Positions 1 to 64,000 of a DNA stretch of 64,000 bases are shown here, one piece after another (the stretch's first letter is position 1; each line of letters opens with the position of its first letter). Origin of the DNA: Rhizoclosmatium globosum (lineage: Eukaryota > Chytridiomycota > Chytridiomycetes > Chytridiales > Chytriomycetaceae); NCBI GenBank assembly GCA_002104985.1, contig MCGO01000001.1, positions 930,001 to 994,000 of the forward strand, given 5' to 3'. The notes below the pieces were generated by a model. It was not told where the DNA came from, did no database searches, and was given only the letters and a program-made list of their open reading frames with translations. The translations under genes and the position numbers were made by a program.

Positions 1-490
1 GTTGAATAGATAAACGATATATCATACATCACCTTGTATCACCACGTTTATAAGATATACTTCTTGAGGAGTTTTTCATAAACTTGTTTCGTTTGATACG
101 TTGACAGCATTATGATGTTTGACAATGAGCAGAATAGGAGGACACGGCAAGCCGCCAACCCCGTCTTATCGATTCCGGTGGCCCTTTGATAAGGCTCGGA
201 AATTGGCAAAATTTGCTTGTTTCGGATTGCGCTGTCCCACGGGGGATGAAGCCGCCGATAAGCTGTATCTTTTTCGTAGTTTACAGTCATTACACATGTA
301 TACTTTAATAAAGAGGATATCAAGAACAATAAAAAATAGATTCGAGACTGTCAGCTCATGTGATGTGCGTGGTCGGGCAGTCTGGCCCTGCTATCTCTGG
401 ATAAGAAAAAAATCTTGCCTTATCATCACAGGAAGCATAAAAACTCGCGATACCCGTTTGTCAGAAACTCAAAGACACCATCCCGTCATC
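1..490. other. Intergenic, upstream of first WOPR gene
   Basis: No gene could be supported here. An open frame runs from about 119 into the first WOPR gene, but its upstream part has no recognisable domain, and an ATG in better context sits at 491, so this stretch is read as promoter and 5' leader. Confidence 0.4.
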
Positions 491-1335
491 ATGTCCTTGC
501 CAAGTCCATCATATGCATCAACCATCACTCATACTGAGCAGTTTGAGAGCGATTACGTTTCGCCACTGACAACTTCTGGCAAGTTCTTTGAGAGCTTCTA
601 CGGCGTTGTTCACAGCATGGACGACTGCAAGATCCTTGTTGAACAAAGTATCCAAGGAAACATCCCACTCTTCACTGCCAAGCAATCAGCTTCTCCTTTG
701 CGAATCCGGTCTGGCTCAGTCCTTGTCTTTGAAGAGTCCTGCATGAAGTCATTTCGCGAAGGCGGAAAATGGAGCTGTTCCCGTAGCAGAGGCCCCTTTC
801 TGATGTATCGCGAAGTCGAGCAGATCACTGCAAGAACTTTAACCAAGTGCACAAACGCAGCTATCGCGAAAGCCCTGAATTTAAGACCAATGGACTAAGA
901 CCAAATACCCGTCTTATTGTCAATGGCCTTGTGAAGAGAACTGCCAGTGTTATTGGCAGCAATGGAATCAACTACCGGGTCATTTCGTATTTCTACCCAA
1001 AGGATGTTGATGCTGCGAATCCAGCGGCTCATTTGAAGGCCCCATCGCAGATTCCTGCTTTGTCTCGTCCAGTATCAGTGGTTCGCTCTCCAACTCCCGA
1101 TTTCATTGTCAAGTCGCACTCTCAAGCCATGTCTCCAAAGTCTCCTTCTCCTGATTTTATTCCTCCTTCGCCTCCCGTTCAGCTTATGCAATTCCACGTC
1201 CAGCGTGAGGTACCGTCTCTCTTCTTCAAGAGCAAGCCTGAACAGCTTGCAAGCATTCACAAAGTCATTGGCTCTTTGGACTCTAACTGGATGAGCAGAC
1301 CAGTCTTTTTGCCACCGTTGGCTCGTCCATGCTAA
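491..1335 (+). CDS. WOPR-domain (Gti1/Pac2-type) transcription regulator 1
   Basis: WOPR proteins (Wor1/Ryp1/Gti1/Pac2) are fungal DNA-binding regulators. The first WOPR half is visible as FFESFYGVVHSMDDCKILVE, then IRSGSVLVFEE and FLMYREVEQ. The second half reads NGLVKRTASVIGSNG then YRVISYFYPKDV. The two halves lie in different frames, with a jump near 830-860 equivalent to one missing base. The C-terminus ends almost on the motif PVFLPPLARP, shared with the neighbouring paralogs. No intron was needed, unlike most copies. The start is the ATG at 491. First of eight same-strand paralogs. Family assignment is firm; the target genes are unknown. Confidence 0.85.
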
Positions 1336-1665
1336 ACATTTGCATTTCATCTTTCATTTCATTATGCCACTAGAGATAATCACTGTTAATCATTTTACGT
1401 AATAATACCATATTTTGCATTTCTATTTTTTGTTCAACCAGGGATGTTGTGTGGATTGCAAAGCATTTCATCAAAGTGCTGGGGGTTTGCACACTCAAAT
1501 ACAGCCATTCAGCATCGAACTTCAATACGCAGCCGTCAATATGAAAGAATAAATAAGTACGACACACAATAACGTATATCCGGTCCAAGACTTCAAAAAC
1601 AAAATGCGGCTGTCCCGAAATCAAATTCGAAAAAAGACAGCCCACTTTCCTTCACTCCAAAGTGT

Positions 1666-3410
1666 ATGTCTGACCAACTATCGCCTCAACATCCCGGAAA
1701 CTGGCAGTACCCAATTCCCAGTGACAGTAGCTCTGAGCGGCAGGCTCAAGATGCTCACCAGTCGCAATACAACCAATTAACAGCGTATCCGGTTCCGCAA
1801 GCCCCTGACTCATCAAACCAATACACACAACAGCACCAACCACTGCCTTCCATTCACCAGTTTTACCACCAGACACAACATCAGACACCGACACAGATTG
1901 TTCAAAACCAACCCCATCAATCGTACGGCAACCCCATCCCGTTCCAAGTCAAAGTTCCGCCACCGAATGATACAATCTTGGAAACGTTCTACGGGTGAGC
2001 TTATCGAGCGATATATCGGTGCCTTGTAGTCAGCAAAAGTAGAGACAACGACCCTTAACTACTAGTCAACAATCACCGGAACACAAATCTTGGACTTCCT
2101 TCGGCCCATCTCGAACAGATACCGTCCTAACTCGATGTTCTTTGTTTTAGATTCGTCAAGGACGAGACGGACGCAAAGATCCTGGTGGAAGCGTGCATTC
2201 AAAAGGTTCTTCCGTTGGTTAAGGACGCTCCACTCACGGGAGTGAGAAGCGGAACTTGTTATGTCTTTGGGGAGTCCGGATCGCAGATACAGAAGCAGCG
2301 GTGGAGGGACGGCGGAAGCTGGTCAAGCTCACGGTAAAGTTAAACTCTCAATCGGCCTCTTTTCCTTTATCGCTCCTTACACGGAGTTTACTCTTTTTCT
2401 GTGTTATATTGTTATCGTTCTGTTGCAAACTTCCTGTTTTGTTCTTATCTCCAAATTTATGACTAAATTATTCAATTTTCTGACAGGATATCTGGGGCTT
2501 TCTTACTCTATCGAGAAGTCGAGCCATCGGAAACTCCGTATACTTATCCCTTGCAACGGTTTGTGTTTATTGTCGTAATTTACTCCAATTTAATCGCTAA
2601 TTAATTCGTACGGGTGGTAATCAGGGAGCGGAGTGCTCTTTTCACAACCACATCATTACGCCCCAATACTCGATTGATCCCCAATGGTCTTGCAAAAAGA
2701 ACCTTGTCGGTGACGGGAAGCGATGGGAATCGGTGAGTCTCAGTCACGACCCTTTCAAATTCTCCGAGCCTACTCACAATGTAACGCTAGATATCGAGTC
2801 ATCTCTTATTTTTATCCCAGTACACGTCGAGTTGAGTCTTAAAACTTATCGCTGTACTTCAAACTAATACCTCTTGACACAGGCACCACTTCTCCAATGA
2901 TCCGTCCGCACAACCCACATCTGGTCCAAACCTGAAAACTCCATCGCAAGATCCATCGCTCAACGATTCAACATTCCTGATCCCATCGAACAACATCCAT
3001 CTCAACCATCGCACTCAACTTCGAGTGCAAAGCCACCCAAAGCCACTTCAGCGCCAAACACTAAGAAATCCCGACGGTCGACTGTAACAGCGCTACAGCT
3101 TTCCACAACCCGAATAACCGAGACACCACCACCTGCTGTGGCTTCGCCTTCAGTCTACGCTGCAGGCGTACCCGTCAGTGCTGAGTCTTCATTGCATCCT
3201 GAAATATCGTTCTATAACCCAGCTCCGTCAAGCGCTGATTCGGCGTTACCGCCAGGACTGCGATACCCTGGAATCCAGGATTTGATTCGTGGATTTGAGA
3301 GGGACCCTGGGTGGGCCGACTCGCCTGTCACATTGAGACCTATTCGACGAGAAAGCGTGCGGGATAATGATAGTGGTGCTGATGGTGTTGAGAATATAGG
3401 AGAAGATTAA
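1666..3410 (+). CDS. WOPR-domain transcription regulator 2
   Basis: The gene has several introns. The first exon (1666-1994) is a Q/P/H-rich, probably disordered N-terminus ending in ETFYG. A GT..AG intron follows, then FVKDETDAKILVEACIQ from 2151, VRSGTCYVF, SGAFLLYREVE, the second half NGLAKRTLSVTGSDGNR, and YRVISYFYPS after another intron. The C-terminal exon is rich in S, T and P and carries PGWADSPVTLRPIRR near its end, matching the tail of the copy at 7185-8078. A frame jump near 2945, in the segment around LKTPSQ, is again of the one-missing-base type. The exact exon ends in the 3' half are uncertain. Confidence 0.8.
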
Positions 3411-3973
3411 TTGTCAAGGACGTGACCATGTGATGAATAATGCGAGATTGTGTAGACATTAAAGTTTAAATAAAGGGTAATTAATTTGTCTGTTCGTTGA
3501 TCTACTTTTGTGACATGGATGTGGGCTTGCTTTGGTAATTCAAGCGAGAGACATACAGAATGCCATAAGTAGCAGAGACAGCAGTTTCTAAGCGTTGAAA
3601 ACTCTTAAAGACATTTGTAAGGCAGGAGGAGAGCGTGTGAATTGCGTCCGGCACGTGCAAAGAACCCGTGGGAGTTTGGATCAGCCCACACCCATTCCAT
3701 GGCAGCGATTGACGTCACTCACCGACTCTTCTGGCTCAGTTAAAGGCTAACATCGTACCAATTGTTGCAGAAGCTATTGTCTCCAGGCATTGTATTAACG
3801 TTTTGATCCCCCCATACCTGTGACCCAAACAAACAAGCACCACCGGAGGGCAACGGATGTTATCTTTCGCTGGCACGTGCAAATGGCGTTTTCGCTGCGT
3901 GCGGCTGTAACACAGATTTGCACGGGGAGATGACGCCATGAACCCAACATGAAAAATCGATATCAACGAAACA
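3411..3973. other. Intergenic between WOPR genes 2 and 3
   Basis: There is no supported gene in this 560-base stretch. It should hold the 3' end of the upstream gene and the promoter of the next. Confidence 0.4.
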
Positions 3974-5120
3974 ATGGCCACCTCACTCTTTCCCAAAAAA
4001 CAATCCAAACAAACCAAGATGGCTTCAACATCCTCTGCCAAGTCGACTACTGTTGCGCCAAAGGAGACGTTTTACGGCTTTGTCAAGGACCGGTATGATG
4101 CCATGCTTTTGGTCCAGGTAAGGGAGAGATCTGATTGGTGGAGACACCTTAACTCTATGGTGGTTTTTCTGACAGATATCTTTTTCATCTTAGGCGTGCG
4201 TTAATGGAGACTTGCAGCCGATAACTCTTCCTTTTAACTCAATGTGTTTACGAATCAGAAGTGGGGCTGTGGTTGTTACGGTGCAGAAGAACGACAATCA
4301 GAGCTACTGTTTCCGGTGGCGCGACTCTCTTCAGTAAGTCTCTTTGTATTTGAATATGTACTGTATTTGGTACTAATTTATCGCTTACAGTTGGAGCGCG
4401 TCGAAACTTACGGACCACTTTATGCTCTACCGTCAAGTCCTGCACACATCTGGTAAATCAGCCAACCGTCCAAAGCCATACCAACCAAACAAACACTGTC
4501 GATTCCACAACGGAAGTCTCCGTGGAAAGAGTGAATTAATTGACGGAGGTCTGGTCAAGCGTTCCATTGGTTTCGAAGGTTCCGATGGACTCTACTACCG
4601 CGTCACATCCTACTTCTACGCCGCTCACGTCGAGCACTTTTACCGAAAAGACATTCTTCCTCCTCCAGACGCTCCAACACTCCAGCGTCCATCTGAAAGC
4701 TATCTGTTTGACAAATATCGGGATTCCGCTGCTGAGATGTTGCGTGTTCTTGATTCAAAACCATCTGCCGGTTCCAAGGGGAAGGAATCACCATCTAGTC
4801 GTAAGCAGTCAAAGACTCCACCTGCAGCTCCAATACTCGAGCATGCTAGACTCGCAACGACTCCAGGATCGCCGAATGACTCTAGCCTTGTGTCGCCAAC
4901 CCAGTACCTTCCTACACCGCCGATGCAATCAATCAAAGAATACCATCACGATACCTATCAACACCAGCACCAACATAACCAGAAAGGGTGCAACTGCGGC
5001 GTTGGACCATTGCCATCATGGAATAGGCATATTAATGAACGAGGGTGGTTGTTGGTTGACCCCAAGAATGTGATTTTGCCACCTTTAAGGTCGGTTGCGG
5101 TTGGAAATGGAAGTTTTTAG
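3974..5120 (+). CDS. WOPR-domain transcription regulator 3
   Basis: Starts MATSLFPKKQSKQTKMASTS, then ETFYGFVKDRYDAMLLVQ, a GT..AG intron, ACVNGDLQPI, IRSGAVVVTVQ, a second intron, and WSASKLTDHFMLYRQV. The second WOPR half is GLVKRSIGFEGSDGLYYRVT followed by SYFYAAHVEHFYRKD. All exons join without a frame break. The tail holds a histidine-rich stretch (about 4950-4990), a small cysteine cluster (GCNCGVG) and the family motif VILPPLRSV close to the stop. One of the cleanest members, so a good reference for the others. Confidence 0.9.
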
Positions 5121-5719
5121 AGTTTGATATGTAGTGTAGAAATTGTTGCGAAATATATAATATCATAGTCGTTATTAGTGTCCAGAAGACGAGAAGGAAA
5201 AGGTTTCGTGTCTAAGTGGTTTGAATGTCACTCCTGCCGAGGAGAAAGTTAATGACGTTGACTTATTCCCTGTTATCTGTTTCAGAACTCTTGTGAATAA
5301 TGAATGGTTTATTGGCATTATATACAAGTTTGCGTCTTAGAGCTGCTGACTGTCCATTTAAAGATGGTGATTTGCTCCTGTCAGAGGATGAGGGTGCGTG
5401 AAGTCCACAAGGTTCGAGAATGAGACACAGTCGTCCATTAGCTCCTACTGCGCCTCCTTGCTACTGTGATCAGTCTAATCAGACGTTCCTTTAATTCATT
5501 ACCTCAGTTAACACCGACTGTCGCCGTCTACCATCAGCTTCCATCTCCACTAATTGTGAACCCAAATCGAAAACAGGTCATGGCCATCTCCAAATGGAAA
5601 TTTTTCCCGGACCTGTCGCTCATCACCTCAAAGAAAAATCAAAAGCAGATATCAGTTTCTTCATTGTGATACGCTCCAACTACCACCTCCGCCCGAGCCT
5701 TTCAAAACAACACTAGAAA
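5121..5719. other. Intergenic between WOPR genes 3 and 4
   Basis: About 600 bases without a supported gene. A 67-codon open frame (5466-5669) has no family resemblance and was not annotated. The promoter of the following WOPR gene should lie here. Confidence 0.4.
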
Positions 5720-6908
5720 TGATGCAAGCACCTGAACAAGTCATCTTTAATGACATACAGCTTGAAGAGGGACTTCCAGCGCCAAGAAGGAAAGAAAAGA
5801 AGAGCGAAGACCCACACTCATTTGAGACATTCTTTGGTAAGGGCTACTCACTTAATTGGCAGTTATAGCGAATATGCTCCTCTGGACAGCGAGTGGACTT
5901 GAAAGTGCGCAAAGCAATAGTCCACCTCACTCTTACGATGTCTAAGAGTAGTGTGCCACCAGTCCCTGCCAATCACTCCTCCCTTTCTCAGTGCAAGTAT
6001 CTAAATATATTATAAACAGGCTGGATTCGCGACAGAACAGATGCAATGATCATTGTGGAAGCCACCATCCGTGGGCAATTGAACCCGGTCCTCCCTTATA
6101 CTCAGACCTCAAACTCTTCAGTTCGCAGTGGTTCCGTGGTGGTATTCACTCAAAAGTCAAATGATGCTCACTCCATCCGGTGGAGGGTAAGTTGCTCCCC
6201 CTTCTCCCACTTGTATGCACCCTGTTTTCCGGCCCCTTAAAAAAGCCCTGACATGCCTCCACCCAAACTTTTCCTAACCGCATATACCAGGATGGTCGTG
6301 TATGGACCACTAGCAAGCTATCAGAAGGTTTCCTCCTATATCGAGAGTCCGAGCCCGCTTCCAAGCCAAACCGGGGTCGGGAAACCTGTGGTTTGTACCC
6401 TGCCGGAACTCTGCGACCCGGAACAAAGACCATCCCAGATGGAATGTGTAAACGAACTATTACAATCACTGCAAGCGACGGAAACCAATACCGTGTGATT
6501 TCATACTTTTACCCAAAAGAGATTGAAGGCTATTTTACGGGGAGACCTCACTCTTGTGCTTTGAAGATGCCAAGCGATATGCCAGAGTTTGATGCCATTC
6601 GGAGGGGGCTTGTTAAGGAGACAAGTGGGCGTGGAGTTAAACGATCGCCGATTCAGCAGACACAACCGCAAAAGATGTCTCCACTTCGACAACAGATCCG
6701 GATGGATGTGACGCCACCTATGGATTCCTTGACCTTGACTATAAATACCATGCAACATCACCATCATGAAGTTGGAGCTGGCTCCCACTTTGCAGGCTGT
6801 ATATGTGGTGGGTTGCGTGGTATGGCTCCATTGAGTCCTCGAAGCTTCGAGTTTCCAGTGTTGTTACCGCCATTGATGAGACGAAATGACTTCTTGAGCA
6901 CGATGTAG
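5720..6908 (+). CDS. WOPR-domain transcription regulator 4
   Basis: The first exon begins with two consecutive ATGs at 5720 and ends in SFETFFG. After an intron comes GWIRDRTDAMIIVEATIRG, then VRSGSVVVFTQ, a second intron, and DGRVWTTSKLSEGFLLYRES. The second half reads GMCKRTITITASDGNQYRVI followed by SYFYPKEIEGYF. The C-terminal region has an HHHH stretch, a small cysteine pair (GCICGG) resembling that of the preceding paralog, and PVLLPPLMRR near the stop. No frame break seen. The shared HHHH/GCxCG features make this and gene 3 the closest pair in the array. Confidence 0.9.
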
Positions 6909-7184
6909 TTTTATTCCCTAATTAATAAATATAGTGTAGTACAAAAGATTGAACATTTGTCGAATCAACTGCAAACAACACAACGAGTTGGCTATGTCTC
7001 GCTTAATTTTTTTGGATTACTTGGGGGCTATGAATGAACTGAAGTGAAACTGTACAACCCCCGACAAAATGAAAGTCTGAAACTCCGCGCCTCTACTTCA
7101 AATTTGGAACTGGATTTTCTTTGCAAGCTATAAGAGTAGACGTGGATTCCCGGAACAGCCTAGATCAATCAGTCATCATACAAA

Positions 7185-8078
7185 ATGGAACATCATCAAC
7201 TACCAGAATATCGGAAATTAGCTTCAGAACCTATTCAGCTTCATATCCCAACGACAACAAATCCAAATTCATCGTATCCTCCAAGCCCAGAACACAGTCA
7301 CAACGCAAGAGTCGAAACGTTCTTTGGTTTCATTAAAGACCCGCTCGACGCTACTCTCCTTGTGGAAGCTTGTGTCCAAGGTCTCTTGAAACCAGTAACA
7401 ACAATCACAGGCAGTACTTGCTCCAACATTCGGTCAGGAACAACCATCGTATTCCTTGAATCTTCCGCAGACAATTCACGGCTTCGCTTCCGAGACGGAC
7501 GGTCTTGGACAAGCTCCAAACTGAGTAACGGGTTCTTACTCTATCGTGAGACCGAATCAGATAAGGTTCCTGTTGATAAACGGAATCTTGAACGAAGAGA
7601 GAAGAGTACATTGTTCTCGTCGTCGAATGTACGCAATGGAACTCGGTTGGTTGTGAATGGCCTTGCGAAACGGACCATTTCTCTCACAGGAAGCGATGGA
7701 AACCGATATCGTGTCATCAATTACTTTTTGTCGCTCATGTGCATCATTATTATTCAGCTGTCTTGGGCTATAAGGTTTCAGGACCTTTGAGAACACCGTC
7801 AGAGTTGCCTGGATATATCGAAATCAAGGAGCAGGTTTTGGGCCGAAAGGGTGTTGACACGGCTGTATTTGCAACTCCGCTGCCGGCACTGAAACAACAG
7901 ACTGAAACAGAATGCAATTGGGGTAGTCGGTGATCAGGAAACGTCAAGCGAAGAGTTGAAGAGGTTTATTAATGAAGTTAAAAAGTATGGTGGAACAGGG
8001 ATGGTGATGCAAGTAGATTGGTTCAGAAGGAATCCTGGTTGGGCTGATTCTCCTTGCTTCCTGGCGCCGTTAAGATAA
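7185..8078 (+). CDS. WOPR-domain transcription regulator 5 (frame breaks)
   Basis: This copy appears intronless: VETFFGFIKDPLDATLLVEA, NIRSGTTIVFLES, SNGFLLYRETE and NGLAKRTISLTGSDGNRYRV lie in one frame. Right after YRVINYF the frame breaks in a run of five T; a sixth T would restore FVAHVHHYYSAVLGY, which aligns with the paralogs. A second break near 7920 is needed to reach the tail, which ends PGWADSPCFLAPLR and matches the tail of gene 2. Either the 3' part is mis-sequenced or the gene is decaying; the high similarity on both sides of each break favours sequence error. Confidence 0.8.
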
Positions 8079-8421
8079 CTATGAAAGGCAGTTGCCAATA
8101 TATAGATAATAGAGAGTTCAAATAAGAATAGTCATCCGATTTTGCAACGAACTTGAAAGAAAAATTCGAACTTCTGAACAATCGCCAATTGCCCCTAACC
8201 TCTGGTTTTTGCTTGCTTGCTGCTTAAAGCACCAGCTCTCACCTCAGTCACAAACAAATGTCCCCATCCTTCAAGTAGATACGACAGCAACCATCACAAG
8301 ACCCCTTCCCAGAAAAATTTCATTGAACGTCGGAAAATTTCTAGGGCGTTCCCAAAACGTGCCTCGTATCAGTGAATCGCCCAATTCGACAAAAAGATTT
8401 AATCAGAAAACAAGGGCCACT
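8079..8421. other. Intergenic between WOPR genes 5 and 6
   Basis: No independent gene seen. The reading frame of the next gene is open back to 8209, so translation could begin upstream of the ATG chosen at 8422. Confidence 0.35.
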
Positions 8422-9615
8422 ATGTCGAAGCCGCTTAACAACTACTACTCTCTCCTGCATCTTTCCTGGCCTCACCAGTACCGCTTACACCTGTGGACAC
8501 ATTGGAGCAAAGGCAAATCAGCACTGAATGTGCGGGCCGTATCTCCCCCTGCTGAATACGAAGCAACCGAGCCTCAAGAGGCGATACAAGTAGAATCGTA
8601 CTTTGGGTAAGCTCCTTTTCTTAAACCGCAGCTTCGAGTGAAGCTTGTTTCTTCTTGAGCGTGATTACTGATTCAGATTTCTTCAAGATTTGTAAAGGAG
8701 ACTGTTGATGCTTACTTCCTTGTTGAAGCCTGTGTTGCTGGTGTTCTTTCTTGTATTAAGGATGTGAGGATGTTGGAGTCGCCATTGCGGATACGCAGTG
8801 GAAGCGTCTTGGTGATTGCAGACAATGAACTTCAACAGAAGTGGAAGGTGAGCCAAGAAACAAAAACAATGGACTTTTAGTAACATATTATTCCTCGTTT
8901 GTAGGATGCGAAGAACTGGTCTATTCCAAAGAAGGATGGCTCGTTTATGTTGTCCAGGTTTGTTGGGATTTGAAACGAGACTTGTTGTCTGACAAATGCA
9001 TCTTTTCTGCAGAGAGATCCAATCTCCTGGATGTACAACGCCTATTACTCATCGTGAACGTAGTAAGTTGTTTACTACCAATGCTCTCAAGCCAGGAACG
9101 AAGCTCTTGCCTAACGGTTTGGCAAAACGAACTGTGTCCATGAACGGAAGTGATGGAAAACGATACCGCGTCATTTCATACTTCTATCCATGCCATGTTC
9201 AGCATTTATATACCGACAAGAAGTCTGCTGGCCTGGGTCCTCTCCAGATTCCATCACGACAACCAAAGTTTGAACGCTTTATGAAGGAATGGATGGCTTC
9301 AATGCCGCCAAGAAACAGAGACAGGCGATGGAAGCTGAATTGACAGCTCTCCCTGAAAGTATTGTGCCTGTAGATGCCCACTGGATATTGTCGTTCGTGA
9401 TTGGGACGAAACTGACAACCAACTCCTCCCCAGCAGCAACTACTTGGCTCCACTCTGCTTACCTCCCAGCTTTCTTCCACTCGATGTGCCTAGTATGAGT
9501 GCACGCAGTGGAAGTTGTGCATCATTTCAAAAGTTTCCAACACCAGAATCATCTATTCCTGACATGAAAGCTGCAGAATCTTTGCTTCAACTTGCATACC
9601 CTACAACCCTTTAGA
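8422..9615 (+). CDS. WOPR-domain transcription regulator 6 (frame breaks in tail)
   Basis: The first exon ends ESYFG; after the intron come FVKETVDAYFLVEACVAG, LRIRSGSVLVIAD and, after further introns, WSIPKKDGSFMLSR. The second half is GLAKRTVSMNGSDGKRYRVI and SYFYPCHVQHLY. The tail needs two frame changes, near 9325 and 9385. The second is restored by one extra G in a GG pair. It then reads LPESIVPVD and LCLPPSFLPLD, the LPPS-type variant of the C-terminal family motif. The start is uncertain: ATG 8422 is in frame, but the frame is open upstream to 8209. Confidence 0.8.
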
Positions 9616-9833
9616 CGACGTATCTCTAATTTTCCGTAATAAACAATCTATAATCTCTATTTTGATTTTGAAAGTTATTACGACTGGGTAAACGAATCAT
9701 GGCCAGAAATGCATCAAAAATATTGTATGTGAGGGATAAGGCTTCGTTCCAATATCGAAAACTGGATTTGGCTTGACTGCATGCCCAAAATTCCTTGTGA
9801 GAAAATTCCATCAAACCCATCTTGATCAAGAAG

Positions 9834-11037
9834 ATGACGAACCACGACTACACGAACCAGTGGCTCTTGGCTGTTTACGAAGGCTGTCGAATGCGCAGAG
9901 TATTCCAACGCCTTGCATTCAGACACAAATTGATCCTGGACTCTGTATATCAGTCAACGACTCGTTTGCATCTCCAGTTTCTGCGAATGCAAGCTTTAGC
10001 GACTGCTCTGAAAGTGAGAATGAGCCTCCTTCTCCTGTTGGGGCTGAATACACTGAGACATTCTTCGGGTGAGTTGTTATTGGGTCGGAGTTAATTTGGA
10101 GACCAAGACCAGTACTGATATTGGGCAAACAGATTCGTCAAGAGCATGACTGATGCCTATATGCTTGTTGAAAGTGTGATTGCTGGAGGATTAAGACCCT
10201 GTATGGAACAAGAGGGAAACGTGCGGAGTGGCAGTGTGCTGGTCATACCACTCACCCAAAACGCCAAGACCAAGTTTAAGGTACATCCAGTCCCTTTCCA
10301 AAGCCATACCATCTTTTCTAAATCGCATTTGTAGGATCAAATGCAGTGGTCCCAATCAAAGCCACATGGATGTTTCAAATTGTTCAGGTGTGTGCCATAA
10401 TCAATAATCAATTATTGGCCAAATTCTGGATCTAACTCCATTTATTCAACAGAGAGGTCGAACCGAAATATTCTGCAATACCCAAAACAGCTCGTAAGAA
10501 AACCAAAACCGAGATCTTTCCAACATGTCCAACCAATCTGGAACCCAAACAAAGATAGACGGTCTTTGCAAACACACTCTTTCAATGCACGGATCCAATG
10601 GTCAATTATACCGAGTGATCTCCTACTTTCGCATTTGTGATATCGAGCACTTTTATACCGGTGCTCGTGTCCCTTCAGTCTTTCATTGCCCATCCCAACT
10701 TCCCACATACATCAGATTTATTCAAGACTGGATGTATCATATCAAGATTCAAAGGAAAAGGGAGGAGATGGAGAAAGATCTTCTACCATTACCACCTGCT
10801 GTGATTCCATTGGACGAAACTGAGAAGCCTGCAGATAACTGGGAATTGACGGCAACTCCTTGTGTTCGCGGATATGATGAAGTGGTATTGAACGAGGAGG
10901 AGCTGGAGTTAGATTTGGACTCATTAATGCCCTTGAGCCTACCACCAAGTATTTTACCTGTGAACGAATCCAAGGAAACTGCCATCGAACAAATTAGAAT
11001 ATGTCTGGTTCAAAAGCGGCAGCATGGAGCCAAGTAA
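9834..11037 (+). CDS. WOPR-domain transcription regulator 7
   Basis: The N-terminal exon ends GAEYTETFFG; next comes FVKSMTDAYMLVESVIAGGL, VRSGSVLVIP, then short exons for WSQSKPHGCFKLF and REVEPK. The second half is DGLCKHTLSMHGSNGQLYRV then ISYFRICDIEHFYTG. The usual KRT is KHT here, and the tyrosine of SYFY is replaced by R. A one-base break near 10520 separates REVEPK from the second half. No in-frame ATG precedes the first exon; the ATG at 9834 is one frame off, so the start is doubtful. The tail has two LPPS-type motifs (LPPAVIPLD, LPPSILPVN) separated by an acidic stretch. Confidence 0.8.
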
Positions 11038-11254
11038 CAGAAAGATTCTGCATTCATTTGTGCATTTAGACTAGAAAAATAGATAGATTATAAATCAGAC
11101 AGACAGACAAACAACAACTTTTTATAATGTTAAGATGCCATAACTATAGATAAAAAGAGGCAACAGAGAAACAAACAAGATCAAGAACAATTTACTCCCT
11201 CAACACTAAGATTGACACAAAACCTTCCCACCACAAACAAATCATCTCACCCAT

Positions 11255-13761
11255 TTAATCATCATCACTATCACTCGAGTCTTCAGCATCGTCGCGAACC
11301 TTTCGTGCAGCAGATTTACCCTGCCCAGGAACCTTACCCTCCTTCAACGCAGCCATCTGTCCAGCAATCGTGTCTTCATCAGGCTCACTCATCTCCTCCT
11401 CGATAATCGGAGCAGAAATCTCAGGCACATCCACAACCACCAACGTCATTTCAATGTTCAAGTCACATCCCATGCTACTATCGTTCTTGATAAACACATT
11501 AAACTTCCATTGACCTTGTTGTGGCGGTGCTTGGAACTGCAGCTTGCACGTCTTGGCCTCTGTTCCAGGTGGACCGGCGTTTGAGATCTTGCCGAGACAA
11601 ATGAGACGGTTGTTTTCTGGAGATCCCATGATAATCCACCACGCGCTTCCCTTCTCCTTGGGGAAGTAAGGGCAGTGTGTTTGGAACGGCTCGCCGACGG
11701 ATTGTTCGAACCATTGTGGTTTCTTTTCTTCGTGGGTGACGGGGGGTGGGTTTGTGTCGATTTGGGTTGGGTTGAGTTTCTCTTCGGCGGCTTGGGCGGG
11801 GGTGATGTGTTCGAGGGTGACGGCGAGGGTTACGATGGAGAGGGGGTGATGTATTCTTCGCCGACGACGGAGAAGTTGCAGGATTTGACACGGACGAGGG
11901 GGTATTGTTGGGCGATGCCGACGATTTCGTTGTATTGGCTGTCGTTGAATGGTTTGAGGAGGTCTCTGCGTTCGGATTCGGGGAGCTCAATGAGTTCACG
12001 AGGGCATGTGACACGTCTCTGTGTGGTTGTTTAGGTGGATCCAGAGGACTTTGGTGCAAACAAACCTTGCCAGTGACAAAGTCTTCAAGATGTCGAGGGT
12101 AATGTATGGAAGCTGACCAAGGGTCCCTTCGAAGGCAAAGAGGCCTGGATGATGGATTGACGCAAATCAATGGCAGCCATAGCAGCGCTCAGCCAGAATC
12201 TTGCAGCACAAATCTGCAAAACTCCAACAACGACCATAGAAGCGACTTCAGCAACACGAGCCTGCTCCTCGCAAGCTTTTCATCGGCGATTTGCATACGG
12301 GCAAAGTGGAGTACAACAAAATCTGAATTTTGTGGCTGATAGCTTCTCCAATAGTAGCGTACTAATGACAACTGTTAGAATGAAGACGCGGCAACCCATA
12401 GATGAGGATCATACCTTCTTCTTCGCCTCGAAAACGTAACCAAACTTTCCAACTTCCACGGACACTTGTTCAGCGAGCTTTTCGATCGCCACTCTTTGAG
12501 TCTTGTCGTATGAAACAACGTCAATCAATTCATCGGCTTGGCAAATGATGTCAATCAAAGCTGTTGGTTGGAATTATGTAAAAATCAATCTGTTGCATAT
12601 TGTAGGACGTACATTTAGCGTTACTGTCAGCTTTCACTTCCTTGTAGAATTTGCCCATAGTTTCGTGACGAATCTTGTCGTTGTTCATGTTCTTGGAGGA
12701 GTACCACCAACGAGCCACAAAGATTGGCAACAAGATTCCAAAAACGGCTCCGTAACAGAAGAGAACAAAGACGCTGTTTTGAGATTCGACAAGCCACTTT
12801 GGAATGGCGATACCAAGAGTAAGAGCTGGTTTTTATGTGATGTTGAGTTCAAGCCATCAGTCTCAGGCATTATTACCTTGACGACCGTCTGGGTGACCAG
12901 TCTCATCGTAAACCTTTCGAGCTTCTTCATCAGTCAAGACTTTCTGGGCTTTAGCCAGATCGTTGTAAATTTTGGCGGCAGCTTCCTTCTCTTCCTCAGT
13001 TCCAGTAACCTTGTCTGGGTGACTATTTGTTCCATGTCAGCATTTCGGTGCACTTAAAGCAGAAGAGACATACTATTGCAGTGAGAGCTTTCTGAACTTC
13101 TTCTTGATTTCGGATTCGGTTGCAGACTGTTGGAGCGAGAAGGGTTAGCGAAACGCATGATAGACCTGGAAAACTTACAGTGCTGACACCCAGTAATTCA
13201 TAAGGATCCCAGAGTCCGGCATCTGTCTTTTCAAGTGTAGCGATTTTGTAGGCTCCAAAGCAAAGACAACCCATCCAAGGAGAAGGAGAATGTTTCTGCG
13301 ACAATAATATCCATTAGCTTTGTACTCAGATGTCCTCGATGATTTGTGATTGCCATGGTTCTCTCCTTCAACGTGGATCCCCCACTGACCAGTACCCGAA
13401 CCAATCATCCCAATCCATCCTATTCCACTGAAAGACTTCCGACTTCCCATTGATCCAATAGAGTGGTACATACTTTGTAGACAAGACTCCTTTCTTTGCA
13501 GCAGCCTTTGCTTTGGCCAACTTGACTGCCTTCACCTTACAGCCTTCGCAAGGACATTCGGGGATGCCTAACAATACCAACATATGAATACATACGCAAT
13601 ACAAGCAAATCGGGGTTACCTGAGTGAGCCTTAGCCTTAGGTGCTGTTGATGAGGATCCAGTAAGGGATGCGTAGGTTGCGGGAACAAGAACAAGGGCAA
13701 GGAACGATACTACAAAGTAGTAGAAGGTTGACCCATTCTCGTCGTATTCGTAATGGCCCAT
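11255..13761 (-). CDS. SEC63: Sec63-type ER translocation J protein
   Basis: Sec63 is an ER membrane subunit of the post-translational Sec translocon; its lumenal J domain recruits the Hsp70 BiP/Kar2. The protein starts MGHYEYDENGSTFYYFVVSF with a first membrane helix, then a second (RNILLLLGWVVFA). The J domain follows: WDPYELLGVS, the HPD of HPDKVTGTEEEKEAA (about 12970-13020) and DEEARKVYDETGHPD. A third membrane helix is VFGILLPIFVARWWY. The Brl region and an acidic tail ending DSSDSDDD complete the protein. Multiple short introns. One frame break near 13245 is repaired by one extra T. It is the only non-WOPR gene inside the first array and runs against it. Confidence 0.93.
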
Positions 13762-14475
13762 CCGTTAGTGGTGGTTGGTTGGGTGGTTGGGGTTATGAAA
13801 ATTTGGAACCAAGAGGCTCTTTGACACGTTGGAAAGGAGAAGGAAGAAGAAAGACATGGAGAAATTATTCTACTTTCTTTCTTTGAATTATTTACGGATT
13901 GGAGAAATGGTGAAGAGGGAATACTATGATGTGTGTGGTTTCTTGTTTAGGCATCTCTTCCCTCCTCTTCTCTCTATTGCATTCCTATTCAAGTTACATT
14001 CTTATACATTTTATTAACAGCATTATTTGATTGGCATCCATATCATTTGAGAACGGATCATTTCCATTTGCTTTCTTTGTGCGCTGCGTCGGTTTTTCAT
14101 TCAAATGAATGCATCAAGCTCACAGCACTGTACGATGCATAAAAGTGTGGGAGACTTCAATTGCATATCAAAAATGCTATCGGAAAAACCTGTTTCAGAT
14201 GGCGGAGGAATTTATGGAGATTTCCCTTTTCGATTTTGGTGATTGAGAACAACCAAACTTCCTGGACTTCTCCTCATTTCTGCCGCTTGTTGAAGTGCCC
14301 AAGACAGATTGAAACAGCTTTGCCAAGTTGGTTCAACTCACCGTGCGGCTGAAACATAAACTGAAACAAGTCAGCGGTACTGGGCGATTCCGTTTCACTC
14401 TTGTGCTAGCCTATATCTGGCAAAGAGATTCATTAGTATCCCCACTTTTCTCTCTTCTCAACCTACTCGCTTGCC
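13762..14475. other. Shared upstream region of SEC63 and WOPR gene 8
   Basis: About 700 bases between divergent genes, with no supported coding sequence. It probably holds both promoters. No specific site could be assigned. Confidence 0.5.
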
Positions 14476-15673
14476 ATGCATCCTTCGTATCCGCCGCATT
14501 TAAATTCGAACCACCCACATCTTCAAATCCAACAAGAGCATGATCAAGCTTCACATACTGCCACAAGCCATATAAGCCATTCATTACATCAACAGCCGCA
14601 AGCACAGCATATCAGACCATTAGAACACCAAGAAACATACCACGGCTTCGTCAAAGAAAAGCAAGACGCAATTTTGCTTGTTGAAGCCTGTATTGCAAAT
14701 CAATTACATGCGATTACTCCGCATGATCTCTCTGTCGGTATGGCTTCACTGCCATGCGAAACGGAACCATTATCGTGTTTGTGGAAAGTTCGGCTCAGGT
14801 TGCTAAAATGAGGTGGAGAGATGCAGGATTATGGAGTAGCTCAAGGTATTACCTCTTATCATCGTATTGTTCCCAAATGCTGACCCCTGACTCTGAACAG
14901 GATATCTGGCCCCTTCCTGCTTTACCGAGAAATCGAATCAAGCAACCAAAAGAAACCTAATATCCCTCAGTCGGAGCAAGGCGGTTTATTTAGTACAAGC
15001 AGCTTGCGTCCGTACACTCGACTTGTGGAAGGAGGTTTGGCGAAACGGACTGTAACGATTGTCGGAAGTGATGGGAACCGGTATCGAGTTATAAATTACT
15101 TTTATCCTGCAGAAGTGGAAGGGTTCTTTCGAAAGGGTGGGAGGCTGCTGGTTTGAGTTTGAAAGTGCCGAGTGAGGTTGCGGAGTTTGATCAGTACAAG
15201 CCGCTGTTGGGTGGTTCAGTTCAGATTAGTAAAGCAGGGAGTAGTAGGAGCTCAACATTGAGTTTAGGAAGTCGTGAGGAAGGGGAAAGTAGTGCAATTA
15301 GTCCATTGAGGCTTGAAGCGCTGCCTGTTGCGGTTGATTCCGGCCCGTCATACAATACGTCAGCCACATCGTCCATCCATAATTCATACTATTACGCATC
15401 TCAGGGATCATCGTCAGTCGTATGGGATACTACCGGTCAATCGTCTGAGTACAGCCAGCCGTCCTCTTTTCTACTTTGCATCCTGTCTTTCATTTACCAC
15501 AAGGACTTGTTCCAAGCTCTCAACCAACTCACCCGCGATGGACAGAAGAACCTGTCATTTTACCGCCACTTCGGAATCTGGGTGTAGCTTTACCGCCACT
15601 ACGAAGCATTCTGCAAGAAGACGAAACTTCAGAGTACATTAAACGCCATATTCGAGAGAAAGAAGAACAATAA
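14476..15673 (+). CDS. WOPR-domain transcription regulator 8 (several frame breaks)
   Basis: The N-terminus is rich in H, Q and S, then ETYHGFVKEKQDAILLVEAC, RNGTIIVFVESS (after a break near 14735), GPFLLYREIES, GGLAKRTVTIVGSDGNRYRV and INYFYPAEVEGFFRKG. A second break near 15140 leads to LKVPSEVAEFDQY and a third near 15470 leads to the tail, which carries the C-terminal motif twice: VILPPLRNLGVALPPLRSIL. All three breaks are in the same sense, one missing base. The long alignable stretches on each side argue against random decay. A clear WOPR member; whether it makes a full protein cannot be settled from this sequence. Confidence 0.8.
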
Positions 15674-16509
15674 AATACCGCATGAAGCACGTTGAATGTC
15701 TTTGTTTGAATAACACCTACTTTTCGATACTAGCTGCTGTAATAAGATCAGAGTTGAATGACAATCCAGTCCATCGTGACCATGTCAAGTTCTTGGAAGG
15801 TGGCGTTTTTTGAAAACGGCTGACATAACATGAAGCATGATCATTCTTTTCTTGATTCTCTGAGCTCTCATATATCTAACAAATAACGTTTGTCCTTGTT
15901 TATGGGAAAGGTGTGACTTTGCTGACTAGTGAGCGAACCTTAATAATCTTGGATAGTATTTTAATAATAAAGAGATCTGCTGCGTCAATGGATTGTCATG
16001 CATATCCTGATACTGGCCGTGACGAATGATTGATAGGCAGTACACTGCAGGACTTGCCTCGAGCCCATTGATGCATTCCACGCTCAGTGGATGAAATGAT
16101 GGAGATTCAATGCTGAGGCGCCACTCATTAAATCATCACGGGGAAGGCCCTCTTGCTCATTTTTCTTCATTGTGTAACGTTTGATGACATATTTATTCTA
16201 TTTCTTGGGCCTTCTTAGAAGGATTCCGAAAGACCTGTCTGGTCATTCTGTCTACAATCGCTTGTCAAGGTTCTTCAAGCTTTGTTGGTGCGCCATATGG
16301 TTAGAATTGATAAGGTATTGTATCTCCCATCAATTCTTCATTGTGATGGTGATTAACGTTCCCGTTTGAGCCCGAGCAGAATACGCAAATTTACACGTGC
16401 TGTTAGTATATTTTGGGTTTTTGGATAAGGACATTACTTGATTGTAAAATCCAGCTGACGGGTTTGTGCTGAGTCAGGTCGCTATCATTCATCAGGATCC
16501 AAATTCTTA
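15674..16509. other. Intergenic, 3' edge of the main WOPR array
   Basis: More than 800 bases without a supported gene. Short frames in it have no resemblance to any neighbour. It marks the change from the WOPR array to the MTPE small-gene array. Confidence 0.4.
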
Positions 16510-16808
16510 ATGACTCCTGAGGCCTTTCTGAATGAAGTTCAACTGCTCTTTCCTCCACGACAGTGTATTGCTTATTCGAACAGAGGGCTGGAGAGGCTTA
16601 CGCCGGTTTCAAGAGAAGTCTCGCGGACTATTTGTCGAGACATAACATAATGGGATTATCGGCAAGGCGCATGTTTCTGAGAGCATTGAAGGCCTTTCAG
16701 AGAGGTCCTTCGGGATGTTCCACTCTTTCATATAAGGTTCATATCAGTCTTTGCTCGGCGAAAGAATCACCCCAATTAGTTAACAAGGAAGAAGCGCTGG
16801 TCGATTAA
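16510..16808 (+). CDS. MTPE small-protein family, copy 1 (frame break)
   Basis: An unrecognised family of about 95 residues, present five times in this window. This copy begins MTPEAFLNEVQLLFPP and, after one frame break of the one-missing-base type near 16555, continues FKRSLADYLSRHNIMGLSAR then RMFLRALKAF. The conserved layout is MTP[ED]xxLxExxxLF, a variable spacer, then AFxxFKxSLRxxL, RMxGLxARxxF and a basic, hydrophobic end. No signal peptide, membrane helix or known motif is seen. The later copies (21285, 22134, 22839) are intact, so this one may be a sequencing casualty or a pseudogene. Confidence 0.5.
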
Positions 16809-17026
16809 TACATCGACAGCTTCGTCGTTCGCTCAAGGAGTGGATAATGCATCGTTTTCGTTACCTATTTAATCTGCATCCGTCACAATAAAGTAATGAC
16901 TTAAATCACCCAAACAGAGGGCTCTTACAAATGGCTTATCTGGGAATGGCACAAGAACGCTCGCCTCCTTCATATTGTATTTTTGGAAATTGCAAACATT
17001 GTTTCCACTGGAAAACTTCAAGAAGA

Positions 17027-18272
17027 ATGTCATCAAAGCCATCAAAGAAAGAAGCCGAACGTAACGCGAAGCAGCTCGAATCTCTGCTTGAAGTACCTGA
17101 GAATCGGGTCTGTGCAGATTGTGGTGACAGTAGTAAGTAGTCTTTCGTCAGTATTCCAGGGCACTGAAACCTCGCCAAAGAGCCCAAATGGGCCTCTGCC
17201 AACATCGGAGTATTTCTCTGTATTCGCTGTGCCGGTCTCCACCGAAACCTCGGCCGAGAAATCAGTGTCATCAAGTCCGTTGCCTTGGATTCTTGGACAG
17301 CTCCGAAGTCGAAACAATGTCCCGCATCGGAAACCGCAGAGCCAACGCGTTGTACTTGGCCACAGGATCTGCACCAAAGCCGTCAGAGCGCGATATCGCA
17401 AAGTTTACATGAACTCGGGAATGTTGGGACAAGGGGGTCCTCAGGTCAGCGACAAGGAGATGTATCGATTTATCAAAGACAAGTACAAGAAGGGATTGTA
17501 TATGAAAGAGAAGGATCGTAGGGACTTGGAAGCGCGTCAGTCGGGAAGAGGTGGCCGTTCGGCGAGTGGAGGAAGTTCTAGTGGGGGTAATCGGCACCAA
17601 CAGCAGCGTGAGAACCTGTTACCATTGAGCCAGATGATCATGTTACTTTCAGTGGACAACTGAAGATTTTGCAGTCAAGTTGAGTATTCTGTTATTCACT
17701 TTATGTGCAATTTACTCTTTCTGTAGTGGGTTTACGGATACAACCAAGAGTATCATCGCCTTAAAACGTCAAAGGGAGGTATTGACGCAGCCATCGAGCG
17801 TCTCATCAACTCTGCCAACGAACCAGCTCCTACGGTTCAACAACCATCGCAACCTGCTCCCACTCATAACGAAGACCTATCAAAAACATTGCGGGATGCC
17901 TTAAACTTTTTGGATGGAATGGGATTCAAAAACCGAGACGACAATCTGGCGGCGCTGAAAAAGTCGAAAGGAGACGTGGATGCAGCTGTCAATATACTTG
18001 TTGAGTTGCAGAATTCGAAGCCGGCCAGCAGTCGCAGCAGCCTCAATATCAACAACAACCGTCACAGACAAACTTTGGTTTGATTTGTTGAGTTTGAACG
18101 AAGCCCCTCAACAGCAACCTGCCAGCGATCCCTTTAATGGCTTCTTTGGGGGACATTCCCAACTTCAACAGCAACAGCAGGTGGTGGCTCAACAACAGTA
18201 TGGGCAGTTTCAGCAATTCCAACAGTTTCAGCAACCTCAGATTCCACAGCAGCAACAAGCTTGGATGCAACC

Positions 18273-18325
<53 letters not shown>

Positions 18326-19053
18326 TCGCTCAACTGCAGTCGCAGCCACAGCAGCAGCTTCCCACTCAATTCATTCCTCAACAGCAAGCTTCGAACGTAA
18401 CTTCCGCCATTATGGCTCCGACTCAGTTTGCACCGCAGCCGCTCGCGTCGCAATCCTTCAACTCTCTCCCTCTCAATCGAATGCCTTCAACTCGTTGGGA
18501 CAACAGCCGCAACAAAACGCGTTTGGAATACAACAGCCCCAGCAACTCGCGAAACCAAATTACAACGTCGCCTATACGCCATCATCCTCTGTTTTCAACA
18601 GACCCCAAAATCAACAGCAGCATCGCAAGGATTCTCCTCTCAACCCAAAAACGATCCGTTTGCAGCTCTTGTGAAGGACTCGCATATGATGCCGCAGCAA
18701 CAAACTGGATTCAGTCAACAGCCAGTCAGCCCACAGCTTCAACAGCAGCAGATTCCTCTTGGAATGTTGAGTCAACAGCGACAAGCGCAACTGTTGATGG
18801 GTCAACAATCGCAACAGCAACCCCAATTTTCGGCTTATTCCGTCGCGCCTCAGCAGGTTAACCAAAATTTCTTCGTGGCTTTGGTGTATCTCATATATTT
18901 TTTGTAGGCTGCAGTTCCGTTCGGTGGATTTGGACAAGTTCCACAGAATCAAGTCCCAAGAAACACTCAGCCGCAACAACCACAAATGAATCACAGCAGC
19001 AACAGCAATTTAATCCTCAGCAGCAGCAGCAATTTAGTGGATATCAGTTCTGA
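17027..19053 (+). CDS. ArfGAP-UBA-glutamine-rich protein (Gts1/Ucp3-like)
   Basis: ArfGAP proteins stimulate GTP hydrolysis by Arf and act in membrane traffic. From ATG 17027: [20 protein letters not shown], a C4 zinc finger split by an intron (CADC .. [16 protein letters not shown]), the arginine finger in CAGLHRNLG, then [24 protein letters not shown]. Next come [12 protein letters not shown], two UBA-like stretches ([15 protein letters not shown] and [19 protein letters not shown]) and a long Q-rich tail with a pure (CAA)n run near 18272-18324. The order ArfGAP-UBA-Q-rich matches fungal Gts1/Ucp3. Breaks near 17300, 17410, 18480, 18640 and 19000 are all in the same sense. The tail most likely ends FSGYQF. 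Confidence 0.8.
18272..18324 (+). repeat. (CAA)n microsatellite encoding polyglutamine
   Basis: An uninterrupted CAA trinucleotide run inside the Q-rich tail of the ArfGAP gene. It encodes about 17 consecutive glutamines. Such runs are prone to length variation. Confidence 0.9.
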
Positions 19054-19299
19054 CATGAATAAAATTGGATATTGATCTTGCTTTCAAGAAGTGTCATTCA
19101 TAAAACAACATCAGCACAACCTCGGCCATAGGAACGCTATTGTATTTTGCAACGAATAACCGCACCAAAATTACCCAGACACTTACTCCATGAAAACGAT
19201 TTCAAAGTAAAGGTATTAAGGGGTTTCTGGATTTTCAGTCGAGTAAGAAGTTATCGTTAACGCCAATATGAAATTCCATGAGTTTATGTAAAACGAGGA

Positions 19300-19336
19300 A
19301 CCTTATATCACTACAGTGGGCCAAGAAAATGGTGAT
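19300..19336 (+). promoter_or_regulatory. Block conserved upstream of MTPE copies 2 and 3
   Basis: The block around ACCTTATATCACTA followed by a G-rich step and AAAATGG recurs at 21189-21226 upstream of copy 3, and its core (CCTAATATCACTAT) at about 22024 upstream of copy 4. It lies 75-115 bases before the MTP start codon. It could be promoter sequence carried along in the duplication; the regulatory role is inference. Confidence 0.4.
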
Positions 19337-19412
19337 CTAGATCTCGAGCCACATAATCACAGTGGCCAAATAAACAAAATAATAACTCGCCAAACGGTGA
19401 CTACCTCCATTC

Positions 19413-19670
19413 ATGACACCTGAGTCCTTCTTACTTGAGGTCAAATATCTCTTTCCTTCAACGCCTAAGAAACATCACCTCAACCTTCGGCACTGCATCA
19501 ACCTTCAGCGCGTCTTTTGGAGCAAGCGTTCAATAGTTTCAAGGATAGTTTGAGACAATACCTACAAGTCAAAAGGATGAGTGCTTAAGTGCAAGAAAGC
19601 ACTTTCACGAGTGTCGAAACATTTTTGTCTTCCTCGTTTGTCTGTCGTAGTCACGCTGGAGAAGGAGGAA
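19413..19670 (+). pseudogene. MTPE small-protein family, copy 2 (broken)
   Basis: Starts MTPESFLLEVKYLFPSTP; the continuation LLEQAFNSFKDSLRQYLQVK then RMSA is in another frame and LSARKHF in a third, with an intervening stop at about 19588. At least three lesions in about 250 bases make this the most damaged member. It keeps the upstream conserved block and the spacing of the family, so it is a recent casualty. Confidence 0.6.
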
Positions 19671-19959
19671 GGGGATCCAAACGAAAAACGATAAGGATAT
19701 ATTATGATGATGGACAGTCCTTGATAATAAAGTTTTTGCATTCTGTTGTGCCGATATGTTGATAGCATCTCGTTTACTAACAACGTGCTGACAAAGCTTG
19801 GAACTGCAGAAAAAGTTTCTGAATAGTGTCTATGATTCTAAATGAATCATATATGTTTTAGATGTCATGAAATCAAAGATTACTCATCTAGCCCATCAAA
19901 CCATCTGAAACCAATCTTTTTCGACACAACAAACATAATTAAAAACATACGCATTTTAA

Positions 19960-20570
19960 TAATTTCAACAGTTTCAGCAGCATCAGATTCCACTTCAGCA
20001 GCAGCAACAACAAGAAGGTTGGATGCAACCACAGTCTCAGCCGCAGCAGCAACTTCCTAATCAATTCATTCCTAACAAGCTTCGAACAAAACTTCCGCCA
20101 TTATGGCTCCGACTCAGTTTTGCACACAGCCGCACGCGTCGCAATCCTTCAGCGCTCTTCCCTCCCAATTGAATGCTTTTAACCGAAATACAGTAACCGA
20201 TGACAACAACTCGCGAAATCGAATTACAAGGTTGCCTGCGCGCTGCCATCCTCCTTTTTCTACAGAACCCGAATAAAGAGCAGCAGTTATCTCAACTCAA
20301 CAACCATCTGTTTGCTGAATTTGTGAATGCAATAACTCAGTAAACATTTGGCCATCCCTATTCCGTTGCACCTCAGCAGGTTTGTCCAACTGTGTGATAC
20401 TTTGAAAATAAGTTTCCTTCTTTTTCAGACGACAATTCCATTCGGCGGCAGAATCAAGTGCTGCGAATTGTCTCAATTCAGCAACCACATGTGAATCAAC
20501 ATCACAGCAGCACTTTAAGCCACAATAGCAACAATATTCGTGGATTTCAGCTTTACTGATTTAAATAATG
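19960..20570 (+). pseudogene. Decayed copy A of the ArfGAP Q-rich 3' end
   Basis: Reads [30 protein letters not shown] and related pieces in shifting frames, matching the ArfGAP tail (18200-18440) and then its later parts (the segment around PFGG near 20440, and a tail ending near 20560). There is no zinc finger or UBA, and stops are scattered. It is a partial duplication of the gene's 3' half, left behind between MTPE copies 2 and 3. Confidence 0.7.
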
Positions 20571-20799
20571 AATGATGCGCCGATGTACTGATTTAAATAA
20601 TGCCTGAAGATGCTCAAATGAAGTCATTATTCGTAAGTTAGTCTTAAGGCGTGTCATCCGTTCATAAAGCAGAATTATCCCTACTTCCTGGAACACTTGA
20701 TTCGCACTGGCAATTGTGTTCACTATCTTGATATAAGTATCATTAGCAGAGATGTTTGCATAGTGCTGTATAATCTACATTCACGAGTGCAGGTTTCTT

Positions 20800-21090
20800 C
20801 CCTTGGAAATGTTGAGTCATCAGCTACAAGCCCAGCTCCATCATGGGTCGACAATCGCAACAACGACATAAGTTCTCGACAAATTCTATTACATGTCAGC
20901 CGGATTCGTCAAAACTTACAGATAATTTGAGCAGCTAAAGTTGATGTGCTTCGCTTATACTGTCACTCCCTCCGTGAAGTTCCATAATTACAAGGCTTTC
21001 AACCGCAACAGCTAACAGCAGCAACTGAAGTTACTCTTCACAGCCACAGTTCAGCGAACATCACTTCAGATGTAAATAAAATAACGCTGA
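20800..21090 (+). pseudogene. Decayed copy B of the ArfGAP 3' end
   Basis: The stretch TTGGAAATGTTGAGTC and the following 70 bases match the ArfGAP gene at about 18758-18830. Further on, CAGCAGCAACTGAAG and a GATGTAAATAAAATAACG run resemble the end of that gene and its 3' flank. No open frame is left. It is a second, more eroded remnant of the same duplication. Confidence 0.5.
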
Positions 21091-21284
21091 TTTAAAAAAA
21101 AGTATTCCCTGGAATATTGCTCGTAATACCAACCTTGGCAAAATAAGAAGTTACGTAGAATTAACAGAGCCAAGATTTCTAATAGCAAACCTTATATCAC
21201 TATAGCGTGCCAATGAAAATGGCGATTTCCGGAAGAATCCATCACAAGGAGACAAAATACAAAGCAAAAGCCGCAACCACCCCA

Positions 21285-21575
21285 ATGACACCTGAGACCT
21301 TTCTACTTGAGCTCCTGTCTCTCGTCCCTACAGCGCCTATCGAAAAATCGTGTCAGCCTTCTACCAGACTCCTGGAGCAGGCGTTCAATCGATTCAAGCA
21401 CAGTTTGAGACAACATCTTGGCTCTAAGCGAATGAGAGGGCTACAAGCGAGAAAACTCTTTCAAGACACAAATAAGAGTTTTCTTCGGATGCAGACGACT
21501 GTAGTTGTTAAGTCTGGTATAAGTCATCAAGATAAGAAGAACGACAGGCCTACAAACGAAATATGTGCGACGTAA
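21285..21575 (+). CDS. MTPE small-protein family, copy 3
   Basis: Intact frame of 96 codons from ATG 21285: MTPETFLLELLSLVP, then LLEQAFNRFKHSLRQHLGSK, RMRGLQARKLF and a basic, lysine-rich end. The family start motif MTPE was chosen over upstream in-frame codons (from 21207) because all five copies begin there. Function unknown. The repeated FKxSLRxxL..KRMxGLxAR core is amphipathic and basic, which could suit a small helical DNA-, RNA- or protein-binding fold, but this is not more than a guess. Confidence 0.6.
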   Translation: MTPETFLLELLSLVPTAPIEKSCQPSTRLLEQAFNRFKHSLRQHLGSKRMRGLQARKLFQDTNKSFLRMQTTVVVKSGISHQDKKNDRPTNEICAT

Positions 21576-22133
21576 TAATGCATGTTCTTCATGTTATATT
21601 TATCAAATATGTAAGAGAAACTTGGGAATGGTATTAGTGGCGTCGCTGACTAATTGCTTAGGGTCTGGTTCGTGGCATATCATTTCTTGATATTCTTTGC
21701 TGGAATTGACGAGTCTTTCGAGAATAAAAAATGTTTTAGTATAACACTGGGAGAGTATCGTTCCTCTTTAATATGAAAATTGAAACATGGACTGAATGTT
21801 GGAGCCAGGGTGTATATCATCCATGTCCTGATTCATTTACTTTGCACCATCGGCCAAAGAATGCAAGAATTTACAATGCTTACTAATCGGCATGGGGCCA
21901 GTTCCTGTTTTTATGATTGTTGAAAGGGTCAAGGAAGATATTCTGAATGTAAAGAAGCCGTCTCTTTTTTCAAGACAGTAACAAACATCCAACCATTGGG
22001 AACCACCATTTTTTAATTATGAGCCTAATATCACTATGATGAGGTGAAGCACTTAGGTGATTTGGTGATGGGTAACAAAAGGCCAGACCAGTAAAAAACT
22101 CTTTTGTCTGACCTCGGATTGCCTGACCAAAAG
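21576..22133. other. Intergenic between MTPE copies 3 and 4
   Basis: No gene seen. The 3' part contains the core of the block conserved upstream of the family (about 22024-22038). Confidence 0.4.
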
Positions 22134-22439
22134 ATGACACCAGACACATTTCTACGTGAGGTACAATCGCTCTTCCCTTGCAAACATATAGAGATGGCAG
22201 ATCAAGCATCTTCGCGCCGTCTGGCGCAGGCGTTTTGTCAATTTAAGTCAGGGTTGAGATGTCACCTTGCCTTAAAACGAATGCGTGGCCTATGTGCGAG
22301 GAGATACTTCAAAAGAGCATCTAGGCTGTTTCTTGACGATTACATGATCGTCGTTACGAAGCCGTGGTTGGGATTTAAGTGTCAGTCTGAGGAGGGTCGG
22401 GATTCAAAAGAAACAAGAGTCTTTCATATTATGGTTTAA
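22134..22439 (+). CDS. MTPE small-protein family, copy 4
   Basis: Intact frame from ATG 22134: MTPDTFLREVQSLFP, LAQAFCQFKSGLRCHLALK, RMRGLCARRYFKRAS and VVTKPWLGFKCQSEEGRD. The last part (PWLGFKCQS..GRD) has a counterpart in copy 5 (PCFGFECPS..GRD), so selection may reach to the C-terminus. There is no intron, signal peptide or membrane segment. Function unknown. Confidence 0.6.
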   Translation: MTPDTFLREVQSLFPCKHIEMADQASSRRLAQAFCQFKSGLRCHLALKRMRGLCARRYFKRASRLFLDDYMIVVTKPWLGFKCQSEEGRDSKETRVFHIMV

Positions 22440-22838
22440 TCGTATTTTGTCAAAGTTAATAAATGTATTTTCCTGAGATGTTATTTGTGATTGTTCAGTG
22501 GCGGCGACGCTGACTGTGGTTCGCTGTCTGCCAACTGAATGGGCCACCCGACAGAAATTGTGTCATTACAGAAAAATCAAACTCGGCGTTCTTTGTGGAC
22601 TCATGGGAGAGATAATTGAAGGCGGAAAGGGAAGTTGAGCCATATGGCCGTAATTCACGATTAAGAACCCGTATACCTAGTATTTCACTAATCTATCCCA
22701 AATCTTACTAAAAGGCCTCGATTTTTTAGGTTCACGAAGGGGCGCGTGCCCTTTTTTGTGAGACAACGGCACATAGAGATCATATCCAGACGCGGCCAAA
22801 AAAGCAATATCTGTCATCTCATCCGACCTTGACTGACA
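22440..22838. other. Intergenic between MTPE copies 4 and 5
   Basis: About 400 bases with no supported gene; nothing distinctive seen. Confidence 0.4.
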
Positions 22839-23132
22839 ATGACACCTGAATCCTATTTGCTCGAAGCTCAGTCTCTCTTCGCTACAACATCGGTGGAAAC
22901 AACGAGCAAAGTATCTACGCGAAGTTTAGACGATGCATTCAATGAGTTCAAGGCAAGTTTAAGATGCTATATCGAATCTAGGCGGATGAGTGGATTAAAT
23001 GCGAGGAAGCAATTCAAAAGGATTTCAAAGGTGTCTCTTCCTCTGCAGACGGTTGTTGTGGTGAGACCTTGCTTTGGTTTTGAATGTCCGAGCAAGGGTC
23101 GGGATCTGTCAAAAGTCTATATTGTGATATGA
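22839..23132 (+). CDS. MTPE small-protein family, copy 5
   Basis: Intact frame of 97 codons: MTPESYLLEAQSLFATTSVE, LDDAFNEFKASLRCYIESR, RMSGLNARKQFKRISKV, then LQTVVVVRPCFGFECPSKGR. It is the last copy of the array and the best reference with copy 4. Function unknown; no neighbour gives a hint. Confidence 0.6.
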   Translation: MTPESYLLEAQSLFATTSVETTSKVSTRSLDDAFNEFKASLRCYIESRRMSGLNARKQFKRISKVSLPLQTVVVVRPCFGFECPSKGRDLSKVYIVI

Positions 23133-23379
23133 TTATGTTTCGTTTGATACCCTAATAAAGATTTATGAGACTTTGTTCCACTTTTCATGGTATGCTCACC
23201 TCGCACACTTGGCCACTGACTAATTTGTAATTATCATATCCATCAGCTGATATAACCGAGTCTTAAATTTCATTCTTTGTGCGATTTGTGCAAAAACCAC
23301 GCGATCGAACATTAAACGCATGGATTGGTACGCTTTTATTTTCCTTCTGATCCATAAAGACTAATCAACGTCAAGCCTT

Positions 23380-23889
23380 CTAAAACTTTGCGCGAAACTC
23401 ATCGATATTCTTACATGTATCCGATTTCCCCTGCTCAAACACACAAAACTGCGACTTTTCCTTCTCCATTTTACATGCGGCTTTGATGGTGAACCAGTCC
23501 TTGTACACGCCGGTCGGGTCACACTTCAATACTTTCGTAACCCACGCTTTCTGCTTCGTGTCGTAATAGAGAGGACCGCAGATTTTAGGTGGGGGGATGT
23601 TTGAAGGGACTGGTGGAGAGTATGTGCATGGCCTTCCAGCGATTTGAGGGTTCGGGTTATGGTAGATTACCCATTGATTTCTCGTGGCTGAAGTGTCGGC
23701 GTTAGATCCAGGAGAGAGTGGATTTTTGGCACCTGATTCATTTTGAGGAGTTGATGCATCAGCGTGCGTCTTTGGCGCGAAAGTTGGAGCGAGAAAGATG
23801 ATTGGGAATGCGAGGAGAGTCAGGATAACGAGGAAGACTGTGGATGACTGGACGATGGCGGTTGACGGTTTCGCGTGTTGTTCAGACAT
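23380..23889 (-). CDS. Small single-pass membrane or secreted protein, unknown
   Basis: An intronless frame of 169 codons. A short hydrophilic N-terminus (MSEQHAKPSTAIVQSS) precedes one hydrophobic segment, VFLVILTLLAFPIIFLAP (residues about 18-36), suggesting a signal anchor. The rest is polar with about seven cysteines (GRPCTYS, PKICGP, LKCDPTG, AACKME, QFCVF, DTCKN), which would suit disulfides outside the cytosol. No family recognised. Confidence 0.55.
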   Translation of the reverse strand: MSEQHAKPSTAIVQSSTVFLVILTLLAFPIIFLAPTFAPKTHADASTPQNESGAKNPLSPGSNADTSATRNQWVIYHNPNPQIAGRPCTYSPPVPSNIPPPKICGPLYYDTKQKAWVTKVLKCDPTGVYKDWFTIKAACKMEKEKSQFCVFEQGKSDTCKNIDEFRAKF

Positions 23890-24175
23890 GTCAAAAACGT
23901 GAACTTTTTGTTCAAGTTTTGTGCATTCTGGTTGCGCCGATATAATTAGATGGAGTACGTATACGAACTTTGATTATAAGGTATGAGCTTCTTGGCTTTA
24001 GTCAGGTGCGGAGGTGCCAGCGAGGATGACTTTGAATATTATAAAGCAAATGTTCCTAAGAAATACAGTAAGCTTCATACATCCATGTAATGCTATTGAA
24101 TTCGAGGAGCAAGAAAAGGCAAAGAATGACTGAGAACAAGCTCTTTATTTCTACTGAAGGAAATCTGCTTTCCAA

Positions 24176-25371
24176 ATGTCCAACGTGTACAATACGCACC
24201 CACGCTACGTCACCACAACTGGACAGCCCTTCAAGCACCCTGGCACAGCACCCCCTTCACTAAACTCAATCCTCCAACGCATCTTCTCTTCCCCTTCACC
24301 CACCTTTTCAACAACTCGCAAATCAACAAGGAAATCAAAGACAATCAAGGCTGTTTCCCTCGGATTCGCCGTTCTCTTTCTCTTTCTTTACGGACGAAGT
24401 CTTGTTGGATGGTTCCTGGGCCACCACCTTGTCATTGAACACAGGCATTCAGAGGCGGTTGTGGGTGCTGGTACTGCCTCAACTGCAGCTGTCCCAAACC
24501 TTCTTCCGTTGCAGCAACTGCCCCAACAACAAGTACCTCAGACAATAGAGAACCATTCTGTGCTGGTGGCTGTTGAATCTGGGCCTGGAATCGATGCATT
24601 TACAAAGAGGGCTCTGTTACGGGCTGTGTTTCGGAATTACACTATGCAACGTGTCACTGCGAGTAAACTGCATCTTGTATTTTATTGGGATTTCAGTGCG
24701 GAGAGTGTTGGGCGGGAGGAAGGGGATGGTTCCAGTGAAGTTGTTGCTCTTGAAAACGGACGACGGAATGTGGTGAAGATGGAGGAACGGGTGTATGGGA
24801 ATGATATTCTGGTGAGTAATAAGTCGTCGTGAAAGAGGAGCTAATCTGTGACGAGTAGCATGCACCGACGACTTTCGACTTTCTGTCTCACATCCATTCC
24901 CTCGCGGAATACGATCACGTTTTCAAAATCACTCAAAATAATCTTGTTCGGTTTGATGCGCTTGAAACAGCGTTTCAGTCTACCTGGACAGCCAACCTTG
25001 ACCTTCAGAACACAGGGCTCTTTGTGTCTGCGGCTTCTCGCGAATGTAAAACCCAACCTCTTTTATTTTTGCATAATTCTAAACACAATCCGTTTACAGC
25101 CTCCTTCTACGGTCTCTCCATGAACCTCGTGTACCACCTTACACATTCCATCTCTCCAGACGACGATGCAGACGCCACACCCGCGTCCATAAAACAAGGA
25201 TTTGAGAAATCACTTACTAGTCGTGTTGATGCGATTGGTCTTTCGGATACGTCGAAGGGTAATATGACGGTAAAAAGCGTCAAACGTGTTTTATTGTATG
25301 AGAGGGATGTGGTACGGGACTTAAAGCGTGGAGAAAGGGTGGGGTTGTGTTTGCTGGTCTTGAGAGTTTGA
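24176..25371 (+). CDS. Type II membrane protein, possibly GT31-like glycosyltransferase
   Basis: Two exons join at a GT..AG intron (about 24811-24858). A basic cytosolic N-terminus is followed by one membrane helix (about residues 57-82). The lumenal part has ALLRAVFRNY, then AEYDHVFKITQNNLVRFDAL and FTASFYGLSMNLVYHL, positioned like the R-A-I-R-x-T-W, V-x-K-x-D-D-D and G-x-x-Y-V-x-S regions of GT31 galactosyltransferases. The acidic DxD that binds metal and sugar nucleotide is not present (TQNN instead). The relation to GT31 rests on layout only, so it may be inactive or belong to another family. Confidence 0.4.
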
Positions 25372-25481
25372 GTGATTATTTTGGCGGAGTTAGGGAATTG
25401 TAAATTAGAAGAATTGACTTTTATTGGAGCCATAATAAAAAATAAGCGTTACATGAAAATAATGGGCTCAGGAATGTTAGC

Positions 25482-26426
25482 ATGTTTTGTTGGATGAGAG
25501 GGAGGGGAGGAAGGGTGAGTTGTGTTAACTTATTGTTGGGGTCAGGGATACATCAATTACTGAGTATGTTAAGTCAATACACTCAATGTCAACCAGAGCA
25601 AGACAACATACTCCTCATTACTCATATTACTCATCTGCCAGACTTTACAAGTAACCCTGTTTTGATCCAAATCTAACAGCCACCTGACTCTTCGAAGGTG
25701 CTGCAAACGCTGCCTACTATTTGTCCACTTATTACACTACTAGAATCTTTAAGTCTGTGGTACTCAACCAAATCAGTGTATAAGCACCACCTCTCTCCAA
25801 TAGTTTGCACCCCACTTGGATACCAATCTACTTACGTGATCCACCGCCCAAATGGAGCCATCTACATCAAACCAACTCTTTACAATCACCCTCTCTCCAC
25901 CACGTCTTACCCTCAAGGACGGATACTTTCACTCCACCCACAAAACTTACGTACACAAAGTGACCTCGTCAATTCAAGCACAACGCTAATCCTCCGTCTA
26001 TTCCAATCAACAAAAGCACATCCCCATCGCCTCATACACATCCTCGCCGGAATGCTATTCACTCCCTCTGCACCAAAGCCGTTCGGCGGTCCACGGCGGA
26101 AACCAGGATACATCCGGTACAAAGGCACAACCTCACAAAGTCTCCTCGAATTCATCGTCTCGGAATCGTTGCCGCGACGGAACCGGTTCACGGCTGTCGA
26201 GTTTGTTGTGGCGTGTGTGAATAGGGTTTTGGAGATGCAGTGTTTTGGGGGTGCGAAAGAGGCGTTGGATGATTTGTTTATGAGGGGACGGATGAGGGCT
26301 GGGCATGTTGTGAGTGGTGGTGGTGGTGGTGTTGGGGATGGGATTCCGGCACAGTTCCGGCATGTTGAGGAAGGGCGGGGGAAGGTTGAAGGGGAGTTGA
26401 GTTTACACCGAAAAGGAGAAGTGTGA
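25482..26426 (+). CDS. Uncharacterised protein
   Basis: An open frame from about 25690 to 26426 codes for over 240 residues with no ATG at its start. A possible first exon from ATG 25482 (MFCWMRGRGG) could splice to the AG at about 25681. Recognisable segments are few: LGYQSTYVIHRPNGAIYIKP, FVVACVNRVLEMQCFGGAKE and a glycine run. No family assigned. It could also be a 3' part of the upstream gene, but that gene has its own stop at 25371. Confidence 0.35.
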
Positions 26427-26517
26427 GGGAGGAATGGTATGATAATGGGATGGTTCTGAAGGAGTGAAAGAAGGTACGCTTGTGTTCAAGTTCATTTGAG
26501 GGTCAAGCCACAAAGAT

Positions 26518-27162
26518 ATGAGGGTGCGAATCAACCAAAAACAGAGTGCAACTTTCGCTATCTATCACTATTTCGACGCTGACGTCATTTCCACAACAAC
26601 CAAGGTTGTTAACCCCGCCAAGAAGCTGAAATTCTCCGATGAAACCGGAGGCTCACGAATCTTTTCTTTTTTGCACTTTTTCGTCATCAAGGGGGCACCG
26701 TTTTGCAAGGAAAATTTCCTCAAACAACAGGACATCAGAATGTGTTCCAGCCTGAGTCTCATTGACCAAGTTGTTCCTTCTCGGCCTGCTTCAGCATTGG
26801 AAAATACTAGGAAACGAACGTATTCTGCACCTGCTACTTCAAGTTTGCCTGAATTGGACAGTAACAAACGACGCCACGTGGATTGTCCATTTGATACCAC
26901 TACTACTCTGATTCCTTTGGTGCTTCCGCCAAGTGTCATTCCAGTTCCGCCACGGATAGAACAGAACAATGACTACATTGAGGGCGGTGATTCGTTTGAA
27001 ATGTGCGCCACGCCTTTGCTTCTTCCATCAAGCATATTGCCTCCGATCTGGTCGGTGGAAGAAGCTGTTTCACAGTTGTTGGAGACAATGAAGGCGAGGA
27101 TACGGGAGAAGAGTCGAAAGGAAGCACCTGGGACGCTTAAAGTGTTAATGTTTTTGAAATGA
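26518..27162 (+). CDS. WOPR-related tail protein, DNA-binding half missing
   Basis: A frame of 214 codons without the first WOPR half. Near the start, FAIYHYFDADVI is reminiscent of the SYFYPxDV segment, but weakly. The C-terminal part is clearly related to the tail of WOPR gene 7: two LPPS-type motifs (LVLPPSVIPVP and LLLPSSILPPI) and a shared end with SVEEAVSQLLETMKAR. The middle contains KKLKF and SNKRRH basic patches. It may be a truncated WOPR gene, or the last exons of one whose 5' part is unrecognised. Confidence 0.45.
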   Translation: MRVRINQKQSATFAIYHYFDADVISTTTKVVNPAKKLKFSDETGGSRIFSFLHFFVIKGAPFCKENFLKQQDIRMCSSLSLIDQVVPSRPASALENTRKRTYSAPATSSLPELDSNKRRHVDCPFDTTTTLIPLVLPPSVIPVPPRIEQNNDYIEGGDSFEMCATPLLLPSSILPPIWSVEEAVSQLLETMKARIREKSRKEAPGTLKVLMFLK

Positions 27163-27532
27163 TAGGTTGCATTGATTGAATAGATTGAATTGTACAGTAT
27201 GACTACTACATTGCGTTTATTTGTGAAGTTGTATCACTGTGGAAAGGCGATTTAGCAGCATGATATTGGAGGAAAGGGCGTCCAAAGGGTGGCAAAGGTT
27301 TGTTTCGGAATATTTTGTTTGAATCTGATGGATCTTCCTCTGCCATTACTATGAATATGCTGTGATACTACTGATGCTGTTCTAATTTCTTCGATTTTAC
27401 TGCTACATCTTTACAACATAATTTACAAGGCCGTCATCATCCCAACGTGCAAAATGCAAAATATATAACAATTCCAAAACAACTCCGTTCTTCCTTCCAG
27501 CAGCAAGAGTCAAAACCACATTCAATGAACAA
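27163..27532. other. Intergenic between convergent genes
   Basis: About 370 bases between the 3' ends of the WOPR-tail gene (+) and WOPR gene 9 (-). It should hold both 3' regions. Nothing else seen. Confidence 0.4.
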
Positions 27533-28680
27533 TCAGTCTGTCTTGAATAAACTGAATCCAGTCACACGTTTCTCATACTGCAAATCAAAACTCGATGGTA
27601 ACTGCAAGGGAGACATATTCTCCCTCCTTCTTCTTCTACGTCGCCTGCGTCTCGTTTCATAGTCATCATAATCACTATCGCTGTCACTCCCCAAATCCGA
27701 CGACGCCGTCGAGAGGGAATCTTCATCTTGATACAGTGGTATCATACTCGGAGGCAGGGATATCAATTCGGCTTGGTGTTTCAGAGTTTCCAAGAGGTCC
27801 TGAAACTCTGGCATTTCGGATGGGGGGTACAGGAAGCCACTTTTTCGCTCTGTGGGTCGTTCTTTTTGATACAAATGTAGAATATCTTGAGGTGTGAAGT
27901 AGGATATGATGTGATATCGACTGCCTGATGAGGCTGTTAAGGTGATTGTGCGCTTTGCGAGGCCGTTTTGTTCCACGAGACGAGTTCCTGGGCGGAGATT
28001 GAATTGGTTTCCACGATTAGGAGAAGAATGGGATGAGGGTTGTGACTGGTGTTGGGGAATTTGTTCCACTTCTCTGAAAATGGATGGATTAATGGTGAGA
28101 CAAATTACTGAGCTGAGATAGTATACCTAGCGAGAAGGAAGCGTCCAATTGACTTTGAAGGAGACCACATGCGAGAGTCCTTGGTGAATTAAATTGAGTG
28201 AAAGGAGTCATGATGAACTTTCGGCAAGCCTCCTTTACCTTCCATCCTGGCACACTTTCAGCAGATAGAACCACCACACTACCACTTCTTATTTGGCAGT
28301 TTAATGATGTAAGAGGTAGTTTTCCAGTATCCACTGCTTCAGCCACGATCGAAGCGTCAATTGGGTCTTTGATGAACCTGGGTTGTTACAAGAGCCAAGC
28401 ATTAGCTGCGATCACACACGCATTTAAGGTGTTGTAGCTAACCCAAACAAGGTCTCCTGTGCATTGTAGTTGATGGATCCACGGTAGGCACTGGATCGAA
28501 ACGTGGCTTGGCGTCAGGGATAACAGAGGTTCGAAGAGTCCCACTTGCACTTCCATCCACTACTACTTTGTCCATACTACACAACGTTGTCTTTGAATCC
28601 CACCCGTTGGCGTAGAGGACATAGCATTGTGCTGGTCCTTCCATAATCGTGATATCTTGTTGCACGGGCACGGGCGGCAC
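27533..28680 (-). CDS. WOPR-domain transcription regulator 9
   Basis: The only WOPR gene on the - strand. After an N-terminal exon ending AQETLFG comes FIKDPIDASIVAEAVDTG, QIRSGSVVVLSAES, then short exons WSPSKSIGRFLLAR and EVEQIPQHQ. The second half is NGLAKRTITLTASSGSRYHI then ISYFTPQDILHLYQ. The tail has the LPPS-type motif ISLPPSMIPLY, an acidic stretch (SDSDSDYDDYE) and a run of about ten arginines, which could serve as a nuclear localisation signal. A frame change near 28490 precedes ETLFG, so the start is uncertain. Confidence 0.82.
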
Positions 28681-28802
28681 CGATGAAGGGAAATTTTCTC
28701 AAACAATTTTCCGAGATCGGAGGATTGCATTTGGAGTTGGGCCCCCAACCTCATAGTGTAAGTATCATGCTTTAATCGACTGTATTTATTTCAGTTCTTT
28801 TT

Positions 28803-31800
28803 CTACTTCTGGTAGTGACTCTTTCTAACTGCGGATAATTTCATTCGTGCAATCTCCAGCTCCCGTTCCATCTTTAAAACTGAAACACGGGCGTCGAATT
28901 CCATTACTTTGGCTCTTATACTATTCGTTGTTGTTGATGGTGGAGGGTGGATGTCTTCCACTGTTATGATAGGAAGATTGTTGATGAAATCATCGACTGC
29001 AGCCAACACAGCTTTCCCTGCCGCTTTCAAAGCAACTTGAGACTCGCTTCTTGGATTTGTGATGCCTGAAGTTACTGAAGCTAGTAAGTGGGCCGTTGCT
29101 GCGGATATGGATTTTGCAGACACAATCACGGCATCGTGAGTGGTTTCTCCAGCCTCGTTCGATTGCTCACTCGAGATTTTACAGAGCTCTGTTGTTGCTG
29201 CGGCAACCTTGATCGTGTTGAATTGGTGAGTTCAGTTGCACGGCTCCAACCACGATCCACTCACCTGTTTTGCAGCTGATATCAACCCTTGCGTCCAAGT
29301 CCCGTCAGAGAAATAATGCTGCTTGGTTGCTGATTCGACGTGCTGTACTTTATTTGAAGAACGTTCGACCTGAACTTTGGAGGCGCAATGAATCAAGTTG
29401 GACACTGCAGCAGTAATAGCTTTTACTGAACCCGAAGTGAAGGTTTCATCAAACTCGAGAATATTCGAATCGACGGCTTTCCAATGGGAGGGCTGGCAAA
29501 TTATTTGCGGCAGTTTTGATGTTCAGTTGCATGATGAGGAACTGGTGCTCAGTTGGGTAGACAACTTCCGCAACAGTGTCAATTTCGGTAATATCTTTCG
29601 AGATTGCAAGAGTATCTTCGTCTATTGTCGCGAGTGTCTGTTCCGAGTCGGTTGCAACAAGCTGAGCCTCCACATCTGAAGTCGCTCCTCTGATTTCAAG
29701 CGAAACACCATCCTTTGATCGACTGGTTCTTCTGCAGATGTTTTTAGCTCCTGATGTTCCTGATGTTCTTCTTCGTCCCCGCCTTCTTGAACCGTTTTCT
29801 CATGAACTTGGAGATGTTCGAGGAAAGCTTCCTTCTCATTCACTTCATCAACCTCCAGATTCGATATGCATGAATCAATTTCATGTGCGCACCCAGCGGA
29901 ATAATTTTCGACTCGATGTCTTCTAATGCATCTCAGCCATATCAAGGTCATCATTAACTACTCAACTATACTGGAAAATCCTTCACACAATCCTCTTCTC
30001 TACTCTGCTCAAGAGCTCACTGAAATCTCGTCCAAATCAACAGGTTCAGACTCAACATCAGACCGAACCTCCAAACTCGTTTCAACAAACCCAGATACTT
30101 GACGTACACGAAGTATCAACTTCTCAACGACTTCATGATTCCCCAATCTACAGCAAATATCCACAAACGCGTCAAACACCTCCCTTGTGTGAACAACGGG
30201 TGCTAAAAGCGTCGTTACAGGTAAAATGTGTGAAGCGGACGGTGTGACGAGGGTTACGAAACGCGCAAGTTCTTTGAGTTCTTCGGTTTCGGGAGTTTGT
30301 GGAGTTAAAGCGAGGCTGATTGATTCGGCTGTTGGTTGGAGGTGTGGAGTTTGGAGCGATTCGAGGAGGGTTATTGTTTCGGAGAGGTGGGTTGGTGAGA
30401 TTTGAGGAGAGTCGTGAGGTGTGGGGATAGGTTGGATTCACTGGATGTCGCGGTTGTTATGATTCTTGCGAGGGTAATCAAGAGGGTTGCAGTGTTCATG
30501 GAAGTGGTCGCGGAAGGAAGGTTTCTGAGTTGGGTGATTGTGGATTGGATGAGGGGTAGTTTGGGTTGTTTTGGGAGTGAGTAGCTGTGAGAGTAAGATA
30601 TCCTTGAATAAAGCTGGATATTTCATCGGCCTCTGTTGTGGTGTATGATATGTAAATATCGTTTTGGAAGACGAGGGTTAAGGTTGAGTTGTCGCGGACC
30701 ATCGGATTAAACTTGATAGCAGGTGGACGTATTCTCGGGAATGTGTTGTTTGGTTGAGACATATTATGGACGTCTTGGAGATGCCGAGAAGGAAATGCTG
30801 CGCATTCGATTTCTTTGTATACGTGAGTTCTTGGACTTTGTAGAATGTAACACCATGATATTCCAGGGAACTATTTGACTATTCAATAGAAGAAAGTCTT
30901 GGAATGAAATGCATACCGAACAATCGAATAAACTGTCTCATAGCGGTCACAGCAGAGAGACCATGTAACTTTCCGTGAGCCATCAATATTCGTTTTGCAA
31001 TGTCTCTTTGCTTGACGTTCTCCTGAGGAACGAGTTCCGAGAGACTGTAATCATTCGGTTAGACTGAAATGATAAATTACCAAGACCCATACTTTAAAAC
31101 TCGAGCAGTATGAACATCAGGCTCATGATTTCCCAAGTGACACTGCAAAATCAGGCCCGCAAATGCGATGGCTTCGTCAACCGTACAAAGAGTTCTTCCA
31201 GATAAAATCGAATGTTTGGATTCGTGATAGAGGCGAGACAAGTTTGCCGTTGTGATTGGCGCGTTCGGATAAAAGTAGAGTTTTTGAGAAAGTGTGACGG
31301 TGAGAGGGTCTGACAGGCCTTGTGCTCGGAGTTGGAGGGTTGGGTTGAGCCAGGTTTCTATTAATGAAAAGATTAACTTGTATTTGTGCGAGAGGGTGGA
31401 TACCTTGATGTAATGCTTCCTTAGAAAATGGCTTCAGTGCAAATTTTGACCGGGTTGCAGATGTGTTTGATGAAGGGGGTGTTGTGTGAAAGAGTACTCC
31501 TCGTAGTTTGAGACACCTTTCTCCAAGACGTTATTTTAGTCTCTCTACAATATCAAATTATAAACCTAGTTTATCGCACGCTTGTTGAACGAGATCTTTA
31601 CGGAATGAGACTGTTCAATTGAGATACCTTGGGTTGAACCGCCAAGTAACGACACACAAAGTGAAGCAGTCGATGGAGCCAAGTGGAAAAAGTCTCCTGA
31701 TTTCGATGTATGAGACGAAATTGAACCTTTGAGAAGATAACTGGAAGTTCACCTTGTTTCACAGAGTAAAACGTGAGGGAACAGATGAGTCCAAGAATGT

Positions 31801-32026
31801 TGATGAGGAAGGATCAAATATCCCAAGTTCGCTTTTGTATTAGGTGCGAGTGTGCGTATGATCGACGAGATTGGCGTTGAAGTATTCAGCTAAGTTGAAT
31901 TGTTGCAAGAAGGATGGATATTCAGTAAATATCGATATCTGAGGCTGCTGAACCAACCTGCACTGTTCGAATGGTTTTCTCGGCTGGAAACTGCAACTTT
32001 AAGCTGATAGTCTCTTGGGAACTCAT
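28803..32026 (-). CDS. Compact talin-like protein (FERM + short rod + I/LWEQ)
   Basis: Talin links the membrane and adhesion receptors to actin. Start ATG at 32026 (MSSQETISLKLQFPAEKTIR). The FERM part is spread over several exons: DLVQQACDKLG and VSNYEEYSF (F1), LYFYPNAPITTANLSRLYHE, TVDEAIAFAGLILQCHLGNH and LVPQENVKQRDIAKRI (F2), FPRIRPPAIKFNP and DEISSFIQGYL (F3). After a short helical middle comes the actin-binding I/LWEQ module: DGTWTQGLISAAKQ, VIVSAKSISAATAHLLASV and LEIARMKLSAVRKSHYQK at the stop. The locus is only 3.2 kb, while classical talins have about 2,500 residues, so most of the rod is absent. Exon borders in the middle are approximate. Confidence 0.8.
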
Positions 32027-32061
32027 AAGAGATTTTCACTACACTTTTATTAAATATTAAA

Positions 32062-32490
32062 ATGCTTGGCCACCAATGTCAATGCTACTCCCTTGTCCGT
32101 CCCTCCAAGCTCGAAACAGTGAACTTGAAAATTCGTGTCGCTAATGCTTTGGCTGACATCAACAAACTGAGGGCTCTTCTCCACGGACCTCCAATCACAG
32201 ACATACAAGATGCTTTCGCTTACTCCAACAACGCTTTCGAGGCATATTAGAATACGCATGGTTATGAATCTTCCAATGTATCGTTGAGTCGCTTCCGAGG
32301 TTATCCTTGATCTAATTGCATCGTTTGTCGATGGTGGCTCCTTATCTCCCTTTGTCACGCGGTTCCATACTACAAGTACATATCAAAGGCAATGTACGAT
32401 ATTGTCTTAGTAGATGAATCACCGGGTCCTTTGATTCCGCAACATTTGGCCTGAATTCTTTCCGACAGAGCTAACAGGTTTCCGAACTAG
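32062..32490 (+). pseudogene. F-box-like family remnant
   Basis: Begins CQCYSLV and VANALADINKLRALLHGPPI then TDIQDAF, the N-terminal signature of the family, followed after stops by LPEVILDLIASFVD and a last recognisable WPEFFPTELTG. Frames change and the leucine-rich body is gone. It lies directly upstream of a nearly full-length paralog. Confidence 0.7.
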
Positions 32491-32660
32491 TCATTTGTCT
32501 ACATAACTTACATTCGCATAATTAGGAGGCATGGTTTTTCTCTTTTGCTTTTGGTGTTCGTTTTGGGTTTGGTGTTGTGAGGGTAGAACATCAACTTCAC
32601 GATAAAATGAGTTCGATTTGATGCTGAACAAACAATATACTCCGGTATTTCTTTTGCGAA

Positions 32661-33722
32661 AATGGCCCCTGCAACTGCTGTGCTCTTCTCTCATCCCTCC
32701 AAGCTAGAAACAGCGAACTGGAGCTTCTACTTGCTAATGCTCTAGCTGATATCAACACGCTGCGAAAATTGCTTCATGCAACTCCAATCACAAAGATACA
32801 GGATGCTGTGCTTCCCACTCCCACTACGGCCCCATTAAGACAATCTTATGGTCGAAAACTTAATTTGGCATTGGGTGTTTCTCTGGAATCTCTGCCTGAA
32901 GTTATCCTTGATCGCATAGTATCCTTTGTGGATCCGGACTCTATCTTCCGTCTTTGTCATGCTGTTCCATACTACAAATACATTTCAAAAGCCATGTATG
33001 ACATTGCATCGGAAGATGCCTTGGAGGTGAATTCACTTTGGCCGACGTTCGAGTTTCCAATGAATTTGAGATCGTTCCGGAAGAATCCACTGCATTTTTT
33101 GAATTATACTCGAATATTGAAGAGACATGGTCTTTCGATATCCCTTGGTGTGCAAGATTTGGAATATTTGAATGAAGTTGGCCCATACCTGACGCCTACA
33201 GTTTCAGTGTCCTGCTATACGAAAAGCCTTTTACATGTTTTCACGCTTTTGAAAAGTTCTGGTGTGAAGTGTGTGGATTTTTTGCACTTAATGGGTGCCC
33301 CAAGAGATGCAACAACCACAGACTGGGGAATTCTGACAAAGCTCCAAATTAATGTAATAGATTTTGAAATGGGTGATTCTGCGCTCTTTATGAGTGGGTT
33401 AAAAAACATTTTTGGACTGAATGCTCTACATATTGACCGTGCAAGTGGCACTGATTTTGAGACACTCTTTGACTGCTCATCATTGAGGTCGATTCAATTC
33501 AACCACCTATCTTTGGAAAGTTTGCCCAGTATCATGCAGGGAATTAAAAAATCTATCACACTGGAGTGGGTTGAGTTTATTGGCAACAATATACCCACAA
33601 GGAATGCTATGCGTGAAGGCATCATTAGAAGCAATTGCGGTTGGGAATTATTGACATGTCTGAATGATCTAAACAAACCAAATGGGTGGGCTTTGAAGCG
33701 GAAAGTTTGCTCAAATGAATAA
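32661..33722 (+). CDS. F-box-like/LRR-type paralog (start codon not found)
   Basis: The family layout is a cysteine-rich start (CNCCALL), a leucine-zipper-like helix (LQARNSELELLLANALADIN), then LLHATPITKIQDA, an F-box-like segment (LESLPEVILDRIVSFVD, LCHAVPYYKYISKAM), WPTFEFP, and a body of short leucine-rich units. F-box proteins recruit substrates to SCF ubiquitin ligases; that role is inference. The frame is open from 32628, but there is no in-frame ATG before the F-box region, whereas the paralogs start with ATG just before the cysteines. Either the start is lost or an upstream exon supplies it. Confidence 0.65.
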   Translation, partial: NGPCNCCALLSSLQARNSELELLLANALADINTLRKLLHATPITKIQDAVLPTPTTAPLRQSYGRKLNLALGVSLESLPEVILDRIVSFVDPDSIFRLCHAVPYYKYISKAMYDIASEDALEVNSLWPTFEFPMNLRSFRKNPLHFLNYTRILKRHGLSISLGVQDLEYLNEVGPYLTPTVSVSCYTKSLLHVFTLLKSSGVKCVDFLHLMGAPRDATTTDWGILTKLQINVIDFEMGDSALFMSGLKNIFGLNALHIDRASGTDFETLFDCSSLRSIQFNHLSLESLPSIMQGIKKSITLEWVEFIGNNIPTRNAMREGIIRSNCGWELLTCLNDLNKPNGWALKRKVCSNE

Positions 33723-33821
33723 ATGGGAAAGAACAGGGTTGAAGAAACTGTGGATTTATTACTCAAGGAAGGGAATAAAGAAGAAACACGTTTGAGAAAA
33801 TAGAAAATCAGTAATGGATAT

Positions 33822-35864
33822 CTATGACTTAACAGCAGGCTTTGATGATTTCTATTGCACAGTCGTTAATATACACAATTTGAATGAGCAACTTACGCTC
33901 TCAGCATCCGCAGCAACGCCACTACCACCGCTACTAGTTCTATCAGTAGCCGCCTTTTTCGCCTGCCCACCACTACTCTCTAACACGTAATTAGCACCAC
34001 TCTGGTTCGACTGATTTCTCGACCGAGCATCACTCGACAAAGACCCTCGCTCCGAATGACTCGGCTCAACGTCTTCAGAATACGAGCTCGATCGATCAAT
34101 ACCGTCTTCTCCAACAGGAGAAGGGCTTGGGGAACGGGAAGTCACGCTGTTCCCGCCGCTGCCGCCGTTGTCGAGGAACGACATTGCAGGAGTTGATGTG
34201 GCAGTGGTGGAGATTGTTGGAGGTGCATTCTGGGCGGCGAGTTTTTGTTTGCGGACTGTTTCTGGGGATGCTGGTTCGTTTCGGAGGATGAATTCTACTT
34301 CGACTGGTTCGCCGTCTTTTGTGGCGAGGATGTCGCGGATTTTCTCGTCTGGCGATCTGCGTGTTTCTTGGTCTGCGTTGAATGGTGTGTTGGATTAGGG
34401 GGAAGAGATTTGTAGGAATAGAATTCGTTTACCTTCATACTTCAGCTTGGTGGATAGGTAATACTTGAGGTTCACGTCACTGCCAACCTTAAACTTTTCC
34501 TTCACAATCTCCGTGACTTCCTCCAACCCAGCATTCAACTTAACACCAATTGTCTTGTACGTCCTCGCCTTCCCAGTCTTATCCAATGGATCCAACTGAA
34601 ACACGCGAATCAAGTGAAAATCTTTCTCGAAAATGTTCATACGCTTGTTGATGATCACCTTGATGATGTTATCGTCGTTCATCATCAGGGATGTCTTTGC
34701 CTTTCCCTCAATTTTGTTGAAGTTGGCAACTCCGGGGAGGTTCTTGTTTTTGAGGGCTTCCAAGGCGTTGAAGACGATTGCGGAGGGTTCCAGGGGCTTT
34801 TCACCAGAGTCCATGAAGAGACGGAGAGGAAGTAGGTTGATGCATCGGCGTTGTCGACGCGGAATCGCTTAAGGGCTACTTCAAGGAGTTGGGTTGTCGT
34901 CATATCCGGAAGGAGGCGACGGCTTTATATGTTGCTTTCAAATCAACGTTTCCGGTGTATATTCTCAGGACGTTGATGGATTGTTTCTTGAAGTTTATGT
35001 TTAGTTTGCGAGAGGTTTAATCTGGAATTAGACTTACCGGAGCTTCTGATTTACTTGCCGCGGGTGCAGTTTTCGCGTCTGGAGAGGTTGGAGAGGTTGG
35101 GATTTAGCAGCCGCAGGAGCATTATTGAAAAGTTTCTAGAGTTGTGTCAGTCTAATATGATTCCACCAAAAAACCATCACAATTATAACTCGTACCTTGA
35201 ATAAACCACCACCCAAAGAAACACTTGGGTTCCGCTTCTTTTCATCTCCTTGTTCCCACTAGCTTGAGGAACCCCCGCAGCACCTGCAGCAGCGACACCT
35301 CCACCCGCCTTCACCCCGGCATCACCTTGTGAAGCCGCAGCCGCAGCCGCAGCCCCCGCACTCACAGCCCACCACCACCCACCACTACCAGCAGGAACAT
35401 CCTCACCCCCATCCTCCTCCTCCTCATCATCATCATAATCAATATCATCATAATTCTCAAACACAATCGCAGAATCCGCAAACACAAGGCGCGGTTTCGT
35501 AGGATCCACGGTGGCGGGGTTCCGCCTGGTCGATTGCGTTTGCAAGGGTTTCTTGCACGTTTTTGAACTTGTTTAGACGCGCAAGGCGTTCAGAGGGGGT
35601 TTCGATGTTTTCGGCGGGGATGTAGCCGATCTTTTTTGGGGGGGTGGAGGGGGAGTGTGGGGGGTTAGATTGGAAGGGGGTAGAGGGGAGGGAGGGGTAC
35701 TTCTTCGGTTTTGACACATTTGACAAGCCACCAGTAATAGTTTGTGTCGTCGAGGAGTTTTAGGGAGTCGCCTTTTAGGACACAGACTTGGCCTTCGACG
35801 TTTGCGACAAAGGTGTGGAGGCGTAGACTAGGGAGGGGTCGATTGCGTCTGTGGGGTCTTCCAT
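33822..35864 (-). CDS. SH3 and Ras-association domain protein (frame breaks)
   Basis: From ATG 35864: MEDPTDAIDPSLVYAFVANV, a typical SH3 with DDTNYYWWLVKCVKTEE, an intron, then IGYIPAENIETPSERLARLN. An acidic linker and an alanine-rich stretch follow. The RA-type part reads LRIYTGNVDLKATYK, MTTTQLLEVALKRFRV, MDSGEKPLEPSAIVFNALEA, DFHLIRVFQLDPLDKTGKAR. The tail is serine-rich. The last exon after a GTAAGT donor ends KSSKPAVKS at 33822. SH3 + RA suggests a polarity or Ras/Rho signalling adaptor. Three frame breaks (about 35540, 34910, 34840), at least the two RA-domain ones in the one-missing-base sense, interrupt it. Confidence 0.65.
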
Positions 35865-36375
35865 TCTTGGTCTTTACTTTCTGAGGTTTTGAGGAAGGTC
35901 AAGGTATTTCAGGGGGGTTTTTGTTTCTGTATGGACGTGGTTTTTAGTGATTGGTATTTGAGTGGTTGTGTAGTTGTTGGGAGATTTCCATCCTGTCAAA
36001 ACGCGTTGCATACTCTATATCGGGTCTACTTACAGATTATGAGGCGCGATTTGATTCGTCAACTAACCAGGAACGGAGTATGGAGTTTGGAACCGAGAGA
36101 AACGCGAAAGCTGATTGTCCTTTTCTGGTTCAAAGAAAAATTGAAAGACTCACTCTGAGACGTCCCCACTTCGCCTTCCAATAGTTACTAATCAGTGGAG
36201 TTCCCTGCGCGTGAATCAAAAAATCGGACAGGAGTAGAATGTGAGATGTCATCTTGTTTGCCCATTACAAAATCCTCATAAACTAATAAAATGCCTTTGA
36301 TTTCATTTTGTACCTATATTAAATACACTGTTCCAACTCCGTCCCCTCAAAGCAACCTGTTAAACACTTGACACA
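35865..36375. other. Intergenic
   Basis: About 500 bases between the SH3/RA gene start and the RFC stop, both on the - strand. No gene supported. The promoter of the SH3/RA gene should be here. Confidence 0.4.
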
Positions 36376-38027
36376 TCACACAACCAAATCACAAGCATTC
36401 TTAAACCCACCCACCAAACTCGCCAACTGCAGCTTCTCACTACACCCAACACTCAAGTTATACTCCACCTCCGCCAACTTCACCAACAACTTTACACGCA
36501 CATGCGGCGGCAGTTCCATACCCTGAAGCACGGCATGTAATTCGAGAAGCATGTCTGAGAGTGCGAGACCTTTTTCTTGTTTCAAAGATTTGATGTCTAT
36601 GAGAAAAAAGTGGTCGGTCGAGTGAGAAAATAATGAGACAGAGAGGAAGGGAAGGTACGAAACTGGAATGCGCAACGTCAAACGACTCTCCAAACAACCA
36701 ATCCGCCATCTTGACGATATCCCCAGGAACAGGTGCGCCTACACACGTGTATATCGAGACTTCATCCGCGACAGGGTACGCTGCGTGAACAGCTTGTAAA
36801 ATGTTGAGCATGCGTCTCATATCGCCTTTCGACAGTTTGAGGAGCGCGGATCGGCCTGTTTCTGTGATGTTGATGGACTCGGCGGCGACAACGTGGTCTA
36901 GGCGGGTGCGGATGAAGGATTCGGGGATGGGAGCGAAACGGAAGCGCGTGCATCTGGATTGGAGGGCGGGGATGATTTTGGAGACGTAGTTGCAGATTAT
37001 GCAGAAGCGGACGTTTTGGGTGTATTTTTCGACGACTGTGTTTTTTTTAGGGGTGGGAGGGTAAGTTATTTGGAGAGGAGGGAGTGGAGGAAGGGGACGT
37101 ACTTCGGCGAAGCGCGTTTTGGGCGACTTGGGTCATTGCGTCACATTCGTCTAGGATGATAAGTTTGAAACCAGAGCTATAATGATTGTTAGTATGGGGA
37201 TTGGATGAAATCTTTTCGTAGGGAACGGGTTCTAGGTGATGTGTCGCCTTCAAACCTGAACCTCTCCCCGAATAACCACCTCCACTCTTTGTAGCTCTTC
37301 ACACAACATGCCACACACTCTCTCTTCGCTTCACTTCTTAGTAATCAAAGTACCTGAATATCTTTTTCGTGCTAGCAAAGTTTTTGATCTGTTCTCGGAC
37401 AACATCAATACCACGATCATCTGACGCATTGAGCTAAAAACAACACAAACATGGGTTACTTCCCACCGAACACAGGCTACAGAAATAAAGCAGAAGGTAC
37501 CTCTAGAATCATTGACTTGTACTTTGGCCCGTACAGCTTTCGCGCAACAGCAAGGATCATTGACGTCTTTCCGGTGCCCTGTTGATGGATGAGGGTGAGT
37601 CCCTCGCAGTGCAAACGAGGGTTAACGCACAGGCGGCCCGTAAAAGAGAAGGTGAGGCAGTTTGTTCTGGTCGATAAACTTTGAGACAGACTGGATAATG
37701 TCTCCGTGCGAAATGAGTTCATCGAGCTGAGAGGGTCTGTACTTCTCGACCCTTTTGTTGTTTGTTTGTTTGTTTGTGGTAGAGTAGGTGCGAGTAGATT
37801 GCGAGGACAGGTTAGTACTAGTGTGCATGAAGCAGGTAGGTGGGACTAGAAGTAGTTGGTAGTTACCAAGGAAGCGAGTCTTCTTTGACGCCGCCTTCAA
37901 ACGAGGGAAGAAGCGAAATCACTTGCTTTCCTTTCGCCTTGTCGCTTGGTTGTTGGTGCACTGGCATTGGCGCCAACGGTGCGTGGAAGTCGTCCATTTC
38001 AATGTCCTCGGATTCGGACCCCATCAT
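36376..38027 (-). CDS. RFC3: Replication factor C subunit (yeast Rfc3/human RFC5 type)
   Basis: RFC loads the PCNA clamp during DNA replication and repair. From the MM start at 38027 (MMGSESEDIEMDD): LPW-VEKYRPSQLDELISHGDI (RFC box), Walker A GPP-GTGKTS split by an intron, LNASDDRGIDVVREQIKNFA, Walker B LIILDECDAM, the SRC motif ALQSRCTRFRF, GDMRRMLNILQAVHA and the collar (KGLALSDMLLELHAVLQG). The spacing and the C-terminal collar match the yeast Rfc3/human RFC5 subunit better than Rfc2 or Rfc4. Several short introns, no frame break. It is divergent from the next gene with about 150 bases between. Confidence 0.92.
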
Positions 38028-38181
38028 TTGTTGGTCTTGTTTTTTAAATGGTTTTATAAATAGTATGAAGGAATTAAATGAAAAGAGGGGGAGGTTGCTC
38101 TGCCAATCCCAGTGGAAATCTTGTGCTCTTTCACATTCCTTCGAGAACATCCCTACCAGTACTCCTTAAGATAACTATATC

Positions 38182-40638
38182 ATGAGCACCTTTTCCTTCT
38201 CTCTGCCTCCTATCCCTCTTCCCCACACTCCTCCTCTTTGGACATCGCGTCGTCTTCTAGGACACAGGTATGCTCGCACTATCAGCTTGTTTCTACCCAG
38301 GCACTCCACCCTTGTGAATACTCACCCTATTTTATTCTGCAGTATCCACTACTCCCAACTACGAACAGTCCAAGACCCAACTCTCTCACTCGGTGACTCG
38401 TTTCTCTACAAACTGGATCCTCATCCTTCTGCTGGCTCTGGAGGGACGAACCAAAATAATGTTCAAGTTATTGTCACGCGTGATAATTGCAGGGATCTTG
38501 TTTTCCCTCGTGTCAGGAGGGCGAGGGGGCGTGTTAGGGAGATTGAGGAGAGGGTTGAAGGGGAGTTGGTGAGTGTGTGGTTATTTTAAACGAGCGAGTA
38601 GTAGTCATGGAGTCGAGAAATTATTATCAAGGGTAACGAAAGTCAATTCGATGGGCGACTGTACGGCGGAGTCGTTCAAGAGAAACAGTGTCAACTACCG
38701 ATATACACTGAAACAATACAATCAAAATAATAACGGTTTTTCGTCTAGGCTACTCAATTCGAAGGCTTGACAGAAGACCAACGTGAAAGTGTGCTTCATT
38801 TGGTGAAACGAAACGCAAAACTCAGAGAAATGAATAGGAAATTAATTAACAAGGATGATAGTAGTGTGGAGGGAAGTCAAGATAAAATATCGATGGATAA
38901 CTCAAATTCAGAGGATGTGTTGAAGACTGCAGGCATTGACTTCGTTGTGTATGATTACATTTTGAAAGGTGGCGGGGATTTGAAGGAAGGAGAGCGCAAG
39001 TTTCGCAGTGATGTGGAGGAAGAGGAGAAGAATCAAAAGAAGGAGGCGAAGGAGGTTGGGTCTCGTGAATTAGGAAGTGACGGGGAACTTGTGACTGAGA
39101 AGGTATTTCCACTTCTTCTACACGTTTCAAACACTTACTCTTTTATGGTTATCGATAGAATGGATCAAATTCAACACTACCATCCCTTTCAACACTCATC
39201 CAAAAACCAGCTGTCCCTGCAATTCCACAAATTGAACTGACACCGCGCCAGAAATACGCCAAACTCGTGGCAAAACGCGACCTCTTCCCCAACACATCCA
39301 CAACTCTCACATCCACATCTTCAACAACAACCGAAGAACAACTCCCAGCCGCAGCAGCCGGCCTCGAAGAAATGAAACGCGTCACAAAAGGTCTCCACGA
39401 CTGGTCCCAAAACATGATCAACGCCCCCATAAACCTCTTTGACAACAAAAACCTCCCCAAAATAACACCAAGCCCCTGGACAACCACCACCACCACCTCC
39501 ACAAACCAACGAACCGGAAGCCCACCCAAACAAGGCCTCTTCGACCTCACAGGCACCTCCCCCGCCGGAATCATCACCGGAAGCGGCGAACCCATCCTCT
39601 TACAACCCTCCACCCAACCAGGACCCACCGGCCCCTCCCCAGACACAAACACCCTCACAGTCCCCGGCCTCCCCGGCGACGCCCACAAATCAACACCCGG
39701 CCTCAAAGACGACCCCCTCTTCGTCGACTCCGCGTACGGCGAATTCGACGTCTTGCTAAACGCGTGTAAACCTACGGCAACGGAAAGTAAACTCAGTATT
39801 CGGTTGAACGTTGTGCAGGAGACCAATCCGCCTTGTGCATTGGTTGCGGCGTTGAAGGAGAACCTTGGGTATGAGATTCGGACGCGGGTTGAAGGGTTGA
39901 AGGTTGCGGAGGAGAGGGTTGCGAGACGGGTTGTTCGAAGTGAGTTTACCTTTTTTTTGAGAGAGAGGGGGGGGGGGGTGGGGGTGGGTAATGGGGTAGG
40001 AGAGGGGGCTAACCTATTTTGTTGTAGAGGACTTTGTTGTTTCTACGCATCCTGTGAAAGAGGGGGGTGGACATAAACGGGTGAACTATGGGAACTGGTA
40101 TATCAAGCCTGATATGTGGAATGAGTACATGTTGAAAAGCGGGGCTGAGAAGAACCCGAAACCGAGGCCTAAAATGGGTGGACTTGTACAACAGAAGCTT
40201 GACCAGATTATGGTTGTACGTGCGAAGGAGGAGGCTGCGTTTCAAGCGGCTTTGATGCAGAGTCTTGGCGGTGGAGGAGGGGGCCCGCCTGGTGTTCCTG
40301 TGCCGAGTGCGGGTGGTGGGCAGGGGGAGAGGCATGAGAGGGGGAGGAATAGTAAAGCTGGGGTTGCGGGGCATGATAAGAGTGCGCATACTTCGAAAAC
40401 GCATTCTCGCGCTGTTTCGACGAATAACCTTGCGGCGAGTCGGGGTGGTGGTGTTGGAGCGAGTATTAACAATATTGCGGCTGTGGTGGCGATGAGGAGT
40501 ATTAGTCGACAGGTTAGTATGAATAATATTGAAAACACTACGGGTGCTGCTGGAAGGGCTATTAGTGTACTGCGGAATGAAATGAGGGGAAGCGTGCCTA
40601 ATATTAACAGTGCTGGCGTTCCAGAGGAAGTAGCTTAA
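38182..40638 (+). CDS. FAM47-like protein, probably flagellar
   Basis: Exons join in frame without breaks: an N-terminus with LSLGDSFLYKLDPHP, a helical stretch EGLTEDQRESVLHLVKRN, a lysine/glutamate-rich middle, ELTPRQKYAKLVAKRDLFP, a P/T-rich linker and, late, VNYGNWYIKPDMWNEYM followed by a glycine-rich tail. The segment YGxWYxxPxxW resembles that of animal FAM47 proteins, some of which occur in cilia or sperm. The similarity is short, so the call is tentative. Bases near 39968 form a long G run inside an intron. Confidence 0.45.
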
Positions 40639-40767
40639 TGTTTAAGTTCATTGAGAAGTAAAATAATAATAAAAGAGGATGAAGTGGTCTTGACGTTATG
40701 CCGGAACGGATCGGGACGCCACTTTTTGACTTTCCCCAAACTCTGCCCTGAACAAAAAAGCAGCGAA

Positions 40768-42505
40768 ATGATGTTTAGCGCTCTTGCTTCTGCACCAAAA
40801 CGGGTTCTTGGATTCCACTCGCGCTTTCTTGCGACCGCTGCTGCCCAGGCTGCGGCAAAGGTGGGTCCTAGTTGGTTATTGTTAGGTTATTGAGACAGGT
40901 AAACTAACCCAAACTGGCTGGATGCAGCCAATGAACGCTTCGCTTGAAGCCACTGATCCAGAGATCTTTGATATTATTGAGAAGGAGAAGCAGCGCCAGA
41001 GAGAGAGTATTGTCCTGATCCCTTCAGAGGTTGGTCTCACAATGTCATTGAACGTAAGCTAAACCAACCCACAACTCAGAACTTTACCTCTGCAGCTGTA
41101 ATGGGTGCCCTTGGATCGGTGATGCAGAACAAGTACTCCGAGGGTTACCCAAATGCCAGGTACTGTCCCTACAATAACCCTTCCGGCCATCCCAAAAAAA
41201 CCTAAAAAACTGCGATCCAACCAGATACTACGGTGGAAACGAATTCATTGACCAAGCCGAACTTCTCTGCCAAAAACGTGCGCTCGAACTCTTCAACTTG
41301 GACCCTGCAAAATGGGGTGTCAACGTCCAACCCCTTTCGGGTGCTCCGGCAAACTTGTACGTCTACAACGCTCTCATGAAACCGCATGACCGTTTGATGG
41401 GGCTCGACTTGCCACATGGTGGTCATCTTTCTCATGGGTTCCAGACGGACACGAAGAAGATTTCGGCAGTTTCGATTTACTTTGAGTCTATGCCGTACAG
41501 AGTTCGTGAGGATACTGGAGTTATTGACTTTGATATGTTGCAAAAGACTGCGGCTATCTATCGTCCTAAAGTGTGAGTATTTCCTGGTTCTGATCAGGGC
41601 GTTCGCTCTCAACAAAATTAAACATAAACAATAGCCTCGTCGCTGGAGCGTCCGCGTACCCAAGAAACTGGGACTTTGGTAAAATGAAGCAAATTGCCTC
41701 CAGCGTCGGCGCCTACCTCCTCGCCGACATTGCCCACACCTCCGGCCTCGTCGGCGCCGGTGTCCTCCCCCACCCCTTCGACCACGCCGACGTTGTCACA
41801 ACAACAACCCACAAATCCCTCCGCGGCCCCCGCGGTGCCATGATCTTCTACAGAAAGGGCGTCCGCTCCGTCGACAAGAAAGGCAAGGAAATCATGTACG
41901 ACCTCGAAACCCCAATCAACGCGTCTGTCTTCCCGGGACACCAAGGCGGCCCGCACAACCACACCATCACGGCCCTCGCCGTTGCCCTGAAGCAGGCAAA
42001 GACTCCTGAATTCAAGGCGTACCAGACACAGGTTCTCAAAAACGCAAAGGCGATGGAGAAGACGTTCGCGGGGGCTGGGTATGATATGGTTTCTGGGGGT
42101 ACTGATACACACCTTTTGCTTGTGGACTTGAGAAACAAGGGTGTGGATGGGGCTCGTGTTGAACGTATTCTTGAGCTTGTGAACATTGCGGCGAACAAGA
42201 ATACTGTTCCGGGAGATAAGAGTGCGCTTGTTCCACATGGTTTGCGTATTGGTGCGCCAGCCATGACGACTCGTGGGCTTGTTGAGGCGGACTTTGAGAA
42301 GGTGTCCAAGTTTGTGATTCGGGCGGTTGAGATTGCTGTGGGGTTGAAGAGTAAGGTTGGGGGTACAAAGTTCAAGGACTTTAAAGAGTACGTTGCGGAT
42401 GGAAGTGCTATTCCAGAGATTGTTGCGCTCAAGAAGGAGGTTGTTGAGTTCAGCAAGGGGTTCCCAACTATTGGAGTTGAGGAGTCTAGCTTGAGATACA
42501 AATAA
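40768..42505 (+). CDS. Serine hydroxymethyltransferase, mitochondrial type
   Basis: A PLP enzyme interconverting serine and glycine while charging tetrahydrofolate with a one-carbon unit. The N-terminus ([20 protein letters not shown], then an alanine-rich stretch) is basic and lacks acids, as in a mitochondrial transit peptide. Landmarks: [84 protein letters not shown], and the PLP lysine in [19 protein letters not shown]. The usual SGSPAN is SGAPAN here. Five exons at GT..AG introns, no frame break. Confidence 0.95.
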
Positions 42506-42676
42506 GCGCGCTGTTTTAAGTTGTGGGGGTCTTCGTTTAGATTCGGAGAATTAATTTTTTTTCATTTTGACCCATTGGCAGTGACAAGGGTTTTTAATAT
42601 AAAAGACATATTCAAAAATATATGTAAACCGAGAATGTAGAATGGGGGACTCCTATAACGTGATAAATAAAGGCCT

Positions 42677-44707
42677 TCAAGCCTTTGGTTCCTCTGTTGG
42701 CTGTGAGGGATTTGTGGGAGGTGGAACAACAGATTCCTCAGTACTTTTTGCAACAGCTGAAGTAGCAGCTGTCGTCCCTCCAGTTGACGACGCCGGTGGA
42801 GGAATCGCGTCTAATGGAGCTGGCTGTTCTGAAGCATCAACCCCTTTTGACAATGGCGACGGCTTATCACCGGCCCCTTCCGGAAGCCCCGGAACTTTAG
42901 ACGTCGAATCCCCCGTACTTACTTCCTTCCCCTCCAACCTCGTCGGCATATCTGGACTCAACTGATCCAAACTCTTCTGACTCCCCCCACGACTCACAAC
43001 ACTCCCCGCTTTACTCCTCAGCGTTCCCAACTCCTCCTCCATATCAACATGCTCACTACGGTTATCCATAATATCCACAGCGCTAGACCGGTTCGACGCG
43101 AGGGACGCGCGCGACATGGACACGGATCGTTGGATTTCGCCCATTTTGGCTTCCCAGACTTTCGACTTTTTGCGGTCTTTCGCGGGGGTCGGGAGCTTGG
43201 TGATGTCAAAGTTTGTGTATTGGGCTTCGATTTTGTCGTATTCTTTGGCGAGTTCGAGGGACTGGCGGGAGAGTTTTGAGGCGACGGAAGCTGTAGAAGT
43301 GTTTGTTGTTTTGTTTTTTTGTTGGTATCTGAGAGAGGAGGGGAATTGTAAAGAGGGTGGGGTGCTTACATCGTCCGTCCTTTTCCTTCTTTCGTGGCTT
43401 TGCTTTTAGTGGCGTGTCTTCATAGAAGATTTCATCCATGTCGTGTTTATCGTCAAAGTTGAATTTCGATGCCTATAAGTAAAAATACTCAGTCAGGCAA
43501 CGGGAAATATAAAAAAGATACTCACATCAGGCACGTAGGGTGGGGTAACCTCCAACGCATCCAATTTCTCCCAATCATAGTCAATGAACCATTCGTGTGT
43601 ATTGATCCTTGTATCTCCTCCGCTCTCTTTCGAGCCGAGTCTGTTGACGGCAGGTCGCGTTAAGAATCCTTTGATGACATCTTTACAGGGTTCAGAAATT
43701 TTGATTTCGTCGTCGGGTGGGAATTCGAGGGGTCCTGATATGATGAGCTTCTTAAGGTCGTCGTTTTTCTTTGCACGGAAAGGTCGCTAGAATAAGTATG
43801 TGATTCAGTCAATGTTTCAAAGTGATTGTGGGGTTTACCTTTCCACAAAGCATTTCATAGTGGATTACTCCGAGTGACCACCAATCGATTGTATAGGTGT
43901 ATCCAGCTTTTTGCTCGAGAATTTCAGGCGCTACAGAGATTTAAGATAAACGATTTACATCCTTCAACGGGGTGAATGAACGTACCCATATACACCAAGC
44001 TTCCTGCAACTGCATGTAGCGGCTTTCCTTCCTTCCAATACGTTGAAATGTTAAAATCTGTGAGACACGCGTTTCCTCGTATATCCAACAAGACTATCGT
44101 CATATAAGAAAACCAATTGAAACACAAGCGAGAACACTCAACTGTTATCCGGTTTCAAATCTCGATGCACGACATGTTTCGAATGTAAATACATCAAACC
44201 GAGCGCAATTTGTGCAACATAGAACTTGACCCATTCCTCGGGGAAGATGTTATTGTTGTTTGTAAGTAGAAACCGCAAGTCTCCTCCCAACTTCAGATCC
44301 ATCACCATGAACATATGCTCATCGTCTTGAAACGCGTAAATCAAGTTACTGTGAATATTCGAAATCAGCAAAATAACGCGATCGCCTCTTCGTTTGAGTG
44401 AAACTTACCATACAAAAGGACAGTTTACAATCTCCAGCAACTTTCGTTCTTGTATAATATTATCGACAGCCTTCATTTTAATACATTGCTCCTTGTTGAT
44501 GTATTTCAACGCGTATTTCTCCTTTGAGAGCTTATGTTGGACGATTTTGACTTTTCCAAAGGCACCCTTTCCGATCGCTCGAAGGAGATCAAAGTGACCC
44601 AAGTTCACTGCGGTGAAGTATTATGTTTGATGAGTTATCATGTTTCTTTTGTTACCTTCTTGCTCAAAGTCTATCTGTTCCTCGACTTTGGAACAACAGA
44701 TACCCAT
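42677..44707 (-). CDS. STK32/YANK-like AGC kinase 1
   Basis: [18 protein letters not shown] at the start fits N-myristoylation plus palmitoylation. Then [20 protein letters not shown] (glycine loop), [12 protein letters not shown] (VAIK lysine), [31 protein letters not shown] and YMAPEIL with [11 protein letters not shown] in place of DFG is the norm in STK32/YANK kinases. The kinase domain is followed by an AGC-type tail ([15 protein letters not shown]), a conserved [11 protein letters not shown] region and a long disordered S/P-rich end. About nine small introns, no break. Closest to the array members at 53.7 and 56.2 kb. Confidence 0.9.
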
Positions 44708-44889
44708 ATTGATTCCTTAAGAAAAAGTTGTCTTGGTGCTTAGAAAGATGGTAATATCAGGACTGGGACGATTGTTTCCAGTTGGAACGTGAGAGAGTTG
44801 AAAATTTCCGATTCCATATCCCCTCCATTGTTCTCTTGGAACACATGGAAAAGTAAAACAAATGTATTTTATTTATTACACAGGACGAA

Positions 44890-47800
44890 TTATTTTCGCC
44901 TTTCGTCGAAACCCTTCTTCCCTTGTACTTTGTCAAGTCTTTCGTGATAAATCAAATCGATTCGTTTACGAACATCGTCGAATTCGTCTAGAATGCTTTC
45001 GAACGCGCTTCTTGAAAGTTGATAGAGCATACAGGGAGTTGAGGCTTGAATGGTCGCTGTGCGTGGGATATTCGCAAGAAGTGCAATCTCTGTAAGAAGT
45101 TATACTTTGATGTACAAACAGTTCATCCATACCTCCGAAAAATGCCCCTTCTTTTAACGTAGCTACAATATTGTCCCCAATACGTACGTCAACTCGCCCA
45201 TTTTTGATAAAGTACTGTTTGGGCTGTATAAGAATACGAAAGATAAATTCGAGGACCACACCAATTCATATCCGATTTCGCCCTGCCTAAATACAATATC
45301 TCCTCCAATAAAGAAACAAGCAACAAGAGAATTTGCGATTCGTAGAAGGAACTTATCGTCTCGTCCGTCACACTCGGTTCTTTGCAGGAATGTTACTTTC
45401 GAGACAAGTTCTCTGGCTGCAGCAAGTTTCCTTTCCTCTTCTTCACTTTTTATCTTGTTCATTCTTTCTTTGTAAATTAATTGCACGTTTTCCATTACAT
45501 CAGGGAACTCGTCGGTGATTCTCTCGAAACATGGTCGAGTAAGTCTGTATAACATACAAGGAACCATGGCCTTGACAGTAGCTGTTCTCGGTAGATTGGC
45601 GATAAGCGCAACTTCTCCAAAGAATGCACCATCATGTAAGAATGCAACTTGTTTGCCATTTACAATAATTTCAACACGTCCGGATTTCATAAAATACTAA
45701 ATTCTGTCAGTGGAGAAGTTGATATTCGTGAGAAACAACTCACCATATCATTACTAATCTGAAAAAGAAATTGCTGGTTAATATTGCACGAGATGAGGCA
45801 AACCACATACCTCTCCTTGATTAAATATAACATCATCGGCGCAATAAAATGCAGCGGTAAGTGAAGAAGCAATGCGAAGTAAGAAGACTTCGTTTCGCCC
45901 ATCTTGAGCCTTCCTCTTTAAGAACTCCACTTTAGCAATCAACTCTTTGGCGGCACTCAGCTTCCTCGCTTCTTCCTCCACTCTTATTTTCTCCATGCGC
46001 TCTTTATACACAATATCGACCTTGGCTCGCACATCATCGAACTCATTTAGGATAGTCTTGAAAGCAACACGAGTCAAACGATACAAGATGCAAGAAGTTT
46101 CGCATTGTACTGTAGCTGTTCGGGGAATATTTCCCAAGATTGCTACTTCTCCAAAGAAACCGCCTTCTTTCAGTGATGCTACTTTGGTTCCTCCCACAAG
46201 AACGCTGACAGATCCTTTTGCAATAAAAAACATGTCGTGGCCGGTCTCGCCTTGAATGAAGATTATGTCTCCAGGAACAAAGTAACAAGCGACCAGTGCT
46301 GTTGCAATTTTACCGACAAAGAGCTCATCCTTTCCATCATTCTGTGAAAAAAAGTTATTTTGTTGTTTACAGATCAATTTTAAGTTACCTGTTCGCGATT
46401 CAAGAACGACACCTTTGCGATTAATTCTCTACAGTTGTGTGCGGCTATCTCCATTCGCAGAGACTCGTTCATCTCTCCGAGCAATGTCGTCTTAAAAGAG
46501 TACATATAAGCATTCCGTATCAATGACCTCAACTCACCTCTTCGAAGAACTTTCCACGATACTTCAGCTCATAATATTTAAGAATTTTTCGTCTTGTAGT
46601 GTTACTGAGATCTTTCCACTGCATGGTTGATACGAGTGCTTTAGAGTGTGTTGCTTCACTATTCGACACTCACTTTCATATACTCTTTCAACTCATCGAT
46701 TTTTTGTTTGTACAATCTATCGGAAGCGTTGGATCCCATAGCGACAGCTGAAATAACACCGACCACACTTGCATACTGAAAACTTTATCAGATACGCAAT
46801 AGACAGGGCGAAGTCTTACTAAAACAGCCCCAAGGACCACGAAGCATAAAACAATCCATTGTTCAGCGGGATGAACAGGTTTATAAGCGAGTGGAAACGT
46901 ATTTCCTATAGCCTGTTAAGCTCACGTGAGATAACGAATAGAATTGAAAAGAAGCTTACAAACAGTAAAGCCCAGCTGTATTGGTCAAATGGATCCGCAT
47001 CTTTTACGCCAACGATGTCGATATTGCTGTATCCAAAACAATGACCTGCCAAAAACATGGCACACGCTTGCAAGTGAAAGAAGACACACACAATACAAAT
47101 CAGAGGAAATGCTCCAGATAAGCTTGCACCAAACCCAAATAAGTTGTTAAAATATCGCTGAAACTGTAAGAATTGAGGCGATACTGAAACAAGACCAGGA
47201 AGCTTATACAGACGCAACACTCTTATTATCCATAAATAATGTCCTTCAGATATTGGCAGTGCTTCGAGCGGAAATGTCGTTACCAAGTCACAAATAAATC
47301 CATTCTTGAAGTAATGATTTTGCCACTCCTTGAGTGAAGGTTCCGATCCCGTGGTGCCGTATATTCGACGAGTAAATGCTTCTCTTAATGTATCAAATGC
47401 GTATAATATCGTCAAAATGTAGGAATACGACATGTCAATCGGGAGTTGGAAGGAAATGCATATCGGAATTATCCAGAGTGAGGTTAAATAAATAACTGTG
47501 TTATGTCAGTAAAATTGTATCATGGACTCAAGACCTCACATATCATGACAAAATCAAGCGTTGTTGTCAGAGTTGCAGTTGCTTTGATACCAATGGTGAA
47601 AATTTCGTGCATAATACTCAGTCTATAAACTATTTGAGACGATGCTCTGGTATTTGGTGTCTGCTCAGGTGGCTCTGAAATAGTACCAGAGGATTCATTC
47701 AAGCCACTGGATTTGACTGCAGTCTTCATTAATCGTCGAAGAACAGAGTCTCTGCGAGTGGTACCCTCATCTTTCACCAAAGATGCAACTCGTGAATCAA

Positions 47801-48844
47801 CACAACTTAATTGGGTGGGCTGAGCAGCGACGGCTTCTTCTTCAGGAATATCATTCTCCTCAGCATCGTGATCAATAACATTCACGATATAATTGGAATG
47901 CCCAGTTTCAGATTTCGTACCTCCGATTTCATGGACATCATCAGATGGCGCGTCTTGCATACCAGCTTCAAAGCTTTCATTTGCCGTACTTAAGTGAGGT
48001 TTCTTTGTAGCAAAGGACATTTGATTCGCTGTCAATGGGCTTGGGTTTGAATTCTTCCTTGATGAATCAGAGCGATTTGGGCTATGAGGCAATTGCTGAT
48101 GCTTTTGATGTCGAATAGAAGCAGGCGATTTTGTAATCGGTGATGTGCCGTCTTGTAATTTGGATTCCGTCCTCCCAAATTGAGTAAGCATGTTGAGGCT
48201 GCTCCCAGCGACGAGATTTGATGACGATTTTCCATTACTGACAAGCTTGCTGCTTTTGTTGAACACAGATTGAAACATACTCTTTGATTTGTTTTCTTCA
48301 GCTTCGTTGAAAATTACGTCTCGGCTAACCGATAACACATTCTTTCGAAGCAAGAGTCTTGGAGACGCTGGGGCATCGCTATCAAGCTCGAAAGGTTGAT
48401 TATTGACACGAAGAGACACTTTTCGGCTATTTTTACGTGACTGAGCTTTATGATCGCCGTTATTGGAACGAGGTGCCTCCATAGAAAGAGAAGTGCGAGA
48501 CTGTTTGACAGATTGAAGAGGCGGAGCGGTAAAGCGTTCACCTGCTGGTGTCCAAGCGGTGGAAGAAGTTAAATCGCTTATTATCTGCTCAGTGCTTGAA
48601 GCCACAGAAGGCTTCTCATGCGATGAAATACTTGTCTGAACGAAAGAGAAGCTGCGAGTTGGTCCAAAATAGGATTCAACTGGAAGAGTTTCGGTACGTG
48701 TTGGTACAGCAGGTGATAGGCCTATATTTGTGGGTAGCTGGGAGAATAGACAAAACGCCAAAGGCCGCAGTGTCGAAATCTGCTGCTCCAATAGCTCAAA
48801 CTTCGCCCTAAATTCAATCAGAAGATCCATATCAAGTACGACTG

Positions 48845-48848
<4 letters not shown>
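44890..48848 (-). CDS. Cyclic-nucleotide-gated cation channel with three CNBDs
   Basis: Start ATG 48848 (MTVVLDMDLLIEFRAKFELL). A long disordered, serine-rich cytosolic N-terminus of over 400 residues leads to the channel core: S1 (IYLTSLWIIPICISF), S4 (HYLWIIRVLRLYKLPG, few charges), pore QYSWALLF-AIGNTFPLAYKP split by an intron, S6 LCFVVLGAVLYASVVG. The filter AIGNT sits where animal CNG channels have TIGET. Three CNBDs follow, each with the phosphate-binding cassette: FFGEVAILGNIPRTATV, FFGEVALIANLPRTATV, and FFG-EIALLANIPRTATI (split by an intron). The stop is at 44890. About ten introns, no frame break seen. Known CNG/HCN subunits carry one CNBD. Confidence 0.88.
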
Positions 48849-50574
<1,726 letters not shown>

Positions 50575-50692
50575 GGCAACAGTAGAGTCTTTTTAGCACT
50601 TCACCTTGACTAGATACAAATGAAACACAGAATGATTTACATATGATATCCAAACCAGAAAAATTCTTCTCATGTATCCTCATTAATAAAAA

Positions 50693-52556
50693 TTAAATAG
50701 CCGCTTCTCGTGACTTGAGTTGGTCGAACGACTTATTCATTTCTGACGTTGGCATACTTGCAACATCATTAAACTCTTGCTTGCTATTTGCCAAATCCAC
50801 AACACTCTGCTTGAACTTTTCCGGAATCGCAGGACTTCGCCTCCGAAAGCCATACTATCGCCACCGACACTGTTGAGGTCCGATCTTGAACTCATGGCGC
50901 TCTGGTGAGGATGTCAGTTGAATAAAACAGAAAAATAAGGGTCACCTTGATGGTCATAGTGTCTGGCTCGAAGAATATGAACTGAGATCTTGTTTCTCTG
51001 ATATCGAGAAATTGCTTTCGAGCGAGGAAGCACTTCGTTGGATCTCGCTCATCTTCTTGTCCCATTCTTGCGACCGTTTTCGCTCTGTCACTGGTACAGC
51101 CATCTTCGTGTGGTCAAACAATTTGAATTGGGTGTCAATCTTTTCGGCTTGTTTGGGGTGTTGGATTGATAGTTGAGAGCCTCCTAGAGCAAGAATTTAG
51201 TCGAAAAATAGACACGCAAAAGCTTGGACTCTTACTATGGCCATCTTTTTGAATCTTTCGCGGTTTTGCTTTCAGTTGGGTTTCTGAATAAAGGAGTTCC
51301 TCAAGCTCAATTGTTTCATCCACGTTGAGCGATTTCGCCTATAATTGTATAGTCAGTAATATCATTCTTCTTCCCATTGATGCGGCTTACATCAGGCACG
51401 AAGAGCGGCTTCCCTTCCAACTTCTCCATCTTGATCCAATCGTAGCCTTTAAACCATGCATGCGCCGTTACGCGAGTATCTCCGCCTGTTTCTTTTGATC
51501 CAAGTCTGTCGATATAAGGTCGTGTTAGGAAGCTTTTGATGATATCAGTCGCCTCGGCAGAAATATTGGGGTTGTCAGGAATGACTACGTCCTTCGTTTT
51601 GATAGCTTCTTCGACTTCTTCGTCGGTTTTACCACGGAATGGCCGCTTATTCTATCGTTTAGTCCAGAAGTTTCTTGGAGAGAAGATGGGGTTCACCTTG
51701 GAAAACAGCATTTCATAGATTATGATTCCCATTGACCAGAAGTCTATTACTTGGTTGTATCCTTTCTTTTCCTTGTCGAGTATTTCTGGAGCTGTGAGGG
51801 CGATGATTAAGGTTTCGATCGAAATGACTCAAAATTGACGAACCCATGTATGAGAGACTTCCAGCAATCGCATGCAAAAGTTTCGTTTCCTTAAAGTATG
51901 TGGCGATGTTGAAGTCGGTGAGACAGCAATGTCCGTATTCGTCCAACAATACTGTTTAAGATGAGAATGAGCAACATTGCAACGAGTACATACTGTTCTC
52001 AGGTTTCAGATCTCTATGAACGACTTTTTTCGAGTGTAAATAAAGTATTCCGAGAAGAATCTCAGCCGTCATAAACTTCACTGTCGCTTCAGGAAGCTTT
52101 CCTTGCTTTGACATGACATATCGCAAGTCCCCACCCGTTTTCAAGTCAATCACCATGAACATATTGTCGTCGTCTTGGAACGAGTATCGAAGGTTGCTTT
52201 GTTGGATGTTGTGAGATAAAAGAATAAGGAAGGTGAGGGGACAAACCACACGAATGGGCAGTGGATATCTTCCAGGAGATTCCGTTCTTGGATTATATAG
52301 TCGACAGCTTTCTGTGCTATACACTGCTTCTTGTCGATGTATTTCAAGGCGTATTGGATCTTTGTGTCCTTGTGACGAACGAGTTTGACTTTTCCGTAGG
52401 CCCCCTTTCCGATTGCGCGGAGAAGCTCGAAATGAGTGAGGTTTACTAAGGATAGTTTTTGTGATTAGACTTAGAAGATAAGCCAAGTTTGGAAGGGTTC
52501 CGATTACCCTCTTCGGTAAAATCGATTGGGTCTTCCTTTGTGTTACAACAGCCCAT
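50693..52556 (-). CDS. STK32/YANK-like AGC kinase 3
   Basis: MGCCNTKEDPIDFTEE, then [72 protein letters not shown] and IDFWSMGIIIYEMLF. The AGC-type tail includes PLFVPDAKSLNVDE and LKAKPRKIQKDG, which recurs in the paralogs. The C-terminus ends SFDQLKSREAAI. Exons join in frame. All catalytic residues are present, so it should be active. The N-terminal Gly-Cys-Cys suggests membrane anchoring by myristate and palmitate. Confidence 0.88.
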
Positions 52557-52873
52557 GTTCAAAGAGAGGTCTTTGGTAACGGTCGGGGATAAGCACTAAT
52601 GGTACGTTTCGTTCAATGGTCCGTGACAGGAACGTGACAAAGTTCTTTGTCGATATCCCCATTGTTGGGCCGCTCAACGAGCTCTCCATTATTGAGACGA
52701 AACACCGCTTGGAACAAAGAGGAAAGATATTGTAAAAAGGCCGTAATTAAGATTGAATAGCTATTGGAAAGAGGAGAGGAGATTCAGTTCAAGTCCGATA
52801 AATTCTACACACTAAGACGACCATCTTACCATTTATTCTCATTTCCAACTCATTTTTTCTCATTCGCGGCCAA
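52557..52873. other. Intergenic
   Basis: About 310 bases upstream of kinase 3 and downstream of SPC1, both on the - strand. No gene seen; the kinase 3 promoter must lie here. Confidence 0.4.
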
Positions 52874-53443
52874 CTAAAATAGTTTCTGCCACCAGCTCTT
52901 CTTTGCCATTAATCCATCCAACATCTTCTCCTTCTTTTCTTGCCATTTCACAGGATTCGCTCGAAACATTGGCCATGGAGGAACGACAAGCTGTAGTATA
53001 ATAAAATGAATGGATTCTAAAGCAGCGAAGCAGAGGTTTACCACTAAAGTGATCAAGAGGCCAACAACATTGATTGCAACAAGAAGCTGAAGAGACTTTG
53101 TGGCGTATCCGACAATGAATGAAATGACCTTGTGTAAATTTAAGCGTTTGCAGTGAATAGAGTAGGTTATGGGCAGGGTTAATGTCGTCAGTGTAAGTTC
53201 CATGACAGAGACAGAGCTTTACCCCAAACACAATCAAAGTAACTTGGAAGATTCGTTCAACGAGGATTTGTCCTTTGAAGTCCTGGTTGAATTGAAGGAG
53301 AGTTAGTTAGTGCACGTTAAGGATGCTCCTTCAGCTTCAAACATTTCTATCCCTCATTAACCCGTCTATTAAAGCCTGTTCTAACTAGCATAGTAAAGAT
53401 ATCGATGCAGGGAACTCACCACTAAAGCCTCTTTCTTGCCCAT
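52874..53443 (-). CDS. SPC1: Signal peptidase complex subunit 1
   Basis: A small ER membrane subunit of the signal peptidase complex. Start ATG 53443 (MGKKEALV), an intron, DFKGQILVERIFQVTLIVFG, another intron, VISFIVGYATKSLQLLVAI with a second helix NVVGLLITLV, and after the last intron LVVPPWPMFRANPVKW. The DxKGQ .. PPWPxxxxxPxKW pattern and two membrane helices with a short lumenal turn match SPCS1/Spc1. It ends SWWQKLF. It is the only housekeeping gene inside the kinase array. Confidence 0.88.
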
Positions 53444-53687
53444 CCTGTTTGTGACTGTCTTGTGGAACAAACAATAATTAACTTTTACTCGAATAATAAA
53501 CTCTCCCCAGTCTCCCAAATCCTCATTTTCCGTATTCGTATTCGTGTAGGAAATGGGTGTCAAAGCTTTTCGACAAATTAAATTCATTTAACTCCAAACA
53601 GAACAGATAAGAAAGAGAAGAAAAGTATAAAAATGACTATATGACCAATTGTAATCGAATAACGACGCAGAATAAGAACGCCCAGAT

Positions 53688-55479
53688 TTAAGAAGTAATA
53701 GATGGATTATGACTTTCTGATGGTTTATGTGTCGGAGATTCTGATTCTCTTGCTTGAGGTCCACCTTGCTCAGATTCTCTCGCTTGGGGACCGTCATGTG
53801 TGATTTGTGATGTAAGTGCAGCACTTGGTCTGGGTAAATCGGGAACGTCGTCGCCCGTTCCCAAAGGTAACTCCGAAGTGGATGTCTTGGCACTCTTGAT
53901 CGTTTGCTGATCTGGGTCAATCAATACGCATTCAGAACGGTTCTCCATGATGTCAATCTTGGACTCGCGGTTCAAAGATGATGCGGACCGTTGAATTTCT
54001 CCTACTTTGTTTTCCCACGCTGCCGACTTTTTGCGCATCTCAAACGGTGGTAGTTTTGTGTAGTCGAAGAGAAGATATTTGGTTTCCATCTTTTCAGCCT
54101 CTTTTGGATCAAGCTTTGATGCAGCTCCACCTGATGGGGAACAGAGTTGAGATTGGTGACAAAAACCTAGATATCTTACCAGTGCCATCCTTCTTTCGTG
54201 GCTTTGCTTGCAGTGGATTATCCTCCAACAACATTTCTTCTAATTCGTGCGTTGCATCAAAGTTGGCCTTCTTGGACTAGAAAGAGAAAAGACATTAATG
54301 AACCTTCATCGCCAGTCAAATTACATACGTCAGGTACAAACGGCGGAGTAATTAATTGTTTCTCCATCTCACTCCAATCATACTCCTTAAAGAACGGATG
54401 ATTTGTAATTTTCGTGTCCCCGCCTGTTTCTTTACTCCCCAGCCTTTCCGATGCTGGTCGCGTACACCACCCTCGAATCATTTCCATCCCGTCGTTCGAA
54501 ATCTTTTTGTCGGAGTTTGAGGGGAACTCTAGTTTCCCTTTCGTGATGGACGCTGTGAGGTCTTCGTTTGTGGATCCTCGGAACGGGCGTTTTCCGAGGA
54601 GGAGTTCGAACATAATCACGCCAAGAGACCACCAGTCGATCGTGTATGTGTATCCGTTGCGCTCTAAGATCTCTGGTGCTGTGTTTCGAATGTATGGTGA
54701 GCTAGCTTGCAGGAGAGGCGCAAGGATTCTTACCCATATACGCCATACTTCCAGCTACGGCGTGTAACTGCTTATCGTCTTTCCAGTACGTTGCGATATT
54801 AAAGTCCGTCAAACACGCGTGTCCGTTCTCATCCAACAAAACTATTCCAACGTTTAGTCTTCACCCATTCAAAATACTTACTCAACTATTATCAGGCTTC
54901 AAGTCTCGATGCACCACATGCTTCGAATGCAAATACATGAGCCCCAGTGCGCATTCCGCCATATAAAACCGTACAACGTCTTCAGGTATTGTTCCCATCT
55001 TGTTCAAATGGAATCGTAGGTCTCCCCCGAGTTTTAGATCAATCACCATGAACATGTTTTCATCGTCTTGGAACGCATATCGTAAGTTACTGTACATTTC
55101 CTTATCAGTCACATTGACGCATGCGAGGGAAAGGATGAGGGGCGAAGAATACAGTACCAAACAAACGGACAGTGAATCTCTTCAAGCAGTTTCCGCTCTT
55201 GTATGATATTATCAACCGCCTTCATCTTTATACACGCCTCCTTGTTGATGTACTTCAGGGCATATGTATTTTTTGTATTTTTATGTTTAACGACTTTGAC
55301 TTTCCCGAACGCGCCTTTTCCGATTGACCGAAGGAGTTCGAAGTGATTGAGTTCGACTATTTTTGGTTGATGGGTGGTGGAGGGTTTAGAGGGTTAGTCT
55401 GTTTGATTCTTTGTCGAGAAGCAAGAGAACCTTCTTGGGTGAAATCAATTTCTTCGGGTTTGCAACAGTTTGCTCCCAT
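53688..55479 (-). CDS. STK32/YANK-like AGC kinase 4
   Basis: MGANCCKPEEIDFTQE leads to [71 protein letters not shown] and [20 protein letters not shown]. The tail has PPFVPDSKKANFDATHELEE, then [12 protein letters not shown] sequence and LLFDYTKLPPFEMRKKSAAW, shared with kinases 1 and 5. Ends in a P/S/E-rich segment with a short repeat (GPQARESE twice). All exons join in frame. It is divergent from kinase 5 over about 675 bases. Confidence 0.9.
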
Positions 55480-56154
55480 TTTATATGTGTTGGCTGATGG
55501 TGTGGGTCTATCGAGGTTGAGTTGAAGTTGGTTTGACAGGATTGGTCGAGTTGAGTACGACAGATGTAATCAGTGACTGTCGAAGAGTGATTGAAGACTG
55601 TTGATTTGTTTACACTGGCAAGGTTCGTAGAAGCAGATCAAAGGAAGGGAGAGAGGTTGGTTTCGGAATTTTTCAGTGTTGGACGCGACCAGCTTTTCAT
55701 TGTTCACAAAATGAAGTGGGAAACTCGAGAGAGGTAGTCAGCACCAAATAAACGGCCTTGCCGTTGATTTTTCTTTCAACATATATCGGGCTTTCATTCT
55801 TGCGTGCTTTTTTGAAATAGAGTTTAAAGTTATGTGATCTAGTAAAGCATCGCCTTATATACGTATAATTAAATGCAAAAAACGCGTTAAATTTGATTTA
55901 TATATGAAGTGATGGCGGTGATGAGTGTCGATGTTGAAATTCCCTTTGTTATTTTGCCAATTGTTTCCACCACTTTTCTGGCGTTGTAAGAGCTCTCTAT
56001 CAACTCCAACACGATATCGGTGTGTTATATATCTTCTTCAGACTCGGAATAACCTGGTTTGCACATCAACTAGACGTTTTGTAAATCAGGGAACATCTTT
56101 CAGCTGCACAAGACCTAGTTCTTCAACACTTGATTCCTGCAACTTCTACCACAC
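55480..56154. promoter_or_regulatory. Divergent promoter region of kinases 4 and 5
   Basis: The two adjacent kinase genes point away from each other here. No coding sequence could be supported. The layout suggests one inverted duplication with shared or back-to-back control sequences; no individual site was identified. Confidence 0.45.
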
Positions 56155-57846
56155 ATGGGCGGAGTCTGTTGTAAATCAGAGCCGATCGATTTCACTCAAG
56201 ATGGTGCGGCTTCTTCGTTTCATCCAACTGATGTCATCTAGTATCACCTAACTCTTTTCCCAATCTCTCACTTCAGTTGAACTCAAGCATTTTGACCTGC
56301 AAACAGCGATTGGAAAAGGAGCTTTCGGGAAAGTAAAACTCGTCCAACATAAACTGACGAAGCAAAAGTACGCGTTGAAGTATATTGACAAGAAAATGTG
56401 TGTGGAGATGAAAGCTGTGGATTGTATCATACAGGAGCGATTTTTGTTGGAAGAGATTCAAAGTCCATTTACTTGGTTTGTTGTTTTGTTTGTTGTTTTG
56501 TTTGATGTTTTGTTTGATGTCGCGTTACTAATGATGGCTCTACCTTGCAGTAACTTGAGATACGCATTTCAAGACGATGAAAACATGTTCATGGTTATTG
56601 ATTTGATGTTGGGTGGAGACTTAAGGTATTTGTTAAATACCAAGGGGAACTTATCGGAGGACTTGATCAAGTTTTATATGGCTGAATGTGTTCTTGGAAT
56701 CGCATATCTACATTCCAAGAATATCGTACACAGAGATCTCAAGCCTGATAATAGTTGAGTTCTAGTTTGTTGTCTTGCTTTAAAGTTTGGCTAACGCCTT
56801 TTACCCTCAGTTTTGATTAGTGAAACTGGCCACGCGACATTGACTGACTTCAACATTGCTACTAAATACAATCCCGATAAATTGATGAAAAGCGAAGCTG
56901 GAAGCCCTGCTTATATGGGTAAGTCTCAAAATCTATGACACATGATTTCTGAAACGCCAACCATAGCTCCCGAAATGTTCATTCGGAAAGGATACAACAA
57001 TATGATTGATTATTGGAGTCTTGGTGTCATTATGTACGAGCTTCTCTACGGGAAGGTGGGATTGAACATTAACTCTCCCTTGACTCTAACCTTCCCCCAA
57101 AAGCGACCATTTGAGGCGAATACCAGTGAGGGCCTCAAAAAAGCAATCATAAGCGACGAGGTCGCATGGAAATCCACACGCGAACTCTCCGCAGATTGCA
57201 AGTCAGCCATTACAGAGTTCTTACAAAAGGAATGGAATGTTAGGATGGGTGGAGACGAAAAAGTTTCGAAACACGCTTTCTTCAAAGACTTGGATTGGGA
57301 CAAGTTGAAGAGACACGAGGGTGTTCCGCCATTTATCCCTGACGTGAGTGGATTCATTGAACTGTCCGACGTCTTACCAACATTATCGTAGACCAAAAAC
57401 ATCAACTGCGATTTTACTCACGAGCTTGAAGAAATCTTGGTGAATGACAACCCTCTTGTAGCAAAGGCAAGGAAGCCTGGAGAGAAAAGTGAGTCACCAA
57501 CTCGCCTTAACAAAACCAACTAATTAATGCTTTGACAGAGTATGCACACCTCGGAGAAGAAATCGCCAAGGAGTACGAAAAAATGGAAGCCCAGTTCCTC
57601 AACTTTGACTTTACAAAACCGGAAATGAAGAAACATGAGAAGGAGCAAATCATGCGGTCAGTTGCGAAACTCGTTCCTGCCGATGAGCACGACATTTCTG
57701 CTGATGGGGGTGAATCACCCACGAGTGGAGAAACTGAGAAAACTGCAGGGCAAGATGGTGAGGGTGAAAAACCAATTGCTCATGATCTACCTCCTATCAT
57801 GGTCACAGAAGCTTCTGTGATTGACACACCCAACCCAGATCAATAA
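56155..57846 (+). CDS. STK32/YANK-like AGC kinase 5
   Basis: The only family member on the + strand. ATG 56155 gives MGGVCCKSEPIDFTQD; an intron splits the next codon and [20 protein letters not shown] follows. Further on: [71 protein letters not shown] and IDYWSLGVIMYELLYGKRPF (split by an intron). The tail has VPPFIPDTKNINCDFTHELE, QFLNFDFTKPEMKKHE and an acidic C-terminus. All catalytic motifs intact. It lies head-to-head with kinase 4, its closest neighbour. Confidence 0.9.
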
Positions 57847-58132
57847 CTTGTATTTTGTTTGATTTCACAGTTCTCTTTATTTCATTGTGTTTAAATGACG
57901 GCGTAGTACTATTTTTTATCACATCTTCTTATTGATATCTTGTTCTGTCCTTTATTGTTGCTTTGGTTTTTGTTTGTGAGTGGCTTTTGATAAACTCCCT
58001 ACATCGAATTTATACAATATCCGCATTTAATAATAAGTCTGAAGAGTTTACTGTCTATATATCGAAAAACATTAAAGAAAATATGCGAGACTAGAGAAGC
58101 GGAACCCAAAGTAAGAGAAAAGCAAACAATAA

Positions 58133-59540
58133 TTAGGAAGAACTTGGGTTCAATGGTGCAGCACTCGGCGTCCGACTCCGATCAACATTCTCCATCTCCA
58201 AAACAACTTCTACTCCGGCGGATTTTTTAATAAGAGGCGGTGCAACCACAGCTTTATCAGCCTTCTTTGTCATCGAGAACCGGGAATCCATGGAGTCCAA
58301 GTCCAACTCACTCTGCCCAATAGAACCCATTACCAACCCAGCACCTTCACTGTCTCCCTCCGCTCGCGCCTGGAGACGCAACAATCTTCTCGCCATTTTA
58401 TCGTTGTAATCAAACAACAACGCGACACCAGCCACAATCGCCAGGAACCCCATAATCAACGTGATCCCTTCAACAGTATCATTCACCGTGAACCCGCGGA
58501 ACAAAACCGCTGATGAGATGAGCGTACATGTCGTGAACGTCACGTAGTACACTGGAGTTACGATTGCGGTTGAGAATGTGTTTAACGCTTTGTTCAGGAA
58601 ATGGATTTGCGCTGTCACGGTCAATGCGATGAATGCGATTAGAGGGTAGATTGGCCATTGTAGGAATTGGTTGTCTTCGTTCCAGTGGGAAAAGGTGTAG
58701 GCGAGGGAGGAGCCGAGCCCTTGGCAGGAGAGGACGAGGAATGACCCGATTAACGAGCAGGTGGTGATGTAAACCATTGGATTTGTCTCGCCGTGTAGTG
58801 GGGCGATTATATCTTTTGTGAATGGCAGAGGTAAGTTGGCGATTGGGGAGGGAGGGGATACACACAGACAAGGTACGCGATTCCAGCTCCACACAGGACG
58901 GCATACATAATGAATGCTACAGAAACAATGATTTAGAATTCAGAATATAGGTCAATGACTCTGGTAATTACATGGCGCCATCACGTATCCGAAAAACTCT
59001 GGAATCGTGTCACTCCCATTCGACTCTGGTGCGTGCAATACTATGATAATAGCGCCAATAATACATTGTGCACATCCAACCTTCCCCGTAAAGTTTAACC
59101 GCTCTTTCAGAAAGATTTCTGACAGGATTGCGCTGATTTGAGTATGGCATTAAAAATGAGCAATGGTACTTTATAAGCGATGTATACCTAATTACGACAC
59201 TTATAGCTCCTAACGGCGTCACCAGAATAGCAGGAGAGAAAGCATACGCCACGAAATTCAAGACTTCGCCCAACGCCACTATTTAACCAAGTTGTTCAAT
59301 ATATATAATATAATATCTTCCAATAAGACGGCGGGACTCACTTAATATCATCCCAGTCCACCACATAGGACTCTTCAAATACGCGTGTCCATCCCCTAGC
59401 TCCCCGTGTTTCGCTTTAGTGTCGAGCAGTCCGCGTTTTTTGAATATAAACGAGGATCCGATAAAGAGGCCGGACGTCAGGGCTAGAGTTATTCCCACGT
59501 ACTTGTACCACGTTGGTTCTGCGTCGTGTGGAGTTGACAT
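58133..59540 (-). CDS. NIPA-type magnesium transporter
   Basis: NIPA proteins (DUF803, drug/metabolite-transporter-like fold) carry Mg2+ and have about nine membrane helices. From ATG 59540: WYKYVGITLALTSGLFIGSS then FIFKKRGLLD, WWTGMIL, MALGEVLNFVAYAFSPAILV then TPLGAISVVIRA, LSEIFLKERLNFTGKVGC, and NPMVYITTCSLIGSFLVLSC. Later come LNKALNTFSTAIVTPVYYV, SSAVLFRGF and GFLAIVAGVALLF. A charged cytosolic tail follows. Motif order and spacing match animal and fungal NIPA. Three short introns, no break. Confidence 0.9.
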
Positions 59541-59796
59541 TCTGGAAGGGCTGGATGATTGGTCACTCTCTTAGTTATTTTTCGAGAGCTGGATCAGAGG
59601 TTTACAGAATGAAAACAGTTGATGTAATTAGGGAAGTGCGGTAGTAGTGAGGGTGATGACTGTCGGGTTTTGTAGAATGGGATTTACACTTCAGTGCAAA
59701 ACACAAGAGATCGTTTTTTTATTATTTGAAAACGCTGTATTTCTGCATTCAAAGAGGAATTTAATTTATTGAGATTTTGAGAACGAGGATCTATCT

Positions 59797-60924
59797 TCAA
59801 CCTAAGTTTGTTTTTCGTCTCTTCAACCCAAACATTTCACGTGTGCCTCCATTGTTTTTCATATCATTTTTTGTGAAATATTCCCATCCATCTTCACATT
59901 TAGAAATTATATCTTGGATAGCAATCCGGTTCTGTATACGGTACACATCAAACTCGATTTCCGACAGGTTTGAATTTGAAGACCTCATAATGCAATCCAA
60001 TAAGAGGATTGCAGAGTCCTTATCTAGATCTGTGAAACGAATAGTCTCCAATGCTGGACAATCAAAGAGAAAGTCAAAGGATTTCCCTTTCGCAAAGAAA
60101 ATATTAATCTCTTTTAATCCTATTACATGTTTGAGGTTACGCATGAAGGGAGTTACAGAATCATACATGACAAATTCGATCTTTTTGATTTTAATATCTG
60201 ATAGAATATTATAGTTGTAGATTGCAGATGAATCTGAGTCAACAGCATTTTCATCAAAGTCAAGAAAGTCAACGCAACCAACACCATACTTTTTAAGCGT
60301 TTGAAGTATTTCGAGCATTTTAAACGAGCTAAGGGATAGTTTGCACGAGACAGAAACTGTAGGGGTAAGGAATGGCCCTACTTCGTTCAAGTACTCCAGC
60401 TCATGTACTTCGAGAGATATCGTAAGCCCGTGTTTCTTCAATAATCGCACATAATTGAAGAAATACAGTTGTGAATTTCGAAGTGCAGCTAGATCACCGG
60501 GGAACTCAAAAGTAGGCCAAAGCGACTCGACATACAACTCTTCATCGTCGATTGTCGCTAACCCGAGATCGCATATTGATTTTGATATGTATTTGTAGTA
60601 TGGGACTGCGTGGCAAAGTGGTATGATTGATTCAGCATCCACGAAAGATGCTATGCGATCGAGGATGACCTCAGGCAGTGATTCAAGCGATAAACCAGAT
60701 GATGTATGTAACGGTCTATGAGTACTATATCTGGATGGTGTTGGTGTAGTTGGAGTTGGAAGTAAGGCATCTTGGATCTTTGTGATTGGAGGCCCGTGAA
60801 GCAAGTATCGCAGTGTATTGATGTCAGACAGGGCATTGGCGAGAAGAAGCTCAAGTTCGTTATTTCGAGCTTGGAGGGATGGAACAAGGGAACAGCAGTC
60901 ACACTGGCAGTTGCAAAAAGACAT
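59797..60924 (-). CDS. F-box-like/LRR-type family protein, full length
   Basis: Intact single exon of 375 codons. MSFCNCQCDCCSLVPS is cysteine-rich, then a leucine-zipper-like helix (QARNNELELLLANALSDIN), YLLHGPPITKIQDALLP, the F-box-like segment LESLPEVILDRIASFVD and LCHAVPYYKYIS, LWPTFEFPGDLA, then leucine-rich units through HELEYLNEVGPFLTPTVSVS. The end is MFGLKRRKTNLG. It is the best reference for the family. A role as an SCF adaptor is inferred from the F-box-like segment only. Confidence 0.75.
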   Translation of the reverse strand: MSFCNCQCDCCSLVPSLQARNNELELLLANALSDINTLRYLLHGPPITKIQDALLPTPTTPTPSRYSTHRPLHTSSGLSLESLPEVILDRIASFVDAESIIPLCHAVPYYKYISKSICDLGLATIDDEELYVESLWPTFEFPGDLAALRNSQLYFFNYVRLLKKHGLTISLEVHELEYLNEVGPFLTPTVSVSCKLSLSSFKMLEILQTLKKYGVGCVDFLDFDENAVDSDSSAIYNYNILSDIKIKKIEFVMYDSVTPFMRNLKHVIGLKEINIFFAKGKSFDFLFDCPALETIRFTDLDKDSAILLLDCIMRSSNSNLSEIEFDVYRIQNRIAIQDIISKCEDGWEYFTKNDMKNNGGTREMFGLKRRKTNLG

Positions 60925-60963
60925 ACTTTCTCTGTTTATTTATTATTCAAAGAGTCGTTCCAC

Positions 60964-62049
60964 TTATGTGCAATCAATTGTAATTTGATACTCCCATCCG
61001 TTTATCTCGGGTAACTTGATCCCAGCTTCCCCATGATATTGAACAAATTGGATTAAATTCAGAGACGATTGCGCTTTTCGGAGAATACTTGAGAGAGCGT
61101 GTTCTATCTCAGATGGCGGTCTGATTTCCACAAATTTGATGGATTGAAGCCACTGATTGTCAGTTACAAAATCAAACCAAAGATTACTTGGGTGCAGGAT
61201 TTCCATATGGTGGAGACCGCGAAACCGTTTGAAATTGGTTATTAATGGGGTCACAACTTCCCCCATCGTCAGTCTTATCGTCCCAACTGGTATTTCATGC
61301 AGAATCGACCAATCGTGGTCATCCGTGCAATCGGAGAACCTCATGTCAAACTCAAGCCTCTGTATGCACGAGACACCGTAAAACTTCAGTAGCCTCAACG
61401 CATCAAGAAATTCCAATGTACTTGTGTTCCAGTGGAAAATTAATACGACTTTTGATGTCAGGCATGGGCCAACTTGATGAATGGAGTCCAAATTATGAAT
61501 TTCGACGTATACCGGAAGTCCATGTCGTTGAAGTACACGAGTATATCCCAATAAAGATAGCCTTAGTTTTGTGAATGCTACTGATTTTGGGGGGTATATT
61601 TCAGGGATGTGGAGCATTGGCCACATGGTTTCAGTCTTTTCTTCATATGTGTCAAAGTCGTCGAGGTCTACCCTTGATCCGAGGTTGTACATTGCAGTTG
61701 ATATGTATTTGAAGTATGGGACTGCATGGCACAAGTTCAATATTGATTCGGAGTTTACGAAGGATGCAATGTGATCAAGGACGACCCCGGGCAGTGACTC
61801 CAAACAGGTTCCGTTCAATCTAATGACTGGGTTGTGGTCTCTCTGTGCTGCCGGAGTTGAAGTTGGACCAGTGGGACTCAATGCATCTTGTATTGATTTG
61901 ATGGAGGGGGCATACAGAAGGGATCTCAGTGTGTTGATATCAGCCAAAGCATTTGCAAGAAGAAGCTGAAGTTGGCTGTTTCGAGCTTGGAGGGACGAAA
62001 CGAGGGAACAGCAAGTAACCCGAGAACCGCAAACACAGACCATTTTCAT
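60964..62049 (-). CDS. F-box-like/LRR-type family protein, second copy
   Basis: Intact single exon of 361 codons in tandem with the preceding copy, 40 bases apart. MKMVCVCGSRVTCCSLVSSL carries the cysteines, then QARNSQLQLLLANALADINT, IKSIQDALSPTGPTSTP, LESLPGVVLDHIASFVNSES, LCHAVPYFKYIST and a leucine-rich body with VGPCLTSKVVLIF. It lacks the FGLKR end. Divergent from its neighbour but with the same layout. The tandem arrangement implies recent duplication. Confidence 0.72.
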   Translation of the reverse strand: MKMVCVCGSRVTCCSLVSSLQARNSQLQLLLANALADINTLRSLLYAPSIKSIQDALSPTGPTSTPAAQRDHNPVIRLNGTCLESLPGVVLDHIASFVNSESILNLCHAVPYFKYISTAMYNLGSRVDLDDFDTYEEKTETMWPMLHIPEIYPPKSVAFTKLRLSLLGYTRVLQRHGLPVYVEIHNLDSIHQVGPCLTSKVVLIFHWNTSTLEFLDALRLLKFYGVSCIQRLEFDMRFSDCTDDHDWSILHEIPVGTIRLTMGEVVTPLITNFKRFRGLHHMEILHPSNLWFDFVTDNQWLQSIKFVEIRPPSEIEHALSSILRKAQSSLNLIQFVQYHGEAGIKLPEINGWEYQITIDCT

Positions 62050-62086
62050 CTTATTCTTTTATTATAATAAATAATTAAAGGAAGTT

Positions 62087-62743
62087 CCAAGGCGGCTCCC
62101 CGGGAGCCCGTGGCTCCCCCCCACTCATTGTGACTCATGGGGAGCCAAAGAAGTTTGGGCTCCCCGGGAGCCGCCTTGGTATCTGAGAGACATTTTCCAA
62201 GTCGGCTCCCCCCGCCGACTCCCCACTATATACCATCAACATTTCCATAGCTCCATCCCATAACTTGAATAAATACCCTCAGTAGCGAACTTTATTTGTC
62301 CAATAACTTGAATGTACGAAACTAAACTGTACAGGTTGCCTGATTGTGACCTGTTTTCGCATTTTCCGCATTAAATCGCTCGCTTCTTTGTTTCTTTCAG
62401 CAGAGAGGGAGTCGCTCTCATTTTGCCTTATTTTCTTCGACTTTCGACTAGTTTAACCACAGTGTTTAACAGCAGTTGGAAACTCAAGACTCACACAAAC
62501 CTCCTTGACAATATGAACACTGTTTCTTCCGAAAGTCTCTTTGGAGGTGCTGAAGACTCGCTGAAAGGGAAAAGCGTCTGATTGTTGGCTATTGCGCTAT
62601 TTGCTACCAGTGTCCGAAAATATGTATGTTCATCTCCATGATCTCTCACTTCCACAAAAAGATACAAAACTTATGACTCACACATTTTATTATGACTCAA
62701 AATGAGTGGGGGGGAGCCACGGGCTCCCGGGGAGCCGCCTTGG
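62087..62743. mobile_element. MITE-like element with 43-bp perfect terminal inverted repeats
   Basis: Positions 62087-62129 and 62701-62743 are perfect inverted repeats, beginning CCAAGGCGGCTCCCCGGGAG. The first 22 bases return inverted, with one mismatch, at 62158-62179, so the left end can fold into a hairpin. A further relative (CCAAGTCGGCTCCCC) lies near 62198. The interior is AT-rich and has no transposase frame. Length 657 bases. Such structure fits a nonautonomous DNA transposon (MITE). No clear target-site duplication was found beyond T-rich flanks. Confidence 0.75.
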
Positions 62744-62779
62744 TTTTTTCATAATTAAATCATAAAAAATATTACATGG

Positions 62780-63300
62780 AGAACTTAATTCGTGTTCCCG
62801 GTCGCTTCAACCCAAACAACTTCCGTGAAGTTTTTGTTCTCTGTTCACGCATATGTCTTTCTAAGAATTCCCATCCCTAGATCAAATTCAGCTTCTCTCT
62901 TCTGTGTGGAACTGTAGAAGCCAAATTCGATTATTGACACGTTTGAAATTCAAACTCGGCGTGATGCTCAAGAAGACGCTCCGCTCTACAGATTCCAATA
63001 ACCTGAGGCAGAGACTCATGTGATATATGATATATAAAACTTTAGAGGAGTAGGATACCTTGATAGTGTTGGTGTAGTTGGAGCAGGAAAACTGGTTAGA
63101 TGGGGGGAAATGTGGAAAGTGAGTGAGTGAGTTGACTACTCGGAAGCACAGCATCTTGGTCCGTTGAGCAAGTGGCGAAGCGAATTAACATCGGCCAAGG
63201 CATTCGCAAGGACCATTTCAAATTCAGTGTTCCGAGTTTGCAGGGACGAGACGAGGGTGTAAGTGACGTGCAAACGCAACACCAACATCAGCAGTTCCAT
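62780..63300 (-). pseudogene. F-box-like family pseudogene
   Basis: From 63300 the N-terminal part reads ELLMLVLRLHV, SSLQTRNTEFEMVLANALAD and VNSLRHLLNGP, then stops. Fragments of the F-box region (SLPQVI) and of the FGLKR end near 62810 follow, while the leucine-rich body has been deleted. It lies next to the MITE-like element. Confidence 0.65.
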
Positions 63301-63313
63301 TAATTAAATGACT

Positions 63314-64000
63314 TTATTGAAATTTAACCTTCTTTTGTCGCCTCAACCCAAAGTATTCGCGTTTCTTTGAGTTTAAAAACACACGATATGCTGTATAAGA
63401 TTCCCATCCTTCAGCATCATAGGTACAAACTAAATTTCGCATTGCATCAAGTTCATTGGGCGGAATATCACCATCAACCTCGATCTTCGACAAGTTTGGA
63501 TTCAAATTCTTTTTGGTTAAATCAAGGAGTTGCTGGACACTCTCGATCGCTGGTTGGAAGAAGTCCCGCACCACAGAATCATCATAGTTGTTTTCGTCGA
63601 CGTCCAAGTAATCCACACATTCCACTCCATACTTTCTTAATAACTGTAATAGGTGGGCTACTTCTTCCGATCGTAACGATACTCTGACAAACACTGAAAC
63701 TGTCGGTGTCAGGTACGGCCCGATCTCATTCACAAACTCAAAGTCATGCATGTCGAAAGATATCATGAGACCGTGTTTTTTAAGCACTCGCGAATAATTG
63801 AATAGGTTCAGCTGTGTTTTGTAGAGCGTGCTGAAATCAGGGTCTAGCTCGAACGTTGGCCATAGTAAATCGACGCATAACGAATTGTTTTCGGATGCCA
63901 TGTCGTACATGGCTTTTGAGATGTATTTGTAGTATGGGACTGCGTGGCAAAGGGGGATGATTGATTTGCTGTCTGTGAAGGATGCGATGCGATCGAGGAT
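63314..64000 (-). CDS. F-box-like/LRR-type family protein, 5' end beyond window
   Basis: The frame is open from the window edge to a stop at 63314. It reads ILDRIASFTD, LCHAVPYYKYISKAMYDMAS, LLWPTFELDPDFSTLYKTQL, EIGPYLTPTVSVF and ends YFGLRRQKKVKFQ. Compared with the full-length copy, the middle leucine-rich units are shortened near DDSVVRDFFQPAIESVQ, so a stretch was lost in frame. The N-terminal cysteine and zipper part lies outside the window. Confidence 0.7.
   Translation of the reverse strand: MLDRIASFTDSKSIIPLCHAVPYYKYISKAMYDMASENNSLCVDLLWPTFELDPDFSTLYKTQLNLFNYSRVLKKHGLMISFDMHDFEFVNEIGPYLTPTVSVFVRVSLRSEEVAHLLQLLRKYGVECVDYLDVDENNYDDSVVRDFFQPAIESVQQLLDLTKKNLNPNLSKIEVDGDIPPNELDAMRNLVCTYDAEGWESYTAYRVFLNSKKREYFGLRRQKKVKFQ

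Follow-up and report, generated by a model that had tools for sequence, protein, structure and literature searches.

HCN1 and HCN4 carry a single cyclic-nucleotide-binding domain (CNBD) together with a GYG filter. Several CNBDs within one CNG-related polypeptide are known from CNGK, a channel of sea urchin and fish sperm, and thus of a flagellated cell. In CNGK, one chain holds four 6TM repeats with a CNBD apiece and forms a pseudo-tetramer, and the filter is GYG or GFG (PMC4749565). The zebrafish channel contains four CNBDs, yet is gated by pH, and the sea urchin channel responds to one site of its four (PMC4749565). A survey of CNBD channels describes proteins in which the complete 6TM-CNBD unit recurs in tandem (PMC7576140). 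Arabidopsis CNGC12 has been drawn with two C-terminal CNBDs, but, judged by the fragments used, the second would fit in residues 550-565, much less than a domain requires (PMC6749817). Outside the channels, the Plasmodium kinase PKG has tandem cyclic-nucleotide domains linked by helices, four predicted and three of them functional, and a cooperative relay among them has been proposed (PMC6628679; PMC4412288). BeCNG1 of Blastocladiella has been named among the chytrid HCN/CNG-like channels (PMC9616733). In searches of an open-access library, no channel subunit was found with several full tandem CNBDs behind one six-helix unit. The main text of the CNBD-channel survey contains none of the terms 'chytrid', Spizellomyces, Rhizoclosmatium, Allomyces or Blastocladi- (PMC7576140).

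A gene with three tandem CNBDs behind one six-helix unit was found in the chytrid Rhizoclosmatium globosum, within a stretch of 64,000 nucleotides from contig MCGO01000001.1 (the window). The same layout is conserved in related fungi, so the three-CNBD channel looks like a genuine variant, apparently not described before, within a known channel family. The whole coding region occupies 44890..48848 on the reverse strand, as do all features of the gene given below, and its 11 exons, separated by 10 introns of 43-55 bases, encode 1161 residues followed by a stop codon. The gene was spliced by hand, without transcripts, by removal of ten GT..AG introns. One acceptor was shifted by nine bases to give the intron 45261-45215, which brings the encoded domain back into register with the other two; the AG at the shifted position is also present in two further copies of the gene, on contigs C292 and C372.

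The gene product consists of a Ser-rich N-terminus, a six-helix HCN/CNG-like channel, an HCN-type C-linker and three complete CNBDs. The N-terminal part (~409 residues; 47622..48848) is presumably disordered and bears a short conserved motif close to its start. This motif aligns with residues 17-45 of two Chytriomyces orthologues, so it is improbable that a large exon was missed upstream, and the gene start, as judged from the alignment, is probably correct to within a few residues. The membrane part with helices S1-S6 (residues ~410-680; 46674..47621) extends from the end of exon 1 to exon 4, and a pore loop without GYG, AIGNTFPLAYK, is located between S5 and S6 (46880..46912). The C-linker (residues 681-728; 46428..46618) is encoded by exons 5-6 and joins S6 to CNBD 1 (residues 729-873; 45946..46427). 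CNBD 2 (residues 874-1018; 45412..45945) and CNBD 3 (residues 1019-1161; 44893..45411) follow, the latter forming the C-terminal end of the protein. The three domains are 145, 145 and 143 residues long, with a spacing of 145 residues. A sequence-only reading had placed the channel with its three CNBDs at 44890..46377. The array itself is real and spans 44893..46427 on the reverse strand; the former upper end, 46377, falls inside an intron and omits the first 13 residues of CNBD 1. Pieces of protein kinase genes flank the channel gene on both sides and on the same strand (44138-44404 and 49940-50236), and a serine hydroxymethyltransferase is encoded at 41594-42505 on the opposite strand.

The presence of three complete domains after S6, as first read from the letters, was confirmed by profile and homology matches. 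Each CNBD alone scored well above the PF00027 cut-off of 27.5 bits (66.0, 71.6 and 73.2 bits for CNBD 1, 2 and 3 respectively), and the whole protein matched the same model in three stretches (E 1.1e-58). Residues ~432-735 matched HCN1 (E 7e-26), and the C-linker together with CNBD 1 matched HCN4 over 199 query residues (E 2.6e-37). A separate FFGE..PRTAT cassette had also been claimed for each domain; in the hand-spliced protein the three start at residues 803, 948 and 1093. The Pfam ion-channel model gave no report at E 0.001 for the whole protein or at E 1 for the channel part, and NCBIfam matches were far below their cut-offs. The assignment as a channel is based on the matches to HCN1 and HCN4 and on an Obelidium orthologue, whose model has a six-helix fold.

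Unlike HCN1 and HCN4, the window protein has three CNBDs, no GYG and an S4 with three basic residues. It also differs from CNGK, since a single 6TM unit precedes all three CNBDs; one channel match, rather than four, was found in the chain. The surveyed repeat channels likewise arose by internal duplication, but in these the entire 6TM-CNBD unit is repeated (PMC7576140). Other chytrid HCN/CNG-like channels belong to the same family and share the pore-loop type (in nearly all rows aligned) and the N-terminal motif (in the relatives checked); these contain one or two CNBDs, and the cassette of the second domain is altered in 9 of 20.

It is hardly credible that the array is an assembly or annotation artefact, produced by duplicated exons or by two adjoining genes read as one. 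The gene was spliced by hand, and no R. globosum protein for it was present among the matches listed in two protein searches, so the public annotation may split or omit it. However, the three domains differ from one another at almost half of their residues (52, 54 and 53% identity). Furthermore, contigs C292 and C372 bear the same intact frame with the same order of domains, at 98.3% and 97.8% nucleotide identity respectively to the window over ~5.25 kb. Both domain borders also lie inside single exons, that of CNBD 1 and 2 within one of 531 bases and that of CNBD 2 and 3 within one of 435 bases, and the gene models of Obelidium and Chytriomyces are in one piece. The sequence-only reading had itself named assembly duplicates and two separate genes as the outcomes to be feared. 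The first was ruled out by the divergence of the domains and the agreement of three contigs; the second was rejected, as orthologues in other genera hold the three domains in a single gene model.

No indel was found in the 3486-base coding sequence of either further copy, and GT..AG was present at 10 of 10 introns in both. Differences in length between the copies lie in introns, upstream and, once, just downstream. In the CNBDs, 25 codons of the C372 copy differ from those of the window, all synonymously (10, 0 and 15 in CNBD 1, 2 and 3 respectively); in the C292 copy 2 codons differ, likewise all synonymously and with none in CNBD 2. The corresponding synonymous and nonsynonymous counts are 17 and 11 (C372) and 20 and 12 (C292) in the N-terminus, and 14 and 1 (C372) and 19 and 7 (C292) in the membrane part. 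Judged by these codon counts, CNBD 1 and CNBD 3 are demonstrably under purifying selection; CNBD 2 is identical in all three copies, and the comparison is uninformative on selection there. At 48894-49684, over the upstream kinase region, the window shows 14 single-base gaps relative to the C292 copy. All 14 recur (within 3 bases) relative to the C372 copy, which has 16 there, and they are probably local consensus errors in the window contig. The channel coding sequence is free of single-base gaps of this kind.

The distribution of the architecture was followed among relatives, the best 120 of 173 matches being listed in the homologue search. The channel profile was matched by 166 of the 209 homologues collected from the two protein searches; full CNBD matches numbered three in 3 of these proteins, two in 25, one in 133 and zero in 5. 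Rows P0001-P0109 are taken to be chytrid fungi on the basis of species names. The bacterial channels, which are found from row P0168 onward among those with a channel match, have one CNBD each. The three-domain homologues are P0001 from Obelidium mucronatum, P0002 from Chytriomyces cf. hyalinus and P0003 from C. hyalinus, the gene model of the last stopping inside CNBD 3. The search in other fungi that had been proposed as a check recovered the same three-domain design. P0127, P0130 and P0133 were rejected as three-domain proteins, their three CNBD matches being pieces of two domains, as was P0036, whose three matches are fragments.

The three in-frame CNBDs of the window gene pair by position with those of the other genera. 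In a tree of single domains (139 columns and 72 rows, the deep forks being without resolution), the first, second and third domains of the three-domain proteins form separate clades (100/88, 97/93 and 99/92 respectively). Since each position groups together, the triplication predates the split of Rhizoclosmatium, Obelidium and Chytriomyces. The window and Obelidium proteins are 78, 71 and 71% identical in CNBD 1, 2 and 3; the membrane part is less conserved, at 55% identity.

The window gene belongs to a chytrid family whose members have between one and three domains; this HCN/CNG-like channel family is very large in R. globosum. In 41 stretches of the genome, picked by match strength and not randomly, 43 channel genes were read, with haplotype copies included and counted apart. 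Three of these are the three-domain gene, 11 have two cassettes, 28 have one and 1 (L032) is ambiguous; at the three-domain loci the number of domains was taken from the match listing, as the automatic joining rule broke after CNBD 1. One-, two- and three-domain relatives coexist in one genome, and the effect of each added domain can thus be measured. The three-CNBD channel is a natural experiment on the number of ligand sites that a gated channel uses, and a stacked sensor would be a candidate part for nucleotide biosensors. Arrays with at least three CNBD matches and no channel match were also found (L004 at C377:46500-56499, L005, L006, L010, L011 and L012), four of these arrays standing in a row on C377. 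These resemble Chytriomyces P0159, P0165 and P0167, and are apparently a second, soluble family of multi-CNBD proteins.

The pore loop of the window protein reads AIGNTFPLAYKP, where HCN1 has GYG at the equivalent place in the alignment. It contains no K+ signature and differs from the loops found in K+, CNG and HCN channels. Nearly all chytrid relatives (P0001-P0099 plus the window gene) have a GNTFP-type loop in which GYG, GFG and GET are absent from the filter, although some gene models in this alignment have no loop and those of P0078 and P0099 show a different type. The strings GYG, GFG, GLG, GET and GQN occur in 17 of the 100 aligned sequences, the window included, and on reading all were located before the pore loop. 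Hyperpolarisation sensing in HCN channels needs a long S4 with many charges; the S4 here, WIIRVLRLYKLPGL, has three basic residues. The non-canonical loop could indicate a modulatory or poorly conducting subunit that acts as partner of other chytrid subunits. The GYGD filter kept by the seven bacterial relatives examined and the wealth of related subunits in the genome speak for such a role. It is nevertheless improbable, as nearly all aligned chytrid relatives apart from P0078 and P0099 share the loop type, pointing to a distinct kind of functional pore and not to a dead one.

The arginine of the cassette had been said to be kept, and this holds in all three domains. All 11 domains that can be read in the four three-domain proteins retain the FFGE..PRTAT cassette and the last-helix arginine; these proteins represent about three lineages, P0002 and P0003 being near-identical there, and the 11 domains are hence not independent cases. 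In the two-domain paralogues examined, all 21 first domains keep PRTA, as do 11 of the 20 readable second domains. Retention of the motif is a weaker test than it appears and the contrast with the two-domain paralogues is partial, because only P0018 of the nine deviating second domains has no aligned arginine at the phosphate position, and three others (P0016, P0017 and P0122) are near-identical T-to-S cases. Six of the eight long end branches of the domain tree are second domains of two-domain proteins. Together with the altered cassettes, these branches indicate that extra domains drift, mildly, in the two-domain group; as far as the aligned residues tell, no drift of extra domains is visible in the three-domain group. 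Each of the three domains has T directly after the cassette arginine; at the position of the I that ends the HCN4 match, CNBD 1 and CNBD 2 have I and CNBD 3 has V. By the ligand rules of HCN and CNG channels, we take these residues to be HCN-like and without clear preference for cGMP; therefore, no commitment is made to cGMP as the ligand.

The reading preferred here, held with slightly less than even confidence, is that the protein is a tetramer-forming subunit of the HCN/CNG superfamily in which a serially triplicated CNBD binds ligand at all three positions and a relay through helices gives higher sensitivity or a steeper response. A single CNBD would have been duplicated in series to three before the three genera separated, and the subunit would form a tetrameric channel regulated by cyclic nucleotides. 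Only CNBD 1 would contact the C-linker, and hence the gate. In the Obelidium model, continuous helices at residues 488-523 and 633-668 join neighbouring domains. The alpha-C helix of CNBD 1, the ligand-sensing lid, is thus predicted to continue as one helix of ~36 residues into CNBD 2, and the alpha-C helix of CNBD 2 to enter CNBD 3 in the same way. Binding at CNBD 3 and CNBD 2 could then be relayed to CNBD 1, making gating more sensitive or steeper than with one site per subunit. The relay is proposed because of the shared helices and the analogy to Plasmodium PKG, in which each domain has been suggested to pass cooperative binding on to the next (PMC6628679). The model covers one subunit (pTM 0.47) and does not give the packing of the domains, its continuous helix may be a modelling preference, and its Foldseek TM score against Plasmodium PKG is 0.14-0.15. 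By analogy with CNGK, in which one or none of four CNBDs gates, conserved motifs are not proof of ligand gating.

A possible, though rather unlikely, alternative is that all three domains are competent to bind and CNBD 1 alone gates, while CNBD 2 and CNBD 3 serve as an anchor, an assembly platform or a nucleotide buffer, for example by holding the channel near cyclases. CNBD 1 is indeed the only domain joined to the C-linker, and the 9 of 20 two-domain paralogues departing from PRTA show that an extra domain can persist with a changed cassette. Against this, the readable second and third domains of the three-domain proteins keep both the cassette and the last-helix arginine. These would be dispensable in a pure scaffold but not in a buffer, so their retention is compatible with buffering. 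A fuller version of the preferred serial stack is doubtful as a whole. It would have twelve competent sites per tetramer and shared helices, with the distal rings setting the affinity and steepness of the gate ring and a selectivity filter of a new type, and the channel could be the target of the NeoR/RGC cyclases in R. globosum.

The protein is probably a channel of the motile spore, and a role in zoospore signalling may be envisaged. The rhodopsin-cyclase NeoR comes from R. globosum, which has three rhodopsin-guanylyl cyclases (PMC7655827); in HEK293T cells, the rhodopsin cyclases of this species made cGMP upon illumination (PMC12264004). Two putative cGMP-gated channels were hypothesised to carry the NeoR signal, but photocurrents could not be recorded (PMC12264004). 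In the genome, rhodopsin and guanylyl cyclase matches adjoin at C399:559000-565000 and C194:13900-19700, two in forward and one in reverse orientation, an arrangement that fits RGC1, RGC2 and NeoR.
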